This document shows positions 1 to 64,000 of a DNA stretch of 64,000 nucleotides, piece by piece. The stretch spans positions 62,001-126,000 of the forward strand of contig NZ_FMKA01000005.1 of NCBI RefSeq assembly GCF_900096945.1, in the 5' to 3' direction. The stretch is from Anaerobium acetethylicum. Its GTDB lineage: Bacteria; Bacillota; Clostridia; Lachnospirales; Lachnospiraceae. The translations under genes and the position numbers were made by a program. The notes under the pieces are model-generated. The model saw only the letters and a program-made list of their open reading frames with translations, was not told the DNA's origin and ran no database searches. Numbering within the stretch: the first letter of the stretch is position 1; every line of letters starts with the position of its first letter.

Positions 1-3
1 GAA

Positions 4-46
4 TGTGCAAATTGACTAAGCCGAACGTTACAAGAGGGCTTTTGAT
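4..46. repeat. End of a palindromic repeat element (family A)
   Basis: The first bases repeat the right-hand end of the family A element found at 9768-9806 and 9984-10025: 'gtgcaaattgacta', then 'gttacaagagggctttt'. Only this end lies inside the window, so the rest of the element must be to the left. Confidence 0.75.
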
Positions 47-166
47 TCTTTTTAAATAAAAGACGCCATACTTCTGTCTGAGGAATAACAGACATAAAAT
101 AACTAAAAACCAACCATGAAAACATGCGAAACAGACATAAATAGAATGAAAACCAACAGAATATGG

Positions 167-195
167 TTGAATCGGATATGCGAATGTGGTATTAT
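167..195 (+). promoter_or_regulatory. Promoter of the diol dehydratase operon
   Basis: TTGAAT at 167-172 and TATTAT at 190-195 are separated by 17 bases, a vegetative sigma-A type promoter. Transcription would begin near 202, about 55 bases before pduC. The stretch 60-166 holds two copies of 'acagacataaa', possibly operator half-sites (inference). No cobalamin riboswitch was recognised. Confidence 0.6.
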
Positions 196-255
196 ATAGA
201 AAAGCTGACAGGATGCTTGTTTGATCTTCAGGAATTAAAATGAAAGGCGGAACCT

Positions 256-1920
256 ATGAAACAGTCAAAGAGGATGGAAGCGCTGAGAAGGCGTCCGATA
301 AATAAAGATGGCTATATTAATGAATGGCCTGAAAAAGGATTTGTTGCAATGTCAAGCCCATATGATCCAAAACCTTCAGTTAAGGTCAAGGATGGGATGG
401 TCGTGGAACTTGATGGCAGGAGCAGGGAAGAATTTGACTTCATTGACCAGTTTATTGCCGATTATGCCATACGTGTTGACAGAACGGAAAGAGCGATGGC
501 TATTTCCTCACTTGAAATAGCCAGGAAGATAGTGGATATCAATATTTCAAGGAAAGAGATTCTGGAAATTGTGTCAGGGATAACCCCTGCAAAAATGACA
601 GAGGTGATCAATTACCTGAATGTTGTTGAGATGATGATGAGCATGCAGAAGATGAGGGCTAGAAAGACACCTGCAAACCAGGCACATATTACGAATCTGA
701 AGGATGATCCGGTGCAGATCGCGGCTGATGCGGCGGAAGGCGCATTGAGGGGATTCAGGGAAGAGGAAACTACTGTAGGAATTGCCCGTTATGCACCTTT
801 TAACGCGATTGCCCTTTTTATAGGTTCCCAGGCAGGAAGAAAAGGCGTTCTTACTCAGTGTGCAGTTGAGGAGGCCACAGAGCTGGAACTTGGAATCAGG
901 GGATTTACGACCTATGCTGAAACAATGTCCGTATATGGTACGGAAAAAGTGTTCGTAGATGGGGATGATACCCCGTATTCGAAGGCATTTTTAGCTTCAG
1001 CATATGCTTCGAGGGGGCTGAAGACAAGGTTTACTTCCGGATCCGGATCAGAAGTCCTGATGGGAAGTGCAGAACAGAAGTCGATGCTATACCTGGAAAC
1101 AAGGTGTCTTTATGTGACGAAGGGGGCAGGAACCCAGGGAATCCAGAATGGATCGGTAAGCTGCATCGGAGTCACAGCCAGTGTCCCTTCCGGAATCCGG
1201 GAAATCATCGGTGAGAATCTGGTGGCGGCCCTTTTGGGACTTGAATGTGCATCTTCCAATGACCAGAGCTTTTCCAATTCAGACATCAGAAGGACAGCAA
1301 GGACCATGCTGCAGTTTCTGCCGGGAACAGACTTTATTTTCTCGGGATATGCGGCGGAGCCTAACTATGACAATCTTTTTGCGGGGTCGAATTTCGATGC
1401 AGAGGATTTTGACGATTACAATGTGCTACAGAGGGATATGCAGGTTGACGGAGGCCTGAGGCCTGTTAAAGAGGAAGATGTGATACGTGTAAGATACACT
1501 GCGGCAAAGGCAGTACAGGCAGTGTTCAGATATCTTGGACTGACGGAAGTTACTGATGAGCAGGTGGAAGCAGTCACCTACGCCCATGGTAGCAAAGATA
1601 CGCTTTCGAGGGATGTTGTTGCAGACCTTATGGCTGTTGAAGACCTTATGAAGAGGGGGATTACCGGTGTTGATGTGGTAAAGGCCCTCGCGGAGACAGG
1701 ATTCGAGGAACTGGCCGATAGCATTCTGAGCATGCTGAAACAGAGAGTGGTTGGAGATTATATGCAGACTTCGGCGATACTGGATGAAGAGTTTCATGTC
1801 GTTTCGGCAGTGAACAGGCCAAATGACTATATGGGTCCGGGAACGGGATACCGCGTAGACGGGGAGAGATGGGAAGAAATCAAGGCAATACCGAACATCA
1901 TCGACCCGGATCATTTTTAG
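256..1920 (+). CDS. pduC: B12-dependent propanediol/glycerol dehydratase, large subunit
   Basis: Catalytic alpha subunit of the adenosylcobalamin-dependent dehydratase that converts 1,2-propanediol to propionaldehyde, or glycerol to 3-hydroxypropionaldehyde. Its 554 residues match the family length. The active-site residues known in the Klebsiella enzyme (Gln141, His143, Glu170, Glu221, Gln296, Asp335, Ser362) are all present one position later: Q142, H144, E171, E222, Q297, D336, S363. The ATG at 256 follows 'aaaggcggaacct'. It is the first gene of a six-gene operon. Diol or glycerol preference cannot be told from the sequence alone. Confidence 0.96.
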   Translation: MKQSKRMEALRRRPINKDGYINEWPEKGFVAMSSPYDPKPSVKVKDGMVVELDGRSREEFDFIDQFIADYAIRVDRTERAMAISSLEIARKIVDINISRKEILEIVSGITPAKMTEVINYLNVVEMMMSMQKMRARKTPANQAHITNLKDDPVQIAADAAEGALRGFREEETTVGIARYAPFNAIALFIGSQAGRKGVLTQCAVEEATELELGIRGFTTYAETMSVYGTEKVFVDGDDTPYSKAFLASAYASRGLKTRFTSGSGSEVLMGSAEQKSMLYLETRCLYVTKGAGTQGIQNGSVSCIGVTASVPSGIREIIGENLVAALLGLECASSNDQSFSNSDIRRTARTMLQFLPGTDFIFSGYAAEPNYDNLFAGSNFDAEDFDDYNVLQRDMQVDGGLRPVKEEDVIRVRYTAAKAVQAVFRYLGLTEVTDEQVEAVTYAHGSKDTLSRDVVADLMAVEDLMKRGITGVDVVKALAETGFEELADSILSMLKQRVVGDYMQTSAILDEEFHVVSAVNRPNDYMGPGTGYRVDGERWEEIKAIPNIIDPDHF

Positions 1921-1960
1921 GGGAAGCGTGCAAAAGCCCGGAAAGGAAGTGTGAAAGAGA

Positions 1961-2656
1961 ATGGAAATCAATGAACAGCTGATTGAACAGATAGCGAAAA
2001 TCGTGTTAGAACAGATCAATGGAAAACCAGAGCCGGCAGCTGCCAGTACATGCACATGCGGCGGACAGCCGGGGAAATGCAACGGAAGCTGTGCGGGGAA
2101 AAAATCTCCGGCAGTTAAAACTTCATATGAAGGCTATGCCCCCGCAAAGAAGGGTACGGATCCTAAAGAAGTGGTAGTGGGTGTTGGACCGGCTTTTCAG
2201 AAAGAAATCAGAAATACAATAAACGGACTGAATCTGGATGATGTAATCGGGAACATCAAAGCTGGAATCGAAGAAGAAGGCATGGTTCCAAGGGTGGTGA
2301 AAGTGCTGAAGACCTCCGATGTCTGTTTTATGGGCCTGGAAGCGGCAAAGATAAGCGGCTCCGGTATTGGAATAGGCCTGCAGTCTAAAGGGACTGCGGT
2401 AATCCACCAGAAGGACCTTTATCCGCTTTCAAATCTCGAATTGTTTCCGCAGGCACCTCTGATGACTCTGGAAACCTACAGGGCCATCGGAAAAAATGCT
2501 GCGAAATATGTCAAAGGTGAAAAGGTCTCTCCTATTGAAGGACAGAACGATCCCATGGTCAGGGCTAAATACCAGGTCAAGGCTGCACTGATGCATATCA
2601 AGGAAACAGAACAGGTGGACGTATCAAGACCTATCATTGAATGGACGGAGGCGTAA
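1961..2656 (+). CDS. pduD: B12-dependent diol dehydratase, medium subunit with encapsulation-type N-terminus
   Basis: Beta subunit (231 residues) that with PduC forms the cobalamin pocket. The first 19 residues (MEINEQLIEQIAKIVLEQI) form an amphipathic helix very like the signal that targets PduD into the propanediol microcompartment. A linker with four cysteines follows (CTC, GKC, GSC; residues about 31-45), and then the conserved core from about residue 65. A cysteine-rich linker is not a standard feature of the family as I know it. It lies 40 bases after pduC and ends 5 bases before the chosen pduE start. No shell-protein genes are seen in the window. Confidence 0.94.
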   Translation: MEINEQLIEQIAKIVLEQINGKPEPAAASTCTCGGQPGKCNGSCAGKKSPAVKTSYEGYAPAKKGTDPKEVVVGVGPAFQKEIRNTINGLNLDDVIGNIKAGIEEEGMVPRVVKVLKTSDVCFMGLEAAKISGSGIGIGLQSKGTAVIHQKDLYPLSNLELFPQAPLMTLETYRAIGKNAAKYVKGEKVSPIEGQNDPMVRAKYQVKAALMHIKETEQVDVSRPIIEWTEA

Positions 2657-2661
2657 GCGAA

Positions 2662-3054
2662 ATGAGATATCCTTTAGGTGAGTATGAAAAAGACTCTATT
2701 CGTTCCAAGACGGGAAAAAAATTAAGCCAGATCACACTGGATGAAATAAAAAGAGGAAACGTAACTGCTGACGATATAAAAATTTCAAAGGAAATGCTTC
2801 ATAAACAAGGGCAGGTCGCGAAAGAAGCAGACAATCCTGAACTGGCAGGAAATTTTGAAAGAGCATCGGAAATGGTTGACATTCCTGACGAGGTCATTCT
2901 GGACATGTACAACAGGCTGAGGCCGAACCGATCAACAAAACTGGAGCTTGTGACAATGGCAAAAGAGCTGATTGACAACTATCAAGCTGTAAATTGCGCA
3001 AAACTGGTGATGGAGGCGGCAGAAATTTACGAGAAAAGGGGAATCCTTCTTTGA
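2662..3054 (+). CDS. pduE: B12-dependent diol dehydratase, small subunit
   Basis: Gamma subunit (130 residues), completing the alpha2-beta2-gamma2 dehydratase. I chose the ATG at 2662 (protein begins MRYPLGEY) because 'ggagg' lies at 2647-2651 and the in-frame ATG at 2641 lies inside the pduD end. The C-terminal segment with 'MYNRLRPNRST' followed by an acidic helix is characteristic of PduE/DhaE. Its stop overlaps the TTG start of pduG. Confidence 0.93.
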   Translation: MRYPLGEYEKDSIRSKTGKKLSQITLDEIKRGNVTADDIKISKEMLHKQGQVAKEADNPELAGNFERASEMVDIPDEVILDMYNRLRPNRSTKLELVTMAKELIDNYQAVNCAKLVMEAAEIYEKRGILL

Positions 3055-4868
3055 AACTGATTGCAGGCGTGGATATCGGCAATTCAACAACAGAAGTGTG
3101 CATCGGCGAAATCGGCGGTGACGGGAAGATGCGCTTTTTATCCTCTTCATCAGTAATGACGACGGGAATGAAGGGCACTGTTGCCAATACTGCAGGCGTC
3201 ATACATGCGCTGGACGCTGCAATGGGGAAAATCAACAGACCTGTGAGTGAGATCAGCCTGATACGCATAAATGAAGCGGCGCCTGTAATCGGAGACACTG
3301 CGATGGAGACGATTACGGAGACGATCATCACGGAATCTTCCATGATCGGACACAATCCGTCGACTCCGGCGGGAGCAGGGCAGGCGGCAGGCACGATCAT
3401 CTATATTGGTCATCTTCCGGAAGGAAAACCGGGAATTCCCTACATTGTAACGGCAAGCAGCCTTTCAGCATATGACGAGGTAGCTGATGTTATCAACCGT
3501 TATGCAAAGAAGCTCGATATTGCCGGATTGATTCTCCAGGCGGATGAAGCAGTGCTTGTGGAGAACCGGCTGGAGCACAAAATTCCGATTGTAGATGAAG
3601 TGAAAAGCATAAACAGCATTCCGGAATGGAAAATGGCAGCAATAGAAGTTGCCCTCCCGGGACAGTCTGTACGCATGCTTTCCAATCCGTATGGAATAGC
3701 AACGCTGCTGAAACTGGATGCAGACGAGACCAAAGCTGCAACTCCTATTGCAAAAAGCCTGATAGGAAAGAGGAGCGCAGTGGTCATCCGCACCCCCCAC
3801 GGAAATGTAAAAGAGAATGTTCTGCCGGCCGGTGAGCTATATGTGAAGTCTGATCAGGTCTATCCGGTTAATATAGATTCCGGTGCTGACAGGATTATGG
3901 AGGTACTTGGGCAAGCGGGCGAAGTAATAGATATCAGCGGACAGCCGGATACGAATATCGGCAATATGCTGATCAATATAAAGAACGGAATGGGGAACCT
4001 GATGGGTGAAGAATCTGGTGAAATCAGGATTACTGACATTCTGGCTGTTGACACGCTGGCTCCTGTGCAGATTTCCGGTTCACTTGCAGGAGAATCCTGC
4101 ATGGAAAAGGCAGTAGGAGTTGCAGCCATGGTGAAGACAAAGCACCTCCCTATGGAAAAGATTGCAGATGAACTGAAAAGACGTCTGCACATCTATGTGA
4201 AGGTGGCCGGAGTGGAAGCGGTAATGGCGGCACTGGGAGCGCTTACAACCCCTGGGACACGACTTCCCCTTGCCATGCTGGATCTTGGAGGCGGGTCTAC
4301 CGATGCGGCAGTCATCGACAGTGACGGCCGGGTAAAGACCACCCATAAAGCAGGGGCTGGAGAGCTCGTATCAATGATCATCCAGACGGAACTTGGACTT
4401 TCGAGCAGGCATACTGCGGAGCAGATCAAGAAATATCCCCTTGCAAAGGTTGAGAGCCTTTTTCATATGAGGCTCGAAAATGGAGCTATGCATTTTTTTG
4501 AAAATGCAATAGAACCGAAATATTTTGGAAATGTTGTTCTCCTTCATCCAGAGGAGATGGTTATCATTGACGAAGACATTCCCCTTGAGAAAATTGCAGC
4601 AGTTCGGAAAGACGCTAAGCGAAAGGTGTTTGTCAGGAATGCACTCAGGGCACTGACAGAAATTGCACCTGGACATAATCTGAGAAATATCCCGAATGTA
4701 GTGCTGGTCGGCGGTTCGGCTGAGGATTTTGAAGTGCCGGAAATGCTGATGGAGGAACTGGCCAACTATAAGATCGTATGCGGACGAGGAAATATCAGAG
4801 CATCAGAGGGGCCTAGAAATGCCGTTGCGACGGGGCTGGTTCTGTCATATACAGGGGGGCAGCAATGA
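3051..4868 (+). CDS. pduG: Diol dehydratase reactivating factor, large subunit
   Basis: ATP-dependent chaperone that releases damaged cobalamin from inactivated dehydratase. The 605-residue protein has the two phosphate motifs of the actin/Hsp70 fold: 'VDIGNSTTEV' near the N-terminus and 'LDLGGGSTDAAV' past the middle. A longer reading from 2994 is possible, but TTG at 3051 is the better start: it overlaps the pduE stop (TTGA), is preceded by 'aaaagggg', and begins directly with the family N-terminus (MKLIAGVDIGN). It is translationally coupled on both sides. Confidence 0.95.
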   Translation: MKLIAGVDIGNSTTEVCIGEIGGDGKMRFLSSSSVMTTGMKGTVANTAGVIHALDAAMGKINRPVSEISLIRINEAAPVIGDTAMETITETIITESSMIGHNPSTPAGAGQAAGTIIYIGHLPEGKPGIPYIVTASSLSAYDEVADVINRYAKKLDIAGLILQADEAVLVENRLEHKIPIVDEVKSINSIPEWKMAAIEVALPGQSVRMLSNPYGIATLLKLDADETKAATPIAKSLIGKRSAVVIRTPHGNVKENVLPAGELYVKSDQVYPVNIDSGADRIMEVLGQAGEVIDISGQPDTNIGNMLINIKNGMGNLMGEESGEIRITDILAVDTLAPVQISGSLAGESCMEKAVGVAAMVKTKHLPMEKIADELKRRLHIYVKVAGVEAVMAALGALTTPGTRLPLAMLDLGGGSTDAAVIDSDGRVKTTHKAGAGELVSMIIQTELGLSSRHTAEQIKKYPLAKVESLFHMRLENGAMHFFENAIEPKYFGNVVLLHPEEMVIIDEDIPLEKIAAVRKDAKRKVFVRNALRALTEIAPGHNLRNIPNVVLVGGSAEDFEVPEMLMEELANYKIVCGRGNIRASEGPRNAVATGLVLSYTGGQQ

Positions 4869-5200
4869 TTATCAACAGACCTTCAATTAGAATCTATACC
4901 TGCCATGCAGATCGTGATATATTGAAAGAAATTTGTGCGGGAATTGAAGAAGAAGGCGTTCTGTACGAAATAGAGGAACGTCAGGAAACAGAACTGGATG
5001 TTCTCTGCTATGATGCAGCAAATGAATCAGTTCTGGGAACGGGAGTGGGCGTGGCATTCTCTGAGACAGGCATGCAGATGAAGGGTGTGCCAAAAGGCAG
5101 GAATCTGTTTGAAGTCAGCAATCCGACATCGGGACAGTGCAGAATCCTGGGGGCAAATGCTGCCAGGGCTGTCAAGCGAATGCCGTTCAGGATTTTTTAG
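4865..5200 (+). CDS. pduH: Diol dehydratase reactivating factor, small subunit
   Basis: Small subunit (111 residues) of the dehydratase reactivase. It resembles the dehydratase beta-subunit fold and swaps with it during reactivation (family knowledge). The ATG overlaps the pduG stop (ATGA), as expected for subunits made in equal amounts. The conserved 'VLGTGVGVAF' and the glycine-rich 'SNPTSGQCRILGANAARAVK' agree with the family. Confidence 0.9.
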   Translation: MIINRPSIRIYTCHADRDILKEICAGIEEEGVLYEIEERQETELDVLCYDAANESVLGTGVGVAFSETGMQMKGVPKGRNLFEVSNPTSGQCRILGANAARAVKRMPFRIF

Positions 5201-5225
5201 AAACCATAAGACGGGGGTGAGAAAA

Positions 5226-6275
5226 GTGTCTGTTAATAAAAACGTGAAGATATATACAAAAGAAGGCGACAATGGAACCACAAGCCTTATGAAGACCCGG
5301 AATGTACCAAAAAATGATGACAGAATCCAGCTGCTTGGAACGATCGATGAACTTACAAGCAACCTGGGCCTTTTGAAGGCGTCCGGAATAAGCGTTGAAA
5401 TAAGGGAACAGTTCGAAAGGATCCAGAAGAATCTTATGACAATCATGGCGGGAATTGCAGATCCCTACAATAAGGATTATCGGTTTGGAGAAGAAGTGGT
5501 GGCGGTTCTTGAAGAAGAAATCGACAGACTTGAGGAAGGGTTCCCCCGTGATAAAAAATTCGTACTGCCGGGAAAAAGCAGAATTTCTGCCCAAACGGAC
5601 ATTGCAAGGACTGTGGCAAGAAGAGCTGAGAGATGGATGGTTGCAGTCGACAGGAAATTTACGGTTGATAAGAATGCAAAGAGGTATTTGAACAGGCTTG
5701 CTGATTACCTTTATGTGACAGCCCGCTATATGGACTTCCTCGAGGGCGGGATGGATGAAACCACGACACAGATGAAACCAGCAGCAAAATCAGACAAAGG
5801 AGCCGTTACCATGACAGATCATGATGTGATACAAGCCGTTCTTGAAAAACTCGGTCAGGGGCTTGGAAGGATTTCCCTTGAATCGGCTAAGAAACTGATT
5901 GGAAAAGTAGAAGAAGAATGCGTGAGAAAGGGCCTGAGTGCGGTTATCGCCGTCTGTGGTCCTGATGGAAATCCAGTTGCAATACACGTGATGGACAATG
6001 CGTTCCTGGCAAGCTTTGATATAGCAATGAAAAAAGCATACACTTCAGTGGCAGTTAAAATGTCTACCAGAGAACTTGGAAAGCTGGCACTGCCCGGGCA
6101 GACTTTCTATGGGATTGACAAAGCTGACAATGGTCGAATGATCATATTTGGGGGCGGTGTACCCCTTAGTATTGAGGGCAGGATCATCGGAGGGCTTGGT
6201 GTAAGTGGAGGGACATCCGAACAGGATGCGGAAGTAGCTGATTTTGGACAGTCAGTGCTTGAAAGTATACTATAG
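5226..6275 (+). CDS. pduO: Cob(I)alamin adenosyltransferase PduO with C-terminal DUF336/HbpS domain
   Basis: Makes adenosylcobalamin for the dehydratase. The 349-residue protein has the PduO-type transferase at residues 1 to about 185 (nucleotide motif 'YTKEGDNGTTSLM' near the N-terminus). A DUF336/GlcG/HbpS domain occupies about 200-349 ('GLGVSGGTSEQDAEVA'), the same architecture as Salmonella PduO, whose second domain binds haem. The GTG at 5226 is preferred because 'gggggtgag' lies just upstream. The upstream in-frame extension overlaps pduH and is unlikely to be translated. A terminator follows. Confidence 0.92.
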   Translation: MSVNKNVKIYTKEGDNGTTSLMKTRNVPKNDDRIQLLGTIDELTSNLGLLKASGISVEIREQFERIQKNLMTIMAGIADPYNKDYRFGEEVVAVLEEEIDRLEEGFPRDKKFVLPGKSRISAQTDIARTVARRAERWMVAVDRKFTVDKNAKRYLNRLADYLYVTARYMDFLEGGMDETTTQMKPAAKSDKGAVTMTDHDVIQAVLEKLGQGLGRISLESAKKLIGKVEEECVRKGLSAVIAVCGPDGNPVAIHVMDNAFLASFDIAMKKAYTSVAVKMSTRELGKLALPGQTFYGIDKADNGRMIIFGGGVPLSIEGRIIGGLGVSGGTSEQDAEVADFGQSVLESIL

Positions 6276-6296
6276 CGGTGGTGCCGCAAAGGAAAA

Positions 6297-6340
6297 GCAG
6301 CAGATAAACTTCTTTGTGAAGTATCTGCTGCTTCTTTTAA
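6297..6340 (+). terminator. Terminator of the pdu operon
   Basis: A ten-base stem, 'gcagcagata' with 'tatctgctgc', followed by 'ttctttta'. It sits between pduO and the convergent HIT gene. Confidence 0.8.
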
Positions 6341-6377
6341 TCATACGGGCATTTATCCTATGAGATGAACGGCCGTC

Positions 6378-6809
6378 TTATTTGTTTCCTAAATGCTTTT
6401 TGATAAGATCGATCACTTCGGTATAGTTTTCGTCGTCGAGATAAATCTGGTCAGGGTTCATCGCAAACACACCGCCCCATTCGAAGTCGTTTTTGTATTT
6501 TGGAACCAGATGGAAATGCAGGTGGTGTCCGGTATCGCCATATGCTCCGTAGTTGATTTTGTCTGGATGGAAAGCGGCATGAAGGGCTTTTGCAACCTTG
6601 TTGACATCGGTAAAGTAATCGTTGCGTTCCTCATCTGTCAGTTCAACTATTTCGCTGACATGTTTCTTGTGCGCTACAATAACGCGGCCTTCGTGGCTTT
6701 GTTCCTTAAAAAGATATACGTTTGAAGTTTTCAGCTCGCAGATTTTGATTCCAAATTTCGCGACTAAATCGCCTTCCATGCAGTATGCGCAATTAGTATC
6801 TTTCGTCAT
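6378..6809 (-). CDS. HIT family (histidine triad) hydrolase, HINT-like
   Basis: Cytosolic nucleotide hydrolase or transferase of the histidine triad superfamily, 143 residues. The catalytic signature H-x-H-x-H is present as 'HHLHFHLVP' near residue 97. An N-terminal 'CAYC' pair resembles the zinc-binding cysteines of some HIT proteins. The ATG at 6809 was chosen because 'agaggaa' precedes it with good spacing and the protein then begins 'MTKDTNCAYC'. The upstream extension to 6887 has no ribosome site. Substrate unknown. Confidence 0.9.
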   Translation of the reverse strand: MTKDTNCAYCMEGDLVAKFGIKICELKTSNVYLFKEQSHEGRVIVAHKKHVSEIVELTDEERNDYFTDVNKVAKALHAAFHPDKINYGAYGDTGHHLHFHLVPKYKNDFEWGGVFAMNPDQIYLDDENYTEVIDLIKKHLGNK

Positions 6810-7137
6810 GTCGGTTCCTCTTTTCTTATAGTATTTTTCTTCGTTGTGTGGTATGGCAATAATTTGACCGGTTTGAAAAATCACCATACAATTATATTAA
6901 AACATTATCCGAAAAAGTCAAGAAAAAACAGGAATGTCTATAATGCTTAAAAATATAGAATTAAATGTGAAATATTGTATTAACAGAAAACAGCAGAAAT
7001 AAATCAATAACAAAAGAAATTATTTAAGAAATATACAAAATACATATTTTGGTGATGCTATTGAAAGGTTTATTTATACAAATAGCACAATTTATAAATA
7101 AATGAATAAAATAAAGGTATAAAAATGCATAAATTTA

Positions 7138-7166
7138 TTGACAAAAACAAAGAAAGATAGTAAGAT
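7138..7166 (+). promoter_or_regulatory. Consensus sigma-A promoter with no assigned gene
   Basis: TTGACA at 7138-7143, 17 bases, then TAAGAT at 7161-7166: a near-perfect vegetative promoter. The predicted start near 7173 is about 54 bases before the small ORF at 7227 and about 960 bases before the orphan terminator at 8102-8136. Confidence 0.65.
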
Positions 7167-7226
7167 ATGCATATGAAAAGAAAAATCTTTTAAATATGAA
7201 AATAAAAAAAGAAGGAAGCGAGGGTA

Positions 7227-7322
7227 GTGAATAGAGAAACTAAATATTTAAAAGATTACATTAATTGGATTTATTTGAACCTGATTTTGGCTGATGCTAA
7301 AGCAAGAAAAATAAATACATAA
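7227..7322 (+). CDS. Candidate 31-residue small protein, no family recognised
   Basis: A GTG-started ORF 54 bases after the promoter at 7138, with 'gaaggaagcgaggg' upstream as a ribosome site. The peptide is basic at both ends with a hydrophobic middle (core 'YINWIYLNLILAD') and could form an amphipathic helix. Nothing in it identifies a function. It may be a small membrane or signalling peptide, the leader of a longer RNA, or chance. Confidence 0.3.
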   Translation: MNRETKYLKDYINWIYLNLILADAKARKINT

Positions 7323-7426
7323 GACAGATGAAATCGAAGATGAGAATTAGAATTTGGAACCAGATAACAAGCAGACAGAAAGGGAATTAGAGGCCACAGA
7401 AAAGAATAAGTAAGAGATCGGAATAA

Positions 7427-7625
7427 GGCATCAGTTCAAGCCGTTAAGGTTAGGTATCAGGTTACTCCACCAAGTTTAAGACATTAAAATCAGACACCAG
7501 ACATCAAAAGTAAATATCAAAGTAAAGGCATCAAAGTTGAGACATCAAGGTTAAGGAATTAAAGAAAAAATCAAGATTAAAACATCAGGGGTAAGGTATT
7601 GCGATTTAAACATCAAGATTAAATG
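7427..7625. repeat. Degenerate direct-repeat array, unit about 14 bases (RCATCAARRTTAAR)
   Basis: About ten imperfect units occur head to tail, for example 'gcatcaaagttgag' at 7528, 'acatcaaggttaag' at 7542, 'atcaagattaaa' at 7570 and 'acatcaagattaaa' at 7610. Spacing is irregular, from 12 to 28 bases. The array is non-coding. Confidence 0.6.
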
Positions 7626-8101
7626 AAGACCAGAAACAGAATGAAATGCAGAAATGGAACCGTTAACCTGCTGACAGAAAGGGAATGGCATAATTAGTCT
7701 TATATTTAATACACTGCGCATGGGTGGTGCGCAAGTGAAAAGTACTTGAAACAGAGAATTAAGGAGAAAGGTATTAAAAAAATAGCAACTGTTCAGGATT
7801 GCGTTAATATAGTGAACAGCTGCATGCAATTGAAATGCTGAACGGATAACTGCAGGATATATGGACATTATATTTGAGGAAATGAAGCGGGCAGGAGGTA
7901 GAATGGCATAATCACAGACGAATAGTAGAAATATAGTAACTGATCAGAACCTTATCAGTTGCGAAAATTAAGATAAACATTTTGATCCCGACATCATTTA
8001 TATCCAGCAAAGCAATAGTAAAAAGCAAAAAATATTAGAAATGTAATGATAACCGGACCAGCTTTGGTATGGTTCGAGCAGGAAAATTCAAAAGTGTGAT
8101 T

Positions 8102-8136
8102 ATGGCGGTACAGCTATCGAGCTGTATCGCCATTTT
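8102..8136 (+). terminator. Orphan intrinsic terminator
   Basis: A 14-base-pair stem with a single G-U pair ('atggcggtacagct' with 'agctgtatcgccat', tetraloop 'atcg') followed by 'ttt'. No gene ends here, so it probably closes the transcript that starts near 7173. Confidence 0.7.
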
Positions 8137-8384
8137 CTGGTTAACAGGAAGAAAGATCCCATAGTAACTGTATCATGTACTAAGATTAGTGAGCCGGCAC
8201 TGGTGAATTGAAATGTTTTATGATAATTTTAAAAAGATATAATGCTTCAAAAAGACATTTAATTCATAAAAAAACCGTATAACGAGCATTAACAAGTAAA
8301 ACGAACATAAAAAAGCGGAAATGAACATTGCATAATCTATTGCGTTGTGCTACTCTGAGTCTAGAAAAAGGATGCTTCATAATG

Positions 8385-8404
8385 GTTTGTTTGTTTGTTT
8401 GTTT
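8385..8404. repeat. Five tandem GTTT units
   Basis: A simple-sequence tract of five GTTT units, 40 bases before the ATG of the next gene and within its probable leader. Tetranucleotide tracts of this kind can change length by slippage. Confidence 0.8.
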
Positions 8405-8443
8405 GAATGGAAATGATGATCGTCAACCTAATTGGAGGTAATT

Positions 8444-9490
8444 ATGAAGATAAATAAAAAAGTAATTTCAAATCTGGACAAATGTTATTCGATAGCGCCG
8501 CTGTATTATAAGGGAAAACAGCATATTCTCGTTGCGGCTGAAAAGACAGATAAATGCATTATGTTTGATATCAATGGAGAAACAGAAGAGACGGTCTGGG
8601 ACGAACCGGGTGGTGTCATGACAATGGTTCAGGTGCCGGGAACGGATGGACAATTCCTTGCAACTCATAAATTCTATTCGCCAAATGACTCGAAGGAAGC
8701 AAAAATAATCGTTGCTACCCCGAAAAAAGAAGGCGGCTGGGAAATAAGAACATTGGCTGAGTTGCCCCATGTGCATCGTTTTGACATCCTTCAGAGAAAT
8801 GGTGTGAAATATCTGATTGCATGTACCTTAAAATCCGGACATGAATTTAAAGAGGACTGGTCAATGCCGGGAAAAGTATATGCCGCTGTCCTTCCGGATG
8901 ATTTGAGCGTATATAATCAGGATAACCAGCTGCAATTGACGGTCGTCAAAGATGGTATGCTGAAAAACCATGGGTATTATAAAGTGGTAGAAGACGGAGT
9001 TGAAACATCTGTTATTTCTTCAGAACAGGGTGTCTTTCGGTTCTTTCCTCCAGAATCGGCTGCGGGGGAATGGAAGATTGAACAGCTTCTTGATACGCCG
9101 AGCAGCGATGCAGTGCTTGTAGACCTCGATGGGGATGGAGAAAAAGAACTGGTGGTTCTGGCGCCGTTCCATGGAGCGAGCATTAGCATCTATCATAAGA
9201 AAAACGAAAGCTATGAGAAGGTTTATGACTATCCGGAACCGGCGGAATTCACTCATGCAATCTGGGGAGGAATTCTCGGTGGAAGGCCGGCGGCTGTTGT
9301 AGGTCACAGGCAGGGCTGTAGAAATCTGATCGCGTTTACTTATAATAAAGAAAAAGGAAGCTATGAGACAGAAAATATAGATGAAAATTGCGGACCAGCG
9401 AATATATATCATTATGTGAATGAAGGAAAAGATATTTTCATTGCAACAAACCGTGAAATTAATGAAGTAGCGATGTATATAATAGAATAG
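8444..9490 (+). CDS. FG-GAP/VCBS-like beta-propeller protein, function unknown
   Basis: A 348-residue protein without signal peptide or membrane segment, so probably cytosolic. Repeated strands with 'DLDGDGEKELVVL' (about residues 227-239) match the calcium-binding FG-GAP/VCBS loop, and the overall pattern suggests a beta-propeller. The ATG at 8444 is chosen because 'ggagg' lies at 8434-8438. It stands alone between the AT-rich region and a terminator. The neighbouring ascorbate PTS starts 0.9 kb downstream across a repeat mosaic, so a link to it is only a guess. I do not recognise a specific family or substrate. Confidence 0.75.
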   Translation: MKINKKVISNLDKCYSIAPLYYKGKQHILVAAEKTDKCIMFDINGETEETVWDEPGGVMTMVQVPGTDGQFLATHKFYSPNDSKEAKIIVATPKKEGGWEIRTLAELPHVHRFDILQRNGVKYLIACTLKSGHEFKEDWSMPGKVYAAVLPDDLSVYNQDNQLQLTVVKDGMLKNHGYYKVVEDGVETSVISSEQGVFRFFPPESAAGEWKIEQLLDTPSSDAVLVDLDGDGEKELVVLAPFHGASISIYHKKNESYEKVYDYPEPAEFTHAIWGGILGGRPAAVVGHRQGCRNLIAFTYNKEKGSYETENIDENCGPANIYHYVNEGKDIFIATNREINEVAMYIIE

Positions 9491-9513
9491 CAATAGTCAT
9501 AGTGGAAGACTTG

Positions 9514-9549
9514 AAGGATGCGGCATAAGCTGCATCCTTTTTTTGGGGG
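9514..9549 (+). terminator. Terminator of the FG-GAP-like gene
   Basis: An 11-base-pair stem 'aaggatgcggc'/'gctgcatcctt' with loop 'ataa', followed by a run of T. Confidence 0.85.
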
Positions 9550-9555
9550 TGGAGT

Positions 9556-9806
9556 GTCAAGAGCTCATTTATATAATGGTATTCGTCAATTTGCACAGGT
9601 TTTATGAATGAGGACGTGATACAAAACATGTTGATTCGCAGCGCGCTCTCGCTTAGATGAAGACGTAGTGGTACGTAAGGCCGCAAAGTACGCGACCTAA
9701 GTACCAACGTCTTCATAAAGCTGCTCATCAATTCATGTTTTGTATCACTGCGCGATAGATGGCGGCTGTGCAAATTGACTAGGCTGAAGGTTACAAGAGG
9801 GCTTTG
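9556..9806 (+). repeat. Palindromic element A, copy 1 (about 251 bp)
   Basis: The whole element is a nested inverted repeat. Outer ends are 'gtcaagagctc' and 'gagggctttga'. Next inward are 'gtcaatttgcac' (9585-9596) and 'gtgcaaattgac' (9768-9779), then 'gtgatacaaaacatg' and 'catgttttgtatcac', then 'tgaagacgt' and 'acgtcttca', with a central hairpin. A second copy in opposite orientation is at 28623-28875. No transposase is present. Confidence 0.8.
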
Positions 9807-10025
9807 AAATAAGTTGATTTGCAGTCGGGCTTGTGGTATTTGATTGACTATCGTCAATCAGCCCTCCGCACTGCAAAGTGTTTTCGCCTTCAAGTTTTGG
9901 GTTAGTGGAGCTGAAACGGCGAAACCACTTTGTTCTAAAGCTGCTCATCAATTCATGTTTTGTATCACTGCGTCATAGATGGCGGCTGTGCAAATTGACT
10001 AGGCTGAAGGTTACAAGAGGGCTTT
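9716..10025 (+). repeat. Direct repeat of about 90 bp, 220 bp apart
   Basis: Bases 9716-9805 recur at 9936-10025 with only two differences ('cg' to 'tc' after 'cactgcg'). The block is the right half of element A. The sequence between the two copies contains 'gtcgggcttgtgg' and a hairpin 'ttgattgacta'/'tcgtcaatcag', and part of it has a diverged counterpart at 28415-28445. Confidence 0.8.
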
Positions 10026-10070
10026 AAAAATAGGTTGATTCGCAGCGCGCTTTCGATCAGATGAAGACAC

Positions 10071-10190
10071 ACCATGGTTTGACTGTTCGGTAGTCCGGTG
10101 ATGCGCAAGAAGAATATGTCGCAGAGGCGACTGCATATCAGGGCGCGAGTTTCGCAAGCTAAACTCTTTGTTCACACAGTGGAAAAGTTC
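10071..10190 (-). repeat. Repeat module C, copy 1
   Basis: Read on the minus strand, this block resembles 28470-28560 on the plus strand. Shared stretches include 'aaagagttt', 'gcttgcgaaactc', 'ctctgcgaca' and 'cttcttgcgcat', with scattered substitutions. It contains small hairpins and no gene. Confidence 0.6.
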
Positions 10191-10270
10191 ATAAAATAAG
10201 AAAATGAACATATAAAACAAAAATACCACGGTAAAAATGAACAATAAAGAACGTATAATATCGTATAAAT

Positions 10271-10337
10271 GTCACAAATAACACAAAGTAATCATAAAAT
10301 AACACAAATAATCATTTAAAACCATTGAAATAATCAT
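10271..10337 (+). promoter_or_regulatory. Phased operator-like repeats upstream of ulaG
   Basis: Copies of 'acacaaataatcat' lie at 10281-10295 and 10302-10315, and a third partial copy ('gaaataatcat') lies at 10327-10337 inside the promoter. They are about 21 bases apart, i.e. two helical turns, so a regulator would bind one face. The DeoR-family gene at 13968 is the obvious candidate (inference). Confidence 0.55.
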
Positions 10338-10352
10338 ATGCAATGCTATAAT
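10325..10352 (+). promoter_or_regulatory. Promoter of the ula-type PTS operon
   Basis: TTGAAA at 10325-10330 and TATAAT at 10347-10352 with a 16-base spacer. The predicted start near 10359 leaves a leader of about 75 bases. The spacer overlaps one operator-like repeat. Confidence 0.65.
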
Positions 10353-10433
10353 AAGAAAAACAAACAAATAAATGATTTGAAATGAGCATCTGTTAAGCAA
10401 TTTAACGTTTATCTATTTTAAGGAGGAAGAGTA

Positions 10434-11492
10434 ATGAGTCAAATTGATGGTATTACAAGAGAAAAGTGGATTTTAGGAGCATTTCCGGAATGGGGAACAT
10501 GGCTTAATGAAGAAATCGATCAGGAAGTAGTGGCACCAGGAACTTTTGCAATGTGGTGGATAGGATGTACAGGCCTCTGGGTCAAGTCAGAGAACAGCAC
10601 CAATATCGCAATCGACTTATGGTTTGGAAATGGAAAACGTTCTAAAAAGACAACGGAAATGGAAAAATACCATCAGATGAGAAATATGACTGGCGGAAGG
10701 ATGACACAGCCAAATCTTCGTGCGGCTCCTGTTGTTTACGATCCATTTGCAGTTACGACGGTTGATGCAGTGCTGTCAACACATTATCATAATGACCATA
10801 TCGATCCTTTTTTTGCAGCGGCTGTACTTAAGAACTGCGCACCTGATGTTCCGTTCATAGGACCAAAGAAGAGCGTCGAAAAATGGTTAAGCTATGGAGT
10901 TCCGGCAGACAGGTGCAAAACGGTAGTACCGGGAGATGTGATTAAAATCAAAGATTGTGAAATCGTAATCCTTGATTCTTTCGACCGTACATGCCTGGTT
11001 ACAGCTGATGAAGATATCAAAGGCGTATGCCCTACGGATATGGATGAAAAAGCTGTCAACTACCTGATCAAGACTCCGGCAGGAAGCATCTATCACAGCG
11101 GTGACTCTCATTACTCAACTTACTATGCAAAACATGGTAAAGACCACAAGATTGATGTGGCGCTTGGCTCATACGGAGAAAACCCGGCAGGAAACCAGGA
11201 CAAGATGACTTCGGTTGATGTTCTCAGAATGGCTGAAGCTTTACAGTGCAAGGTCGTGATACCATTCCACTATGACGTATGGACTAATTTCAAAGCTGAT
11301 CCGGCAGAAATAACAATGCTTTATGAATTTAAGAAATATGCACTTGATTACAAATTTGTACCATTCATCTGGGATGTCGGTGGAAAATTCGTATATCCGA
11401 ATGATATGAACAAGAGACAGTACCATTACCGCAGAGGTTTTGAAGACTGCTTCACAGATGAACCGAATGTTCCATTCCGTTCGATTCTGTAA
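10434..11492 (+). CDS. ulaG: L-ascorbate-6-phosphate lactonase (UlaG-like)
   Basis: Cytosolic metal-dependent lactonase that opens ascorbate-6-phosphate after PTS uptake. The 352 residues match the UlaG family length. The metallo-beta-lactamase motif HxHxDH is present (H117, H119, D121, H122 in '[10 protein letters not shown]'), with further likely metal ligands in 'YHSGDSHYS' and 'IPFHYDVW'. The start has a perfect 'aggagg' site. It leads an operon with the ascorbate-type IIA, IIC and IIB genes, which supports the substrate class. The later pathway enzymes UlaD, E and F are absent here. Confidence 0.88.
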
Positions 11493-11513
11493 CAGTCTGA
11501 GAAAGGGGAAAAC

Positions 11514-11969
11514 ATGTTAAGAGAATTTGTTGAAAAGAACCACTATATATTCGTTGATAAAATAGATACATGGGAAGAATCAATCAGAATCGGCTGCAAG
11601 CCTATAGAAGCTGACGGTACTGTTGACCCGCGTTATGCTGAACAGATTATAGAGTGCGTTAAGAAATACGGACCATACATAATCATTATTCCAAATGTTG
11701 CGATGCCTCACTCCCAGGAAGGCGCGGAGGGTGTCAATAAAACGGCAATCAGCTTTATGAAAGTGAAAGAAGCCGTTCATTTTGAAGAAGGCAATCCGGA
11801 AAAGGATGCGAACCTGTTCTTTACGCTGGCTTCCTGCAATCCGGACGAACATATGGCAAATATGGTGAAACTTTCGGAAATGCTCATGAATGAAGAGCTT
11901 GTTGAAGAGCTGCTGAAAGCGGAAGGCCCGGAAGATTTGTTGAGACTTCAGGAGAAATATTTAGACTAG
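11514..11969 (+). CDS. ulaC: Ascorbate-type PTS EIIA component
   Basis: Phosphocarrier that takes phosphate from HPr and passes it to EIIB. The 151-residue protein has the mannitol/fructose-type IIA active site 'AMPHSQ', with H66 the probable phosphorylated histidine. It lies 21 bases after ulaG and before the IIC and IIB genes. Confidence 0.88.
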   Translation: MLREFVEKNHYIFVDKIDTWEESIRIGCKPIEADGTVDPRYAEQIIECVKKYGPYIIIIPNVAMPHSQEGAEGVNKTAISFMKVKEAVHFEEGNPEKDANLFFTLASCNPDEHMANMVKLSEMLMNEELVEELLKAEGPEDLLRLQEKYLD

Positions 11970-12007
11970 TACACAAATACAAAGAGGTTTAACAGGGAGG
12001 AAAAAAG

Positions 12008-13489
12008 ATGGATATCTTATTGGCGATTTGGACATATATAGTGGAGAACATTCTTAAACAACCAGCATTTTTCATCGGTTTAATGGTACTTGTAGGTTAC
12101 ATATTATTGAGAAAACCTTGGTATGACTGTCTTTCAGGCACTATCAAAGCAGTCGTTGGATACATGATCTTACTCGTAGGTTCAGGCGGACTTGTAGGCA
12201 ACTTCAGACCTGTACTTGTAGGATTAAAAGACCGTTTCAATCTGAGTGCGACCGTTATTGATCCCTATTTTGGACAGAATGCAGTAACTGCAGGCGTAGA
12301 AGAGGTTTTTGGAAAATCCTTCTCACAGGTTATGGTACTGGTGCTTATTGCATTCGTAGCGAACATCCTGTTGGTACGTTTTAGAAAAATCACTAAGTTA
12401 CGTGCTGTATTCACGACCGGACATGTTCAGGTTCAGCAGGCTTCAACAGCATACTGGCTTATCTTATTCGCACTTCCTGGATTAGCTACAAACAATACGG
12501 CAATCCTGATAGTAATGGCATTGATCCTTGGATTATACTGGGCGGTAGGATCTAACATGACAATCAAGCCAAGCCAGGAACTGACAGACGGTGCAGGATT
12601 CTGTATCGCTCACCAGCAGATGTTTGGTATCGCATTGTTCTCTGCCATAGCTGAAAGAATGGGCAAGAGCACAAGAGGAAAGAAATCAAAGAAACTCGAA
12701 GATATCGAACTTCCAGGATTCATGTCAATCTTCAACGAAAACATGGTTTGTACATCACTCCTTATGTTCCTCTTCTTTGGAATCATACTTGTTGTATTAG
12801 GAAAAGATTATCTGGTAGAAGCGAAGTTCATGCTGGAAACAGACAGCTTCCTGTTCTACATCATGAAAACATGTTTGAATTTTGCAGTATATTTAGCAAT
12901 CCTCCAGTTAGGCGTACGTACTTTCGTAACAGAACTGACAACTGCTTTCCAGGGAATTTCAAACACAATCTTACCTGGTGCAGTACCTGGCGTTGACTGT
13001 GCAGTAGCATACGGATTCGGTTCACCAAATGCAGTACCGATCGGATTTATAGCAGGCGCTGTTGGACAGTTCCTTGCAATAGGCGCGCTGATCCTGTTAA
13101 AGAGCCCTGTATTGATCATCGCAGGATTCGTTCCTGTATTCTTTGACAATGCAACAATTGCAGTATATGCAAACAATAAAGGCGGATTAAGGGCAGCAGT
13201 TATACTTCCATTTATCTCAGGCCTCTGCCAGGTATTTGGTTCAGCTCTGATCGCAGGCTGGGTTGGAATGGCAGCTTACGGCGGATATTTAGGAATGTGG
13301 GACTGGGCAGTTGTATGGCCGGTGTTCACAGTAGTTATGAAATACTTAAGCTACGCAGGTCTTGCTATTGTGGTTATCGCATTGATCGCAATTCCGCAGA
13401 TCGAGTACAGAATGGACAAAGAAGGATACTTCCTGCTTACTGACGATTACGAAGCGTATAAAGAAAGAAAAGCTCAGGCAAAAAAGTAA
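12008..13489 (+). CDS. ulaA: Ascorbate-type PTS EIIC permease (UlaA/SgaT)
   Basis: Membrane permease of the UlaA/SgaT family, 493 residues with about eleven hydrophobic segments, beginning 'ILAIWTYIVENILKQPAFFIGLMVL'-like at the N-terminus and ending in a charged tail. It translocates and phosphorylates the sugar with EIIB. A good 'agggagg' site precedes the ATG. No EIIB domain is fused; IIB is the next gene. Codon choice is biased towards highly expressed forms compared with neighbouring regulators. Confidence 0.92.
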   Translation: MDILLAIWTYIVENILKQPAFFIGLMVLVGYILLRKPWYDCLSGTIKAVVGYMILLVGSGGLVGNFRPVLVGLKDRFNLSATVIDPYFGQNAVTAGVEEVFGKSFSQVMVLVLIAFVANILLVRFRKITKLRAVFTTGHVQVQQASTAYWLILFALPGLATNNTAILIVMALILGLYWAVGSNMTIKPSQELTDGAGFCIAHQQMFGIALFSAIAERMGKSTRGKKSKKLEDIELPGFMSIFNENMVCTSLLMFLFFGIILVVLGKDYLVEAKFMLETDSFLFYIMKTCLNFAVYLAILQLGVRTFVTELTTAFQGISNTILPGAVPGVDCAVAYGFGSPNAVPIGFIAGAVGQFLAIGALILLKSPVLIIAGFVPVFFDNATIAVYANNKGGLRAAVILPFISGLCQVFGSALIAGWVGMAAYGGYLGMWDWAVVWPVFTVVMKYLSYAGLAIVVIALIAIPQIEYRMDKEGYFLLTDDYEAYKERKAQAKK

Positions 13490-13532
13490 ATTGAAGTGAT
13501 ATATAAGTTAACATGAAAGGAAGGTAATTATT

Positions 13533-13823
13533 ATGTTGAATATTTTAGTAGCATGTGCAAATGGCGCAGGAACAAGCTTGATGATGAAACTGACTTTGGA
13601 AAAGGTTGTTAAAGCATTGGGAATTAAAGTTGGAAAGATACACCATTGCTCGCTTTCTGAAGGAAAGAGTGCAGCTACCCAGTATGATGTGGTATTCTGT
13701 CCGCTGAACTTCATAACCATGTTCAAAGATGCAGAGGCAAAAGGGGTTCATGTAATCGGTTTGAAAAATGTTCTGTCACAGGCTGAAATGGAAGAAAAAT
13801 TAAAAGCTTCAGGCCTGGTTTGA
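13533..13823 (+). CDS. ulaB: Ascorbate-type PTS EIIB component
   Basis: A 96-residue phosphocarrier of the lactose/cellobiose-like IIB superfamily. The phosphorylatable cysteine is C8 in 'LVACANGAGTS', the standard P-loop-like motif. It closes the transport part of the operon and is followed by a terminator-like hairpin. Confidence 0.9.
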   Translation: MLNILVACANGAGTSLMMKLTLEKVVKALGIKVGKIHHCSLSEGKSAATQYDVVFCPLNFITMFKDAEAKGVHVIGLKNVLSQAEMEEKLKASGLV

Positions 13824-13840
13824 TTCTGACGATATAATTA

Positions 13841-13872
13841 AAAAGGTGTTTCCGGAAGGGGCACCTTTTTAT
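13841..13872 (+). terminator. Terminator or attenuator after ulaB
   Basis: The stem 'aaaaggtg'/'caccttttt' with T run lies 17 bases after ulaB. It may partly separate the transporter genes from the downstream regulator and HPr/enzyme I genes. Confidence 0.7.
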
Positions 13873-13884
13873 AGCAGATTAATA

Positions 13885-13935
13885 GCAGCCGTTCAGGTCT
13901 GTTGTCCCGTGAAGGGCACTCTCCTGAACCGCTGC
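13885..13935 (+). promoter_or_regulatory. Large hairpin in the leader of the DeoR gene
   Basis: 'gcagccgttcagg' (13885-13897) pairs with 'cctgaaccgctgc' (13923-13935) with 12 of 13 matches. A smaller inner pairing is 'gtccc'/'gggca'. It ends 32 bases before the TTG start. It could be an operator, an RNA switch or the relic of a repeat. Confidence 0.5.
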
Positions 13936-13967
13936 GATTCATATTGAAAAGACGAAGGTGATAGATC

Positions 13968-14732
13968 TTGAAGAAAAAACGAAGCATAGTGGATAATCGG
14001 AGAAATTCGATTCTGGAAGAATTAAGGGCTAACGGAGAAATAAAAGCGGATGCCCTTGCAAAAAAGTATCAGGTAACACCGCTGACGATCCGAAGGGATC
14101 TGCAGTGGCTGGAAGACAACAATAAAATCGAGAGGTTTTATGGCGGAGCCGTTTTGGCAGATAAAGAAACTGCCAGTGTGGATGAAGTCGATGAATGCAA
14201 GAATATGATTGCAAAATATGCAGCAAGCCTTGTTGAAGACGGAGACAGCATATACATAAATACAAGCATGACTGCCCTCAGGATGATCGAATACCTTGGA
14301 AACAAAAGGGTTACCGTCATAACGAATAATGGCAGGGTTTTTGCTATGAAGATTCCGGAATCAATACAGGTTATCATAACGGGGGGCGAACTGAGGTATC
14401 CCAAATACGCTATGGTCGGTAACTTTGCCCAGAGAAATCTTGGGAAAGTCACAGTCAAGAAAAGTTTCCTTGGATGCAGCGGACTTACGGCTGAAAAAGG
14501 CATGACCACTGAAATCATGAATGAAGCACCTATTAACAGCATGATGGTGAAAAATGTGGCCGGTGCCGCCTATATCCTTGCAGATCATACTAAGATCGGT
14601 GTTGACAGCAGTTTTGTCAGCGTGGGAACAGAAAACATTACCCATGTCATAACAGACGAAAAAGCTTCTGAAGAGGAGCTGGAGAAACTGCGCGAGCGCA
14701 GGATTAAGGTCATCCAGGTTAAAAAGCAGTAG
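13968..14732 (+). CDS. DeoR/GlpR family transcriptional regulator
   Basis: A 254-residue repressor type. The N-terminal winged helix-turn-helix (about residues 10-60, 'KKYQVTPLTIRRDLQWLEDNNKIERFYGGA') is the DeoR signature, and the C-terminal sensor domain is of the DeoRC sugar-phosphate fold. Start is TTG with 'gaaggtg' upstream. Placed between the ula transport genes and the HPr/EI pair, it most likely senses a phosphorylated product of this PTS. Confidence 0.9.
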   Translation: MKKKRSIVDNRRNSILEELRANGEIKADALAKKYQVTPLTIRRDLQWLEDNNKIERFYGGAVLADKETASVDEVDECKNMIAKYAASLVEDGDSIYINTSMTALRMIEYLGNKRVTVITNNGRVFAMKIPESIQVIITGGELRYPKYAMVGNFAQRNLGKVTVKKSFLGCSGLTAEKGMTTEIMNEAPINSMMVKNVAGAAYILADHTKIGVDSSFVSVGTENITHVITDEKASEEELEKLRERRIKVIQVKKQ

Positions 14733-14771
14733 TGCTGCGTGATATGATAAGAGAAGGGAAGAGGGAAAAAT

Positions 14772-15035
14772 ATGGTAAGCCAGAAAATAAAGGTTATTAA
14801 CAAATCAGGACTTCATTTAAGGCCGGCAGGAGAACTTACTAAAATTGCAGGAAAATGTTTGTCGGATATTACGCTTGTCAAAGGCGAAAAGAGAGTAAAC
14901 CCTAAGAGCGTATTGATTTTAATGAGTGCCGGAATTATGTGCGGAGATGAAATCATTGTTGAATGTGATGGACCTACAGAAGAGGAAGATTTAAAGACAA
15001 TTGTTGCAGCTATCGAAAGCGGATTAGGAGAATAA
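14772..15035 (+). CDS. HPr family phosphocarrier protein
   Basis: An 87-residue HPr. H15 in 'GLHLRPAG' is the site phosphorylated by enzyme I, and K45-S46 in 'NPKSVLI' matches the HPr kinase site of Firmicutes HPr. It lies 2 bases before the enzyme I gene. It may be the only HPr of the cell or a copy dedicated to this PTS; the operon position suggests the latter (inference). Confidence 0.9.
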   Translation: MVSQKIKVINKSGLHLRPAGELTKIAGKCLSDITLVKGEKRVNPKSVLILMSAGIMCGDEIIVECDGPTEEEDLKTIVAAIESGLGE

Positions 15036-15037
15036 AA

Positions 15038-16714
15038 ATGAGAACTATCATAGTGGAAAAGAAATCTTCAAAAGGAATTGTTATGGGAAACGTCTATCTG
15101 GTGGAGAAGCAGGATCTGAAACCACGCCAGGACATGATAAACGAAGATCAGATTGAACTTGAAGTGGCAAGCTATGATAAGGCCGTTGCAAAAGCAGTAA
15201 GCGAGCTTGAAGTCCTTGCAAAGGACAATGAGATTTTCGCCGCTCATGTAGAGCTGGCAAAGGATATTGCCTTATACGAAGGCGTCGTGAACCGCATTCG
15301 AAACGAAAAGCAGAATGCTGAGATCGCCCTGCGAAATACAGAGGAAGAATACTGTGCCATTTTCGACATGATGGACGACGAATATATGCGTGAGAGAAGT
15401 GCAGATTTAAAGGATATCTGCAACAGGTTCATGCGTATACTGAAAGGCCTGGAGGAAAGGGATTTCAGTGGTATCAGGGAAAAGGTAATCCTTGTTGCCG
15501 AAGATCTTGCACCCTCGGATACAGCAAAACTGAATCTGAATTATGTGCTCGGATTCATTACAAAACTCGGAGGGGTTACAAGCCATGTATCCATCATGGC
15601 AAGAAGCCTCGGACTTCCGGCGCTTGTTGGTGTGAGTGAGATTCTTGATGAAGTTAAGGGGAATGAATTTGTGATTCTTGATGCAAATGAAGGCAGAATC
15701 TATATAGATCCTTCTGATGATTTCGTTGCTGAGTTTAAATTGAAAGCAGACGAATTTGCCAGGAAGCAGAAGGAACTTGAGGAAGCAAGCCATCTTCCGG
15801 CTGTCACGACCGATGGAAGAAAAGTCAAAGTCTGCGCTAATGTTGGAAGCGTAGAGGATGTCAAAAATATGCTCAAATTCTCACCGGACGGAATCGGTCT
15901 GTTCAGAAGCGAGTTCCTTTATATGGAAAACACCCACTTCCCTACGGAAGAGGAGCAGTTTGAGGCATATAAGGAAGCAGCAGTGCTGTGCGGCAAGGAA
16001 GTGATTATCAGAACGCTGGATATAGGCGGAGATAAGGAATTATCCTATTATGATTTCGAAGCCGAGGAAAATCCATTCCTTGGATTCAGGGCAATCAGGA
16101 TTTCCCTTGAACTTGTGGACGTATTCAAGGCTCAGCTCAGGGCGCTTCTGCGTGCAAGTGCATTCGGAGATGTCCGAATCATGTATCCGATGATCATTTC
16201 CATGGAAGAACTTACCCGGGCAAATGAGATTCTTGAAATCTGCAAGAAGGAGCTTGCGGCGGAAGGGAAGGCATTCAACGAAAATATCAAGGTTGGAATG
16301 ATGATTGAAACGCCGGCTTCCGTAATACAGGCTGAGGAGTTTGCAAAGCATGTTGATTTCTTCAGCATAGGAACCAATGATCTTACCCAGTATATGCTGG
16401 TTGTAGACCGTGGAAATAAAAAGATTTCAAAACTTTATGATACCTTCCATCCGGCTGTTCTCAAATGCATCAAACGCGTCATCGATGCAGGGCATGCACA
16501 GAACATAGAGGTCGGCATGTGCGGCGAATTTGCAGCTGACGATAAGGGGACAGGCCTTCTGCTTGGCATGGGTCTGGATGAATTCAGCGTATCGGCTGGT
16601 TCTATCCCTGAAGTCAAGGACAAGATCCGAAAATCAAGCTACAATGAAGCTAAGGCTGTTGCGGACCGTATAGGGGATGCCTATACGATTGATGAGGTGA
16701 TGAAACTGCTATAA
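15038..16714 (+). CDS. Phosphoenolpyruvate-protein phosphotransferase (PTS enzyme I)
   Basis: First enzyme of the PTS relay, moving phosphate from PEP to HPr. The 558 residues contain the N-terminal HPr-binding domain, the phosphohistidine H183 in 'GGVTSHVSIMARS', and the C-terminal PEP-binding barrel ('GLFRSEFLYM', 'IGTNDLTQY', 'GMCGE'). The ribosome site 'aggag' is inside the end of the HPr gene. Having enzyme I and HPr beside one substrate-specific permease is unusual. A terminator follows. Confidence 0.93.
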   Translation: MRTIIVEKKSSKGIVMGNVYLVEKQDLKPRQDMINEDQIELEVASYDKAVAKAVSELEVLAKDNEIFAAHVELAKDIALYEGVVNRIRNEKQNAEIALRNTEEEYCAIFDMMDDEYMRERSADLKDICNRFMRILKGLEERDFSGIREKVILVAEDLAPSDTAKLNLNYVLGFITKLGGVTSHVSIMARSLGLPALVGVSEILDEVKGNEFVILDANEGRIYIDPSDDFVAEFKLKADEFARKQKELEEASHLPAVTTDGRKVKVCANVGSVEDVKNMLKFSPDGIGLFRSEFLYMENTHFPTEEEQFEAYKEAAVLCGKEVIIRTLDIGGDKELSYYDFEAEENPFLGFRAIRISLELVDVFKAQLRALLRASAFGDVRIMYPMIISMEELTRANEILEICKKELAAEGKAFNENIKVGMMIETPASVIQAEEFAKHVDFFSIGTNDLTQYMLVVDRGNKKISKLYDTFHPAVLKCIKRVIDAGHAQNIEVGMCGEFAADDKGTGLLLGMGLDEFSVSAGSIPEVKDKIRKSSYNEAKAVADRIGDAYTIDEVMKLL

Positions 16715-16725
16715 AATACAAAATA

Positions 16726-16766
16726 AGAGGCAACTTTCAGCTGATGCTGTAGAGTGGCCTCTTTTT
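16726..16766 (+). terminator. Terminator after enzyme I
   Basis: 'agaggc' pairs with 'gcctct' ahead of a T run, in the 68 bases between the convergent enzyme I and AraC genes. Confidence 0.65.
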
Positions 16767-16782
16767 GCCATATCATGAGGAG

Positions 16783-17643
16783 TTAGGTCCTTTTATCCGG
16801 TATCTTGTTCTCGGTGCGCCATTGTCTGGGGGAAATGCCGTATATCTTTTTGAAGGCGCGGGAAAAATGAAGCTGGTTGGGATATCCCATGGCATTGCTG
16901 ATGTCGCCCACGGAAAGTTCGGTCATTTTCAGAAGCTGGGCAGCCTTCATCATCCTGTAGGTTATCAGGAATTCCTGGGGACTTTTTCCTACGGCATCAC
17001 GGAAAATTTTACCGAAATAGCTCCTGTTCAGATTGCAGAAATTCGCAATATCCTCGACAGTGATATCGTTCTGGAAATTCTGCTCGATGAAGGAAAGGGC
17101 CTCGCGGATGTAGAAATCGCGCATGCTTCCCCCTTTGATAATCTTTCTGCTGGCAGAGGACTGAGTAAGATAATCAATCATAAGGTAGAGATGCCCGATC
17201 AGATTGAAGGGGGAAGCGTCGGCGTGTCTGGCGATGTAAAGGATCTCTTCCAACAACAGCGCACTGATATCCTTCGCATTTGAACGGTATATGGGGGAGT
17301 CCATGGACAGGCCGGACAGCTCAAGAACTTCTTTCGCTTTGAGCCCGTCAAATTCGACCCAGGCGTATTCCCACGGGTGGTCTTCATCGGCAGAGTAGGT
17401 GTTGATCTGTTTTGGACAGATCAGGAAGCCTTGTCCGCTTTTTATATGGTAGGTGTGGGTTACGCCTTCGGAATTCGTAGACTGCAGGGTTCCGGCGCCT
17501 GAAATTATATAATGGAACAGATAATGGTTTCTTGCAAACGGTCCATAGGAATGCAGCGGCTCGCATGCTTCCCAGCCGAACTGATACAGGCTCAGATCGA
17601 CAAACCGTTCGTTTGGAAATATTGAAAAAAGTGCATCACTCAT
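16783..17643 (-). CDS. AraC family regulator of the alpha-galactoside operon
   Basis: A 286-residue activator type. It has an N-terminal cupin sugar-sensing domain (about 20-150, 'HYLFHYIISGAG') and two C-terminal helix-turn-helix motifs (about 185-280, 'LNRSYFGKIFRDAVGKSPQEFL' region and 'GYPNQLHFSRAFKKIYGISP' region) typical of AraC/XylS. ATG at 17643 follows 'ggagg'. It is transcribed away from the ABC/GH36 operon, the usual arrangement for MsmR/RafR-like regulators, so it probably activates that operon. Confidence 0.9.
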   Translation of the reverse strand: MSDALFSIFPNERFVDLSLYQFGWEACEPLHSYGPFARNHYLFHYIISGAGTLQSTNSEGVTHTYHIKSGQGFLICPKQINTYSADEDHPWEYAWVEFDGLKAKEVLELSGLSMDSPIYRSNAKDISALLLEEILYIARHADASPFNLIGHLYLMIDYLTQSSASRKIIKGGSMRDFYIREALSFIEQNFQNDITVEDIANFCNLNRSYFGKIFRDAVGKSPQEFLITYRMMKAAQLLKMTELSVGDISNAMGYPNQLHFSRAFKKIYGISPRQWRTENKIPDKRT

Positions 17644-17920
17644 AAGTTGCCTCCGGTCTTTTTCTTGATTATATGCCAAAATGCTAGCACACTTCAATAG
17701 TAAAACAGAAAAATAGCATTAAGGTATATTTTTGCTTCTATGTATTCATTTATTTTAAGTGTTGCAAGTGGTATTATTTCTTTAACAAGTAAGTGATGCT
17801 TGGAAGAGACAAAGGGAGAGCATAGTAACCGGCCGGTTATATATGGGAAAAGGAAAAGTGGAAAAGAAACGTATTTTGACATAAAAATGTCGAAATGCAC
17901 AAGCTATGGAGGGAAAAAAG

Positions 17921-19237
17921 ATGATCAAATTATTGAAAAAAGGTATGACAACTGTTTTATGTGCAGCAATCCTGCTGACATCTGCAGCGGGGTTAAGCGG
18001 ATGCGGATCGTCGGATGGAAAGGATGCTGGCGGAAAGAAAGAGCTTACCTTCCAGATTTGGGATGTTGCCCAGAAAGAAGGCATGGAAGCTTTAGCGTCA
18101 GCTTATACGGAAGAAAATCCTGATGTGACAATCGAAGTACAGGTTACAAGCTGGGACGAGTATTGGACGAAGCTTGAAGCTGCGGCAGAAGGAAACCAGT
18201 TGCCGGACATCTTCTGGATGCATACAAATGAGCTCCTGAAATATGCTGACAACGGAATTTTAGCAGATGTGACGGACTTATATGACGACGAAAGCAAAAC
18301 ATACTATGAAGATAAATTTTCAGATGTATCAATTGACAATACAAAGGGTTCGGACGGAAACATGTACGGCGTTCCAAAAGACAAAGATACTATAGGACTT
18401 GTATATAACAAAGAGATGTTCGATGCAGCAGGAGTTGCATATCCGGATGAAAACTGGACCTGGGATGATCTGGTGGCAGCATCTGAAAAAATCAATGCAG
18501 CAACAGGAAAATACGGATACATGGCATATGCCGACGACCAGATCGGATACTGGAATTTCGTATACCAGGCAGGAGGCTACATCCTGAATGAAGACAAGAC
18601 AGAAGGCGGATTTACAAATCCTGCTACAGTAAAAGCAATGGAATTCTATATCGGACTTCAGCAGAACGAATGGTGTCCTGATCAGAACTATTTTGCAGAA
18701 ACAAGCCCTGGAACTGCATTCTTTTCAGAACAGGGAGCGATGTATTACGAAGGATGCTGGAACCTGAAATCCCTGATGGAAAACAATCCTGAAATGGTTG
18801 GAAAATGGGATGTTGCAGTACTTCCAAAATGTCCTGATCCTGTAAGCGGAGACGGAAGGGCTTCTATTTCCAACGGTTTATGCTATGCAACTGCAGCAAA
18901 AGGTGAAAACCTTGAAACAGCTAAAGATTTCCTTAAATTCTTAGGTTCTGAAGAAGGACAGAAGATACAGGGCGAATCAGGCGCGGCAATTCCGGCATAT
19001 ATTGGACTGGAAGACACCTGGGTCAAAGTGTTCGATGCATTCGATTACAAACTTGCCGTTCAGAAATATATTGATATGTTCGAATATGGCATTCAGAGCG
19101 TAAACAGCGCATCAAGACCTGTATGGAAATCAAAAGTAAGCGATGAGCTATTGAAAATATATTCCGGCGAAAGCACGATCGATGAAGGTCTGCAGAATAT
19201 GCAGGATGCTGTTGATCAGGCGATTGCAGCCGAATAA
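17921..19237 (+). CDS. ABC transporter sugar-binding lipoprotein
   Basis: Extracellular solute-binding protein of family 1 (MsmE/MalE type), 438 residues. The N-terminus is a lipoprotein signal: a basic start, a hydrophobic stretch and the lipobox 'LSGC' near residue 27. ATG at 17921 is chosen because 'ggaggg' lies just upstream of it; the ATG at 17906 overlaps that site. It precedes two permease genes and an alpha-galactosidase, so its ligand is likely an alpha-galactoside such as melibiose or raffinose (inference). Confidence 0.9.
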   Translation: MIKLLKKGMTTVLCAAILLTSAAGLSGCGSSDGKDAGGKKELTFQIWDVAQKEGMEALASAYTEENPDVTIEVQVTSWDEYWTKLEAAAEGNQLPDIFWMHTNELLKYADNGILADVTDLYDDESKTYYEDKFSDVSIDNTKGSDGNMYGVPKDKDTIGLVYNKEMFDAAGVAYPDENWTWDDLVAASEKINAATGKYGYMAYADDQIGYWNFVYQAGGYILNEDKTEGGFTNPATVKAMEFYIGLQQNEWCPDQNYFAETSPGTAFFSEQGAMYYEGCWNLKSLMENNPEMVGKWDVAVLPKCPDPVSGDGRASISNGLCYATAAKGENLETAKDFLKFLGSEEGQKIQGESGAAIPAYIGLEDTWVKVFDAFDYKLAVQKYIDMFEYGIQSVNSASRPVWKSKVSDELLKIYSGESTIDEGLQNMQDAVDQAIAAE

Positions 19238-19263
19238 TATCCCTGAAGGGGAGGAAAAAACAA

Positions 19264-20151
19264 ATGGGAAAGAATAAAACAAAAAGGCTTAACTCAGAGG
19301 GTTTCTGGGGCTATCTAATGATAGCCCCTACAATCCTGGGATTGATGATGCTGAATATATATCCTTTTATTAAAACAGTTATCCTGAGCTTTTCATCAAC
19401 AAAAGCGTTTGGACAGTATGAGTTTTCGGGTATCAGCAATTATAAGGAAATGCTGGGAAATGCAGAGTTCTGGAAAGCAACATGGAATTCTATTTATTTC
19501 TGCATACTCACTGTTCCGGTTGGGGTTTTTATATCCCTTCTTGTAGCGGTGTTCCTGAATGAGAAGATAAAAGGCAGAGTGATATTCAGGGCAATCTACT
19601 TTCTTCCGATGGTTGTTGCGCCGGCTGCAGTTGCAATGGTATGGAAATGGATGTTCAACACGGAATACGGAATCATCAACGAAGTGTTCGGAATTCACGT
19701 GAACTGGCTGACAAATCCATCCATAGTCCTTGGCACCTGTGCGATAGTGGCTATATGGAGTGCGATTGGCTACGATGCAGTCCTCCTTTTATCAGGCATC
19801 CAGAATATATCAGGAAGCTATTATGAAGCAGCCAGCCTTGACGGAGCAGGAAAAATCAAGCAGTTCATCCATATAACGCTGCCTATGGTATCGCCTACGA
19901 TCTTTGTTGTGGTGATTATGAGGCTTATGGCTTCGCTTAAAGTATATGATCTGATCTATATGATGGTAGAGCAGTCGAATCCGTCACTGACGAGCGCACA
20001 GTCGCTTATGTATCTGTTCTACAGGGAATCCTTCGTGGCAGGAGACAAAGGGTATGCTTCTGCAATTGTTGTCTGGACCGTGCTTCTGATCGGATTTGTA
20101 ACTGCTATTCAGTTCTGGGGACAGAAAAAATGGGTTCATTATGATGTATAG
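19264..20151 (+). CDS. ABC sugar transporter permease (MalF/MsmF type)
   Basis: A 295-residue inner-membrane permease with six predicted helices. The cytoplasmic EAA loop that contacts the ATPase is present as 'EAASLDGAGKIKQF'. It is the first of a permease pair, 26 bases after the binding protein with a 'ggggagg' site. No ATPase gene is in the cluster, so a shared MsmK-like ATPase elsewhere must power it. Confidence 0.92.
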   Translation: MGKNKTKRLNSEGFWGYLMIAPTILGLMMLNIYPFIKTVILSFSSTKAFGQYEFSGISNYKEMLGNAEFWKATWNSIYFCILTVPVGVFISLLVAVFLNEKIKGRVIFRAIYFLPMVVAPAAVAMVWKWMFNTEYGIINEVFGIHVNWLTNPSIVLGTCAIVAIWSAIGYDAVLLLSGIQNISGSYYEAASLDGAGKIKQFIHITLPMVSPTIFVVVIMRLMASLKVYDLIYMMVEQSNPSLTSAQSLMYLFYRESFVAGDKGYASAIVVWTVLLIGFVTAIQFWGQKKWVHYDV

Positions 20152-20165
20152 GAAGGGGATTTCAA

Positions 20166-21011
20166 ATGAGAACTAAAACCGGATCGCTGGAAATGAATAA
20201 AAAAACATATAATGCAGTCGTCTATCTGCTGCTGGGAGCAGGGGCTTTCCTGATGATCTTTCCGTTCGCATGGATGTTCCTGACCAGCTTCAAGACAGTG
20301 TCTGAGAGTATGCAGATACCCCCGAGGATACTGCCGGTAGAATGGATCAGGGACAATTACCAGAAGGCCCTGAACAGCCTGCCCTTCGTGAACCTTTATA
20401 AAAACACCGTGCTTCTGATCTTCTTCAGGGTAGCATGTGCAATCTTGTTTTCTTCGACTGCAGGCTACGCATTTGCAAAACTGAAATTTAAAGGAAAGAA
20501 TCTTCTGTTCGGAATCGTGCTTGTACAGATGATGCTTCCATCCCAGATTTTCATCATACCCCAGTATCAGATGCTGGCTAATCTGGGACTTACCAATACC
20601 GTGTTTGCACTTGTATTTCCAGGCCTTGTAAGCGCATTCGGAACATTCTTCCTGAGGCAGTCGTATATGGGGATTCCGGATGAAATCGGAGAAGCTTCGT
20701 ATCTGGATGGATGCAATAAATGGCAGACATTTTATCAGGTCATGATGCCCCTGACGAAAGCGTCAATGGCAGCACTGGCAATATTCACAGCAGTTTTTGC
20801 ATATGCGGATCTTATGTGGCCGCTTATTGTAAATACGGACCTGAAAATGATGACCCTGTCCGCAGGGCTCTCGACCTTAAAGGGACAGTTCACAACCAAT
20901 TACCCCGTTCTTATGGCGGGATCCCTTATGGCGATGATTCCAATGGTAATCCTGTATCTGTTCTTCCAGAAACAGTTTATAGAAGGAATTGCCATGTCAG
21001 GTGGAAAATAG
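20166..21011 (+). CDS. ABC sugar transporter permease (MalG/MsmG type)
   Basis: Second permease, 281 residues, with six predicted helices and EAA loop 'EASYLDGCNKWQTF'. It lies 14 bases after its partner. The C-terminus '...FIEGIAMSGGK' is the usual MalG-type ending. Confidence 0.92.
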   Translation: MRTKTGSLEMNKKTYNAVVYLLLGAGAFLMIFPFAWMFLTSFKTVSESMQIPPRILPVEWIRDNYQKALNSLPFVNLYKNTVLLIFFRVACAILFSSTAGYAFAKLKFKGKNLLFGIVLVQMMLPSQIFIIPQYQMLANLGLTNTVFALVFPGLVSAFGTFFLRQSYMGIPDEIGEASYLDGCNKWQTFYQVMMPLTKASMAALAIFTAVFAYADLMWPLIVNTDLKMMTLSAGLSTLKGQFTTNYPVLMAGSLMAMIPMVILYLFFQKQFIEGIAMSGGK

Positions 21012-21105
21012 AGAAGCGGCAGCTTCCATCCGGTAGGATGGAGCAGACGCGAAAATTTGCAAAAGGCATGCGGAGCGCATGCCGGAAAAAGAAAGGGCAT
21101 TCGAT

Positions 21106-23295
21106 ATGGCAATTAGATATAACGAGGAGAAACAGGTATTTTCACTCCATACAAAGAATACTACTTATCAGATGTGCGTAGGGAAGTACGGATTCCTTCT
21201 GCATCTGTATTATGGAAAACGGACAGAAGGGAGCATGGATTATCTGCTCACCTATGCCGACAGAGGCTTTTCGGGAAATCCTTATGATGCCGGAACGGAC
21301 AGAACTTTTTCAATGGATGCGCTTTTGCAGGAATTCCCGACTCAGGGCAATGGCGATTTCCGTACAGCCTGCCTGGTTGTGAAGAACAGCGATGGCACAT
21401 ACAGCTGTGACCTGAGATATAAAGAACACAGAATTGTGCAGGGAAAATATGCAATCCCTGCTCTGCCGGCTGTTTATGCAGATGAGAACGAGGCGGAAAC
21501 ACTGGAAATCGTTATGGCGGATGTGGTTACTGGAATAGAGGCTACTCTCTGTTACGGTGTTCTTGAAGAACTGGATGTCATAACAAGAAGCGTGAAAATC
21601 GTAAACGGTGGAAAAAACGATGTCAGCCTTGAAAAAGTTCAGTCTGCCTGCCTTGATTTCATGGATGGCGGCTATGATTTCATCCATTTCCACGGAAGAC
21701 ATGGCATGGAGCGCGTTATGCAGAGGACAAAATCCATGCACGGGCTGCAGTCCATAGGCAGCAGGAGAGGCACATCAAGCCATCAGCACAATCCGTTTAT
21801 GATGGTAGCAGCTGAAGCGGCAACGGAAGAAACAGGAGACTGTTATGGATTATCCCTTATGTACAGCGGAAGCTTTAAAGGCGAGGTTGAACTGGATCAG
21901 TACAATCAGACCAGGGTTACAATCGGAATCCAGGATGAGATGTTCTCGTATCCGCTTGCACCCCAGGAGGCGTTCTATGCCCCTGAAGTCATCCTGAGCT
22001 ATTCTGAGGCCGGTTTTGGACGCCTCTCCAGGAATTATCACAATGTAATCAGGTATCATGTCTGCAGAGGCAAATACAAGGATCAGCAGAGGCCGGTCCT
22101 CATAAACAACTGGGAAGCCACCTATTTTGATTTCAATGATGAAAAAATATACAGCATAGCAGAACAGGCGTCGGAACTGGGCGTTGAAATGCTGGTTCTC
22201 GATGATGGCTGGTTTGGAAAACGGGATAATGATTATTCAGGCCTGGGAGACTGGTTCGTTAACGAGAAAAAGATGGGCGGAGAGCTGAAAGGCCTGGTTG
22301 AAAAGATAAATGCGCTGGGCATGAAATTTGGAATCTGGATCGAGCCGGAAATGGTGTCGGAGGACAGTGAACTATACAGGAAACATCCTGACTGGGCTTT
22401 CGTGATTCCGGGACGCAGGCCGGTCAGAGGAAGAAGCCAGCTTGTTCTCGATTTTTCGAGAAAAGAGGTCGTGGACGGAATATTCGGACAAATCTGTGAA
22501 GTGCTTGACGGCGTGAATGTAGAGTATATAAAAATAGATATGAACCGCAGCATTACAGATGTCTATTCGGCAACAGCCGGAGACAAAAACCAGGGCGCAG
22601 TGCTGTACAGATACGTGCTCGGCGTATACGATTTTCTGGAACGTCTTGCTGCCAGGTATCCGGATATGCTCATAGAGGGATGCAGCGGCGGAGGCGGAAG
22701 GTTCGATGCAGGCATGCTATACTATTCCCCGCAGATATGGTGCAGCGATAATACCGATGCCATAGAACGGCTTTATATTCAGCATGGAACTTCTTTCGGA
22801 TATCCTGTTTCATCGGTTGGATCCCATGTTTCAGCAGTTCCGAACCACCAGACAGGACGAAGTACATCCATGAAGACGCGCGGAGTCGTAGCAATGGCAG
22901 GAAGCTTTGGATACGAACTTGACCTGAATAAGATCTCGGAAGAAGAGAAACAGATGGTCAGGGAACAGATAAAAGAATACCATAAATACTGGAATATGAT
23001 CCATAACGGAAATTACTACAGGCTTACAGACCCGGCAGTACACGGAGAAATTGCCGCCTGGGAGTTTGCAGCGGCAGACGCAGGAGAGGCACTGCTGAAT
23101 GTAGTCACGATTGACACCCATTGCAATGCATCCGTACAGTATGTTAAACTAAAGGGACTTGCGCCTGAAAAGGTATACCGCATCGAAGGGGAAGAAGGCA
23201 TTTACAGCGGAGATGCGCTTATGAATGCAGGGATTCCGGTTCCATATATGTCGGATGAATATCAGGCATGGCAGGTGCATTTTATAGAAGCATAG
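21106..23295 (+). CDS. Alpha-galactosidase, glycoside hydrolase family 36
   Basis: Intracellular retaining enzyme that removes terminal alpha-galactose from imported melibiose or raffinose-type sugars. About 729 residues, the usual GH36 length, with no signal peptide. Motifs: 'LDDGWFGKR', 'IWIEPEMV', the nucleophile aspartate in 'KIDMNRS', and the acid/base aspartate in 'CSDNTDAIERL'. ATG at 21106 (MAIRYNEE) has 'gaaaggg' at good spacing; an ATG at 21079 would add nine residues but has its site too close. It follows the ABC permeases, giving import then hydrolysis. Confidence 0.93.
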   Translation: MAIRYNEEKQVFSLHTKNTTYQMCVGKYGFLLHLYYGKRTEGSMDYLLTYADRGFSGNPYDAGTDRTFSMDALLQEFPTQGNGDFRTACLVVKNSDGTYSCDLRYKEHRIVQGKYAIPALPAVYADENEAETLEIVMADVVTGIEATLCYGVLEELDVITRSVKIVNGGKNDVSLEKVQSACLDFMDGGYDFIHFHGRHGMERVMQRTKSMHGLQSIGSRRGTSSHQHNPFMMVAAEAATEETGDCYGLSLMYSGSFKGEVELDQYNQTRVTIGIQDEMFSYPLAPQEAFYAPEVILSYSEAGFGRLSRNYHNVIRYHVCRGKYKDQQRPVLINNWEATYFDFNDEKIYSIAEQASELGVEMLVLDDGWFGKRDNDYSGLGDWFVNEKKMGGELKGLVEKINALGMKFGIWIEPEMVSEDSELYRKHPDWAFVIPGRRPVRGRSQLVLDFSRKEVVDGIFGQICEVLDGVNVEYIKIDMNRSITDVYSATAGDKNQGAVLYRYVLGVYDFLERLAARYPDMLIEGCSGGGGRFDAGMLYYSPQIWCSDNTDAIERLYIQHGTSFGYPVSSVGSHVSAVPNHQTGRSTSMKTRGVVAMAGSFGYELDLNKISEEEKQMVREQIKEYHKYWNMIHNGNYYRLTDPAVHGEIAAWEFAAADAGEALLNVVTIDTHCNASVQYVKLKGLAPEKVYRIEGEEGIYSGDALMNAGIPVPYMSDEYQAWQVHFIEA

Positions 23296-23313
23296 CTGTG
23301 GGAGGCTTAGAGA

Positions 23314-23964
23314 ATGGAAGTTATACGGAACAAAGGGTTGAAAAACGAAAAACTGCTGATCAGCATCATCCTTTATATCATCGGAGTAGTGGTGATGCCC
23401 ATGGGAGTCGTTTTTACAATCAATGCCCATATGGGAGCGGGAGGATATGATGCCCTGAATTTTGCACTGGCGGAAATTCTGGGCATAAAGACATCCTATG
23501 CGATCTATGGAACAGCGCTCATTGCTGTATTCATAGCGGCGGCAGTCAGACGCGGAATGCCCAGGTTCACAACGTTTCTGTCATCCCTTTTTATAGGTGT
23601 TTCAACGGATTTGTGGAAGACTGTCTTTGCTGATGTTCAGGGAACCGGTTTTATAAGCTCAGCGGGGCTCCTCTTTATGGGGATCATCCTGATCGGTTTT
23701 GCAGTGGCTGCCTATATGCTTTCGGGCCTGCCGACGAATCCTACAGATGATCTGATCGTTGCATGCAGGGAAAAGAACATCTCTATAAGAGCGGCAAAGA
23801 TAACGATGGATGTGATTTTCGTGTTGCTTGCCTTTGTTTTGGGCGGTGAAATCGGAGCCGGTACGATTGTGTGCACATGTCTTCTCGGGCCGGTTATTGA
23901 TGCGTTTTATCATTTTATAGGAAAGATAGTTGGCGGGAAACTGACGCTGGCATCGGATGTATAG
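23314..23964 (+). CDS. YczE/YitT-like integral membrane protein
   Basis: A 216-residue protein with about five or six hydrophobic helices. It resembles the YczE/YyaS group by 'GAGGYDALNFALAEILGIK'-type and 'LPTNPTDDLIV' segments. No biochemical role is established for this group. It is 18 bases after the alpha-galactosidase with its own 'gggagg' site, so it is co-transcribed. A role in sugar or metabolite export is only a possibility. Confidence 0.75.
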   Translation: MEVIRNKGLKNEKLLISIILYIIGVVVMPMGVVFTINAHMGAGGYDALNFALAEILGIKTSYAIYGTALIAVFIAAAVRRGMPRFTTFLSSLFIGVSTDLWKTVFADVQGTGFISSAGLLFMGIILIGFAVAAYMLSGLPTNPTDDLIVACREKNISIRAAKITMDVIFVLLAFVLGGEIGAGTIVCTCLLGPVIDAFYHFIGKIVGGKLTLASDV

Positions 23965-24332
23965 CAGCTTAATCAATCAGTATTGAGCTGAAGATGGAGT
24001 ATACGGCAGGACGCCGGACATGATCGACATAAAGCCGATGGTGTCCGGCATCTTTTTTATCTTATTGAAAAGTTCGTCCCATGAGATGAAAAATGCTCCG
24101 CATGGGATGTGCAGCCGGGTTTCGGTTGTTGATTTTGCTCCTGCCAGGCGGTATCTGCATCAGAATCTTGAATACTGTGTATATTGACTTATACCCGGAT
24201 GATGATATAGTAATAGTCAGAGCAACTGTGCAGGCATCCGCCTAAGTGAGAAGTTTTTATGTGGCTTTGCATAAAGACATGTTTTGGAACTGAACACGGT
24301 GGATTTTAAGATGAATGAGATGGAGAGTACGC
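23965..24332. other. Intergenic region with terminator and promoter
   Basis: It contains a hairpin at 24011-24049 ('gccggacat'...'gtgtccggc') followed by 'atctttttta', ending the alpha-galactoside operon. It also contains a promoter for the HAD gene: TTGACT at 24184-24189, 16 bases, TATAGT at 24206-24211. Nothing else is evident. Confidence 0.65.
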
Positions 24333-25142
24333 ATGAAATACAGATTATTAGTTTTGGATCTAGATGGAACTTTGACAAATTCGAAAAAAGTAATATCAGA
24401 ACATACAAGAAAAACGCTTATGAAATTTCAGAAAGCCGGAGGCAGGATTGTACTGGCATCGGGAAGGCCCACATATGGAATCGTGCCGCTGATGGAGGAA
24501 TTGAAGTTGAAGGAATACGGCGGTTTCATGCTGTCGTTCAATGGCGGAATGATCATAGAGTGCGCTACTGGGAAAACCATTTACCAGGATCAGCTTCCGC
24601 AGGAAATGCCCGCACTTCTGAGTAGGCTGGCAAAAGAAAATGATGCGGATATCCTTACATACCAGAATGAGTTCATCATTACGGAGAATGGCGGAGATGT
24701 TTATATTCAGAAAGAAGTGGCCATCAATAAGATGCAGGTAAGGGAAGTGGAGGCATTTGGGGAATATGTCGTTTTCCCGGTGACAAAATGTCTGATGGTC
24801 GGAGAGGGAAACCATATGGCTGAAGTTGAGGAAATCATGAAAGCCCAGGTGGGAGACCGCATCAATGTATTCCGGTCGGAACCGTACTTTCTGGAGCTGA
24901 TGCCTCAGAATGTGGATAAAGCAGCTTCTTTGGAAAAACTTATAAAGCATCTGGATATGAGAAGAGAAGAAGTGATGGCATGTGGTGATGGATTCAACGA
25001 TAAAACAATGATCGCATTCGCTGGACTTGGCGTGGCAATGGAAAATGCCCAGAAGAGCGTCAAGAAGATTGCTGACTTTGTTGCACCTTCAAATGACGAT
25101 GACGGTGTTGCATATGCTGTAAATAAATTTTGTATGGAATAA
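24333..25142 (+). CDS. HAD superfamily Cof-type sugar-phosphate phosphatase
   Basis: A 269-residue phosphatase of HAD subfamily IIB. The catalytic motif is 'LDLDGTLTNS' at the N-terminus, and the C-terminal metal motif is 'GDGFNDKTMI'. The cap domain between them is the C2B type. ATG at 24333 (MKYRLLVL) is preceded by 'ggagag'. Members dephosphorylate sugar phosphates or cofactors with broad specificity; the substrate here is unknown. A second member is at 38423-39250. Confidence 0.9.
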   Translation: MKYRLLVLDLDGTLTNSKKVISEHTRKTLMKFQKAGGRIVLASGRPTYGIVPLMEELKLKEYGGFMLSFNGGMIIECATGKTIYQDQLPQEMPALLSRLAKENDADILTYQNEFIITENGGDVYIQKEVAINKMQVREVEAFGEYVVFPVTKCLMVGEGNHMAEVEEIMKAQVGDRINVFRSEPYFLELMPQNVDKAASLEKLIKHLDMRREEVMACGDGFNDKTMIAFAGLGVAMENAQKSVKKIADFVAPSNDDDGVAYAVNKFCME

Positions 25143-25212
25143 AAATGCCAGGAGCTTTTCATAAGACAACTCTTTTTGTGGAATAAAGGCACCAGGTGCC
25201 ATATATAGAATA

Positions 25213-25268
25213 AAAAAGGCTGTTGCCGCACTGACGATGAATCGTAGTGTGTCGGCAGCCTCTTTTTG
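25213..25268 (+). terminator. Terminator of the HAD gene
   Basis: A long stem 'aggctgttgccgcact'/'agtgtgtcggcagcct' (two mismatches) with T run. Just upstream is the 13-base palindrome 'ggcaccaggtgcc' (25189-25201). Confidence 0.8.
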
Positions 25269-25285
25269 TATCATAAGAAAGTTTG

Positions 25286-25350
25286 TGGCTGTTAACATGG
25301 TGAACAGTAAGACGCTGCGTGATACACAGAAATGGTATTGCATAATGGCT
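25286..25350 (+). repeat. Repeat family B, copy 1
   Basis: Shares about 60 bases with 53048-53117: 'gtgaacagtaa', 'acgctgcg', 'gat.cacagaaatggt'. The first hairpin is imperfect here ('ctgttaac'/'gtgaacag') and the second is decayed. Its right part supplies the -35 box of the lemA promoter. Confidence 0.7.
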
Positions 25351-25366
25351 AATGAAACCATATAAT
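25338..25366 (+). promoter_or_regulatory. Promoter of the lemA gene, partly inside a repeat
   Basis: TTGCAT at 25338-25343 and TATAAT at 25361-25366, spacer 17. The -35 box lies in repeat B copy 1. The start of lemA is 34 bases after the -10 box. Confidence 0.65.
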
Positions 25367-25399
25367 GACAGTAATGGATTAGAAAGGGAGGTATGAAAC

Positions 25400-25948
25400 A
25401 TGGAAATATATTTTGTGATTGGTGCTCTGGTATTGCTTGCAGCATATGTGCTGCTATCCTACAACGGCCTGGTAAATGCAAGAAATACCGTTGAGGAGGC
25501 GTTTTCGACAATGGATGTCTATCTGAAAAAGAGGTGGGATCTTATTCCGAACATTGTAGAAACGGTAAAAGGATATGCAAAGCACGAGCAGGATACATTG
25601 GAAAACGTAGTAAAGCTGAGGAACAGCGCATACGACAGAATGTCACAGGACGATAAAATTGCTGTAGACAGCCAGATGACGGGTGCCCTGTCAAAACTGA
25701 TGGCAATATCGGAAAGCTATCCTGATCTTAAGGCAAACCAGAATTTTCTGGATTTGAGCGCACAGCTTGCCAGGGTCGAAGAAGATATCGCGAACTCAAG
25801 AAAATACTATAACGCGGTAGTAAGGAATTTCAACAACAAGGTCCAGATGTTCCCGAGCAATATGATTTCAGCCGTATTCGGTTTTAAGGCAGCGAAGATG
25901 TTTGAAGCTGCTGAAAGTGAAAAAGAAAACGTACAAGTCAGGTTCTAG
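25400..25948 (+). CDS. lemA: LemA family protein
   Basis: A 182-residue membrane-anchored protein: one N-terminal helix (about residues 3-22), then the long helical LemA domain beginning 'YNGLVNARNTVEEAF' with 'KRWDLIPNIVETVKGYAKHE'. Function is not settled; family members often pair with a DUF2207 or TPM-domain membrane protein, as here. A strong 'gggagg' site precedes the ATG, and the next gene starts 13 bases after the stop. Confidence 0.93.
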   Translation: MEIYFVIGALVLLAAYVLLSYNGLVNARNTVEEAFSTMDVYLKKRWDLIPNIVETVKGYAKHEQDTLENVVKLRNSAYDRMSQDDKIAVDSQMTGALSKLMAISESYPDLKANQNFLDLSAQLARVEEDIANSRKYYNAVVRNFNNKVQMFPSNMISAVFGFKAAKMFEAAESEKENVQVRF

Positions 25949-25961
25949 ACAGGAGAAGGGA

Positions 25962-28043
25962 ATGAAAAAGAGAATAAGATATTTTATAATTCTGATTGCC
26001 ATATTTAGTATGCTCCCGTATTTCGATTCATCTGCATCCGGTCCCCGAAGCGAATATATGCTGAGGAGCACAGCGGACACGGACTATGAAACCGGAAGCA
26101 TAAGTACGGACAGCGCGTACGGTTATTATGAATATGTGCTCGACAGCTATGATGTGAACATATTTGTAAACGAGGACAACACATTCTACATTACTGAAAA
26201 CATTGAGGCTTACTTTAACATCCCCAAGCACGGGATTTACAGAAAAATACCGTTAAAAAATGAGGTGGTCCGTCTGGACGGGACCATTTCCCATAACAGG
26301 GCGAAAATCAGCAGCATTAATGTAAATGAAGCTTATACGGCTTCAAATGCAGACGGACATAAAGTGATTAAAATAGGAAATCCCGACTCGACCCTGACCG
26401 GGCCTGTGAACTATATAATCAGCTACCTGTATAATATCGGAAAAGACACAGGGAAGGAATATGACGAGCTGTACCTTGATATAATCGGGGATGAATGGGA
26501 TACTGCAATCGGTAAGGTTACATTTATGATCACGATGCCTAAGGAATTTGATTCGGAAAAGCTGGGTTTTTCCCGTGGGGCGACGGGTTCCACGGATAGT
26601 TCCGGTATTGCGTATGAGGTGCAGGGGAACGTCATAAGGGGCAGCTATAATGGCGTCTTGCAGCCTGGTGAAGGGCTTACCGTAAGGCTGGAGCTTCCGG
26701 AAGGATATTTCAAAGGAGCAGGCACGAATGTTGACCTGCTGATGATATTATCGATCGTTTTGCCGATCCTGTTCCTGCTGATTACAGGGGGGATGTGGTT
26801 TGTATTCGGCAGGGACAACAGGGTAGTTGAAACAGTGGAATTCTATCCGCCTGAAGGCTTCAACAGCGCAGAGACGGGATTTCTGTATAAAGGAAAAGCT
26901 GATCAGAATGATGCTGTATCCCTGTTGATCTATCTTGCAAATAAGGGCTACATGAAAATATCTGAAGTCGAAGAAAATTCACTGTTCGTAAAAAAGAAGA
27001 ACTTTAAGCTTACCAAGCTGAAGGAATATGACGGGACTAATGAGAACGAGCGGATATTCTTATCGGGACTTTTCAATACGCCTAAAAAAATGAACCTTGC
27101 AGATATAACGGGCATGATCAGAAAAACCGTCTTTAAGCGTCCAGAGGATGCTTATGACATGAATGGAAGCAATTACAGGAATGATTATGGGACTTTCTAT
27201 GAAACCGGCGGTACGGAAGTAGAAGAGGTCAACGGAAGCGATTTATATAACAGCTTCTACGTCACATTGGACAGGATCGTGGCGAATCTGAACCAGAAGG
27301 AAAACAGGCAGACGATATTTGAAAAGAGCTCTCTTGGAAAAGGACTGCTTGTAGGACTTATGATCATAGCGGTATTCATCCTGATTACAGTCAGACCGGT
27401 GGTAGAATTTGGCGGTGCCGGAACACTTCCGTTTGCGCTGATTTTTCCCGGAATTGGATTTTCGGTTCTGGCGGGTATGGTGTTTGGAAAGACGCCTATA
27501 CCTGTGAAGCTTTTCGGACTGGTCTGGGGGCTCGGCTTCGGTGGCATGCCCTGGGGATTTCTGGTTCTGCCAGCGCTGATGGCTGATTCCATGTACCTGA
27601 TTGCTTATGTCTCCGGGCTTGTATGCATTTTCTTGATGGTCCTGCTGCTAAAGGCCATGCCAAAAAGGACGGTTTACGGCAACCAGTTGCTTGGAAAAAT
27701 CAGAGGATTCAGAAATTTTCTTGAAACAGCAGAAAAACCGAGGCTGGAAGCTCTTGTCATGGAAAATCCGTCATATTTTTATGACATACTTCCGTATACC
27801 TATGTGCTCGGGGTATCTGATAAATGGATCAGGAAGTTTGAAACGATTGCGATGCGGGCTCCTGACTGGTACAGTGGTCGCGATGCATTCACTATGGCAG
27901 CCTTTGGAGCCTTCATGGGAACAACAATGAAATCCGCTTCAGAAGCCATGTCTTCAAGGCCTTCAAGCAGCGGAAGCGGTAGCAGCAGCGGCGGGGGCTC
28001 GTCAGGCGGAGGATCAGGCGGCGGAGGTGGAGGATCCTGGTAA
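25962..28043 (+). CDS. DUF2207 domain membrane protein
   Basis: A 693-residue protein with a signal peptide (residues 1 to about 27), an extracytoplasmic DUF2207 domain (about 40-260), a membrane helix near 265-290, a cytoplasmic segment, several helices at about 470-570, and a C-terminal tail of serine and glycine ending 'GGGGSW'. That tail is typical of DUF2207/YgcG proteins linked to LemA. ATG at 25962 follows 'ggagaaggga'. The in-frame start at 25902 lies within lemA and is not used. Function unknown. Confidence 0.88.
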   Translation: MKKRIRYFIILIAIFSMLPYFDSSASGPRSEYMLRSTADTDYETGSISTDSAYGYYEYVLDSYDVNIFVNEDNTFYITENIEAYFNIPKHGIYRKIPLKNEVVRLDGTISHNRAKISSINVNEAYTASNADGHKVIKIGNPDSTLTGPVNYIISYLYNIGKDTGKEYDELYLDIIGDEWDTAIGKVTFMITMPKEFDSEKLGFSRGATGSTDSSGIAYEVQGNVIRGSYNGVLQPGEGLTVRLELPEGYFKGAGTNVDLLMILSIVLPILFLLITGGMWFVFGRDNRVVETVEFYPPEGFNSAETGFLYKGKADQNDAVSLLIYLANKGYMKISEVEENSLFVKKKNFKLTKLKEYDGTNENERIFLSGLFNTPKKMNLADITGMIRKTVFKRPEDAYDMNGSNYRNDYGTFYETGGTEVEEVNGSDLYNSFYVTLDRIVANLNQKENRQTIFEKSSLGKGLLVGLMIIAVFILITVRPVVEFGGAGTLPFALIFPGIGFSVLAGMVFGKTPIPVKLFGLVWGLGFGGMPWGFLVLPALMADSMYLIAYVSGLVCIFLMVLLLKAMPKRTVYGNQLLGKIRGFRNFLETAEKPRLEALVMENPSYFYDILPYTYVLGVSDKWIRKFETIAMRAPDWYSGRDAFTMAAFGAFMGTTMKSASEAMSSRPSSSGSGSSSGGGSSGGGSGGGGGGSW

Positions 28044-28125
28044 CAGGTCCTCCTGAAATGCCGCAATCCGCTGCTGGGCAGACAATATAAGAGGATTGCG
28101 TATAGCTGTTCTGCTCTTTTCTACA

Positions 28126-28171
28126 ACAAAAAAACAGGAAAGCCATGTTTCCAGGGCTTTCCTGTTTTTTT
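28126..28171. terminator. Bidirectional terminator
   Basis: 'aaacaggaaagcc' pairs with 'gggctttcctgttt', with A and T runs on the two sides. It can end both the DUF2207 gene (plus) and the first tRNA-Leu (minus). Confidence 0.85.
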
Positions 28172-28179
28172 TGTTGTAG

Positions 28180-28264
28180 TGCAGTCGAAGGGACTTGAAC
28201 CCTCACGAGCGCAATGCTCACTAGATCCTTAGTCTAGCGCGTATGCCAATTCCGCCACAACTGC
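28180..28264 (-). tRNA. tRNA-Leu (anticodon AAG), copy 1
   Basis: An 85-base type II tRNA. The acceptor stem 'gcagttg' pairs with 'cgactgc', discriminator A. The anticodon stem 'ctaga'/'tctag' encloses loop 'ctaagga', giving anticodon AAG (leucine). It has a long variable arm and T arm 'gggttcaagtccc'. CCA is not encoded. Identical to the copy at 28937-29021. Confidence 0.95.
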
Positions 28265-28414
28265 ATTTCCTGTTTGCTGTACCGAAGTACTTGTCTATAA
28301 TACAATGTCCGGCTGGATTTGTCAATGCCATTTTGAAAAAGTTTAATGTTTTTTTGAAAAAACATTAATTAAACAACCAACACATACTATTGATACAATT
28401 TGGCAAATGAGATT

Positions 28415-28560
28415 TTGTCGGGCTTATGGTACTTGATTGACTTGTACCAGTTATTCCACCGTACAACAGAGTGTTTATGACAGTATAAAGAGTTTTGCTT
28501 GCGAAACTCTTGCTCTGATGCGCAGCCGCTTCTGCGACACACTTTTCTTGCACGTCATGC
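28415..28560 (+). repeat. Repeat modules, second locus (module C copy 2 and part of the 9.82 kb module)
   Basis: 'gtcgggcttatgg' at 28417 matches the segment at 9823, and 28470-28560 matches the reverse complement of 10071-10190. The block is non-coding and full of short hairpins, such as 'agttttgct'/'gcgaaact'. Confidence 0.6.
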
Positions 28561-28622
28561 GCCTCTTCACGGAGCATTTTTGCTATATAGGAAATTCGGG
28601 GAACTTCTATATAGACTAGCGT

Positions 28623-28875
28623 GTCAAAAGCCCTACGTAAACTCCGGCTTCGTCAATTTGCACAGTCGCCAACTATCACACAGTGATACAAAACATGAAT
28701 TGATGAGCAGCTTTATGAAGACGTTGGCACTTGGGCCGCGTATTTTGCGGCCCTATGTACCACTACGTCTTCATCTAAGCGAGAGCGCGCTGCGAATCAA
28801 CATGTTTTGCATCACGTTCTCATTCTCGAAACCCGTGCAAATTAACGAATCCAATTATGTAAATGGGCTTTTGAC
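28623..28875 (-). repeat. Palindromic element A, copy 2 (253 bp)
   Basis: Its ends are the perfect inverted repeat 'gtcaaaagccc' and 'gggcttttgac'. Inside are 'gtcaatttgcac'/'gtgcaaatt', 'gtgatacaaaacatg' and 'catgttttgcatcac', and a central hairpin 'gggccgc'/'gcggccc'. It is inverted relative to copy 1 and lies between two identical tRNA-Leu genes. No target-site duplication is obvious. Confidence 0.85.
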
Positions 28876-28895
28876 TCTCCATTCCTATAAAGCAA

Positions 28896-28925
28896 AAAAA
28901 GCCCTGATCAACAGGACTTTCTCTT
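28896..28925 (-). terminator. Terminator of tRNA-Leu copy 2
   Basis: On the minus strand 'agtcctg'/'cagggct' forms a stem with loop 'ttgat', followed by a run of T. Confidence 0.7.
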
Positions 28926-28936
28926 TTTTAAAGTAG

Positions 28937-29021
28937 TGCAGTCGAAGGGACTTGAACCCTCACGAGCGCAATGCTCACTAGATCCTTAGTCTAGCGCGTA
29001 TGCCAATTCCGCCACAACTGC
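28937..29021 (-). tRNA. tRNA-Leu (anticodon AAG), copy 2
   Basis: Identical over its 85 bases to the gene at 28180-28264, with the same AAG anticodon and no encoded CCA. The two copies are 672 bases apart with the repeat mosaic between them. Confidence 0.95.
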
Positions 29022-29157
29022 ATTTCTTATGTTTGCGGCTGCTGCCACAAGCAAGATTTATTATAGCACGCACTTTTTGGTTTTGCAACCCCTAATTTAC
29101 AAAATTAACATTTTTTGAATTTTTTGAATTAATTACAAAAAAAATTCAATTTAAGGG

Positions 29158-29186
29158 TTGACATTTGGTGGCAAAGAATATACAAT
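29158..29186 (+). promoter_or_regulatory. Promoter of tRNA-Leu(CAG)
   Basis: TTGACA at 29158-29163 and TACAAT at 29181-29186 with a 17-base spacer, ending 15 bases before the tRNA. Confidence 0.8.
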
Positions 29187-29201
29187 ATGTTTTGTAAGCA
29201 A

Positions 29202-29285
29202 GCAGTCGTGGCGGAATTGGCATACGCGCATGATTCAGGTTCATGTCCACGTACGTGGGTGAGGGTTCAAGTCCCTTCGACTGCA
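29202..29285 (+). tRNA. tRNA-Leu (anticodon CAG)
   Basis: An 84-base type II tRNA. The acceptor stem 'gcagtcg'/'cgactgc' and the anticodon stem 'catga'/'tcatg' with loop 'ttcaggt' give anticodon CAG. It has a long variable arm 'tccacgtacgtggg' and T arm 'gggttcaagtccc'. Confidence 0.95.
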
Positions 29286-29299
29286 TTACGCATTACAGG

Positions 29300-29331
29300 C
29301 CCTGATTTCTTCGGAAGTCAGGGTTTTTTTG
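29300..29331 (+). terminator. Terminator of tRNA-Leu(CAG)
   Basis: A nine-base stem 'ccctgattt'/'aagtcaggg' with loop 'cttcgg', then seven T. Confidence 0.9.
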
Positions 29332-29591
29332 TTGCATTGGAACAGATGCAATATGAGTATTAGGGACATGATTTTCTTCAAGAAATTGCTAGTTGTGGTG
29401 AAGCCGGTCTCGTAACATCAAAAAGACTCTCTGGACAGGTCGAATATCTGCTCTGGCGGGTCTTTTTGTATGAAATCGGAAACATTGTTGATAAACAGCA
29501 AGAAGACTGTTAGTATTAAAGCAGAGTCAGTTAATTGTGATACAATTTACTGCGCAAGGCTGAAAATTGCAGAAGAAAAGGGGAGAAAAAA

Positions 29592-30137
29592 ATGGGGATT
29601 TTAGAGAAAATGTTCAGTAAAAGAAATGCGGTCGTCATTGCAGACGAGGGCTTATTGTCTACACCAAATCCTAAGACGGAAGTAAAATCGAAATCGGATC
29701 TGCTGACCTATAAGATATTTGTTGCATGGAGCAACAAGTACGAAGGGGAGAAGCAGATTATGAGGAAAATCGAGGCCATGGAAGTACCTTATAAAGGATT
29801 GAAGGGATCTGCTTTAAGGCAGAAAGTCGAAGACTCGTATCACGTCAACAAATATCCGATTCAGGAAGGTTATGACATATATTTCAAGGATGAACCTGAC
29901 AATGATTACAATTCTAATGCTATTGCAATTATGAGTGAAGAGCACGGAAAACTTGGATATGTGCCGGATAAAAACATATCCAGGGTAAGAGGGATACTAT
30001 CAAAGGATAAATATGAGGCAAAGTGGATATATACCTGTAAAGAGAAGAAATACCTCGATGAGGATGATCGGATTGTTACGGAGAACATTGGTCAATCGAG
30101 GCTTGAGGTTCAGTTTAAATACACAAGAACAAAGTGA
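29592..30137 (+). CDS. Stand-alone HIRAN domain protein
   Basis: A 181-residue soluble protein. Residues about 95-140 ('KDEPDNDYNSNAIAIMSEEHG' region and 'LGYVPDKNI') match the HIRAN pattern, a small DNA-end or nucleic-acid binding domain that is usually attached to helicases or nucleases. Here it stands alone, with an N-terminal segment (1-55) that I do not recognise. The start has 'aaggggag'. It is monocistronic between two terminators. Role unknown; a link to DNA repair is only inferred from the domain. Confidence 0.75.
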   Translation: MGILEKMFSKRNAVVIADEGLLSTPNPKTEVKSKSDLLTYKIFVAWSNKYEGEKQIMRKIEAMEVPYKGLKGSALRQKVEDSYHVNKYPIQEGYDIYFKDEPDNDYNSNAIAIMSEEHGKLGYVPDKNISRVRGILSKDKYEAKWIYTCKEKKYLDEDDRIVTENIGQSRLEVQFKYTRTK

Positions 30138-30145
30138 TATTATGA

Positions 30146-30176
30146 TCAGGTAATCCGAGAGATTACCTGATTTTTT
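30146..30176 (+). terminator. Terminator of the HIRAN gene
   Basis: A perfect ten-base stem 'tcaggtaatc'/'gattacctga' and six T. The remaining bases up to the TRAP operon (30177-30492) hold only its promoter. Confidence 0.9.
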
Positions 30177-30348
30177 ATTTTTCTCTAACAGGAAAGTTCG
30201 TTTTATGAGAGGAAACGCTTCGGGAGTTGAACTGGCGAAGCCCCTTGAATCTGTATTAACGCTATCACACAATCGGAAATAGAACAATATAGAGTGAAAA
30301 AAACAGAATAACAACAAGAATTGCTGAGAAATCAAAAAAACAATATGC

Positions 30349-30354
30349 TATGAT
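30349..30354 (+). promoter_or_regulatory. Extended -10 promoter of the TRAP operon
   Basis: 'TGCTATGAT' provides TG-N-TATGAT, with TTGCTG at 30321-30326 as a distant -35. Transcription would start near 30361, leaving a leader of about 130 bases. Confidence 0.4.
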
Positions 30355-30492
30355 GTCTATTGTAAAAAGTGGCTAAATAATAGCAAAAAACAGAGTGTGT
30401 ATCGGCGCTGATTATATAAAAGTGCACAAATAAATATGCTGTGGGTTTTGAGAATTACAGTTATTTACCGCAAAAGAAAAGGAGAATTCGAA

Positions 30493-31521
30493 ATGAAAAA
30501 CGCAAAAAAAATAATCGGAATTGTGATTGCGGTTATCAGTGTGATTGCAGTAATTGTTACTTTCGTAAAAGTTGTAACCGGCAATTCTACAGAGAAGATT
30601 GAAATCCGCCTGGCGCATAACCAGTCAAGGGGTTCTGAAATAGCAGATTCAATTGCTAAATTTTCGGAATTTGCGGCAGAGGATGATTCTATGAACCTGC
30701 AGGTTAATATTTATGCAAGCGGTGTGCTTGGTACTGAAAAAGATGAGATTGAAATGGTAAAAGCAGGTATTCTGGATATGGCAAAAGTCAGCTCCAATAC
30801 ACTTGGACAGTTCAAGGAAGAATACTCTATTTTTGCAATTCCTTATCTGTTTAAAGGCCAGGAACATTATTATGAAGCAATCGAAAAGAGTGAAAAAGTA
30901 AAAGAACTTTTCTATTCAACGGAAGAGGACGGATTTATCGCCATTGGATATTATGCAAACGGAGCACGTAACTTTTATCTGACGGAAGATGTGGCATGCG
31001 ACAGACCGGAAGTGCTCAAGGGCAAGAAAATCCGTTCCATGCCAAGTACCACTTCCATGACTATGATTGAACTGATGGGAGGATCACCGGTTCCGATGGC
31101 AGCCGGAGAAACCTATACGTCTCTGCAGCAGGGAATTGTAGATGGGGCAGAAAATACAGAACTTGCACTGACAGTCGATGGGCACCAGGATCTTGTCAAG
31201 TCTTATACCTATACAGAGCATCAGTATTCTCCTGACATTTATATCATCAGCACTAAAAAATGGAATAGTCTGACAAAGGGACAGCAGGAATATCTGGTTG
31301 AAGCCCTTGAAAAAACAAATGACAATTTCAAGAGTCTATATAACGGAATGATGGAAAAAGGCATGGAAGAAGCAGAAATGAACGGCGTAACTGTATACAG
31401 GGATATTGATAAAAGTGCTTTCATAGAAGCTGTGCAGCCTATACATGATGATTTCTGTGAAAAGGGAGATGCCTTCCGGGAACTTTATGAAGATATTCAA
31501 AAATACGTTACAGAGGAATAG
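30493..31521 (+). CDS. TRAP transporter solute-binding protein (DctP family)
   Basis: A 342-residue extracytoplasmic receptor of a tripartite ATP-independent transporter. The N-terminal hydrophobic segment (about 5-27) acts as signal or anchor and has no lipobox. The DctP core has the conserved arginine region 'LKGKKIRSMPSTTSM' and 'GGSPVPMAAGETYTSLQQGIVDGAEN', the usual carboxylate-binding part. ATG at 30493 follows 'aaggag'. The GH105 neighbour suggests a uronate or unsaturated uronide as ligand. Confidence 0.92.
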   Translation: MKNAKKIIGIVIAVISVIAVIVTFVKVVTGNSTEKIEIRLAHNQSRGSEIADSIAKFSEFAAEDDSMNLQVNIYASGVLGTEKDEIEMVKAGILDMAKVSSNTLGQFKEEYSIFAIPYLFKGQEHYYEAIEKSEKVKELFYSTEEDGFIAIGYYANGARNFYLTEDVACDRPEVLKGKKIRSMPSTTSMTMIELMGGSPVPMAAGETYTSLQQGIVDGAENTELALTVDGHQDLVKSYTYTEHQYSPDIYIISTKKWNSLTKGQQEYLVEALEKTNDNFKSLYNGMMEKGMEEAEMNGVTVYRDIDKSAFIEAVQPIHDDFCEKGDAFRELYEDIQKYVTEE

Positions 31522-31532
31522 GGAGGAAAGAT

Positions 31533-32000
31533 ATGAAGGCGATAAACAAAATTCTGGAAACAGTCCTGGCATTGATGGTGATTCTTATGGTCCTTGGATG
31601 TTTTTGGCAGATTTTCACACGTTTTATTCTTGGGAACCCAAGTAAATATACAGAAGAATTTTTAAGATATGTATTGATCTGGCTCACAATGCTGGGTGTA
31701 CCTTTTGCATATGGAAGAGATGAACATATCTCCATACAGTTTATAACCAGGACTTTTCAAATGAAAAACCTGCTTGTTACAAAAATAGCGATAGAGGTTC
31801 TGGTATTGGCACTCAGCGTTTTTGTAATGATTGCAGGCGGATGGATGGTAACGATGAATGCGGCTGGTCAGATTTCGCCGGCTATGCAGATTCCGATGCA
31901 GTTCTATTATGCATGCGTCCCGATCAGCGGCTTATTGATGGCGGCATACAGCATCGAACGGTTTATTAAATTCAGTAAAGAAATTAAGGAGGTAAAGTAA
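31533..32000 (+). CDS. TRAP transporter small permease (DctQ family)
   Basis: A 155-residue membrane subunit with four predicted helices, including the 'EFLRYVLIWLTMLGVPFAYGRDEHI' region typical of DctQ. It starts 11 bases after the binding protein with 'gggagg', and ends 2 bases before the large permease. Confidence 0.92.
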   Translation: MKAINKILETVLALMVILMVLGCFWQIFTRFILGNPSKYTEEFLRYVLIWLTMLGVPFAYGRDEHISIQFITRTFQMKNLLVTKIAIEVLVLALSVFVMIAGGWMVTMNAAGQISPAMQIPMQFYYACVPISGLLMAAYSIERFIKFSKEIKEVK

Positions 32001-32001
32001 T

Positions 32002-33306
32002 ATGGAACTCCAAGCGGCTTTAGTACTTGTAATCTTGTTTTTCCTATTGCTGGCATTGAGCGTGCCGGTTTCATACAGCATCATAACTTCAGCACTGGTA
32101 ACGATTATCATGTTTCTTACTCCGGGATTCGGAATGTTTATATCTGCACAGAAGCTTGTCAGCGGTATTGACAGTTTTACTCTGCTCGCAGTACCGTTTT
32201 TTATTCTGGCAGGACAGCTGATGAGTAATGGCGGTATCGCCAGACGTCTTATTAATCTGGCACTCCTGTTTCTGGGGAAGGTACCGGGAAGCCTTGCAGT
32301 TACCAACATTGCAGGTAATGCCATGTTCGGTTCTATCTCAGGTTCCGGTATAGCAGCGGCTACTGCAATAGGCGGTGTTATGAACCCTCTTGAGAAAGAA
32401 AGCGGATATGACGAAGGATTTTCAGCAGCAACGAATATCGCAACTGCGCCGGTAGGCCAGCTGATCCCTCCAACGACAGCATTCATTGTATATTCTGCTG
32501 CAAGCGGCGGAACTTCCGTGGCTGCACTGTTTATGGCAGGATGGATACCGGGAGTTCTCTGGGCATTTCTTTGCATGGTTGTAGCATTTGCATATGGGAA
32601 GAAACATGGGTATGTAATAGAGGGAGAGAAGCTTACTGCATCAGCGGTATTAAAAACAGTCTGGGATTCCATCCCGAGCCTGTTCCTGGTTGTAATCATC
32701 ATCGGCGGTATCCTGTCAGGATGGTTCACCCCCACGGAAGCATCGGGAATTGCGGTAATTTATGCATTCATTCTCGCAGTCGTGGTGTATAAGTCGATTC
32801 AGATGAAAGATATGAAAAAACTGCTGGTCGATACTGCGGTCATGACTACGATTGTCATGCTGATCATCGGAGCATCATCGGTCTTATCCTTTGTAATGTC
32901 CTTTACAGGGCTTCCACAGGCTATCAGCGACCTGATGTTAGGTATATCTGATAATAAAATTGTTATTCTGCTGATCATAAATGTTGTGCTCTTGATTGTA
33001 GGTACCTTCATGGATATGGCACCGGCACTTCTGATCTTCACCCCTATATTTTTACCGGTTGCGACGAACCTGGGCATGGACCCGATTCACTTTGGAGTCA
33101 TGATCGTTATGAACCTCTCGATCGGAACTATCACGCCGCCTGTAGGCAACGTGCTGTTCGTAGGCTGCAGTGTTGCGAAATTGCAGGTAGAGGATGTGAT
33201 GAAGCATTTAATGCCTTATTTTGCAGCCATATTGGTGGCACTCCTGTTTGTAACCTTCGTTCCTGGTTTGAGCACCTGGCTGCCTGGAGTGCTGGGCCTG
33301 ATGTAA
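32002..33306 (+). CDS. TRAP transporter large permease (DctM family)
   Basis: A 434-residue sodium-coupled transport subunit with about twelve helices. Characteristic segments include 'AVPFFILAGQLMSNGGIARRL', 'SGSGIAAATAIGGVM' and 'ITPPVGNVLFVG'. It is preceded by 'ggagg' and tightly linked to the small permease. Confidence 0.94.
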   Translation: MELQAALVLVILFFLLLALSVPVSYSIITSALVTIIMFLTPGFGMFISAQKLVSGIDSFTLLAVPFFILAGQLMSNGGIARRLINLALLFLGKVPGSLAVTNIAGNAMFGSISGSGIAAATAIGGVMNPLEKESGYDEGFSAATNIATAPVGQLIPPTTAFIVYSAASGGTSVAALFMAGWIPGVLWAFLCMVVAFAYGKKHGYVIEGEKLTASAVLKTVWDSIPSLFLVVIIIGGILSGWFTPTEASGIAVIYAFILAVVVYKSIQMKDMKKLLVDTAVMTTIVMLIIGASSVLSFVMSFTGLPQAISDLMLGISDNKIVILLIINVVLLIVGTFMDMAPALLIFTPIFLPVATNLGMDPIHFGVMIVMNLSIGTITPPVGNVLFVGCSVAKLQVEDVMKHLMPYFAAILVALLFVTFVPGLSTWLPGVLGLM

Positions 33307-33321
33307 TGCCTGCAGCAGAAC

Positions 33322-34209
33322 TCATGGGAGCGTGGGAAGATTCGTATGCGTGACTGTATTGGGACGTTTACGGTACTTCAAAGGAGAAACGGTCATATAG
33401 GTTTTAAATAATTTTTCGAAATGCGCGATGCTCCCAAAGTTGAGAAGATGGGCAATTTCAGTTATACTCAAATCAGTTTCTTCCAAATACCGTTTGGCTT
33501 TCTGGATGCGGTGGATATTGACGTATTCGCTTATGGTATAGCCGGTCACTTCTTTAAATACCTTGCAGATGTAATATTTGCTCAGGAAGAAATGGCTGGC
33601 CAGATCTTCAAGAGAAGTCTGTTTTTCACAATTTGCCGATAAATAGTCTGCAATTGCGTAGGCAGTACGGTACTTGCCTTTGTCGGCAGAATGTGGAAGT
33701 TCCTGGGACTGTGGCTTCAGTTCCCGGGTGACAGACAGAAGATAGGACAGCACCTTGAGTTCAATCGCCAGTTTGTAGTGGCGGTCCCTATTGTTGAATT
33801 CCTTTTTTAAAAAGTGGTACATAGCCAGGAACTCATTTCGCTGGGGTTGGGAAAGGTGATAAACTCCGTAATGTTCATCAAAGAAGCGGGTCAGCTGGAG
33901 AGTCGGGCATAGCTGCTCTAAATGGGCCATTTTCTGATTGGAAATATAGAGGATGATTCTGTTGTGCCCTGTATCCTTTTCGGAAACTGATTTGGTCATA
34001 TGGATCAGATTCGAATTTACCAAAATCAGATCCCCTTTGGTGGCAACAAAACTACGGTTGTTGAAAAAGAAAAGACGCTCCCCTTCTATAATATAAAAAA
34101 TTTCGTATTCATTATGGAAATGTTTGACTCGCATATCAAATTTTCCATACCGGACTATATGCTCCAGGGAAATCCCTTCTGTTTCTGCAAAATATGTAAC
34201 TTTTTCCAA
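33322..34209 (-). CDS. AraC family regulator of the TRAP/GH105 locus
   Basis: A 295-residue protein with an N-terminal cupin domain (about 10-150, 'FHNEYEIFYIIEGERLFFF' region) and a C-terminal AraC double helix-turn-helix (about 190-290, 'FFLSKYYICKVFKEVTGYTI' region). TTG at 34209 is chosen because 'agagggtg' lies upstream and the protein then begins MEKVTYFAE. The reading frame extends to 34416 but that part crosses the divergent promoter region. It faces away from the GH105 gene and lies between it and the TRAP genes. Confidence 0.88.
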   Translation of the reverse strand: MEKVTYFAETEGISLEHIVRYGKFDMRVKHFHNEYEIFYIIEGERLFFFNNRSFVATKGDLILVNSNLIHMTKSVSEKDTGHNRIILYISNQKMAHLEQLCPTLQLTRFFDEHYGVYHLSQPQRNEFLAMYHFLKKEFNNRDRHYKLAIELKVLSYLLSVTRELKPQSQELPHSADKGKYRTAYAIADYLSANCEKQTSLEDLASHFFLSKYYICKVFKEVTGYTISEYVNIHRIQKAKRYLEETDLSITEIAHLLNFGSIAHFEKLFKTYMTVSPLKYRKRPNTVTHTNLPTLP

Positions 34210-34285
34210 AACTGCACCCTCTTTCGTTTTTAAAGATAGTATAAATGAAAAAAGAAAAAAAGAACAGTAGAAAGGCTGATGAAAA

Positions 34286-35407
34286 ATGAAGAATGTCAAT
34301 GAAAAGGAATTGAAAGAAAAACTGAATCTGGTTATCGAAAAACTGCTGAATTTAGGCGGACCTGATAATGCAGAAGAGCTTGAAACCCAGGGAGGCGAAG
34401 CAATCGGATTTTTCAAACGTGATTTTGGAATCCAGGAATGGGACTGGCCGCAAGGTGTAGGGCTCTACGGTCTTTTGAAGATCATGCAGCATGAAAAAAA
34501 TGACGAGTATAAGGAATTCCTGTACAAATGGTTCAAGGATAATATGGCTCAGGGACTGCCGTCGAAGAATATCAATACGACAACGCCGCTTTTAACCCTG
34601 GTGGAACTGAACGAGTACTATCATGATCCGGAATTCGAAGCTCTCTGCAAAAAATGGGGAGAATGGCTGATGAACTGCATCCCCAGAACAAAAGAAGGCG
34701 GATTCCAGCACGTTACAAGCGCCAACGGGGACCGTCAGGGAGTGCGTCTGAATGAAAACGAGATGTGGATCGATACTCTTTTCATGACAGTGCTTTTCCT
34801 GAATAAAATGGGCCAGAAATATAAGATTCAGGAATGGGTTGACGAGTCGATCCATCAGGTGCTGATTCACATTAAGTATCTGTATGACAAAAAGACCGGC
34901 TTATTCTATCATGGCTGGACATTTAACGAATACAACAATTTCGGAGAAATTTTCTGGTGCAGGGGCAACAGCTGGTTCACCCTTGGAATCCTCGACTATA
35001 TCGATATGTTCGAGGGTACGATGAATCCAGGAATTAAGAGCTTTATCATTGACACTTATAAAGCCCAGGTATCGGCGCTGAAAAAGCTTCAGAGCAAAAG
35101 CGGCCTTTGGCATACAGTGCTCACGGATCCATCCAGCTATGAGGAAGTATCAGGTTCCGCGGCTATAGCTGCCGGTATTTTAAAAGGAATCCGCTATGGG
35201 ATTTTAGATGATTCTTATCTGGAATGTGCAAAAAAAGCCATCAATGCCATTCTGAAAAACATAGATAAAGACGGAACGGTATTAAATGTATCCGGAGGCA
35301 CTGGTATGGGGTATGATGCGGATCATTACAAAAACATCCTGATTGCTCCGATGGCTTACGGCCAGTCCCTCACGATACTTGCACTGGCGGAAGCGCTGCG
35401 CTTTTAA
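34286..35407 (+). CDS. Unsaturated rhamnogalacturonyl hydrolase, GH105/GH88 family (YteR-like)
   Basis: A cytosolic 373-residue hydrolase with an alpha/alpha six-barrel. It removes the unsaturated uronic acid left by pectin or rhamnogalacturonan lyases. Matching motifs are 'NEMWIDTLFM' (D163 is the likely catalytic aspartate) and 'WCRGNSWFTLGILDY'. No signal peptide, so substrates must be imported, fitting the TRAP transporter next door. It is divergent from the AraC regulator with a 76-base intergenic space, and is followed by a terminator. Confidence 0.9.
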   Translation: MKNVNEKELKEKLNLVIEKLLNLGGPDNAEELETQGGEAIGFFKRDFGIQEWDWPQGVGLYGLLKIMQHEKNDEYKEFLYKWFKDNMAQGLPSKNINTTTPLLTLVELNEYYHDPEFEALCKKWGEWLMNCIPRTKEGGFQHVTSANGDRQGVRLNENEMWIDTLFMTVLFLNKMGQKYKIQEWVDESIHQVLIHIKYLYDKKTGLFYHGWTFNEYNNFGEIFWCRGNSWFTLGILDYIDMFEGTMNPGIKSFIIDTYKAQVSALKKLQSKSGLWHTVLTDPSSYEEVSGSAAIAAGILKGIRYGILDDSYLECAKKAINAILKNIDKDGTVLNVSGGTGMGYDADHYKNILIAPMAYGQSLTILALAEALRF

Positions 35408-35770
35408 ATATTACGGTAAATTTCTATATAGCAAGTAAAAAACTGGTCTTGAACAGCAGCATATCATTCAAGATAAAGAATGAAGAAACGCATAAAGCGG
35501 CAACTTTTAATAAGGTTACTGTTTTATGCGTTTTTGGATTTGTAAGATATCAGCCCGGACAGGGCGAATTTCGAATGTTTTTAGGATTGTGGGAACATAA
35601 AGTGAGGAACAGGGGTGCTGAACAGTTACATTTAAAGTTCATTTTAAGTACAGTGCCTATAATCAGAGTGTGAGCTGGTTAATGGAAAGGAAGAATTCAT
35701 GTAAATTTCACATTTGGCTCAAGAATTCATCACAATTGTGTATTATAATAAAAAAATAAGGAGATAACAG
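35408..35770. other. Intergenic region with terminator
   Basis: An 11-base stem 'aaacgcataaa' (35486-35496) with 'tttatgcgttt' (35523-35533) plus T run ends the GH105 transcript. TATAAT at 35744-35749 may be the -10 box for apbE, but no good -35 was seen. The open frame at 35449-35673 has no ribosome site and crosses the terminator. Confidence 0.6.
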
Positions 35771-36742
35771 ATGCAGGAAGATGTAGAAATCAAGTGCTTT
35801 GCGCTTGGAACATTCAATCAGATAAAAATTTATGGCTGCGAAAATAAAGAATTCATAGCGGACTGTATAGTAAAGAAACTCCAGACAATCGATGATCAGA
35901 TGTCTGCATTCAATGGAGACAGCGACATTTCAAAAATAGTTGCGTCTGCCGGAAATTCCTATGTAACGGTCCATGAGGATACCTTGAAGGTGTTGGAACG
36001 TGCCCTTTGGTATTACCACAGTTCTGATGGTGGGTTTGATATTACCATACGTCCTCTGGTTGAACTCTGGGGAATAGGGAAAAAGGATTCTTTTATTCCG
36101 GACAGGCAAGAGATTGAACATGTAAAAAGAAAGACAGACGCTTCAAAGCTGTTGACGAAACCGGATTCATTACAGGTGAAATTGGATATTCCAGAAGGGT
36201 CTGCAGACCTGGGCGGCATTGCAAAGGGATTTGCGGCGGATGAAGTGAAAAGGATCCTGCTCGAAAATGGGATTGAAAATGCCCTCATAAATCTGGGGGG
36301 AAATGTCGTTGCTATAGGGCGCCGGCATGATGGGAACTGCTGGAAGATAGGGATCCAGAACCCACTGGCACCGAGAGGAGAATATATCGGGATCCTGGAA
36401 GCTGAGAACAAAACAATCGTAACCTCAGGCAGCAACGAGCAGTTTTTCATAAAAGACAAAGTCAGATATCACCATATACTGGATCCACGGTCAGGTTATC
36501 CGGCGCAATCGGCACTTTTAAGTGTAACTGCGGTCTGCGACAAATCGATTGATGCAGATGCTCTTACGACTGCTTTGTTTGTATCAGGCGTTGAAAAGGG
36601 TATGGGACTGCTGAAGAAAGTGGGAGCCGAAGCAATTTTTATTACAGAAGATATGGAAATTAAAATTACGGATGGATTAAAAGGCAAATTTAAAATTACA
36701 GAATCAATAGATAAGGATAGGAGAGACATGTATGTCTGTTAA
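35771..36742 (+). CDS. apbE: FAD:protein FMN transferase (ApbE family)
   Basis: Attaches FMN from FAD through a phosphoester bond to threonine in FMN-binding domains. The 323 residues contain the family motifs 'DLGGIAKGFAAD' (146-157) and 'HHILDPRSGYP' (234-244). The stop overlaps the start of the next gene, which encodes two FMN-binding domains and is its evident substrate. Oddly, I see no signal peptide or lipobox, although its target domains appear to lie outside the membrane. Confidence 0.92.
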   Translation: MQEDVEIKCFALGTFNQIKIYGCENKEFIADCIVKKLQTIDDQMSAFNGDSDISKIVASAGNSYVTVHEDTLKVLERALWYYHSSDGGFDITIRPLVELWGIGKKDSFIPDRQEIEHVKRKTDASKLLTKPDSLQVKLDIPEGSADLGGIAKGFAADEVKRILLENGIENALINLGGNVVAIGRRHDGNCWKIGIQNPLAPRGEYIGILEAENKTIVTSGSNEQFFIKDKVRYHHILDPRSGYPAQSALLSVTAVCDKSIDADALTTALFVSGVEKGMGLLKKVGAEAIFITEDMEIKITDGLKGKFKITESIDKDRRDMYVC

Positions 36743-38384
36743 AAAGAAAATCAACTCACTACAAATATATAGAATCGCTGTTCAGATTATATTCTTTATA
36801 CTTTTACCCGGTTTTTATGCGGGTGCGTTCCTGGGACTGAAAACCCTTTATCTGGGAGCCGTCAGCGGCAATCTTGATTTGAGTACAAATCTGGTAAGCT
36901 TCATGGAAGCGATTGCTGTAATCCCGGTTACAATTTTGCTGGGACGGTTCTTCTGCGGCTGGATGTGCGCTTTTGGGGCGGTGAGCGACTGGCTTTATGC
37001 TTTTTCAAAAAAGGTATTTAAAACCAGGTTCAGGATATCTGAAAAAGCGGACAGCGTGTTGAAATCACTCAAATATATTTATCTTGTGCTGCTGGCAGCA
37101 TTATTATGGAATGTCGACTGGAGCTTCCTGGAAGGAACAAATCCGTGGGATGCTTTCGGCTTCATTTTCACGGTAAAAGGTGTTCCGGATATCGCCGGCG
37201 CCGTGGAGTATTTTGTATTCGGAACGATACTGCTAATCATTATTTTTGCAGCCTCAATGTTTGTTGAACGATTTTTCTGCAGATACCTTTGCCCTCTTGG
37301 AGCCGTATTTGCAGCGGTTTCAAAGGTCCGGTTCTTAAAGATCAAAAAGAACCGTGACAAGTGCGAAGCGTGTAAAATATGTACCAATAACTGTCCTATG
37401 GGAATTCCGATGTACAAGTACGATAAAATATCGACCGGTGAATGTATCCAGTGCCTTCGCTGTACAGCTGTATGTCCCAGAAACAATGCCCAGCTTGCTG
37501 TTGCTGATGCAAACGTAAACACGATTGTTGCAGGGACGCTTGCTGTTGCGGCTATCACTTCCATCTACTATACAGGGGAGGCCCTGGCGGGCGGTGGATC
37601 AGGTACAACTTCAACTTATACAGACACAGCAGCCGGGAAGTATACGGATGGTACTTATGAAGGCTCTGGAACTGGCTTCCATGGCGGAACAACGTCGGTA
37701 TCCGTTACAGTTGAAAACGGAAATATAACCGATGTGGAAATACTGTCCTATCAGGATGACAGGCCGTATTTTGAACGGGCAGAAAGCAGCGTAATCGCGC
37801 AGATTATCGAGACCCAGTCTTCTGATGTCGATGCTGTTTCAGGAGCGACCTACAGCAGCCGTGGAATCATGTCAGCTGTCGAAGATGCTCTTTCGATTAC
37901 AGGTAGTTCATCAGCCACCTATGATTCGGCAGCTTCCTATGACACAGCAGAGGAAGAGACCAATAGAGGAAAGCGTTCACATGCTTCTGTAGAAATTGCT
38001 GAAGATACGGCAGAAGACATGGCAGAAGATACGACAGACGAGAAAGATGTTTCTGCCGCTGATGAAAATACAGCCATCGACCAGGCTTCAGCTGCCGCTG
38101 TCGAAACCGGTGCATATGCAGATGGCACCTATGAAGGTTCGGGAATCGGGTTTAAAAATCGGACCACGACTGTTTCTGTTACGGTTTCAGGAGGTTTGAT
38201 TTCTGATGTAGCAGTTATTTCCTACGGAGATGACAGGCCATATTTTGAACGGGCAAAAAGCAGCGTCATATCACAGATTATTGAGACCCAGTCTTCAGAT
38301 GTCGATGCCGTTTCAGGAGCGACTTTCAGCAGCCGTGGAATCATGTCCGCTGTAGAAGATGCATTGGGGGGTGCAGTAAATTAA
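36732..38384 (+). CDS. NapH-type 4Fe-4S membrane protein with two FMN-binding domains
   Basis: A 550-residue electron-transfer protein. Residues 1 to about 200 hold four or five helices with the NapH/NosR cysteine motifs 'CGWMCAFG' and 'CRYLCPLG'. A ferredoxin module follows ('CEACKICTNNCPMG', 'CIQCLRCTAVCPRNN', about 210-255), then another helix, then two near-identical FMN_bind domains. Each carries the flavinylation motif DxxSGAT with the acceptor threonine at T373 and T531. Electrons would pass from cytosolic Fe-S centres to outer FMN groups. Its start lies 11 bases inside apbE with 'aggagag' upstream. The acceptor outside is unknown. Confidence 0.88.
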   Translation: MSVKKKINSLQIYRIAVQIIFFILLPGFYAGAFLGLKTLYLGAVSGNLDLSTNLVSFMEAIAVIPVTILLGRFFCGWMCAFGAVSDWLYAFSKKVFKTRFRISEKADSVLKSLKYIYLVLLAALLWNVDWSFLEGTNPWDAFGFIFTVKGVPDIAGAVEYFVFGTILLIIIFAASMFVERFFCRYLCPLGAVFAAVSKVRFLKIKKNRDKCEACKICTNNCPMGIPMYKYDKISTGECIQCLRCTAVCPRNNAQLAVADANVNTIVAGTLAVAAITSIYYTGEALAGGGSGTTSTYTDTAAGKYTDGTYEGSGTGFHGGTTSVSVTVENGNITDVEILSYQDDRPYFERAESSVIAQIIETQSSDVDAVSGATYSSRGIMSAVEDALSITGSSSATYDSAASYDTAEEETNRGKRSHASVEIAEDTAEDMAEDTTDEKDVSAADENTAIDQASAAAVETGAYADGTYEGSGIGFKNRTTTVSVTVSGGLISDVAVISYGDDRPYFERAKSSVISQIIETQSSDVDAVSGATFSSRGIMSAVEDALGGAVN

Positions 38385-38419
38385 AAAGCAGCGATTCTTA
38401 ATCGAATCGCTGCTTTTTT
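38383..38419. terminator. Bidirectional terminator
   Basis: 'aaaaagcagcgattc' pairs with 'gaatcgctgcttttt', with loop 'ttaatc'. It serves the convergent NapH-FMN and HAD genes. Confidence 0.9.
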
Positions 38420-38422
38420 CGT

Positions 38423-39250
38423 CTAGAGAACAAATTTTTCAATTGCATAGGCTACTCCGTCTTCCTCATTGGAGAGCGTGATGTAATCAGAGATCGCCTT
38501 GATTTCCGGGACGGCATTGCCCATAGCGACGCCAAGACCGGCTGCCTTGATCATGGCATAGTCGTTGTGGCTGTCGCCGCAGGCCATGATCTGTTCCGGA
38601 GCGATTCCAAGGATTTCACCTAAAGCAAGCAAGGCATTCCCTTTGTTTGCCGTTGCGGAATTAAGTTCCAGATTATTTGAGATTGCAGAGGTAACTGATA
38701 TGTCAGAAAATTCCTGGAGTTTCCGCAGGGCTTTTTCCCGTTCAGACATGTCGCGGAAAAGAAGGTTGATTTTTTCAAGCGGTTTGTTTCTGCCGACGAT
38801 ATAATCACGGGCATCTCCGTTAAAAAGCTTCTTCGTCTGGTGAAAATAGGGGATAAACGCAGTAGGCATATAATCATCAAGACGGTTGACAAATGAGCTG
38901 GACGCATAGCCGCAGCCATCAATATATACCTCCATCATGGAATCAAAGTCTGAAATGATTTCGAGTGCTTTTAAAGCCACGGGAAGGGTAATCAGATCCT
39001 CATAAATGAGTTCTCCATTTCTTAAATCGCGGATGGAAGAGCCATTTGAGGTGATTGCATAGTTGATTCCCTGAATGCTGGTGAATTCTGTGGGAAGACC
39101 CTGATATGGCCTTCCGGTTGCGGGAAGTACGGTGACGCCTTTATCGATTGCACTGCTGAATGCGTTCAGGGTGCGTTCAGTAATGTGCTTGTTGTCATTG
39201 AATACAGTTCCATCAAGGTCGAGACCTATCAGTTTGATATCATAGTTCAT
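38423..39250 (-). CDS. HAD superfamily Cof-type phosphatase
   Basis: A 275-residue HAD-IIB phosphatase. Motif I is 'IGLDLDGTVFND' and the metal-binding motif is 'CGDSHNDYAMIKAAGLGVAMGN'. ATG at 39250 follows 'aaaggtgg'. Same family as the gene at 24333, but the two are clearly diverged. Substrate unknown. Confidence 0.9.
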   Translation of the reverse strand: MNYDIKLIGLDLDGTVFNDNKHITERTLNAFSSAIDKGVTVLPATGRPYQGLPTEFTSIQGINYAITSNGSSIRDLRNGELIYEDLITLPVALKALEIISDFDSMMEVYIDGCGYASSSFVNRLDDYMPTAFIPYFHQTKKLFNGDARDYIVGRNKPLEKINLLFRDMSEREKALRKLQEFSDISVTSAISNNLELNSATANKGNALLALGEILGIAPEQIMACGDSHNDYAMIKAAGLGVAMGNAVPEIKAISDYITLSNEEDGVAYAIEKFVL

Positions 39251-39492
39251 AATAAAACCACCTTTCGTATAAAAATATAGCACAGAAATAAAATTGAGAC
39301 AATAGTTGAAAACAGCCAGGAAAATTGCCATGTGAATTGAAAATGTTGTATAATCAGAAGTAGCGGTCCGGTTATCAGGATGCGATTTGAATGACACAGG
39401 AGCAAAACGCTATAATCAGAGTCAATAGAAGAAAATCAGCGGACAAAGGTACTGAACAGTACCTGATTCAGATAAAAGAAAGGAAGAACAAT

Positions 39493-40500
39493 ATGAGTCA
39501 GATAACATTAGGAAACACGGGGATCATTGTGAATAAGAACGGATTCGGTGCGCTCCCGATCCAGCGAATCGGCATGGAGGAAGCAAAATTTATTTTGAGG
39601 AAAGCTTACGACAGTGGAATCAATTTTTTCGATACAGCCAGATTTTATACGGACAGCGAGAAAAAAATTGGATATGCACTGGACGACGTAAGGGACAAGA
39701 TCTATCTTGCATCAAAAACAATGTCTGCCAATGCGGAGGAATTCTGGCAGCATTTATATGCATCACTTGAAATGATGAATACGGATTATCTTGATGTTTT
39801 CCAGTTCCACAACCCGGCATTCTGTCCGAAACCAGGTGATGGAAGCGGGCTTTATGAAGCCATGCTGGAAGCAAAGGAAAAAGGAATGATCCGCCATATC
39901 GGAATCACGAACCACAGGATTAAGGTTGCTATGGAGGCCGCAGAATCAGGGCTTTATGAGACAATCCAGTTCCCGTTCAGCTACCTCGCGACTGAAGAAG
40001 AGATTGGGCTTGTGCAAAAGTGCAAGGAAAAGAAAATCGGCTTCATTGCCATGAAGGCGCTGTCGGGAGGGCTCATTACCAATTCTGCAGCCGCCTATGC
40101 ATATCTGGCGCAGTTTGATAATGTGCTTCCTATCTGGGGTGTGCAGAAAGAGACTGAACTTGATGAGTTCATTTCCTATATTGATAATCCGCCGGTGATG
40201 AATGAAGAATTGCTGTCTGTTATAGAGAAGGACAGGAAGGAACTGGGCGGAGAGTTCTGCAGAGGCTGCGGCTATTGCCTGCCATGTCCTGCGGGCATCG
40301 ATATCCCCACCGCTGCACGGATGTCGCTGATGATCAGGAGAGCTCCTGTTTCTGTGTACCTGAATGATGAGTGGAAGGCGAAGATGAAGAAGATCGAGGA
40401 CTGCATCCATTGCGACCATTGCAAAAATCACTGCCCTTACGGACTGGATACACCTGCGCTTCTGGAAAAGAATCTGGCTGATTATAAGAATTTCATTTAG
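39493..40500 (+). CDS. Aldo/keto reductase with C-terminal 4Fe-4S domain
   Basis: A 335-residue oxidoreductase. The barrel domain (1 to about 250) has the catalytic set: aspartate and tyrosine in 'DTARFYTDS', lysine in 'YLASKT', histidine in 'FQFHNP'. The C-terminal part has two cysteine clusters, 'CRGCGYCLPCPAG' and 'CIHCDHCKNHCPYG', like bacterial ferredoxins, so electrons may come from ferredoxin rather than only NADPH. ATG at 39493 is preceded by 'aggaag'. Common in anaerobes; substrate unknown. Confidence 0.9.
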   Translation: MSQITLGNTGIIVNKNGFGALPIQRIGMEEAKFILRKAYDSGINFFDTARFYTDSEKKIGYALDDVRDKIYLASKTMSANAEEFWQHLYASLEMMNTDYLDVFQFHNPAFCPKPGDGSGLYEAMLEAKEKGMIRHIGITNHRIKVAMEAAESGLYETIQFPFSYLATEEEIGLVQKCKEKKIGFIAMKALSGGLITNSAAAYAYLAQFDNVLPIWGVQKETELDEFISYIDNPPVMNEELLSVIEKDRKELGGEFCRGCGYCLPCPAGIDIPTAARMSLMIRRAPVSVYLNDEWKAKMKKIEDCIHCDHCKNHCPYGLDTPALLEKNLADYKNFI

Positions 40501-40784
40501 ACTGCCAAATTACTTTGTTCATATATCCTTTACCTTGAGATTATACGATTTTTATGAGGTTTTAATAGATGAAATTCTTTTTTAACAATTAGGAAAAAAA
40601 ACCCGGAAAACCTGTAAAAATGGTAAAAAATCAATTGAAATTTGCCACTATATGCGTATATAATAACTACACATTGTTGAATTTCGGCCCGAATTCATTA
40701 TTCGGGGAAGAGCAGGAATCATCCATATAGTGATTGTAGAACCTGGCTTGAAGAAACAGTTGTAAGAAAGCGAGGAAACAAGGA
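40501..40784. promoter_or_regulatory. Upstream region and promoter of the zinc-ribbon gene
   Basis: TTGAAA at 40635-40640 and TATAAT at 40659-40664 with an 18-base spacer. The leader contains a small hairpin 'cccgaa'/'ttcggg' (40689-40707). Nothing else recognisable. Confidence 0.6.
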
Positions 40785-41180
40785 ATGAAGGAAAAATTAA
40801 TCAGATTTATGCAGGGAAGGTATGGGGTCGACCAGCTGTCAAAAACTTTGCTGGCGGTATCATTCGTATTTGTCCTGTTGTCATCATTCACAGGAGTCCA
40901 GTTCTTTTACTGGATGTTCATTATGCTGGCTTTTTATTCATATTTCCGCGTGTTTTCGAAAAACACCTGCAGGCGCTATGAAGAGAACCAGAAATACATG
41001 AAATACCATAACAAGGTCAAATATTATTTTATCAGCAGGATGAATCTGATGAAGCAGAGGAAGGTCTATCATATCTATAAATGCCCGTCCTGCAAGCAGA
41101 AGATCAGGATTCCGAAGGGCAAGGGGAAAATCATGGTACGCTGCCCGAAATGCAGGACGGAATTCGTTAAGAAGAGCTGA
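40785..41180 (+). CDS. Small membrane protein with C-terminal zinc ribbon
   Basis: A 131-residue hypothetical protein: two closely spaced hydrophobic helices at about 22-55, a basic segment, then a zinc ribbon (about 100-125) with 'CPSCKQ' and 'CPKCRT' 16 residues apart. It is the arrangement of a membrane-tethered zinc-ribbon protein, known in many clostridia but without assigned function. The ATG has 'gcgagg' upstream. Confidence 0.75.
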   Translation: MKEKLIRFMQGRYGVDQLSKTLLAVSFVFVLLSSFTGVQFFYWMFIMLAFYSYFRVFSKNTCRRYEENQKYMKYHNKVKYYFISRMNLMKQRKVYHIYKCPSCKQKIRIPKGKGKIMVRCPKCRTEFVKKS

Positions 41181-41359
41181 ACGTGAATCCTGGTCAGCCA
41201 GGAAGGACATAGCCCGGAATGGCAGCCATGATTGTAAAAAAGCCCGTTTTGGGCTATAATCAGTATAAAAGATGCAGATGTGGTTTTTAAATGTGTGGTA
41301 AAGACATCTTCCTGCCGGATGCGGCATAATACATTCACGAAATAAGAGGGAGGGTTCGC

Positions 41360-41893
41360 ATGAAAAAATACAAGGTATTGTTTACCAGCCGTACAGGCAA
41401 TACAGAAAAGGTCGCAGTGAAGATTTATGAGGCAATTGCAGACAGTTCGAAGGATATCCAGAAAATCGAAGCATTTGAAGGCGGGGATGATGCGGAAATC
41501 TATTTTATAGGGTTCTGGGCTGACCACGGCAGCTGCAGCATGGAGGTTATGGACTGCCTTGATGAAATTCATGGGAAGAAGATTGCGTTGTTTGGAACCT
41601 GCGGCATGGGATCGAACAAAGAATATTATGCCGGAATAGAAGCAAGCGTCAGCGCTTTCATTCCAGATGACAACGAATATCTTGGAATGTTCCTCTGCCA
41701 GGGGAAAATGCCTATACAGGTCCGGAATAAGTATGAGGAAATGCTGAAACGCGATGCGGGTGATGAAAAGGCCAAATTTATGATCAAGAACTTCAATGAG
41801 GCGATGCTTCATCCTGACAAACGGGATCTGGAAAATGCGGCAGCATTTGCAAGTAAGATCGTTGAGGAAATTGAACACGGCATGTACGACTGA
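41360..41893 (+). CDS. Flavodoxin family protein (possibly BilS-like)
   Basis: A 177-residue flavodoxin-fold protein. The FMN phosphate loop is 'SRTGNTEKVA' near residue 10, followed by later conserved segments 'FGTCGMGSNKEYY' and 'LCQGKMP'. It resembles the flavodoxin-like proteins called BilS that accompany the bilirubin reductase BilR in gut Firmicutes, but no BilR gene is in the window, so only the flavodoxin call is secure. A strong 'gggagg' site precedes the start. Confidence 0.85.
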   Translation: MKKYKVLFTSRTGNTEKVAVKIYEAIADSSKDIQKIEAFEGGDDAEIYFIGFWADHGSCSMEVMDCLDEIHGKKIALFGTCGMGSNKEYYAGIEASVSAFIPDDNEYLGMFLCQGKMPIQVRNKYEEMLKRDAGDEKAKFMIKNFNEAMLHPDKRDLENAAAFASKIVEEIEHGMYD

Positions 41894-41984
41894 CGGCAGG
41901 CATACTTATACAGGAACTTAGGGATGGGTGGCTTGCAACAGCTGCCCATTTTATTGCAATGCCAACAGGAAAGCGAAGGAAAAA

Positions 41985-42464
41985 ATGGAGAAAACAATAG
42001 TGAATTTTAAGTGCAAGGATAGAAACCAGGAGAGGGACAGCATAGTTCTGTGTTTTGTTTCTTTTGCAATGGGAGCGGTGATTTCAGCGATAATTTCTAA
42101 TAATGGATATGACAGCTGGTTTGTGGATCTGATTCCGCTAATTACTCTTGCAGCCGGCATAATCATAGTGTCAAAAAAATACGGCGATTATACCGTGGAT
42201 GGCGGGGCTGAGTTTTCTGAAGAATCCTGTGAAGTGCGGGTAGGCAGGAAACTATTCAGCATCAGATATGACGAGATAGTCAGTCTGGATTACAAAAGCA
42301 ATTTTTACAGGATGAGCATGAAAGATATGGGATACACCCTGTGGATTAAGACACGGAGAAAAACATACAAAGTAACAACAGAAGAACTGGAAGCTGATAA
42401 GATACCATTCAGGGAAACCGGACTTTATGGTCTTTATGACGGTCTGAAAACAGCAACAGCATGA
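41985..42464 (+). CDS. Hypothetical membrane protein
   Basis: A 159-residue protein with two hydrophobic segments at about 20-65 and a soluble C-terminal part with alternating strands that suggests a PH-like domain (inference). ATG at 41985 follows 'gaagg'. An upstream in-frame extension from 41928 containing three cysteines lacks a ribosome site. Located between the flavodoxin and an ArsC-like gene. I do not recognise the family. Confidence 0.65.
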   Translation: MEKTIVNFKCKDRNQERDSIVLCFVSFAMGAVISAIISNNGYDSWFVDLIPLITLAAGIIIVSKKYGDYTVDGGAEFSEESCEVRVGRKLFSIRYDEIVSLDYKSNFYRMSMKDMGYTLWIKTRRKTYKVTTEELEADKIPFRETGLYGLYDGLKTATA

Positions 42465-42483
42465 CAGACTGGAGGTTTGAAAT

Positions 42484-42825
42484 TTGAATATTCAGATATT
42501 TGGAAAAACAAAATGTTTCGATACAAAGAAAGCAGAGCGTTATTTTAAAGAACGCGGAATAAAGTATCAGCTGATTGACCTGGCGCAGAAAGGAATGAGC
42601 AGAGGCGAGTTCAACAATGTGAAACAGGCTGTTGGCGGCTATGAAAAGCTGATTGACGAAAAGGCAAAGGATAAGGATACGCTTGTCCTGATTAAATATC
42701 TGGCAGAAGAGGACAGGGAAGAAAAGCTTCTTGAGAACCCTAAGCTTTTCAAAACGCCAATCGTAAGGGATGGAAAGAGGGCAACTGTAGGATATAGGCC
42801 TGAAATATGGAAAGGCTGGGAGTAA
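42484..42825 (+). CDS. ArsC/Spx family thioredoxin-fold protein
   Basis: A 113-residue protein of the arsenate reductase (ArsC/YffB/Spx) family: 'IFGKTKCFDTKKAERYF' at the N-terminus and 'KLFKTPIVRDGKRATVGY' near the C-terminus. It has one cysteine (C11) where classical members have C-x-x-C, so it resembles the single-cysteine ArsC type. Start is TTG with 'ggagg' 7 bases upstream. True arsenate reduction is uncertain. Confidence 0.82.
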   Translation: MNIQIFGKTKCFDTKKAERYFKERGIKYQLIDLAQKGMSRGEFNNVKQAVGGYEKLIDEKAKDKDTLVLIKYLAEEDREEKLLENPKLFKTPIVRDGKRATVGYRPEIWKGWE

Positions 42826-42859
42826 CTGTACATTGGAAGACAATCCGGGAGGTAAAGGA

Positions 42860-43426
42860 ATGAGTAAATTACAGGAGATTTTAGATCACAACAGGGTATT
42901 TGTTGAGGATAAGAAGTACTGCAAGTATATCACATCGAAGGAACCGAATAAGAAGATGGTTATTCTCTCATGCATGGACACCAGGCTTACGGAGCTTCTT
43001 CCAAAAGCCATGAACATCAGGAATGGCGATGTAAAGCTGATCAAGAATGCAGGTGCTACAATTATGCACCCGTTTGGAAGTATCATGAGGAGTATTGTAG
43101 TTGCGGTCTACGAGTTCCAGGCGGATGAGGTTTTTGTTGTCGGCCATCACGGCTGCGGGATGAGCAGCATCAATACAGATGAGATACTGAAAAAAGCCAC
43201 GGCGAGAGGCATAACCCCTGAGGTAATGGATACCTTGGGAAATGCAGGAATTGATATAAAAAAATGGCTGCATGGGTTTGACTCCGTTGAAGAATCGGTC
43301 AGAGAGAGTGTGGAACTGATCAAAAGACATCCCATGATTCCTGGTGACATAAGGGTACACGGTCTGATTATGGATCCCCAGACAGGCGGTCTGGAGGTTA
43401 TTATTGATGGATATGAGAATGATTAG
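42860..43426 (+). CDS. Beta-class carbonic anhydrase
   Basis: A 188-residue zinc enzyme interconverting CO2 and bicarbonate. Zinc ligands and the Asp-Arg pair are visible in 'LSCMDTRL' and 'VVGHHGCGM', with the intervening 'NIRNGDVKLIKNAGA' typical of the small beta-CA group. ATG at 42860 follows 'gggagg'. It probably shares a transcript with the ArsC-like gene. Confidence 0.9.
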   Translation: MSKLQEILDHNRVFVEDKKYCKYITSKEPNKKMVILSCMDTRLTELLPKAMNIRNGDVKLIKNAGATIMHPFGSIMRSIVVAVYEFQADEVFVVGHHGCGMSSINTDEILKKATARGITPEVMDTLGNAGIDIKKWLHGFDSVEESVRESVELIKRHPMIPGDIRVHGLIMDPQTGGLEVIIDGYEND

Positions 43427-43494
43427 CAGGTAGCAATCGAGGACATTGCCCTGAAATGTTACATAGCAACAGAATATGGTTTTATAAAAAAATG

Positions 43495-43534
43495 ACGCAG
43501 AAACAGCCGGGAGATTTTCCGGCTGTTTCTGCGT
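43495..43534. terminator. Perfect hairpin between convergent genes
   Basis: A 16-base perfect stem 'acgcagaaacagccgg'/'ccggctgtttctgcgt' with loop 'gagatttt'. It has only a weak T tract but lies exactly between the carbonic anhydrase and epimerase stops. Confidence 0.7.
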
Positions 43535-43603
43535 CTATGTCTTCTGATTCATTAGCTGATCAGAGCCGCGTATGTTATCATCATCTGATTTGTCAGCGTT
43601 CTG

Positions 43604-44485
43604 CTACAGAATCCTGATTTCCAAAGCATAAGTTTTCGTCGCTCCGGGAGCTGCTATCTGGGTATGGCGCCTGGTTCTGAATTCATCGCTTTCATCGCTG
43701 TAGATGGCTCCGCCGTTCCATGGCTCGATGCAGAGGAATGGAGCTCCCGGATTGACCGGAGTCCAGAATCCGAGAACTTCAAAGCCATCATAGCTGACTT
43801 CAACACCTTCTCCGGTTGACTGGTTGAGGAGCTGTACTTTCTTTGACTCAAGTCCGTCAAAAATCACTGCATCGTTTTCGAATATGCTGTAATCAAGAGG
43901 GAGGGTATCAGAGCCGTTCAGGAAGCGAACTGTTCTGTCGGGATCAATTGACAATGTTTCAAAATTATATAAAGGGCTGTCCACGGTTTCCGGCTTCTCG
44001 AATTTGAGAGCATAGTCCCCGAAGGCTTCTACTTCGTTGAGTGGACAGCTGAATCCCGGATGCGCGCCGATTTGAAACGGCATCTCCCTGTCGTCAAGAT
44101 TTGCAATGTCATAGGTCAGGCGCAACGTTTCTCCTTCAATGGAGTAAGTCATAGTCAGTTTGAATTTGTAAGGGTACATCTTAAGCATGTTGTCGTTGGA
44201 TGTCAGAGAGAATACAGCCACGCTCTCCCCGGCCTTTTCAATTTCAAAATCATAATCCCTTGCAAAACCGTGTTTTGGAATTGCGTATTCTTTTCCCTCA
44301 ATCATGGTTTTGCCATTGCGCACATTGCCGATTGACGGGAAGAGTACAGGCGAATGTTTCGGCCAGAAAGCAGGGTCTGCCTGCCAGATAAATTCCTTCC
44401 CTGCTGAATTTTTAAAGGATGTCAGTTCCGCCCCGAAAGAATTGATTGCCGCTGATGCGGTGCTACTTTGTATGTTGATAAGCAT
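43604..44485 (-). CDS. Aldose 1-epimerase family protein
   Basis: A 293-residue protein of the galactose mutarotase-like fold, equilibrating anomers of aldoses. The conserved active-site histidine lies in 'GAHPGFSCPL', with supporting 'WQADPAFWPKHSPVLFPSIG' near the N-terminus (LacX-like subgroup). The start has 'caggagg'. Divergent from the GH84 gene. Confidence 0.88.
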   Translation of the reverse strand: MLINIQSSTASAAINSFGAELTSFKNSAGKEFIWQADPAFWPKHSPVLFPSIGNVRNGKTMIEGKEYAIPKHGFARDYDFEIEKAGESVAVFSLTSNDNMLKMYPYKFKLTMTYSIEGETLRLTYDIANLDDREMPFQIGAHPGFSCPLNEVEAFGDYALKFEKPETVDSPLYNFETLSIDPDRTVRFLNGSDTLPLDYSIFENDAVIFDGLESKKVQLLNQSTGEGVEVSYDGFEVLGFWTPVNPGAPFLCIEPWNGGAIYSDESDEFRTRRHTQIAAPGATKTYALEIRIL

Positions 44486-44614
44486 TTTATACCTCCTGTT
44501 GTGTTGTTAAATATAATATCGGATAGCAGCGTCTGGGTCTGTAAACCGCCTCCGACTACCACTGTGGTGAATCCAGTATAACATAGAAAATATTTACAAT
44601 GCAATTAGTAGAAA

Positions 44615-44628
44615 GGAAAACGTTTGTG
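44615..44628. promoter_or_regulatory. Possible CcpA (cre) site
   Basis: 'ggaaaacgtttgtg' contains the cre core 'aaaacgttt' but departs from consensus at the first position. It lies upstream of the GH84 promoter. Catabolite control would fit, but this is a weak match. Confidence 0.3.
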
Positions 44629-44659
44629 TAAAAAAAGGAAAGACTTTGATTGAGCCGGT

Positions 44660-44688
44660 TTGAAGTAATATTCGGATTCATGTATAAT
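44660..44688 (+). promoter_or_regulatory. Promoter of the GH84 gene
   Basis: TTGAAG at 44660-44665 and TATAAT at 44683-44688 with a 17-base spacer and TG just before the -10 box. The leader to the ATG at 44752 is about 57 bases. Confidence 0.7.
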
Positions 44689-44751
44689 ATTAGTGGGAAA
44701 GGTTATAGAAACTATAAATGGGAAAAACTACTTAATGTACAGGAGGAAAAG

Positions 44752-47700
44752 ATGAAGGTATTAATGAAATCAGCGGTAAGTTTTGCTCTGGCTGCAGTCA
44801 TGGCTTTATCGTCATGCGCACCGGCATTCGCTTACCAGGAGCCACAGAATACGGACACAGCAGCAGTGCTGCAGGAGGGCTATTCTTCGGAAAGGAACCG
44901 GTACGCAGTGTATCCGGTGCCGCAGTCAGTTGTATATGACAATGATGCGGCACCGACAGAGTTTCAGGTTACAGATGACGTGAATGTAGTCTGCGATCCG
45001 GGAATAGACCAGTATACAAAAGATTTTCTTTCAGAAGTCCTTACGAAATATGGACGCACTTTTACTGTGACGGACGGGATCGTTGAGGGCAGGACTAATA
45101 TTTTACTTGGTACGAATGGAACAGAAGGCACGGCAAGACAATATTTTACTGAGCATGTGACATTGGGGGATGTCAATTTATTCAGTAGAATCGATGCCTA
45201 TTCCATAAGTGCAGAAAACGGAGCAATTACCATCATCGGTGCCGATGCAGAAGCAGCCTTTTATGGGATAGCAACGCTTCAGATGATGTTCTCCTCATTT
45301 GCAGGAAACAGATTTCTGACAGCAAGGATTGAGGATCATGCCTCCATGGAGACCAGGGGATTCATTGAGGGATTCTACGGAAGCTGGGATTATGCTGGCC
45401 GTGAGAGCCTGATGAGATTTGCCAGGGACTACAAGATGAATACTTATGTCTATGCTTCAAAAACTGACAGCTATCACAAAAACGCTGCTCTCTATCCTGC
45501 AGACCAGCTGGCCGAGATTGCGCATCTGGTGGAAATCGGGAAGCAGACAAAGGTCGAATATGCCTGGTCGGTACATATTTCGTATTTCTTCAACAGCCTG
45601 AGCGGATATACAGTCGGAACAGAGCAGTATAACACGAATTTCAACGCGCAGTATACACAGCTTTTCGCGAAATTCCAGCAGCTTTATGATGCCGGGGTCA
45701 GGAAATTCGATATTTTGAATGATGATTTTGGAGCGGGAAGCCACAGTGAGGTTGTACGTCTTCTCAATAAACTGGATAACGAATTCTTAAGACCTAACGG
45801 CTGTGAAAGAATGAGCTACTGCCCGCAGGGATATAATGAAGCCTGGTCAGGCACGGGTACTGAACTGACAGCGCTTCAGGGACTGAATGATACGATAGAC
45901 ATCTACTGGACGGGAGCGGATGTAAACGCGCCAGTCACGCAGTCCACGGTAGATTTTCTGAAATCGAGGACAAACCACAGCCCGGTGTACTGGCTAAACT
46001 ATCCGATTAACGAACATGCGTCATCTGGTCTTTTCCTGGGCAACATTTCTTATTACGCAAGAAACAGCGTAACGGGACTTTCAGGACTTGTATCAAATCC
46101 ATGCCGCTATACAGAAGCGAATAAAACAGCGCTTTTTCAGCTGGCGGCGCTGACGTGGAATAACAACGGATATGAAGAAAAAGCAGAGTCCGTCTGGGAG
46201 GAGTCCTTCAAGTATCTGCAGCCGGAAGTTTATCAGGAATACCTGACAATCGCAAGAAACATATCAAACTGCCCTAATTCGGGACGTATCGCAGCCGGAT
46301 TTCCGGAATCGGAATATATCAGGAGCAGGCTTGAAAGCGTACTCGCCAAGGCTGCAATGGGAACTCCTCTTGCAGCAGACCAGGAAGCAGCAGAACTTCT
46401 GGCAGAATTTGACAATATTTTAAATGCAATCACTACGATGCGTGCAAACTGTAAAAACACAGCTCTTCTTGCAGAAATCGAACCATGGCTGAAATCCCTG
46501 AAGGATGGAGTCCATGCTTCGCAGTCAGGTCTTCTAAGCGTCATCGCTCTCCAGGCTGGAGATGCAGAAAGAGGCTGGCAGCAGCTGAGCATAGCATCAA
46601 AAGCACTTTCAACGGCATATACCTATCGTGCGGCTGCAGGAGAAACAGTTATTGCAAAAGGAGGCAGCAGACGAATCTATCCTTTTGCGACAAAAATAGT
46701 TGCAGCCGCAAAACAGATGATTACTCCGTTGCTGAACCCGGACAGCACAGCATTTACGAACAGCTTTTACGCAGTCCTTGGGGGAGCGGTCAAAACAGAT
46801 GATCTCCAGTCAGCAAAACTGTTCGACAAAGATGAAGCAACATACGGGTCTTACCAGACAGTTCAGAAGGCCGGAGACTATTATGGCGTTGACCTGGGAA
46901 GGGTTATTACTGTCAATACAATCGATATCCTGCAAGGGAGGGCTGATTCGGACATTGATATTTTCCACTATGCAGCTCTTGAATATTCAGAAGACGGACA
47001 GAACTGGACCAGTATTGGACAGCAGGATCTGCAGTACAAAATCAGCCTTTCAGATCTTAATATCAAAGCACGTTATGTGCGCATGAGGCTTACAAAAGTT
47101 GGATACCAGAAAAATGATTACTGGACTTTTATCCGTGAATTTGCAATCAACAAAGACCAGGGGTCAGGGAAAGCAGAAATATATACAAACCAGCCGGATT
47201 TAGCATACAAGGCAGTTTCTGTTACGGATAACACTTATGCGATCAGCGGAGTAACGGAAGCGATACTAAAACCAGGCGAATACCTTGGAATGAAACTTCC
47301 TTCTGTGGAAACTTTAACATCCATCAATGCAGATGCGGCAATAACAGCCGGGTCACTTGCGGTCCAGTATTCGGAGAACGGGGTAATCTGGACCGATGCA
47401 GGTGAAAGCGTAAACGGTTCAACTGCAAGATATGCGAGATGGATCAATCTCGGAGCAGAAGATGCGGCTTTCACTGCAAGAAGCTTTGCGGTTACTACCG
47501 GTCGTATGGAAATCCGTCCTGCAGTGAGTGAAACCAGAAAGAGCGGCGCCGCGGGCGACACAACGGCACTTTCCTTAAAAGAGGGAGCGTGGGCGAATCT
47601 ATTCGATGGCGATGTTTCAACTTATGCATGGACAAGTGCAAATCAGGCAGAGGGGCAGTACATTACAATCGATCTGGGAACTTCAGTACCTGTTTATGAT

Positions 47701-49074
47701 GTTACGGTCACGACAGCTGACGGAAGACCGAGACTATACGATGCCGAAATCCAGGTGTCTGCAGATAATACGGTTTGGGAAACCATAGCGACAGTTTCTG
47801 ACAGTGCAGGAGATGCATCCTATCAGGGAGCTTTTTATACAATTAGCAAGAACCTTCATGGCAAATCAGAACGATATGTGAGGATCTATATTACATCTGC
47901 TACTGAAGCATATTTGAGAATCAATGAGGTTGCAATCAACAAGACGGTAGAAACTGTCGGGAATTCCTTTTCAGGGAATCTTGGTGGAAGCTACGAAAGC
48001 ACTGTTGACGGCGACGTTTCAACAGTATGGTGTCCGGGAACAGAATCGGACGGTTCAGCGTATTTTGAATACAGATTTTCTGATCATACAAATGTAGAAA
48101 AGCTTACAATCCTTCAGGATGCATCAGAAATCACAAATGCAACTGTAACAGCGGAAGTTTATGACGGAACCAAAGTCTCACAGATAACGCTTGGAACAAT
48201 GGATCAGGCGTGTGCTGAATTTAATCTCCCGTTAGCAGCAACCGACATCCTTTCATTGAAATTCACATGGCCGGAGGGTACAACCCCTTCAATTTATGAA
48301 ATATTTACGGTACTTCGCGGGGAAGACAAGGTAAGGGAGTTCGTTGAAAGACTGTATGAAAAAGTACTTGACAGAACTGCAGAAGAAAGTGAGATCAGCT
48401 ATTACACCACATCCCTGAAAGCAAAAGAAAAGACGGGTGCTGACGCAGGATACGGATTCATGTTCAGCCCTGAATTTACAGGACGGGGATTAAGCAACGC
48501 CGACTACGTCGAAGTATTGTATGAAACCTTCATGGGACGTGCTTCGGATGAAGGCGGCAGATCATACTGGACAAACTTCCTGGACAATGGCGTTTCGAGG
48601 CTTTACGTATTCAGAGGATTTGTAGAATCACAGGAATATACTGCTATCTGTGAATCCAGCGAAATCGAAAGAGGTAACACTGCACTTACGGAGCCGAGAG
48701 ATCAGAACCCGTTCCTCACAATGTATGTGGACCGTCTGTATAGCAAGGCATTGGGAAGAGAAGCAGAGTCAGGCGGACTGAATTACCATGCAGGGGAAAT
48801 TCTTGCCGGAAGGGTAACCCCGGTGCAGGCAGCGCAGAACTTTATATTCTCATCTGAATTTAGGAATAAGAATCTGTCAGATGAAGCCTATGTTGAATTG
48901 CTTTATAGAACCTTTATGGGAAGAGAAGCGGAGCCATCAGGACTTGCTTACCATCTGAAAAGAATAGCGGAAGGTACTGGCAGAGAAGAAATACTTCTTG
49001 GATTTGCGAATTCAGCTGAGTTCAAAGACATCATAAACAGCTTTGGACTTGCAAGCCATTTACACGGCATTTGA
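44752..49074 (+). CDS. Secreted GH84 beta-N-acetylglucosaminidase with galactose-binding-like and DUF4214 domains
   Basis: A 1440-residue exported enzyme acting on N-acetylglucosaminides of host or mucin glycans (NagJ/hyaluronidase family). Layout: signal peptide (1-27, ending 'AFA'), N-terminal GH20b-like domain (about 50-185), GH84 barrel (about 190-480) with the catalytic pair D324-D325 in 'DILNDDFG', helical domain, F5/8C (CBM32-like) domains at about 665-800 and 920-1065 plus a weaker one after 1070, and two DUF4214 domains at about 1190-1305 and 1318-1437. No LPXTG or S-layer motif is seen. ATG at 44752 follows 'aggagg'. Confidence 0.92.
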   Translation: MKVLMKSAVSFALAAVMALSSCAPAFAYQEPQNTDTAAVLQEGYSSERNRYAVYPVPQSVVYDNDAAPTEFQVTDDVNVVCDPGIDQYTKDFLSEVLTKYGRTFTVTDGIVEGRTNILLGTNGTEGTARQYFTEHVTLGDVNLFSRIDAYSISAENGAITIIGADAEAAFYGIATLQMMFSSFAGNRFLTARIEDHASMETRGFIEGFYGSWDYAGRESLMRFARDYKMNTYVYASKTDSYHKNAALYPADQLAEIAHLVEIGKQTKVEYAWSVHISYFFNSLSGYTVGTEQYNTNFNAQYTQLFAKFQQLYDAGVRKFDILNDDFGAGSHSEVVRLLNKLDNEFLRPNGCERMSYCPQGYNEAWSGTGTELTALQGLNDTIDIYWTGADVNAPVTQSTVDFLKSRTNHSPVYWLNYPINEHASSGLFLGNISYYARNSVTGLSGLVSNPCRYTEANKTALFQLAALTWNNNGYEEKAESVWEESFKYLQPEVYQEYLTIARNISNCPNSGRIAAGFPESEYIRSRLESVLAKAAMGTPLAADQEAAELLAEFDNILNAITTMRANCKNTALLAEIEPWLKSLKDGVHASQSGLLSVIALQAGDAERGWQQLSIASKALSTAYTYRAAAGETVIAKGGSRRIYPFATKIVAAAKQMITPLLNPDSTAFTNSFYAVLGGAVKTDDLQSAKLFDKDEATYGSYQTVQKAGDYYGVDLGRVITVNTIDILQGRADSDIDIFHYAALEYSEDGQNWTSIGQQDLQYKISLSDLNIKARYVRMRLTKVGYQKNDYWTFIREFAINKDQGSGKAEIYTNQPDLAYKAVSVTDNTYAISGVTEAILKPGEYLGMKLPSVETLTSINADAAITAGSLAVQYSENGVIWTDAGESVNGSTARYARWINLGAEDAAFTARSFAVTTGRMEIRPAVSETRKSGAAGDTTALSLKEGAWANLFDGDVSTYAWTSANQAEGQYITIDLGTSVPVYDVTVTTADGRPRLYDAEIQVSADNTVWETIATVSDSAGDASYQGAFYTISKNLHGKSERYVRIYITSATEAYLRINEVAINKTVETVGNSFSGNLGGSYESTVDGDVSTVWCPGTESDGSAYFEYRFSDHTNVEKLTILQDASEITNATVTAEVYDGTKVSQITLGTMDQACAEFNLPLAATDILSLKFTWPEGTTPSIYEIFTVLRGEDKVREFVERLYEKVLDRTAEESEISYYTTSLKAKEKTGADAGYGFMFSPEFTGRGLSNADYVEVLYETFMGRASDEGGRSYWTNFLDNGVSRLYVFRGFVESQEYTAICESSEIERGNTALTEPRDQNPFLTMYVDRLYSKALGREAESGGLNYHAGEILAGRVTPVQAAQNFIFSSEFRNKNLSDEAYVELLYRTFMGREAEPSGLAYHLKRIAEGTGREEILLGFANSAEFKDIINSFGLASHLHGI

Positions 49075-49190
49075 AAAATGCTATATTTAGTTGTATATTT
49101 AGAAGAATGAGAAAGCTGTGCAATCGTGATCCTATAGGAATATGATCAGTAAGAAGCCATTGCTCAGTGCAGAAAGATACGGGGATAAGT

Positions 49191-50864
49191 ATGTCAGGGA
49201 AATTAAAGAATGTGATGATGAACGTGTTTAAGAATATAATAAAGACGGACACCGATATTACCTCGTATATGAATGAGAACAGCAGGCTCAGACCTTTTTT
49301 CGTATCGGTAAAAATTGCACTGGCATATGGCACCGTGGGCATATTCTGGATACTGTTTTCAAGCAAGATGCTGCGTTTTTTTGTTACTGATCTGGATGAG
49401 CTTGAAAGGTATGAAATATACAAAGGGTGGCTGTTCGTAGTAATGACGACGATTCTGGTTTTCTGCATGGTGCTCAGAAATATGTTCAGTTTTGTGGAAA
49501 TCATTGATAAGTTCAGGCGGAATTACCTGGAACTGAACACAGCTCATGAGAAGCTTCTGGAAATGGAAGGGAATCTAAGCAGGCTTGCCTACACGGATTA
49601 CCTGACAGGGCTTCCAAATAAAAGGGCATTGGAGAAGGAAGTCCAAAGGATTGGCGATAGCTGTGATCAGAGCAGGTATGCCGTACTATATCTGGATGTT
49701 GATAATTTCAAGAACATCAATGATACATTAGGCCATAATGTAGGGGATGAACTGCTGGTAGAGATAAGCAGGGTGATTGATAAGGTGGTCAGGAAGCCGG
49801 ATATGGCTTTCAGAATAAGCGGTGATGAATTCGCTGTTATATTTGCTGATGCGGGAACAACACAGGAGATAGACGAAAAACTTGCGCAGCTGCTGGATCA
49901 CATCAGGAAACCATGGAGCATTTCCGGACACCATTTTTTCATTACCTACAGTGTCGGAATCACCATATACCCAGATGACGGAATCAGTATGAATAAGCTC
50001 CTGATGAACGCGGATACTGCTATGTATGCAGTCAAAAAAGAGACGAAAGACAGCCACGCTTATTATTCAACGGAAATCATGGAAAAGAATATCCGGAAAG
50101 TCGAGCTTGCAAATGAACTGAGGCAGGCTGTGGATAACGGGGAATTTATTCTTTTATATCAGCCAATAAAAAACCTGGGCAAAAAAAAGATAGTAGGGGT
50201 TGAGGCGCTGATCAGGTGGAAGCATCCTGTTAAAGGCTTTGTTTCGCCGGTGGAATTTATACCGCTGGCAGAAGAAACAGGTATGATTTATGAAATTGAC
50301 AAGTGGGTTTTAAGGACCGTCAGCAGGCAGAAGAAGGAATGGGAAGAAAACGGTTTGGGATATCTTAAGATATCCATAAACCTTTCCGGGTCAAGCCTTG
50401 TCAAGACAGGCCTCGTTGAATGTATCGAAGATCTGATTGAGGAATACGGAATAGACTGCAGCCTTTTGCAGATAGAGGTCACGGAAACGGCTCTGATGGA
50501 AAACATCAGGGAATCGGCTGTGATACTTGAGAAGATCAGGAGAATCGGGATAAAAATAGCGCTGGATGATTTTGGTACAGGATATTCTTCTTTTACTTAT
50601 CTGAAAAATCTTCCGATTGACGTGGTGAAGCTGGACAGGCAGTTTATCTGGGATATGATGAATGTGGATCAGGTCGATCTGATCGTGAAAAGCGTTATAC
50701 AGCTGACCCATGACCTCCTTTTGGAAATCGTTGCAGAAGGCATAGAAACGGAGAAGCAGCTTGATTATCTGATGCTTCACAACTGCGATTATGGACAGGG
50801 ATATCTCTTCAGCAGACCACTTTCAAAAGAGGATATTGAACTGCTATGCTGTCAGCATGAATGA
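49191..50864 (+). CDS. Membrane GGDEF-EAL protein (cyclic di-GMP synthesis and breakdown)
   Basis: A 557-residue enzyme with two N-terminal helices (about 35-60 and 75-97) and no obvious sensor domain, a GGDEF domain (about 125-285) and an EAL domain (about 300-555). The synthase motif is SGDEF (S210-F214), a tolerated variant, and the inhibitory I-site RxxD ('RKPD') lies five residues before it. The EAL motif is E338-L340, with 'DDFGTGYSSF' intact, so both activities could work. ATG at 49191 has 'gggga' upstream; a GTG at 49167 is possible. Monocistronic. Confidence 0.93.
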   Translation: MSGKLKNVMMNVFKNIIKTDTDITSYMNENSRLRPFFVSVKIALAYGTVGIFWILFSSKMLRFFVTDLDELERYEIYKGWLFVVMTTILVFCMVLRNMFSFVEIIDKFRRNYLELNTAHEKLLEMEGNLSRLAYTDYLTGLPNKRALEKEVQRIGDSCDQSRYAVLYLDVDNFKNINDTLGHNVGDELLVEISRVIDKVVRKPDMAFRISGDEFAVIFADAGTTQEIDEKLAQLLDHIRKPWSISGHHFFITYSVGITIYPDDGISMNKLLMNADTAMYAVKKETKDSHAYYSTEIMEKNIRKVELANELRQAVDNGEFILLYQPIKNLGKKKIVGVEALIRWKHPVKGFVSPVEFIPLAEETGMIYEIDKWVLRTVSRQKKEWEENGLGYLKISINLSGSSLVKTGLVECIEDLIEEYGIDCSLLQIEVTETALMENIRESAVILEKIRRIGIKIALDDFGTGYSSFTYLKNLPIDVVKLDRQFIWDMMNVDQVDLIVKSVIQLTHDLLLEIVAEGIETEKQLDYLMLHNCDYGQGYLFSRPLSKEDIELLCCQHE

Positions 50865-50870
50865 CAGACA

Positions 50871-50914
50871 GAGAGCCCGCCGCCATGAACAATCGTTCAT
50901 GGCGGCGGGCTCTC
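50871..50914. terminator. Very strong bidirectional hairpin
   Basis: A perfect 20-base stem (50871-50890 with 50895-50914) and loop 'aatc', between convergent genes. It is far longer than usual terminators. Confidence 0.85.
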
Positions 50915-50944
50915 TGGTTTAGTTGAACCTGCTTGATCTGGTAA

Positions 50945-51649
50945 TTATATATGCATCCTTCTTCTTACCTCTTCTCGAAGTCTAGTACGCTTGAGGATGG
51001 TGAAGAGCATGCCGTCGATTATGATGCAGCATACCAGTACCACAGCGGACCAGGTAATATGAATCTTCTGATTCAGGAACATGCGTATGAAAATTTCTAA
51101 TCCAACGCCCAGACCGGCAATTTCTGCAAATACCAGGAAGGCTGTTGATAAGATGGATGTTTTGAAATATCTGATTGCAAATGTAAATATGAGTACAAAA
51201 GCCGTCAGCAGTGAAATGATGGGGACGGCCAGCCTAAGGAACCAGTGGTTGACCGGAAACTGGTAATAGATGATCCAGCAGTACAGGGCCACGGCAGCCC
51301 AGTCGAATAATATGGTCAGGTATATGGAAAGTCTGCTGTATATAAGAACAGGAATGAAAAATACCCATAAAAGTGCACACAGACCGATTATATACAGAGA
51401 CCAGAGCCCTTGTTTAAATACCAGGAGATTCAGAGCTCCGCATGCGACTGCTGTCGAAAGAAGTACGACAGTCAGAAGGATTGCGGAATCACCTCTCTTT
51501 ACCGGATCGACCTGTCCCTTTAAGGTCGGGTAAGGGAGTTTGCCGTTTATATCTATTGGCTGGTTCGGATTATTTACGGGAGTGTTGCAAAGAGGGCAGG
51601 AAACTTCCGTACGATCAAGCTCAACTCCGCAGTGGACGCAGTATGACAT
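50945..51649 (-). CDS. DUF6320 zinc-ribbon membrane protein
   Basis: A 234-residue protein: an N-terminal zinc ribbon ('CVHCGVEL', 'CPLCNTP', residues 4-25), then six or so hydrophobic helices (about 55-220) and a basic tail. This matches the DUF6320 family, which has no known function. Its ATG overlaps the stop of the upstream acyltransferase gene by one base (TAATG), with 'gaggtg' before it, so the two are translated together. Confidence 0.8.
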   Translation of the reverse strand: MSYCVHCGVELDRTEVSCPLCNTPVNNPNQPIDINGKLPYPTLKGQVDPVKRGDSAILLTVVLLSTAVACGALNLLVFKQGLWSLYIIGLCALLWVFFIPVLIYSRLSIYLTILFDWAAVALYCWIIYYQFPVNHWFLRLAVPIISLLTAFVLIFTFAIRYFKTSILSTAFLVFAEIAGLGVGLEIFIRMFLNQKIHITWSAVVLVCCIIIDGMLFTILKRTRLREEVRRRMHI

Positions 51650-52968
51650 TATAACACCTCCATATTTCTGTTGGATTCGATTTTTACTGGAATTCCGTCA
51701 GATATAAGCTTTCTGAAAAAAACCATCTCAACATCAGTTTCCACTATGCTGCTTGCAAAATTAACTGTCAGGACATTTCCGAAACTAATGACTGCGCAGT
51801 TTGTTTTGGCAGAAAAAGGCTGCCCCATGAGAACGTCAAAACGTTCGATATGTTCCTTCATTTCTTCAGGGACGCTCTGCGGGCCCAGATTCGTCAGTCC
51901 GGCAGAAGCCTGCTTGTCACCTATCCGCATGTAATACCTCTTTAATATAAAATCCTTTATAAAGAGAGGAACAATTCTGACGAAAAGATTTCGAGTGGCA
52001 CTCATATTTGTGCTGATGGAAGCATTCATGTATTTTGCATTCAGATGATACCGCATGTAGAAATGTACCTGGTCAACAATCTCTTCAAATGTATAATCTC
52101 CGTACCGTGGATCCACGGTTGGATAAATCATGGCAATGAAATTCCTCAGCGTCATGGAAGGAAAGTATTTTCGTAAGCTTACTGGTATCGCCAGCGTAAC
52201 GGGCTTCAGCCGGAAATTCCCGTCTGATTTCTGCTTTTCTAAAAGCGAATAAATCAGGACGGCATTCAGATATTCCGTCAGGGACACCTTATATCTTTTT
52301 GCTGCAGCCAGGATCTTGTCTGTGGGAATGACTCCGCAGATGATGTTGAGCGTGTGGAACTGCTCTTTGGTGCCGCTTACCTGGTAAGCTTTCTGCTGGC
52401 TTCTGGGCAGCCTGATCTTCGAACTGGCATACCGCAGATAGGCATCTTCGAGCTCTTCCCTGTGGGGAGGCTCATTGATATCCAGAACTCCAAAGGTGTC
52501 AGGAATTTCATGGCCAAGCAGCCTCAGGTAGACCGCAATCAGGGTCTTTAAAAAGAACATTCCCCCGCCGCCATCAGCAACCGAATGGAATATTTCCAGT
52601 GCGATTCTCCGGTCATAATAATAAATTCTGATCAGATGCTGGTGCTTTGATTTGAATGGCATCGGCATACAGGGATTTATGATGTCGGGCATAACAAATG
52701 GTCCGGGATTTCTGTTTGGCTCCAGATAGCGCCAGAACAGCCCTTTCCTTATGGCTACATGGAAGGAAGGAAAACGGTGTATGGTCCTGTCAAGCGCTTC
52801 CTGCAGGATATCCGGCCTTACCTCTTCTTTAAGCAGGCATGAGAGCCTGAATACAGAGGAAAAGTTTTTTCTCTGTAGAGTGGGATATACATTTGCAGAT
52901 AGATCCAGCTTGTACCATACCTGTCTGTCTTTTCGCGGTTTGTTTGTTTTGTATTTCTCATTTAGCAT
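51649..52968 (-). CDS. Condensation-fold acyltransferase (alcohol acetyltransferase-like)
   Basis: A 439-residue protein of the chloramphenicol acetyltransferase/condensation superfamily. The catalytic motif HxxxDG is intact (H128, D132, G133 in 'HSVADGG'). A second conserved part lies in 'LKPVTLAIPVSLRKYFP'. Such enzymes transfer acyl groups to alcohols, amines or glycolipids. It is stand-alone, not part of a peptide synthetase. Coupled to the DUF6320 gene and divergent from an alpha/beta hydrolase, with 268 bases between. The real acyl donor and acceptor are unknown. Confidence 0.82.
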   Translation of the reverse strand: MLNEKYKTNKPRKDRQVWYKLDLSANVYPTLQRKNFSSVFRLSCLLKEEVRPDILQEALDRTIHRFPSFHVAIRKGLFWRYLEPNRNPGPFVMPDIINPCMPMPFKSKHQHLIRIYYYDRRIALEIFHSVADGGGGMFFLKTLIAVYLRLLGHEIPDTFGVLDINEPPHREELEDAYLRYASSKIRLPRSQQKAYQVSGTKEQFHTLNIICGVIPTDKILAAAKRYKVSLTEYLNAVLIYSLLEKQKSDGNFRLKPVTLAIPVSLRKYFPSMTLRNFIAMIYPTVDPRYGDYTFEEIVDQVHFYMRYHLNAKYMNASISTNMSATRNLFVRIVPLFIKDFILKRYYMRIGDKQASAGLTNLGPQSVPEEMKEHIERFDVLMGQPFSAKTNCAVISFGNVLTVNFASSIVETDVEMVFFRKLISDGIPVKIESNRNMEVL

Positions 52969-53047
52969 AAGACCATCCCAATCTGTATTAGTTTCTTATG
53001 CTGTAATTATATCCTCTTATGCCTGATTTTGACAAGTACTTGTTTAC

Positions 53048-53117
53048 TGGCTGCTGTTCACACTGTGAACAGTAACACGCTGCGCGATGCACAGAAATGG
53101 TGCTGCACACCATTTCG
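53048..53117 (+). repeat. Repeat family B, copy 2
   Basis: Two perfect hairpins, 'ctgttcac'/'gtgaacag' and 'gaaatggtg'/'caccatttc' (53094-53116, loop 'ctgca'), joined by 'taacacgctgcgcgatgcaca'-like sequence. It matches the decayed copy at 25286-25350. It lies in the divergent promoter region between the acyltransferase and the hydrolase. Confidence 0.75.
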
Positions 53118-53236
53118 CCCTACATGACTTGATGAAGCAGCCGCTGATATGTTAAAATCGTTGTAACCATTCAGAATCCGTAAAAAGGTTTTCAAGTGTA
53201 AATTCATATGAGAGGAGGAAAGCGGCGCAGATCAAT

Positions 53237-54154
53237 ATGCTGTACCGCAAAAGTGATATGAATTTTAAAGAAAAGGGAAATCAAAATCTTATGAAGGCTA
53301 TAAAAGCCGTACACAGGATGATAGAAAACAGCGATATAGACAAATACAGGCAGTCTCAGGACAATCTGGGATCGATCTACACGAACAGCAAAGAGGTGGA
53401 ATTTGAAGACATCATGATAGATGGCATGCCGGCGGAATGGGTGACTGCAAACCGTCCGCATCAGGAAAGAAAAGTGATCCTTTACTGCCATGGCGGCGGG
53501 TTCAAGACAGGAAGCTTCAGATATGCCAGATCGATTACGACAAAGCTGGCAACGAGCACGTCCATGGATGTACTATGCTTCGATTACCGTCTTGCCCCTG
53601 AACACCCTTATCCGGCGGCACAGGAGGATGTATTGAAGGCGTGGGATTATCTCATGTATCTTGGATACGGCGCCCGGGATGTCATAGTGGCGGGCGATTC
53701 GGCAGGAGGAAACCTTGTCCTGACGCTTGTGCTGAAACTGAAGGAGCAGGGAAGAAAACTGCCAAAAGGGCTTGTCTGCATTTCGCCATGGACAGATATG
53801 ACGCTTCAGGGCAGGTCCCATGAGACAAGGATGGAGATAGATCCCGTATTGAGCAGGGATTACCTGATTTCTTCAATCAATGCTTATGTTGGAGGGGAGG
53901 AACTCGAGAATCCTTTCATATCGCCATTGTTCGCCGATTTTAGCGGATTTCCGCCTGTTTATATCCAGGTGGGGGATAATGAAATCCTCCTCCATGATTC
54001 TATATGTCTTGACAAGAAGCTCAGAAAGGCAGGCGTTTACTCACGGATAGATATATTCCGGGGGATGTGGCATGTATTCCAGATGTCTCCTTTCAAGAAA
54101 GCGTATGATGCCATGGATCAGATTGCAGAATTTATTTTTGAGATTGCCGGATGA
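53237..54154 (+). CDS. Alpha/beta hydrolase, hormone-sensitive lipase-like
   Basis: A 305-residue esterase of the HSL family. The oxyanion-hole motif is 'HGGGF' (85-89), and the nucleophile is S155 in 'GDSAGG'. The acid and base are probably in 'VGDNEILLHDS' and 'GMWHVFQM'. No signal peptide. The start is uncertain: ATG at 53237 has 'ggagga' about 18 bases away, and an internal ATG at 53258 is possible. Divergent partner of the acyltransferase/DUF6320 pair, perhaps undoing or supplying acyl groups (inference). Confidence 0.85.
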   Translation: MLYRKSDMNFKEKGNQNLMKAIKAVHRMIENSDIDKYRQSQDNLGSIYTNSKEVEFEDIMIDGMPAEWVTANRPHQERKVILYCHGGGFKTGSFRYARSITTKLATSTSMDVLCFDYRLAPEHPYPAAQEDVLKAWDYLMYLGYGARDVIVAGDSAGGNLVLTLVLKLKEQGRKLPKGLVCISPWTDMTLQGRSHETRMEIDPVLSRDYLISSINAYVGGEELENPFISPLFADFSGFPPVYIQVGDNEILLHDSICLDKKLRKAGVYSRIDIFRGMWHVFQMSPFKKAYDAMDQIAEFIFEIAG

Positions 54155-54224
54155 CAGGAACCGTTTAAAAGGAAATCGGTTTTGTGCGCAGAATATATCA
54201 TATATGGACCATTCGTGACTGCTT

Positions 54225-54259
54225 TGTAACTATTCAGGACATAATACTGAATAGTTACA
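54225..54259 (+). terminator. Terminator after the hydrolase
   Basis: A perfect 13-base stem 'tgtaactattcag'/'ctgaatagttaca' with a nine-base loop, followed by 'ttatttt'. Confidence 0.75.
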
Positions 54260-54291
54260 TTATTTTCATCATTTGACGGGGGGAATGACAG

Positions 54292-55296
54292 ATGATAAGG
54301 GAAAAAATTGAAAATTGGGAAAGCGAGTATTTAAGCCCTTATGCATCCCTGAGCCAGAATTCGAAGGGCAGGGAGATCGAAGAGCCGCAGTGCGATATCA
54401 GGCCTGTTTATCAGAGAGACAGGGACAGGATCCTGCACTCCAAGGCGTTCAGGAGGCTCAAGCACAAAACCCAGGTGTTCCTTACGCCGGCAGGCGACCA
54501 TTACCGTACGAGGCTGACGCATACGCTGGAAGTATCGCAGAATGCGAGAACGATTGCGAAGGCACTGCGCCTGAACGAGGACCTTGCCGAGGCAATCGCG
54601 CTGGGGCATGATCTGGGGCATACCCCTTTCGGACATGCGGGAGAAAGCGCACTGGACGAGGTCTGCAGTGTGGGATTCAGACATTTCGAACAGAGCCTGA
54701 GAGTAGTCGAGAGAGTGGAGAAGAAGGGAAAAGGGCTGAATCTTACTTTTGAAGTGAGGGACGGCATACTGAACCATCCGACGGCTGGCATGCCGTGTAC
54801 GCTGGAGGGGAAAATAGTCAGGCTATCCGATAAAATCGCATATATAAACCATGATATCGATGACGCCATAAGGGGAAAAATCCTCACGGAAGAGGAGATA
54901 CCCGCAGAGTACAGAAACATTCTGGGATTCAGCTCCAGGGAAAGGCTCAATACGCTGATCCATGATATTGTGTCGCAGAGCGAGGGGAAGGCGGATATAT
55001 TCATGTCGCCCCACGTGGAGGAGGCCATGAAAAATCTCAGGGCTTTCATGTTCGAGCATGTGTATACGAATCCCAGGGCAAAAGGCGAGGAATACAAGGC
55101 CAAGAATCTGCTGAAGGAGCTTTACGGACACTATCTGAAGCATCCGGAGGAGATGCCGGAGGAATATATTCATATGATCGAGTTTAAAAATGAAAAGGCG
55201 GAACGTGTAGTCTGCGATTATATTGCCGGAATGACAGACCAGTACTCTATTGCAAAATTTGAGGAATTATTTGTCCCGAATTCCTGGAAGATTTAA
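54292..55296 (+). CDS. dgt: Deoxyguanosinetriphosphate triphosphohydrolase-like protein
   Basis: A 334-residue HD-domain phosphohydrolase that splits dNTP to nucleoside and tripolyphosphate. HD motifs are visible: 'RLTHTLEVSQ' and 'GHDLGHTPFGHAGE'. The N-terminal 'YRTRLTHTLEV' and central 'HNPTAGM'-equivalent ('NHPTAGMPCTLEG') parts match the short type-2 Dgt group. First gene of the dgt-dnaG-rpoD block; dnaG starts 49 bases later. Confidence 0.9.
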   Translation: MIREKIENWESEYLSPYASLSQNSKGREIEEPQCDIRPVYQRDRDRILHSKAFRRLKHKTQVFLTPAGDHYRTRLTHTLEVSQNARTIAKALRLNEDLAEAIALGHDLGHTPFGHAGESALDEVCSVGFRHFEQSLRVVERVEKKGKGLNLTFEVRDGILNHPTAGMPCTLEGKIVRLSDKIAYINHDIDDAIRGKILTEEEIPAEYRNILGFSSRERLNTLIHDIVSQSEGKADIFMSPHVEEAMKNLRAFMFEHVYTNPRAKGEEYKAKNLLKELYGHYLKHPEEMPEEYIHMIEFKNEKAERVVCDYIAGMTDQYSIAKFEELFVPNSWKI

Positions 55297-55345
55297 AAAG
55301 GAAATTGGACATGAATGCCGAATATTTAAAGGTGGAGGAAATACA

Positions 55346-57127
55346 ATGCGTTATTCGGAAGATTTAATAGAAGAAATAAGAATGAAAAATGACATCGTAG
55401 ATGTGATTTCGGGTTATGTAAAGCTGCAGAAGAGGGGAGCGACCTATTTTGGCCTGTGCCCATTCCATAACGAAAAAACGCCTTCCTTTTCCGTGACCCC
55501 GAGAAAACAGATGTACTACTGTTTTGGCTGTGGTGCCGGAGGAAACGTGTTTACTTTCATTATGAATTATGAGAATTTCACATTTTTTGAAGCGCTGAAG
55601 TTTCTGGCAGACAGGGTAGGAGTGGCGCTGCCTGAAATGGAATATTCGGAAGAAGCGAAGAAGAAGGCGGATATCAAGTCCAGCATATTAGAAATCAATA
55701 AACAGGCTGCAAACTACTACTATTATCAGCTGAAAAGCGAAAACGGAAAGCAGGCTTATGACTACCTGAGGAACAGGGAACTTACGGATGAAACCATCAA
55801 GAGGTTCGGACTGGGGGCTTCCAGCAAATACAGCGGAGACCTTTATAAGTTTTTAAAGGGCAAGGGGTATTCGGATAAGCTCCTGATGGAAACAGGACTG
55901 TTTAAGGCAGATGAGACAAGAGGGATAACCGACAGGTTCTGGAACAGGGTCATTTTCCCGATACTGGACGTGAACAACAGGGTAATAGGATTTGGCGGCA
56001 GGGTTATGGGCGACGGAGAACCAAAATATTTGAACTCTCCGGAGACGAAGGCTTTCGATAAAAGCCGTAATCTTTACGGACTTAATTTTGCAAGGACATC
56101 GAGGAGGCCAAACCTCATAATCTGTGAAGGCTATATGGATGTGATCGCACTCCATCAGGCAGGCTTCACCAATGCAGTCGCTTCCCTGGGAACTGCATTC
56201 ACAAGCCAGCAGTCAAGCCTGATCAAAAGGTATGCGGAAGAAGTGCTCCTTACATACGACAGCGACGGTGCGGGCGTAAAAGCGGCCCTCAGGGCGATTC
56301 CCATACTGAAGGAGTCGGGCCTGAGCGTCAAGGTCATTAACATGAGGCCTTACAAGGATCCGGACGAGTTTATCAAGAATCTGGGCCCCGAAGCCTTTGA
56401 GGAAAGGATAAGAAACGCGTCAAATGCATTTTTCTATGAACTAGAAGTAATGGAACAGCAGTATAACATGAAGGACCCGGAGGAGAAGACGTCATTTTAT
56501 AATGTCATTGCAAGGAAGCTTCTGGATTTCCCGGAAGAGATCGAACGAAACAATTACATTGAGGCGGTTGCGGGAAAATACCATATGGGTTATGAAAACC
56601 TCAGAAATCTGGTCAACCAGCTGGCTATAAGGCTTGGACCAAAGCGGGAAAGCGAAAAGCCAAAATCAGGGATGAACAGGAACAAAGAAAAAGAAGACGG
56701 TGCAAAGCAGGCGCAGAAGCTTCTGCTCACCTGGCTCATTGAGGATCCGAGGCTCTTCGATTATATAAAGACATATATAAGCCCAGGGGATTTTGTGGAG
56801 CCGATTTACCACAGCGTTGCCGATCAGCTGTTCCTGCAGCATGAGAACGGAGACATCAATCCTGCGAAGATCATTAACAGTTTTCAGGCAGAGGAGGAGC
56901 ACAAGGAGGTGGCCGGGCTGTTCAATGCAAGGCTCGATCAGGTGGAAACCAAAGAAGAGAGGGAAAAAGCGCTGAAGGATATCGTCTTCAGGGTGAAGCA
57001 GAACAGTGCGGAATCTATCACAAAAAATCTGGATCCGACTGATATCATGGGACTTCAGAAAGTGATTACCATGAAAAGGGAACTGCAGAATCTGGAAAAA
57101 CTGCATATTTCCATAGACTGGGAGTAA
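55346..57127 (+). CDS. dnaG: DNA primase
   Basis: A 593-residue primase that makes RNA primers at the replication fork. The N-terminal zinc domain is 'CPFHNEKTPSF'...'CFGCGAGG' (about 39-65). The RNA polymerase domain has 'EGYMDVIALHQAG' and the TOPRIM acidic motif 'YDSDGAG'. The C-terminal helicase-binding domain follows a charged linker near 450. ATG at 55346 follows 'ggtggagg'; the open frame from 55250 overlaps dgt and is not used. Confidence 0.96.
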   Translation: MRYSEDLIEEIRMKNDIVDVISGYVKLQKRGATYFGLCPFHNEKTPSFSVTPRKQMYYCFGCGAGGNVFTFIMNYENFTFFEALKFLADRVGVALPEMEYSEEAKKKADIKSSILEINKQAANYYYYQLKSENGKQAYDYLRNRELTDETIKRFGLGASSKYSGDLYKFLKGKGYSDKLLMETGLFKADETRGITDRFWNRVIFPILDVNNRVIGFGGRVMGDGEPKYLNSPETKAFDKSRNLYGLNFARTSRRPNLIICEGYMDVIALHQAGFTNAVASLGTAFTSQQSSLIKRYAEEVLLTYDSDGAGVKAALRAIPILKESGLSVKVINMRPYKDPDEFIKNLGPEAFEERIRNASNAFFYELEVMEQQYNMKDPEEKTSFYNVIARKLLDFPEEIERNNYIEAVAGKYHMGYENLRNLVNQLAIRLGPKRESEKPKSGMNRNKEKEDGAKQAQKLLLTWLIEDPRLFDYIKTYISPGDFVEPIYHSVADQLFLQHENGDINPAKIINSFQAEEEHKEVAGLFNARLDQVETKEEREKALKDIVFRVKQNSAESITKNLDPTDIMGLQKVITMKRELQNLEKLHISIDWE

Positions 57128-57204
57128 CAATTCTGTTTCTTCGTGCTTTTGCAGACAGGAAGCAGATTAACATATAAATAAAATCTTGGAAGGATGAAAA
57201 TATA

Positions 57205-58329
57205 ATGGAAGAAAATGTAGAAATGTTAGAAAACATGGAAAAGTTTAACGAGAAACTCAAGGAACTCCTTGCCCTCGCAAAAAGGAAGAAAAATGTACTG
57301 GAATATCAGGAAATAAACGAATTTTTTGTCGACATGGAACTTGATGCCGATAAATTTGAAAAAATCCTGGACTTCCTGGAAAACAGCAACATCGACGTAC
57401 TGCGAATAACAGATGAAGAAGAGGAGGATGAAGAAATCATCCTCGAAGACGAAGATGAAGTTGATGTTGAAAAACTCGACCTTTCCATACCTGATGGTAT
57501 CAGCATCGAAGATCCGGTAAGGATGTATCTGAAGGAAATCGGAAAAGTACCTCTCCTTAGCGCAGATGATGAAATCGATCTTGCACAGAAGATGGAAAAT
57601 GGTGACGTGGAAGCAAAGAAAAAGCTGGCAGAGGCTAACCTGCGTCTTGTCGTAAGTATTGCAAAGCGTTATGTGGGACGAGGAATGCTTTTCCTTGATC
57701 TTATCCAGGAAGGCAATCTGGGGCTTATTAAAGCTGTTGAAAAATTCGATTACAGAAAAGGTTATAAGTTCAGTACCTATGCGACCTGGTGGATCAGACA
57801 GGCTATAACAAGAGCCATTGCCGATCAGGCAAGGACAATCCGTATTCCGGTGCATATGGTAGAAACCATCAATAAGCTGATCCGCGTTTCGAGACAGCTT
57901 CTGCAGGAATTAGGAAGAGAACCGGTGCCGGAAGAAATCGCTGAGGTAATGAACATGCCTGTTGAAAGGGTAAGGGAAATCCTTAAGATATCACAGGAAC
58001 CTGTTTCGCTTGAAACTCCGATCGGTGAAGAGGAAGACAGCCATCTTGGTGACTTTATCCAGGATGATAATGTTCCTGTACCGGCAGAAGCAGCTGCTTT
58101 TACGCTTTTGAAAGAACAGCTGGTTGAAGTGCTCGGAACCCTTACTGAAAGGGAACAGAAAGTGTTGAGACTGAGATTCGGCCTTGATGACGGACGCGCA
58201 AGAACTTTGGAAGAAGTTGGAAAGGAATTCAACGTAACCCGTGAAAGAATCCGTCAGATAGAAGCCAAGGCGCTCAGAAAACTGCGTCATCCCAGCCGAA
58301 GCAGAAAACTGAAAGACTATCTTGACTAG
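57205..58329 (+). CDS. rpoD: Primary RNA polymerase sigma factor
   Basis: Housekeeping sigma factor (sigma-A), 374 residues, typical of Firmicutes, which have a short region 1.1. An acidic stretch lies at about 70-95, region 1.2 at '[11 protein letters not shown]', region 2 at '[16 protein letters not shown]' and '[15 protein letters not shown]', and region 4 helix-turn-helix at '[19 protein letters not shown]'. It follows dnaG by 77 bases in the classical macromolecular-synthesis order. Confidence 0.97.
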
Positions 58330-58338
58330 GGGATTCTT

Positions 58339-59031
58339 ATGCAGCTATCAAAGAGACTGTCTGCAGTAGCAGGCTTAGTAACCCCGGGAAACCGGCTTGT
58401 GGATGTCGGGACAGACCATGGTTATATTCCGATTTATCTGGTAAGTGAGAAAATCGTGCCTGGGGCCCTCGCAATGGATATCAATCGCGGACCCTTAGAG
58501 CGCGCAAAAGAGCATATTTCAGAAAACCATCTGGAAGATCACATCGAAACAAGACTTTCAGACGGAGTCAGCGCCCTGAAGGCTGGAGAGGCTGACAGCC
58601 TCATTGTAGCCGGAATGGGCGGAGGGCTTGTGGTCAGGATCATGTCTGAAGGAAGGGAAGTGCTGTCTGGACTGAAGGAATTCATTTTACAGCCACAGTC
58701 TGAAATAGAGACGGTAAGAAGGTTTCTTCAGGATTCCGGGTATCTGATCACAGAGGAAGATATGGTTCTGGAAGACGGTAAATTCTATCCTGTGATGAAA
58801 GCTGTTCATGGGACAATGGATTATGAGAGCAGGATATTTTTCAAATTCGGCAGACATCTGCTAGAAGATAAAAACCCTGTTCTGAAGAAGTATCTGGAAA
58901 AGGAATACCTTGCCTGCCTTAAGATCAGGGAAGCCCTGAATGCCAGGAGAACAGAGAATACGGCCCGCCGTCTTCAGGAGATAGAAGAGGAAATAAAGGA
59001 TATTCTGGAAGCCAAAAAGTATTTCGATTAA
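58339..59031 (+). CDS. trmK: tRNA (adenine-22-N1)-methyltransferase
   Basis: A 230-residue SAM-dependent methyltransferase of the TrmK family. The SAM loop 'DVGTDHGYIPIYL' lies near residue 22 and the catalytic-region motif 'VAGMGGGLVVRIM' near 95. It starts 9 bases after rpoD and is followed closely by the Nif3-like gene, a pairing common in Firmicutes. Confidence 0.92.
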   Translation: MQLSKRLSAVAGLVTPGNRLVDVGTDHGYIPIYLVSEKIVPGALAMDINRGPLERAKEHISENHLEDHIETRLSDGVSALKAGEADSLIVAGMGGGLVVRIMSEGREVLSGLKEFILQPQSEIETVRRFLQDSGYLITEEDMVLEDGKFYPVMKAVHGTMDYESRIFFKFGRHLLEDKNPVLKKYLEKEYLACLKIREALNARRTENTARRLQEIEEEIKDILEAKKYFD

Positions 59032-59051
59032 AACTAAAGAGGGTGAGCAAG

Positions 59052-60143
59052 GTGAATTGCGGAAACATCATAAAAAACCTGGAACAGCTTGCGCCGCTGC
59101 GTTATGCAGAATCCTGGGATAACCCAGGGCTCCTGGCGGGGCGGAGGGATAAGGAAGTCAGAAAAGTGTTCGTTGCCCTTGATGCCACGGATCATATCAT
59201 TGACCAGGCAATCAGGCAGGGAGCGGACATGCTGATTACTCATCATCCGCTGATTTTCAAGGGAATCAGCCAGATCAATGACGACGAGGCTACAGGAAGA
59301 CGCCTTATACGGCTGATACAGAACGACATTTCCTATTATGCAATGCATACCAATTACGATGTCTGTGTCATGGCGGATCTGGCAGCCGGGTATCTGGGCA
59401 TGACTGACAGGCATATCCTGGAAACGACCTATGAGGCGAAATATCTCAAGATTGCAGTCTATGTACCGGATGAGTATGCAGACAGGGTAAGGGAAGCAAT
59501 GCTCGGCGCAGGAGCCGGACATGTTGGAAATTACTCCCACTGCAGCTATAATATCAAAGGGACAGGCACCTTCATTCCTTTGGAGGGCACTAATCCCTTC
59601 TCCGGGGAAATAGGCTCATTGGCACGAACTTCAGAAGTAAAGATAGAAACCATCGTGCAGAGAGATCTGGTTGGGAAGGTCGTAAAAGCAATGAAAGAAG
59701 CGCATCCCTACGAAGAAGTGGCCTATGATATCTACGAGCTTTGCCTGGACGGCGAGAAAGCAGGGATCGGCAGGACAGGGATCCTCCCTTACAGGATGAC
59801 TCTCGGACAATGCTGCCAGTTTGTCAAAGACAAGTTCGATCTGGAGCATGTGAAAGTCTTCGGAGATTTGGATTCCTGGGTCAGTATGGCAGCAATATCT
59901 CCCGGCTCTGGAAAATCCATGATCAGGCCGGCCCTGAAATCAGGAGTACAGGTGCTGATTACCGGAGATATCGGACATCATGAAGGAATTGATGCAGTGT
60001 CTGATGGACTGGCGGTAATAGATGCCGGACACTACGGACTTGAACATATTTTCGTTCTTCAGATGAAAGACTATCTGGAAAAGGTATTTGAAGATCTGGA
60101 AATTGTCCGGGAAGAAATCACACAGCCATTCAGCATTGTCTGA
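59052..60143 (+). CDS. Nif3-like dinuclear metal-centre protein
   Basis: A 363-residue member of the Nif3/DUF34 family, forming hexameric rings with a two-metal site. Metal-binding histidines are in 'THHPLIFKG' and in the C-terminal 'GHYGLEH'. The extra middle part (about 130-230) is the PII-like insert of the longer members. GTG at 59052 is preferred over the GTG at 59043 because 'gaggg' is then spaced correctly. Function is unsettled (GTP cyclohydrolase-like activity has been proposed). Confidence 0.9.
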   Translation: MNCGNIIKNLEQLAPLRYAESWDNPGLLAGRRDKEVRKVFVALDATDHIIDQAIRQGADMLITHHPLIFKGISQINDDEATGRRLIRLIQNDISYYAMHTNYDVCVMADLAAGYLGMTDRHILETTYEAKYLKIAVYVPDEYADRVREAMLGAGAGHVGNYSHCSYNIKGTGTFIPLEGTNPFSGEIGSLARTSEVKIETIVQRDLVGKVVKAMKEAHPYEEVAYDIYELCLDGEKAGIGRTGILPYRMTLGQCCQFVKDKFDLEHVKVFGDLDSWVSMAAISPGSGKSMIRPALKSGVQVLITGDIGHHEGIDAVSDGLAVIDAGHYGLEHIFVLQMKDYLEKVFEDLEIVREEITQPFSIV

Positions 60144-60182
60144 CGGAATCTCTGCAACTGAGCATTCATCAAGGAGGAGCAT

Positions 60183-61847
60183 ATGGATAGTTTTGTTAAA
60201 GTAACAATTGGGGATGAAGTAAAATCTTATAAATTCGGTACAAGGTTTTCTGCAATTGCAGAAGAATACCTGGACAGGTATGAAGATGATATCGTTCTGG
60301 TGACGGTAAACGGAAGGTTACAGGAACTTCATAAGTGTCTGGAGGGAGACTGCAGGCTTGAACTGGTAACCACGTCTGATACGTGCGGGTATAACGCATA
60401 TAAGCGCAGTGCAACTTTGATGCTGCTGAAGGCTGTGTATGAGATAGCCGGACACGAGAAAGTCAAAAAGCTGAGGGTCCTTTATTCAATTGACAGGGGA
60501 TACTACTGCAAAATGACGGGAGATGTGGAGCTCAACGAAGAATTCATTTCCAAGGTAAAGACAAGAATGTACGAACTGGTTGAAAAGAAGATTCCAATCA
60601 AAAAGCGTTCAGTCAATACGGATGAAGCGATCGATATGTTTAAAAAGTACGGGATGCATGATAAGGAAAGGCTTTTCCGCTACCGCAGGGTTTCGAAGGT
60701 AAATATATACAGCATGAACGGATTTGAGGATTACTATTATGGATATATGGTTCCGCATACGGGATATCTGAAATATTTTGATCTGTTCCTGTACGATGAG
60801 GGATTTGTAATCCAGCTTCCCGTAAAGTCCCGTCCAAAGGAGATCAAACCCTTCGAGCCAAAGCCGAAACTGTTCAATGTACAGAAAGAATCAACGCGCT
60901 GGGGAGATATGCTGGAGGTTGATACGGTAGGTGCACTGAATGATAAAATCGTTTCAGGCGGAATAAATGATCTGATTCTGGCCCAGGAAGCACTCCAGGA
61001 AAAGAAAATCGCCGATATTGCAGAGATGATCACCGGGCAGAAGGGAAAGAAGTTCGTTATGATAGCCGGACCTTCTTCATCGGGTAAGACCACATTTTCC
61101 CACAGGCTTTCCATACAGCTGATGGCACACGGCATGAAACCCCATCCGATTGCTGTCGACAATTATTTTGTTGAGAGGGAAAAGACGCCGAGGGATGAAT
61201 TCGGCGAATATGATTTCGAGTCGCTTCAGGCCATTGATATCGAACAGTTCAACAAAGACATGAATGCCCTTTTGAGAGGCGAGACCGTAGAAATTCCAGA
61301 ATTCAACTTCAGGACGGGAAGCCGCGAATATAAAGGCAATTTCAAGAATCTCGGTCCGGATGACATTCTGGTAATCGAAGGGATCCACTGCCTGAATGAC
61401 CAGTTGTCCTATTCCCTTCCACAGGAAAGCAAATTCAAGATATACATCAGCGGACTTACGCAGCTGAATATCGATGAACACAACAGGATTCCGACAACGG
61501 ATGGAAGGCTGATCAGACGGCTGGTGCGCGATGCAAGAACCAGGGGAATTTCTGAGAAGCAGACCATCGCCATGTGGGCTTCGGTACGACGGGGCGAGGA
61601 AAGGAATATTTTCCCATACCAGGAAGAAGCGGACGTGATGTTCAATTCAGCGCTTATCTATGAGCTTTCCGTTCTGAAACAGTATGCAGAGCCGATTCTC
61701 TTTGCCGTTGACAGGCAGGCGCCGGAATACGGAGAGGCCAAAAGGCTTTTGAAGTTCCTGGATTATTTCATTACTGTAGGAACTGAATATATTCCCAAAA
61801 ACTCTATTCTGCGGGAATTTATCGGGGGAAGCTGCTTTAAGGTTTAA
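60183..61847 (+). CDS. Nucleoside kinase with TGS-like and ThrRS-like N-terminus (uridine kinase family)
   Basis: A 554-residue protein. Residues 1 to about 65 resemble a TGS domain, about 70-220 resembles the second additional domain of threonyl-tRNA synthetase, and about 290-490 is a uridine kinase/phosphoribulokinase domain with P-loop 'AGPSSSGKTTFS' and 'EGIHCLND'. This composite protein is typical of Clostridia. It probably phosphorylates a nucleoside. An 'aaggagg' site precedes the ATG. Confidence 0.9.
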   Translation: MDSFVKVTIGDEVKSYKFGTRFSAIAEEYLDRYEDDIVLVTVNGRLQELHKCLEGDCRLELVTTSDTCGYNAYKRSATLMLLKAVYEIAGHEKVKKLRVLYSIDRGYYCKMTGDVELNEEFISKVKTRMYELVEKKIPIKKRSVNTDEAIDMFKKYGMHDKERLFRYRRVSKVNIYSMNGFEDYYYGYMVPHTGYLKYFDLFLYDEGFVIQLPVKSRPKEIKPFEPKPKLFNVQKESTRWGDMLEVDTVGALNDKIVSGGINDLILAQEALQEKKIADIAEMITGQKGKKFVMIAGPSSSGKTTFSHRLSIQLMAHGMKPHPIAVDNYFVEREKTPRDEFGEYDFESLQAIDIEQFNKDMNALLRGETVEIPEFNFRTGSREYKGNFKNLGPDDILVIEGIHCLNDQLSYSLPQESKFKIYISGLTQLNIDEHNRIPTTDGRLIRRLVRDARTRGISEKQTIAMWASVRRGEERNIFPYQEEADVMFNSALIYELSVLKQYAEPILFAVDRQAPEYGEAKRLLKFLDYFITVGTEYIPKNSILREFIGGSCFKV

Positions 61848-61865
61848 CCTTCAGGTCTTTCAAGG

Positions 61866-61894
61866 TTTACAAAAAGCGAAATTAGTGTTAAAAT
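61866..61894 (+). promoter_or_regulatory. Promoter of rnpB
   Basis: TTTACA at 61866-61871 and TAAAAT at 61889-61894 with a 17-base spacer. The expected start falls at the 5' end of the RNase P RNA. Confidence 0.65.
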
Positions 61895-61905
61895 GTCAAA
61901 GGTTA

Positions 61906-62255
61906 AATGAGTAGGACAAATGATCGCAGCTGCGGATGCCGAAAGGCAGCAGGTGAGGAAAGTCCGGGCTTCATAGGGCAGGATGCCGGATAACGTCCGG
62001 TGGAGGCGACTCCAAGGCTAGTGCAACAGAAATATACCGCCGGCTTCGGCCGGTAAGGGTGGAAGGGTAGCTTAAGAGACTACCGCCTTCCTGGTAACAG
62101 GGAGGGCATATGTAAACCCCATTCGAAGCAAGACCGAATAAAAAGCGATACGGCTGCCCGCCGTGCTTTTAGGTGGGTCGCTAGAGCCTGCTGGCAACAG
62201 CAGGTGTAGATAGATGATCATTCACGACATAACCCGGCTTATCGTCCTGCTCATT
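61906..62255 (+). ncRNA. rnpB: RNase P RNA component (class A)
   Basis: Catalytic RNA that matures tRNA 5' ends. Ends 'aatgagtaggac' and 'gtcctgctcatt' pair as helix P1. The conserved core 'gaggaaagtccgggct' occurs near the 5' end and its partner 'acataacccggctta' near the 3' end, with 'aggctagtgcaacaga' between. Length of about 350 bases is normal for the ancestral A-type. Confidence 0.95.
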
Positions 62256-62340
62256 TGACTTTGAAATGAACTCTATTTATAGGAACTGAACGCAGTTCCT
62301 GTTTCATCTCGTAGGACGAACTATCCTAAGAGATTAAAAA

Positions 62341-62390
62341 AACCGGCACCGCCAGGGATTTCAACTCCTGTCGGTGCCGGTTTCTTCGTG
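62341..62390. terminator. Bidirectional terminator
   Basis: 'aaccggcaccg' pairs with 'cggtgccggtt', with A run on the left and 'tttctt' on the right. It separates rnpB from the convergent pyrI. Confidence 0.85.
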
Positions 62391-62405
62391 TTCGGGCCCT
62401 GCTGG

Positions 62406-62831
62406 TTACAGGGTGTATTTTTCTTCGCAGTATCTGCAGCGGTATACTTCCTTTTCAGGGTCGGTCAGCATGAAAATCTGATCGAGTTCCTGTTCGATGG
62501 AAGTTATGCAGCGGGGATTCTTGCACTTCAGGACATTCCTGATCTCTTTAGGAAGACGGAGCGTAAGCTTTTCTGTGATTTCCCCGTTTCTGATGATATT
62601 GATCGTGATATTGTGATCGATAAATCCCAGAATATCAAGGTTGACGATATCAACAGGGCATTCCACCTTGATAATATCCTTCTTCCCCATCTTGTTGCTT
62701 TTTGCATTCTTAATAATAGCGACGCAGCAGTCAAGCTGGCCTAACTGTAAATCTCTGTATATAGACATGCTTTTTCCAGCCTGTATATGATCCAGAACAA
62801 ATCCGTTTTCTATTTTTCCTACATTTAACAT
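62406..62831 (-). CDS. pyrI: Aspartate carbamoyltransferase regulatory subunit
   Basis: A 141-residue allosteric subunit of aspartate transcarbamoylase in pyrimidine synthesis. The C-terminal zinc domain has its four cysteines ('CKNPRC' and 'CRYC'). ATG at 62831 follows 'ggaggt'; an upstream in-frame ATG at 62855 overlaps the pyrB end region and is less likely. It follows pyrB by 40 bases. Confidence 0.93.
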   Translation of the reverse strand: MLNVGKIENGFVLDHIQAGKSMSIYRDLQLGQLDCCVAIIKNAKSNKMGKKDIIKVECPVDIVNLDILGFIDHNITINIIRNGEITEKLTLRLPKEIRNVLKCKNPRCITSIEQELDQIFMLTDPEKEVYRCRYCEEKYTL

Positions 62832-62871
62832 GCTTTTACCTCCAGAATTATCCATTTAATACCTCCTGTAC

Positions 62872-63792
62872 CTACCATTTTTTAATCTCCAGCAACAGGA
62901 GGATTAATGCCATCCTTGCGTACACGCCATACTGGACCTGCTTAAAATAGACAGCGCGGGGATCTTTGTCGACTTCGACAGAAATTTCGTTCACTCTTGG
63001 AAGGGGATGGAGCACAAGCATATCTTCCCTGGCAAGCTGCATCTTTTCTGCATTCAGGATATAACAGTCCTTCATCCGGATATATTCGTCTTCACTGAAG
63101 AACCTTTCCTTCTGAACTCTGGTCATATAGAGGATGTCGAGATCGCTGAGGACGTCTTCGAGCCGTTCGACTTCCTTGAAGTGAATTCCTTTTTCTTCCA
63201 AAACATCGGTTCTGATGTAATCAGGAATTTTGAGCTCGTTGGGAGAAATCAGCATGAAGGTGATGTTATCGTAACGCGCAAGCGCATTGATCAGGGAGTG
63301 GACAGTTCGTCCGAATTTCAAATCTCCGCATAACCCGATTGTCAGATTATCAAGCCTTCCTTTTAAAGAACGGATGGTGAGGAGATCAGTGATTGTCTGG
63401 GTGGGATGCTGGTGTCCGCCATCTCCTGCGTTGATTACAGGGATTGAGGAATTCATGGACGCCACAAGAGGCGCTCCTTCTTTTGGGTGGCGCATGGCGC
63501 AAATATCGGCATAACAGGAAATCATGCGGATCGTATCAGAAACAGATTCGCCTTTTGCCGCCGAACTTGAATCGGCAGAAGAAAATCCAAGCACATTGCC
63601 GCCCATGTTCATCATTGCGGCTTCGAAGCTAAGTCTGGTTCTTGTGCTTGGCTCGTAGAAAAGAGTAGCAAGCTTCCTGCCCTCGCATATCTTTGCATAT
63701 TTTGCCGGATCTGCCTGGATATCGCCAGCAAGATTCAGAAGAGTGTCAAGTTCCTGTACGGAAAAGTCCAAAGGACTCATTAAATGTCTCAT
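62872..63792 (-). CDS. pyrB: Aspartate carbamoyltransferase catalytic subunit
   Basis: A 306-residue enzyme that joins carbamoyl phosphate and aspartate. Substrate-binding motifs '[12 protein letters not shown]' and '[12 protein letters not shown]' are intact. ATG at 63792 follows 'ggagg' and the protein begins [10 protein letters not shown]; the frame upstream runs into the nitroreductase gene and is not used. With pyrI it forms the allosteric, regulated class of ATCase. No pyr attenuator was seen nearby. Confidence 0.95.
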
Positions 63793-63802
63793 TAAGGGCC
63801 TC

Positions 63803-64000
63803 CTATTTGTAGGTGAGTAAATCTTCAACGGTTTTTCTTTTCGGTGCAGCCGGAATGGATTCCGGATAACCGATTGCAATCAGAGCAGCAAGCTCCCGGT
63901 CTTCTGGAAGTTCAAGGAGCTTGGTGATTTCCGGACCGTCGAAAATCCCCATGATGACGGTTCCAAGGCCCAGCTCGTGGGCAGCAAGACAGAACGTCTG
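63803..64000 (-). CDS. Nitroreductase family protein (C-terminal part, cut by window end)
   Basis: The last 65 residues of an FMN-dependent nitroreductase-like protein: '[15 protein letters not shown]', then '[24 protein letters not shown]', the usual family ending. It stops 10 bases before the pyrB start, so the two probably share a transcript. The N-terminus and catalytic part lie beyond the window. Confidence 0.85.

Follow-up and report, generated by a model that had tools for sequence, protein, structure and literature searches.

Two sequences of roughly 250 bp, each folding as nested inverted repeats and lying in inverted orientation to each other, occur in a 64,000-nt stretch of the Anaerobium acetethylicum genome (hereafter the window; the genome, of 4.6 Mb, is denoted G000). 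Their arms differ between the copies in a way that preserves the stem, and the question raised by this locus is whether they represent a mobile element or a structured RNA, and what has kept their arms paired. With a probability of about 0.6, we conclude that they belong to a superfamily of mobile palindromic DNA elements found in Lachnospiraceae, which are non-autonomous, built around a conserved hairpin and moved in trans.

Both copies sit where a preliminary description of this DNA had put them, and both fold far better than shuffled versions (z of -7.7 and -11.3; 0 of 200 shuffles as good). Sequence and alignment bore out the nested inverted repeats, and the inverted-repeat ends GTCAAAAGCCC were found as described; the extents first given, 9556-9806 and 28623-28875, mark the right places, but the full ends are wider (Table 1). 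The change in the arms is real, and in core orientation copy 1 reads AGGCCGC/GCGACCT and copy 2 GGGCCGC/GCGGCCC. What had been taken for a G-U type pair is G-T on the strand then read, but C-A in the conserved-core orientation, and thus by itself gives no RNA wobble signal.

Table 1. Positions of element copies, their parts and flanking duplications in the window, and of tandem core arrays elsewhere in G000
Feature	Position	Strand	Basis or remark
Third copy, right end	4..48	+	starts upstream of the window; G000:C38:61819-62042
Copy 1, full extent	9547..9819	+	right end damaged, 9819 approximate; alignment with 29 other copies, and sequence
Copy 1, conserved core hairpin	9635..9727	+	core pattern at 9646-9668 and 9704-9726, 0 mismatches; covariance model from such cores
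Fragments of further copies beside copy 1	9936..10068	+	right half 9936-10040, middle piece 10027-10068; own-genome DNA search (G000:C38:71936-72040 and 72027-72068)
Copy 2, right-end target duplication TATATAG	28607..28613	-	sequence and register test
Copy 2, full extent, 271 bp	28614..28884	-	sequence; boundary and length from register test
Copy 2, terminal inverted repeats GAATGGAGAGTCAAAAGCCC / GGGCTTTTGACACGCTAGTC	28614..28884	-	sequence
Copy 2, conserved core hairpin	28704..28796	-	core pattern at 28763-28785 and 28705-28727
Copy 2, left-end target duplication TTTATAG	28885..28891	-	6/7 match to right-hand duplication
Core tandem array	G000:C21:12356-12985		period ~187 bp
Core tandem array	G000:C41:52410-53161		period ~178 bp
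Core tandem array	G000:C59:97791-98141		period ~164 bp
Core tandem array	G000:C34:14543-14883		period ~159 bp
Core tandem array	G000:C41:7082-7400		period ~148 bp

In the window sequence, a second palindrome, TATATAGAAGTTCC..GAATTTCCTATATA, starts with the right-end duplication of copy 2, and copy 2 seems to have been inserted into it. This region (28470-28613, minus strand) is a second dispersed repeat, consisting of a 30-40-bp palindrome, TATATAG..CTATATA, and then a module resembling GCTCCGCGAGGAGGCGCATGACGCGCAAGAAG; several element copies are flanked by this repeat, which appears to act as a target for insertion. Copy 2 lies between two tRNA genes on the same strand (28180-28264 and 28937-29021), identical in the alignment shown, and a third similar tRNA gene is found on the opposite strand at 29202-29285. 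At 9820-10068, a different hairpin module, CAGTCGGGCTTGTGG..GCAAAGTG, is joined to copy 1. Because this module is also inserted within other element copies (loci L098 and L101), the repeats form nested mosaics.

Instead of only two copies, a census of G000 with a 23-base core pattern, allowing up to three mismatches, returned 148 copies of the core hairpin (none with the reversed pattern), and these copies come with the strong covariation described below. A DNA search of the same genome gave 72 matches from 40 scored candidates. Cores also occur in tandem arrays, whose periods vary among arrays between ~148 and 189 bp.

The core is an imperfect hairpin, in which an outer stem is followed by a 5' side bulge RCGCTYTCGCTY, a stem, CGYARCGGTAC(A)TAAG and a 7-bp stem, and then by the loop AAANNAC, (T)AAGTACCGRCG and a stem. 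Its unpaired motifs, namely the side bulge, the AG and (A)TA/AA internal loops and the terminal loop, are constant across genera, while the letters of the stems change completely, even between copies of one genome. Among 43 cores from ~35 genera, 94.2% of cells pair, and 26 of 28 pairs show double changes, which fill 329 cells where shuffles give 92; related rows in this set are not independent. The covariation score was 0.724 (0.215 when shuffled) and reached at most 0.13 with slid partners, a comparison that favours the real version, as the tested structure was drawn from one of the 43 cores, although the margin is large. Within G000 alone covariation is modest (13 pairs vs 7.2; score 0.077 vs 0.061). 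In genome G222 the copies keep the same core but differ from one another in the outer stem, which is 20-30 bp long. Strong covariation across genera, together with conserved unpaired motifs, supports selection on the pairing. Of the preliminary proposal of selection on a folded DNA or RNA, the pairing is thus supported on many copies, with double changes far above shuffles, and the RNA part is unsupported.

In G000 and in one relative, genome G181, the core lies within an element of 270-274 bp with terminal inverted repeats, which are GGTTYGGGTGTCAAAAGCCC in G181 and GAGTGGAGTGTCAAAAGCCC / GATTAGCGTGTCAAAAGCCC in G000, where those of the 271-bp element end in GTGTCAAAAGCCC. Ten near-identical copies in G181 share these common ends and are flanked by 7-bp direct repeats. 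In a register test, 77 of 84 flanking positions in G181 matched at 7 bp, compared with 44.6 after shuffling, and nothing was seen at 6 or 8 bp; an 8-bp duplication, read by eye, was accordingly replaced by one of 7 bp. For 24 copies in G000 the match was 112 of 168 positions at 7 bp, compared with 80.1, and again register-specific. In these two genomes, the only ones in which target duplications were tested statistically, 0 of 2000-5000 shuffles were as good. Mobility in G000 and G181 is thus supported by target duplications, and the earlier suggestion of a non-autonomous mobile element agrees with dispersed copies, terminal inverted repeats, 7-bp duplications and lack of coding capacity. When the flanks of the 24 G000 copies were joined, 7 insertions fell within another palindrome (0 of 24 upstream controls), and 14 of the 24 copies have a T-run upstream, so that they often stand behind an intrinsic terminator. 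No empty site was shown for the G181 insertions, the nearest relatives compared belonging to other genera.

Element ends vary between genera. Judged by eye only, five copies from a genome labelled Blautia differ in their ends, TAGGTAATTGCGAAAC, and have direct repeats of ~10 bp. In genome G053 seven of the eight copies (L172-L179) have other ends in common, CTGCAGTTTA, and their starts practically coincide with the stop codon of the reading frame that precedes them. The near-identical copies in G181 and G053 imply recent spread. Convergent pairs of cores (plus and then minus), 150-350 nt apart, were found at ten or more loci; many cores elsewhere are arranged in this way, which is not the usual pattern in G000.

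Weak matches in two other genera have the central hairpin alone in common, embedded in long hairpins of unrelated sequence. A covariance model of this ~93-nt core, searched in 397 sampled Lachnospiraceae genomes, detected it in 120 genomes from 106 genera, many with at least ten copies, ten being the largest number scored for any genome; ~70% of the sampled genomes have no detectable core, and copy number differs strongly between relatives. A second covariance model, applied to 398 genomes across the phylum, found five carriers, four of them in Lachnospiraceae. The single carrier outside the family (L216, G769:C14:12311-12413) has the same fold and could reflect transfer or contamination. Named records carrying the core are mostly Lachnospiraceae; some titled Muribaculum or Gastranaerophilales are metagenome-assembled genomes of one project and may be misnamed. 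The exact core pattern had no match among the viral contigs of IMG/VR, which argues against viral carriage.

These properties place the element near several known systems. QMITE2 of Coxiella burnetii is short, non-coding and intergenic and has a stable fold, terminal inverted repeats and 7-9-bp direct repeats (PMC10969869), and the Lachnospiraceae element resembles such miniature inverted-repeat transposable elements (MITEs) in all these respects, being non-coding, with terminal inverted repeats at both ends and a fixed 7-bp target duplication (G181, G000). Unlike QMITE2, its centre is a hairpin conserved in more than 100 genera with covarying stems, and its ends differ between genera; unlike a typical MITE, no parent insertion sequence with the same ends was found (end sites in G181; IS256 and ISL3 in G000 and G181). 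REP sequences and REPINs, which depend on RAYT (TnpA-REP), are dispersed palindromes of 20-40 bp with conserved short motifs and variable stems (PMC3116915, PMC8266576), features shared here along with convergent pairs in many genomes, whereas the Lachnospiraceae core is ~93 nt long, 7-bp duplications are present and most carriers lack a Y1 transposase. Terminal inverted repeats and 7-bp duplications hence make this a non-autonomous mobile element of MITE- or REPIN-like type. BIME, BOX, RUP and related mosaic repeats between genes are likewise modular and nested, and form tandem or mosaic arrays beside genes and terminators. Those mosaics are known from only a few species, whereas the present core spans a bacterial family. 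Integron attC sites are DNA hairpins whose stem sequence varies and whose recognition rests on structure and extrahelical bases; in attC the outer ends are conserved and the centre varies, while the present element has a conserved centre and variable ends.

If the main reading holds, an enzyme supplied in trans, presumably a transposase, would move the element, making staggered cuts 7 bp apart in its target, frequently at other hairpins and beside terminators. The core would be recognised as a folded single strand or a cruciform; its stems are free in sequence, and pairing and unpaired motifs alone are kept. We propose only tentatively the more specific version, in which an undescribed Lachnospiraceae enzyme, acting in trans, recognises and moves a family-wide lineage of mobile DNA in its folded hairpin form, reading unpaired motifs and not stem sequence. 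Several candidates for the enzyme were searched. Of 38 element-bearing relatives, 24 have no Y1 transposase, and no core lies within the 12 kb examined around the one Y1 transposase of G000; a RAYT/IS200 partner is therefore not required. IS256 and ISL3 transposases were searched in G000 and G181 and are absent from both, which rules against them as mobilisers there. The preliminary description had suggested looking for a transposase with matching ends, and none was found in G181: among the end sites checked there was no autonomous element with the same ends, and single-ended sites run into host genes. In larger composites with a core on either side (L256, L270), no transposase was seen among the open reading frames that separate the cores.

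Other processes could give paired arms. If the core were transcribed and acted as RNA, either in regulation or as a guide for its own mobility, selection would be on the RNA fold. The very strong covariation and the conservation of bulges and loops would suit this, as would copies within transcripts: L079 and L097 lie between the terminator of an apparent T-box leader and its aminoacyl-tRNA synthetase gene, and hence inside the read-through transcript. However, G-U is far less disruptive than A-C in RNA helices, and G-T is no commoner than A-C among mismatches at well-aligned pairs, with 11 against 14 across genera, 44 against 41 within G000, and 55 against 55 when pooled (an 86-row fitted alignment was left out, since its stem 2 was misaligned). 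The core also shows no preferred orientation relative to neighbouring genes (18 vs 20), occurs in tandem and convergent arrays, and matches no Rfam family above its gathering score. G-T/A-C parity and the lack of gene orientation point, if indirectly, to folding or recognition in DNA. As far as sequence can tell, the pairing thus looks DNA-level rather than RNA, and we consider the structured RNA family named in the preliminary description very unlikely.

Pairing at the DNA level could also be produced by mutation and not by selection, if the arms were corrected against each other during replication by quasi-palindrome template switching, which would make double changes in one step. Changes are nearly all from Watson-Crick to Watson-Crick with few intermediates, and in genomes G385 and G222 the arms differ among copies of one genome yet remain complementary, as such correction predicts. 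It would, however, also erase the asymmetric bulges and internal loops that are conserved across genera, and would not by itself explain the spread to 106 genera; arm correction may act on the outer arms, and as a full account it is unlikely. Slightly less probable still is a role in cis for the cell, such as protein, gyrase or nucleoid binding, or protection of transcript ends as proposed for BIMEs, with mobility only its origin. Copies are intergenic (51 of 55 scorable ones), stand beside terminators and form tandem or convergent mosaics, and G222 still carries old copies that have each diverged on their own, all of which a cis role would explain; but most sampled genomes of the family have no detectable copy, copy number is strongly variable between relatives, and the target duplications point to insertion. 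The reading as mobile palindromic DNA elements moved in trans is therefore the one we prefer.

Elements of this kind are already known. A literature search on Lachnospiraceae palindromic repeats or MITEs returned nothing relevant among open-licence papers, and neither Rfam nor the open-licence literature searched appears to describe this family, its conserved core or how widely it occurs. Lachnospiraceae are a dominant gut family, and a hairpin family with up to ~150 copies per genome in about a third of sampled species, absent from Rfam, amounts to a sizeable unannotated share of intergenic DNA. Near-complete covariation without wobble bias offers a natural case in which to study folding at the DNA level, whether by single-strand or cruciform recognition or by arm correction, and the hairpin family provides a well-defined starting point in the search for the missing transposase.
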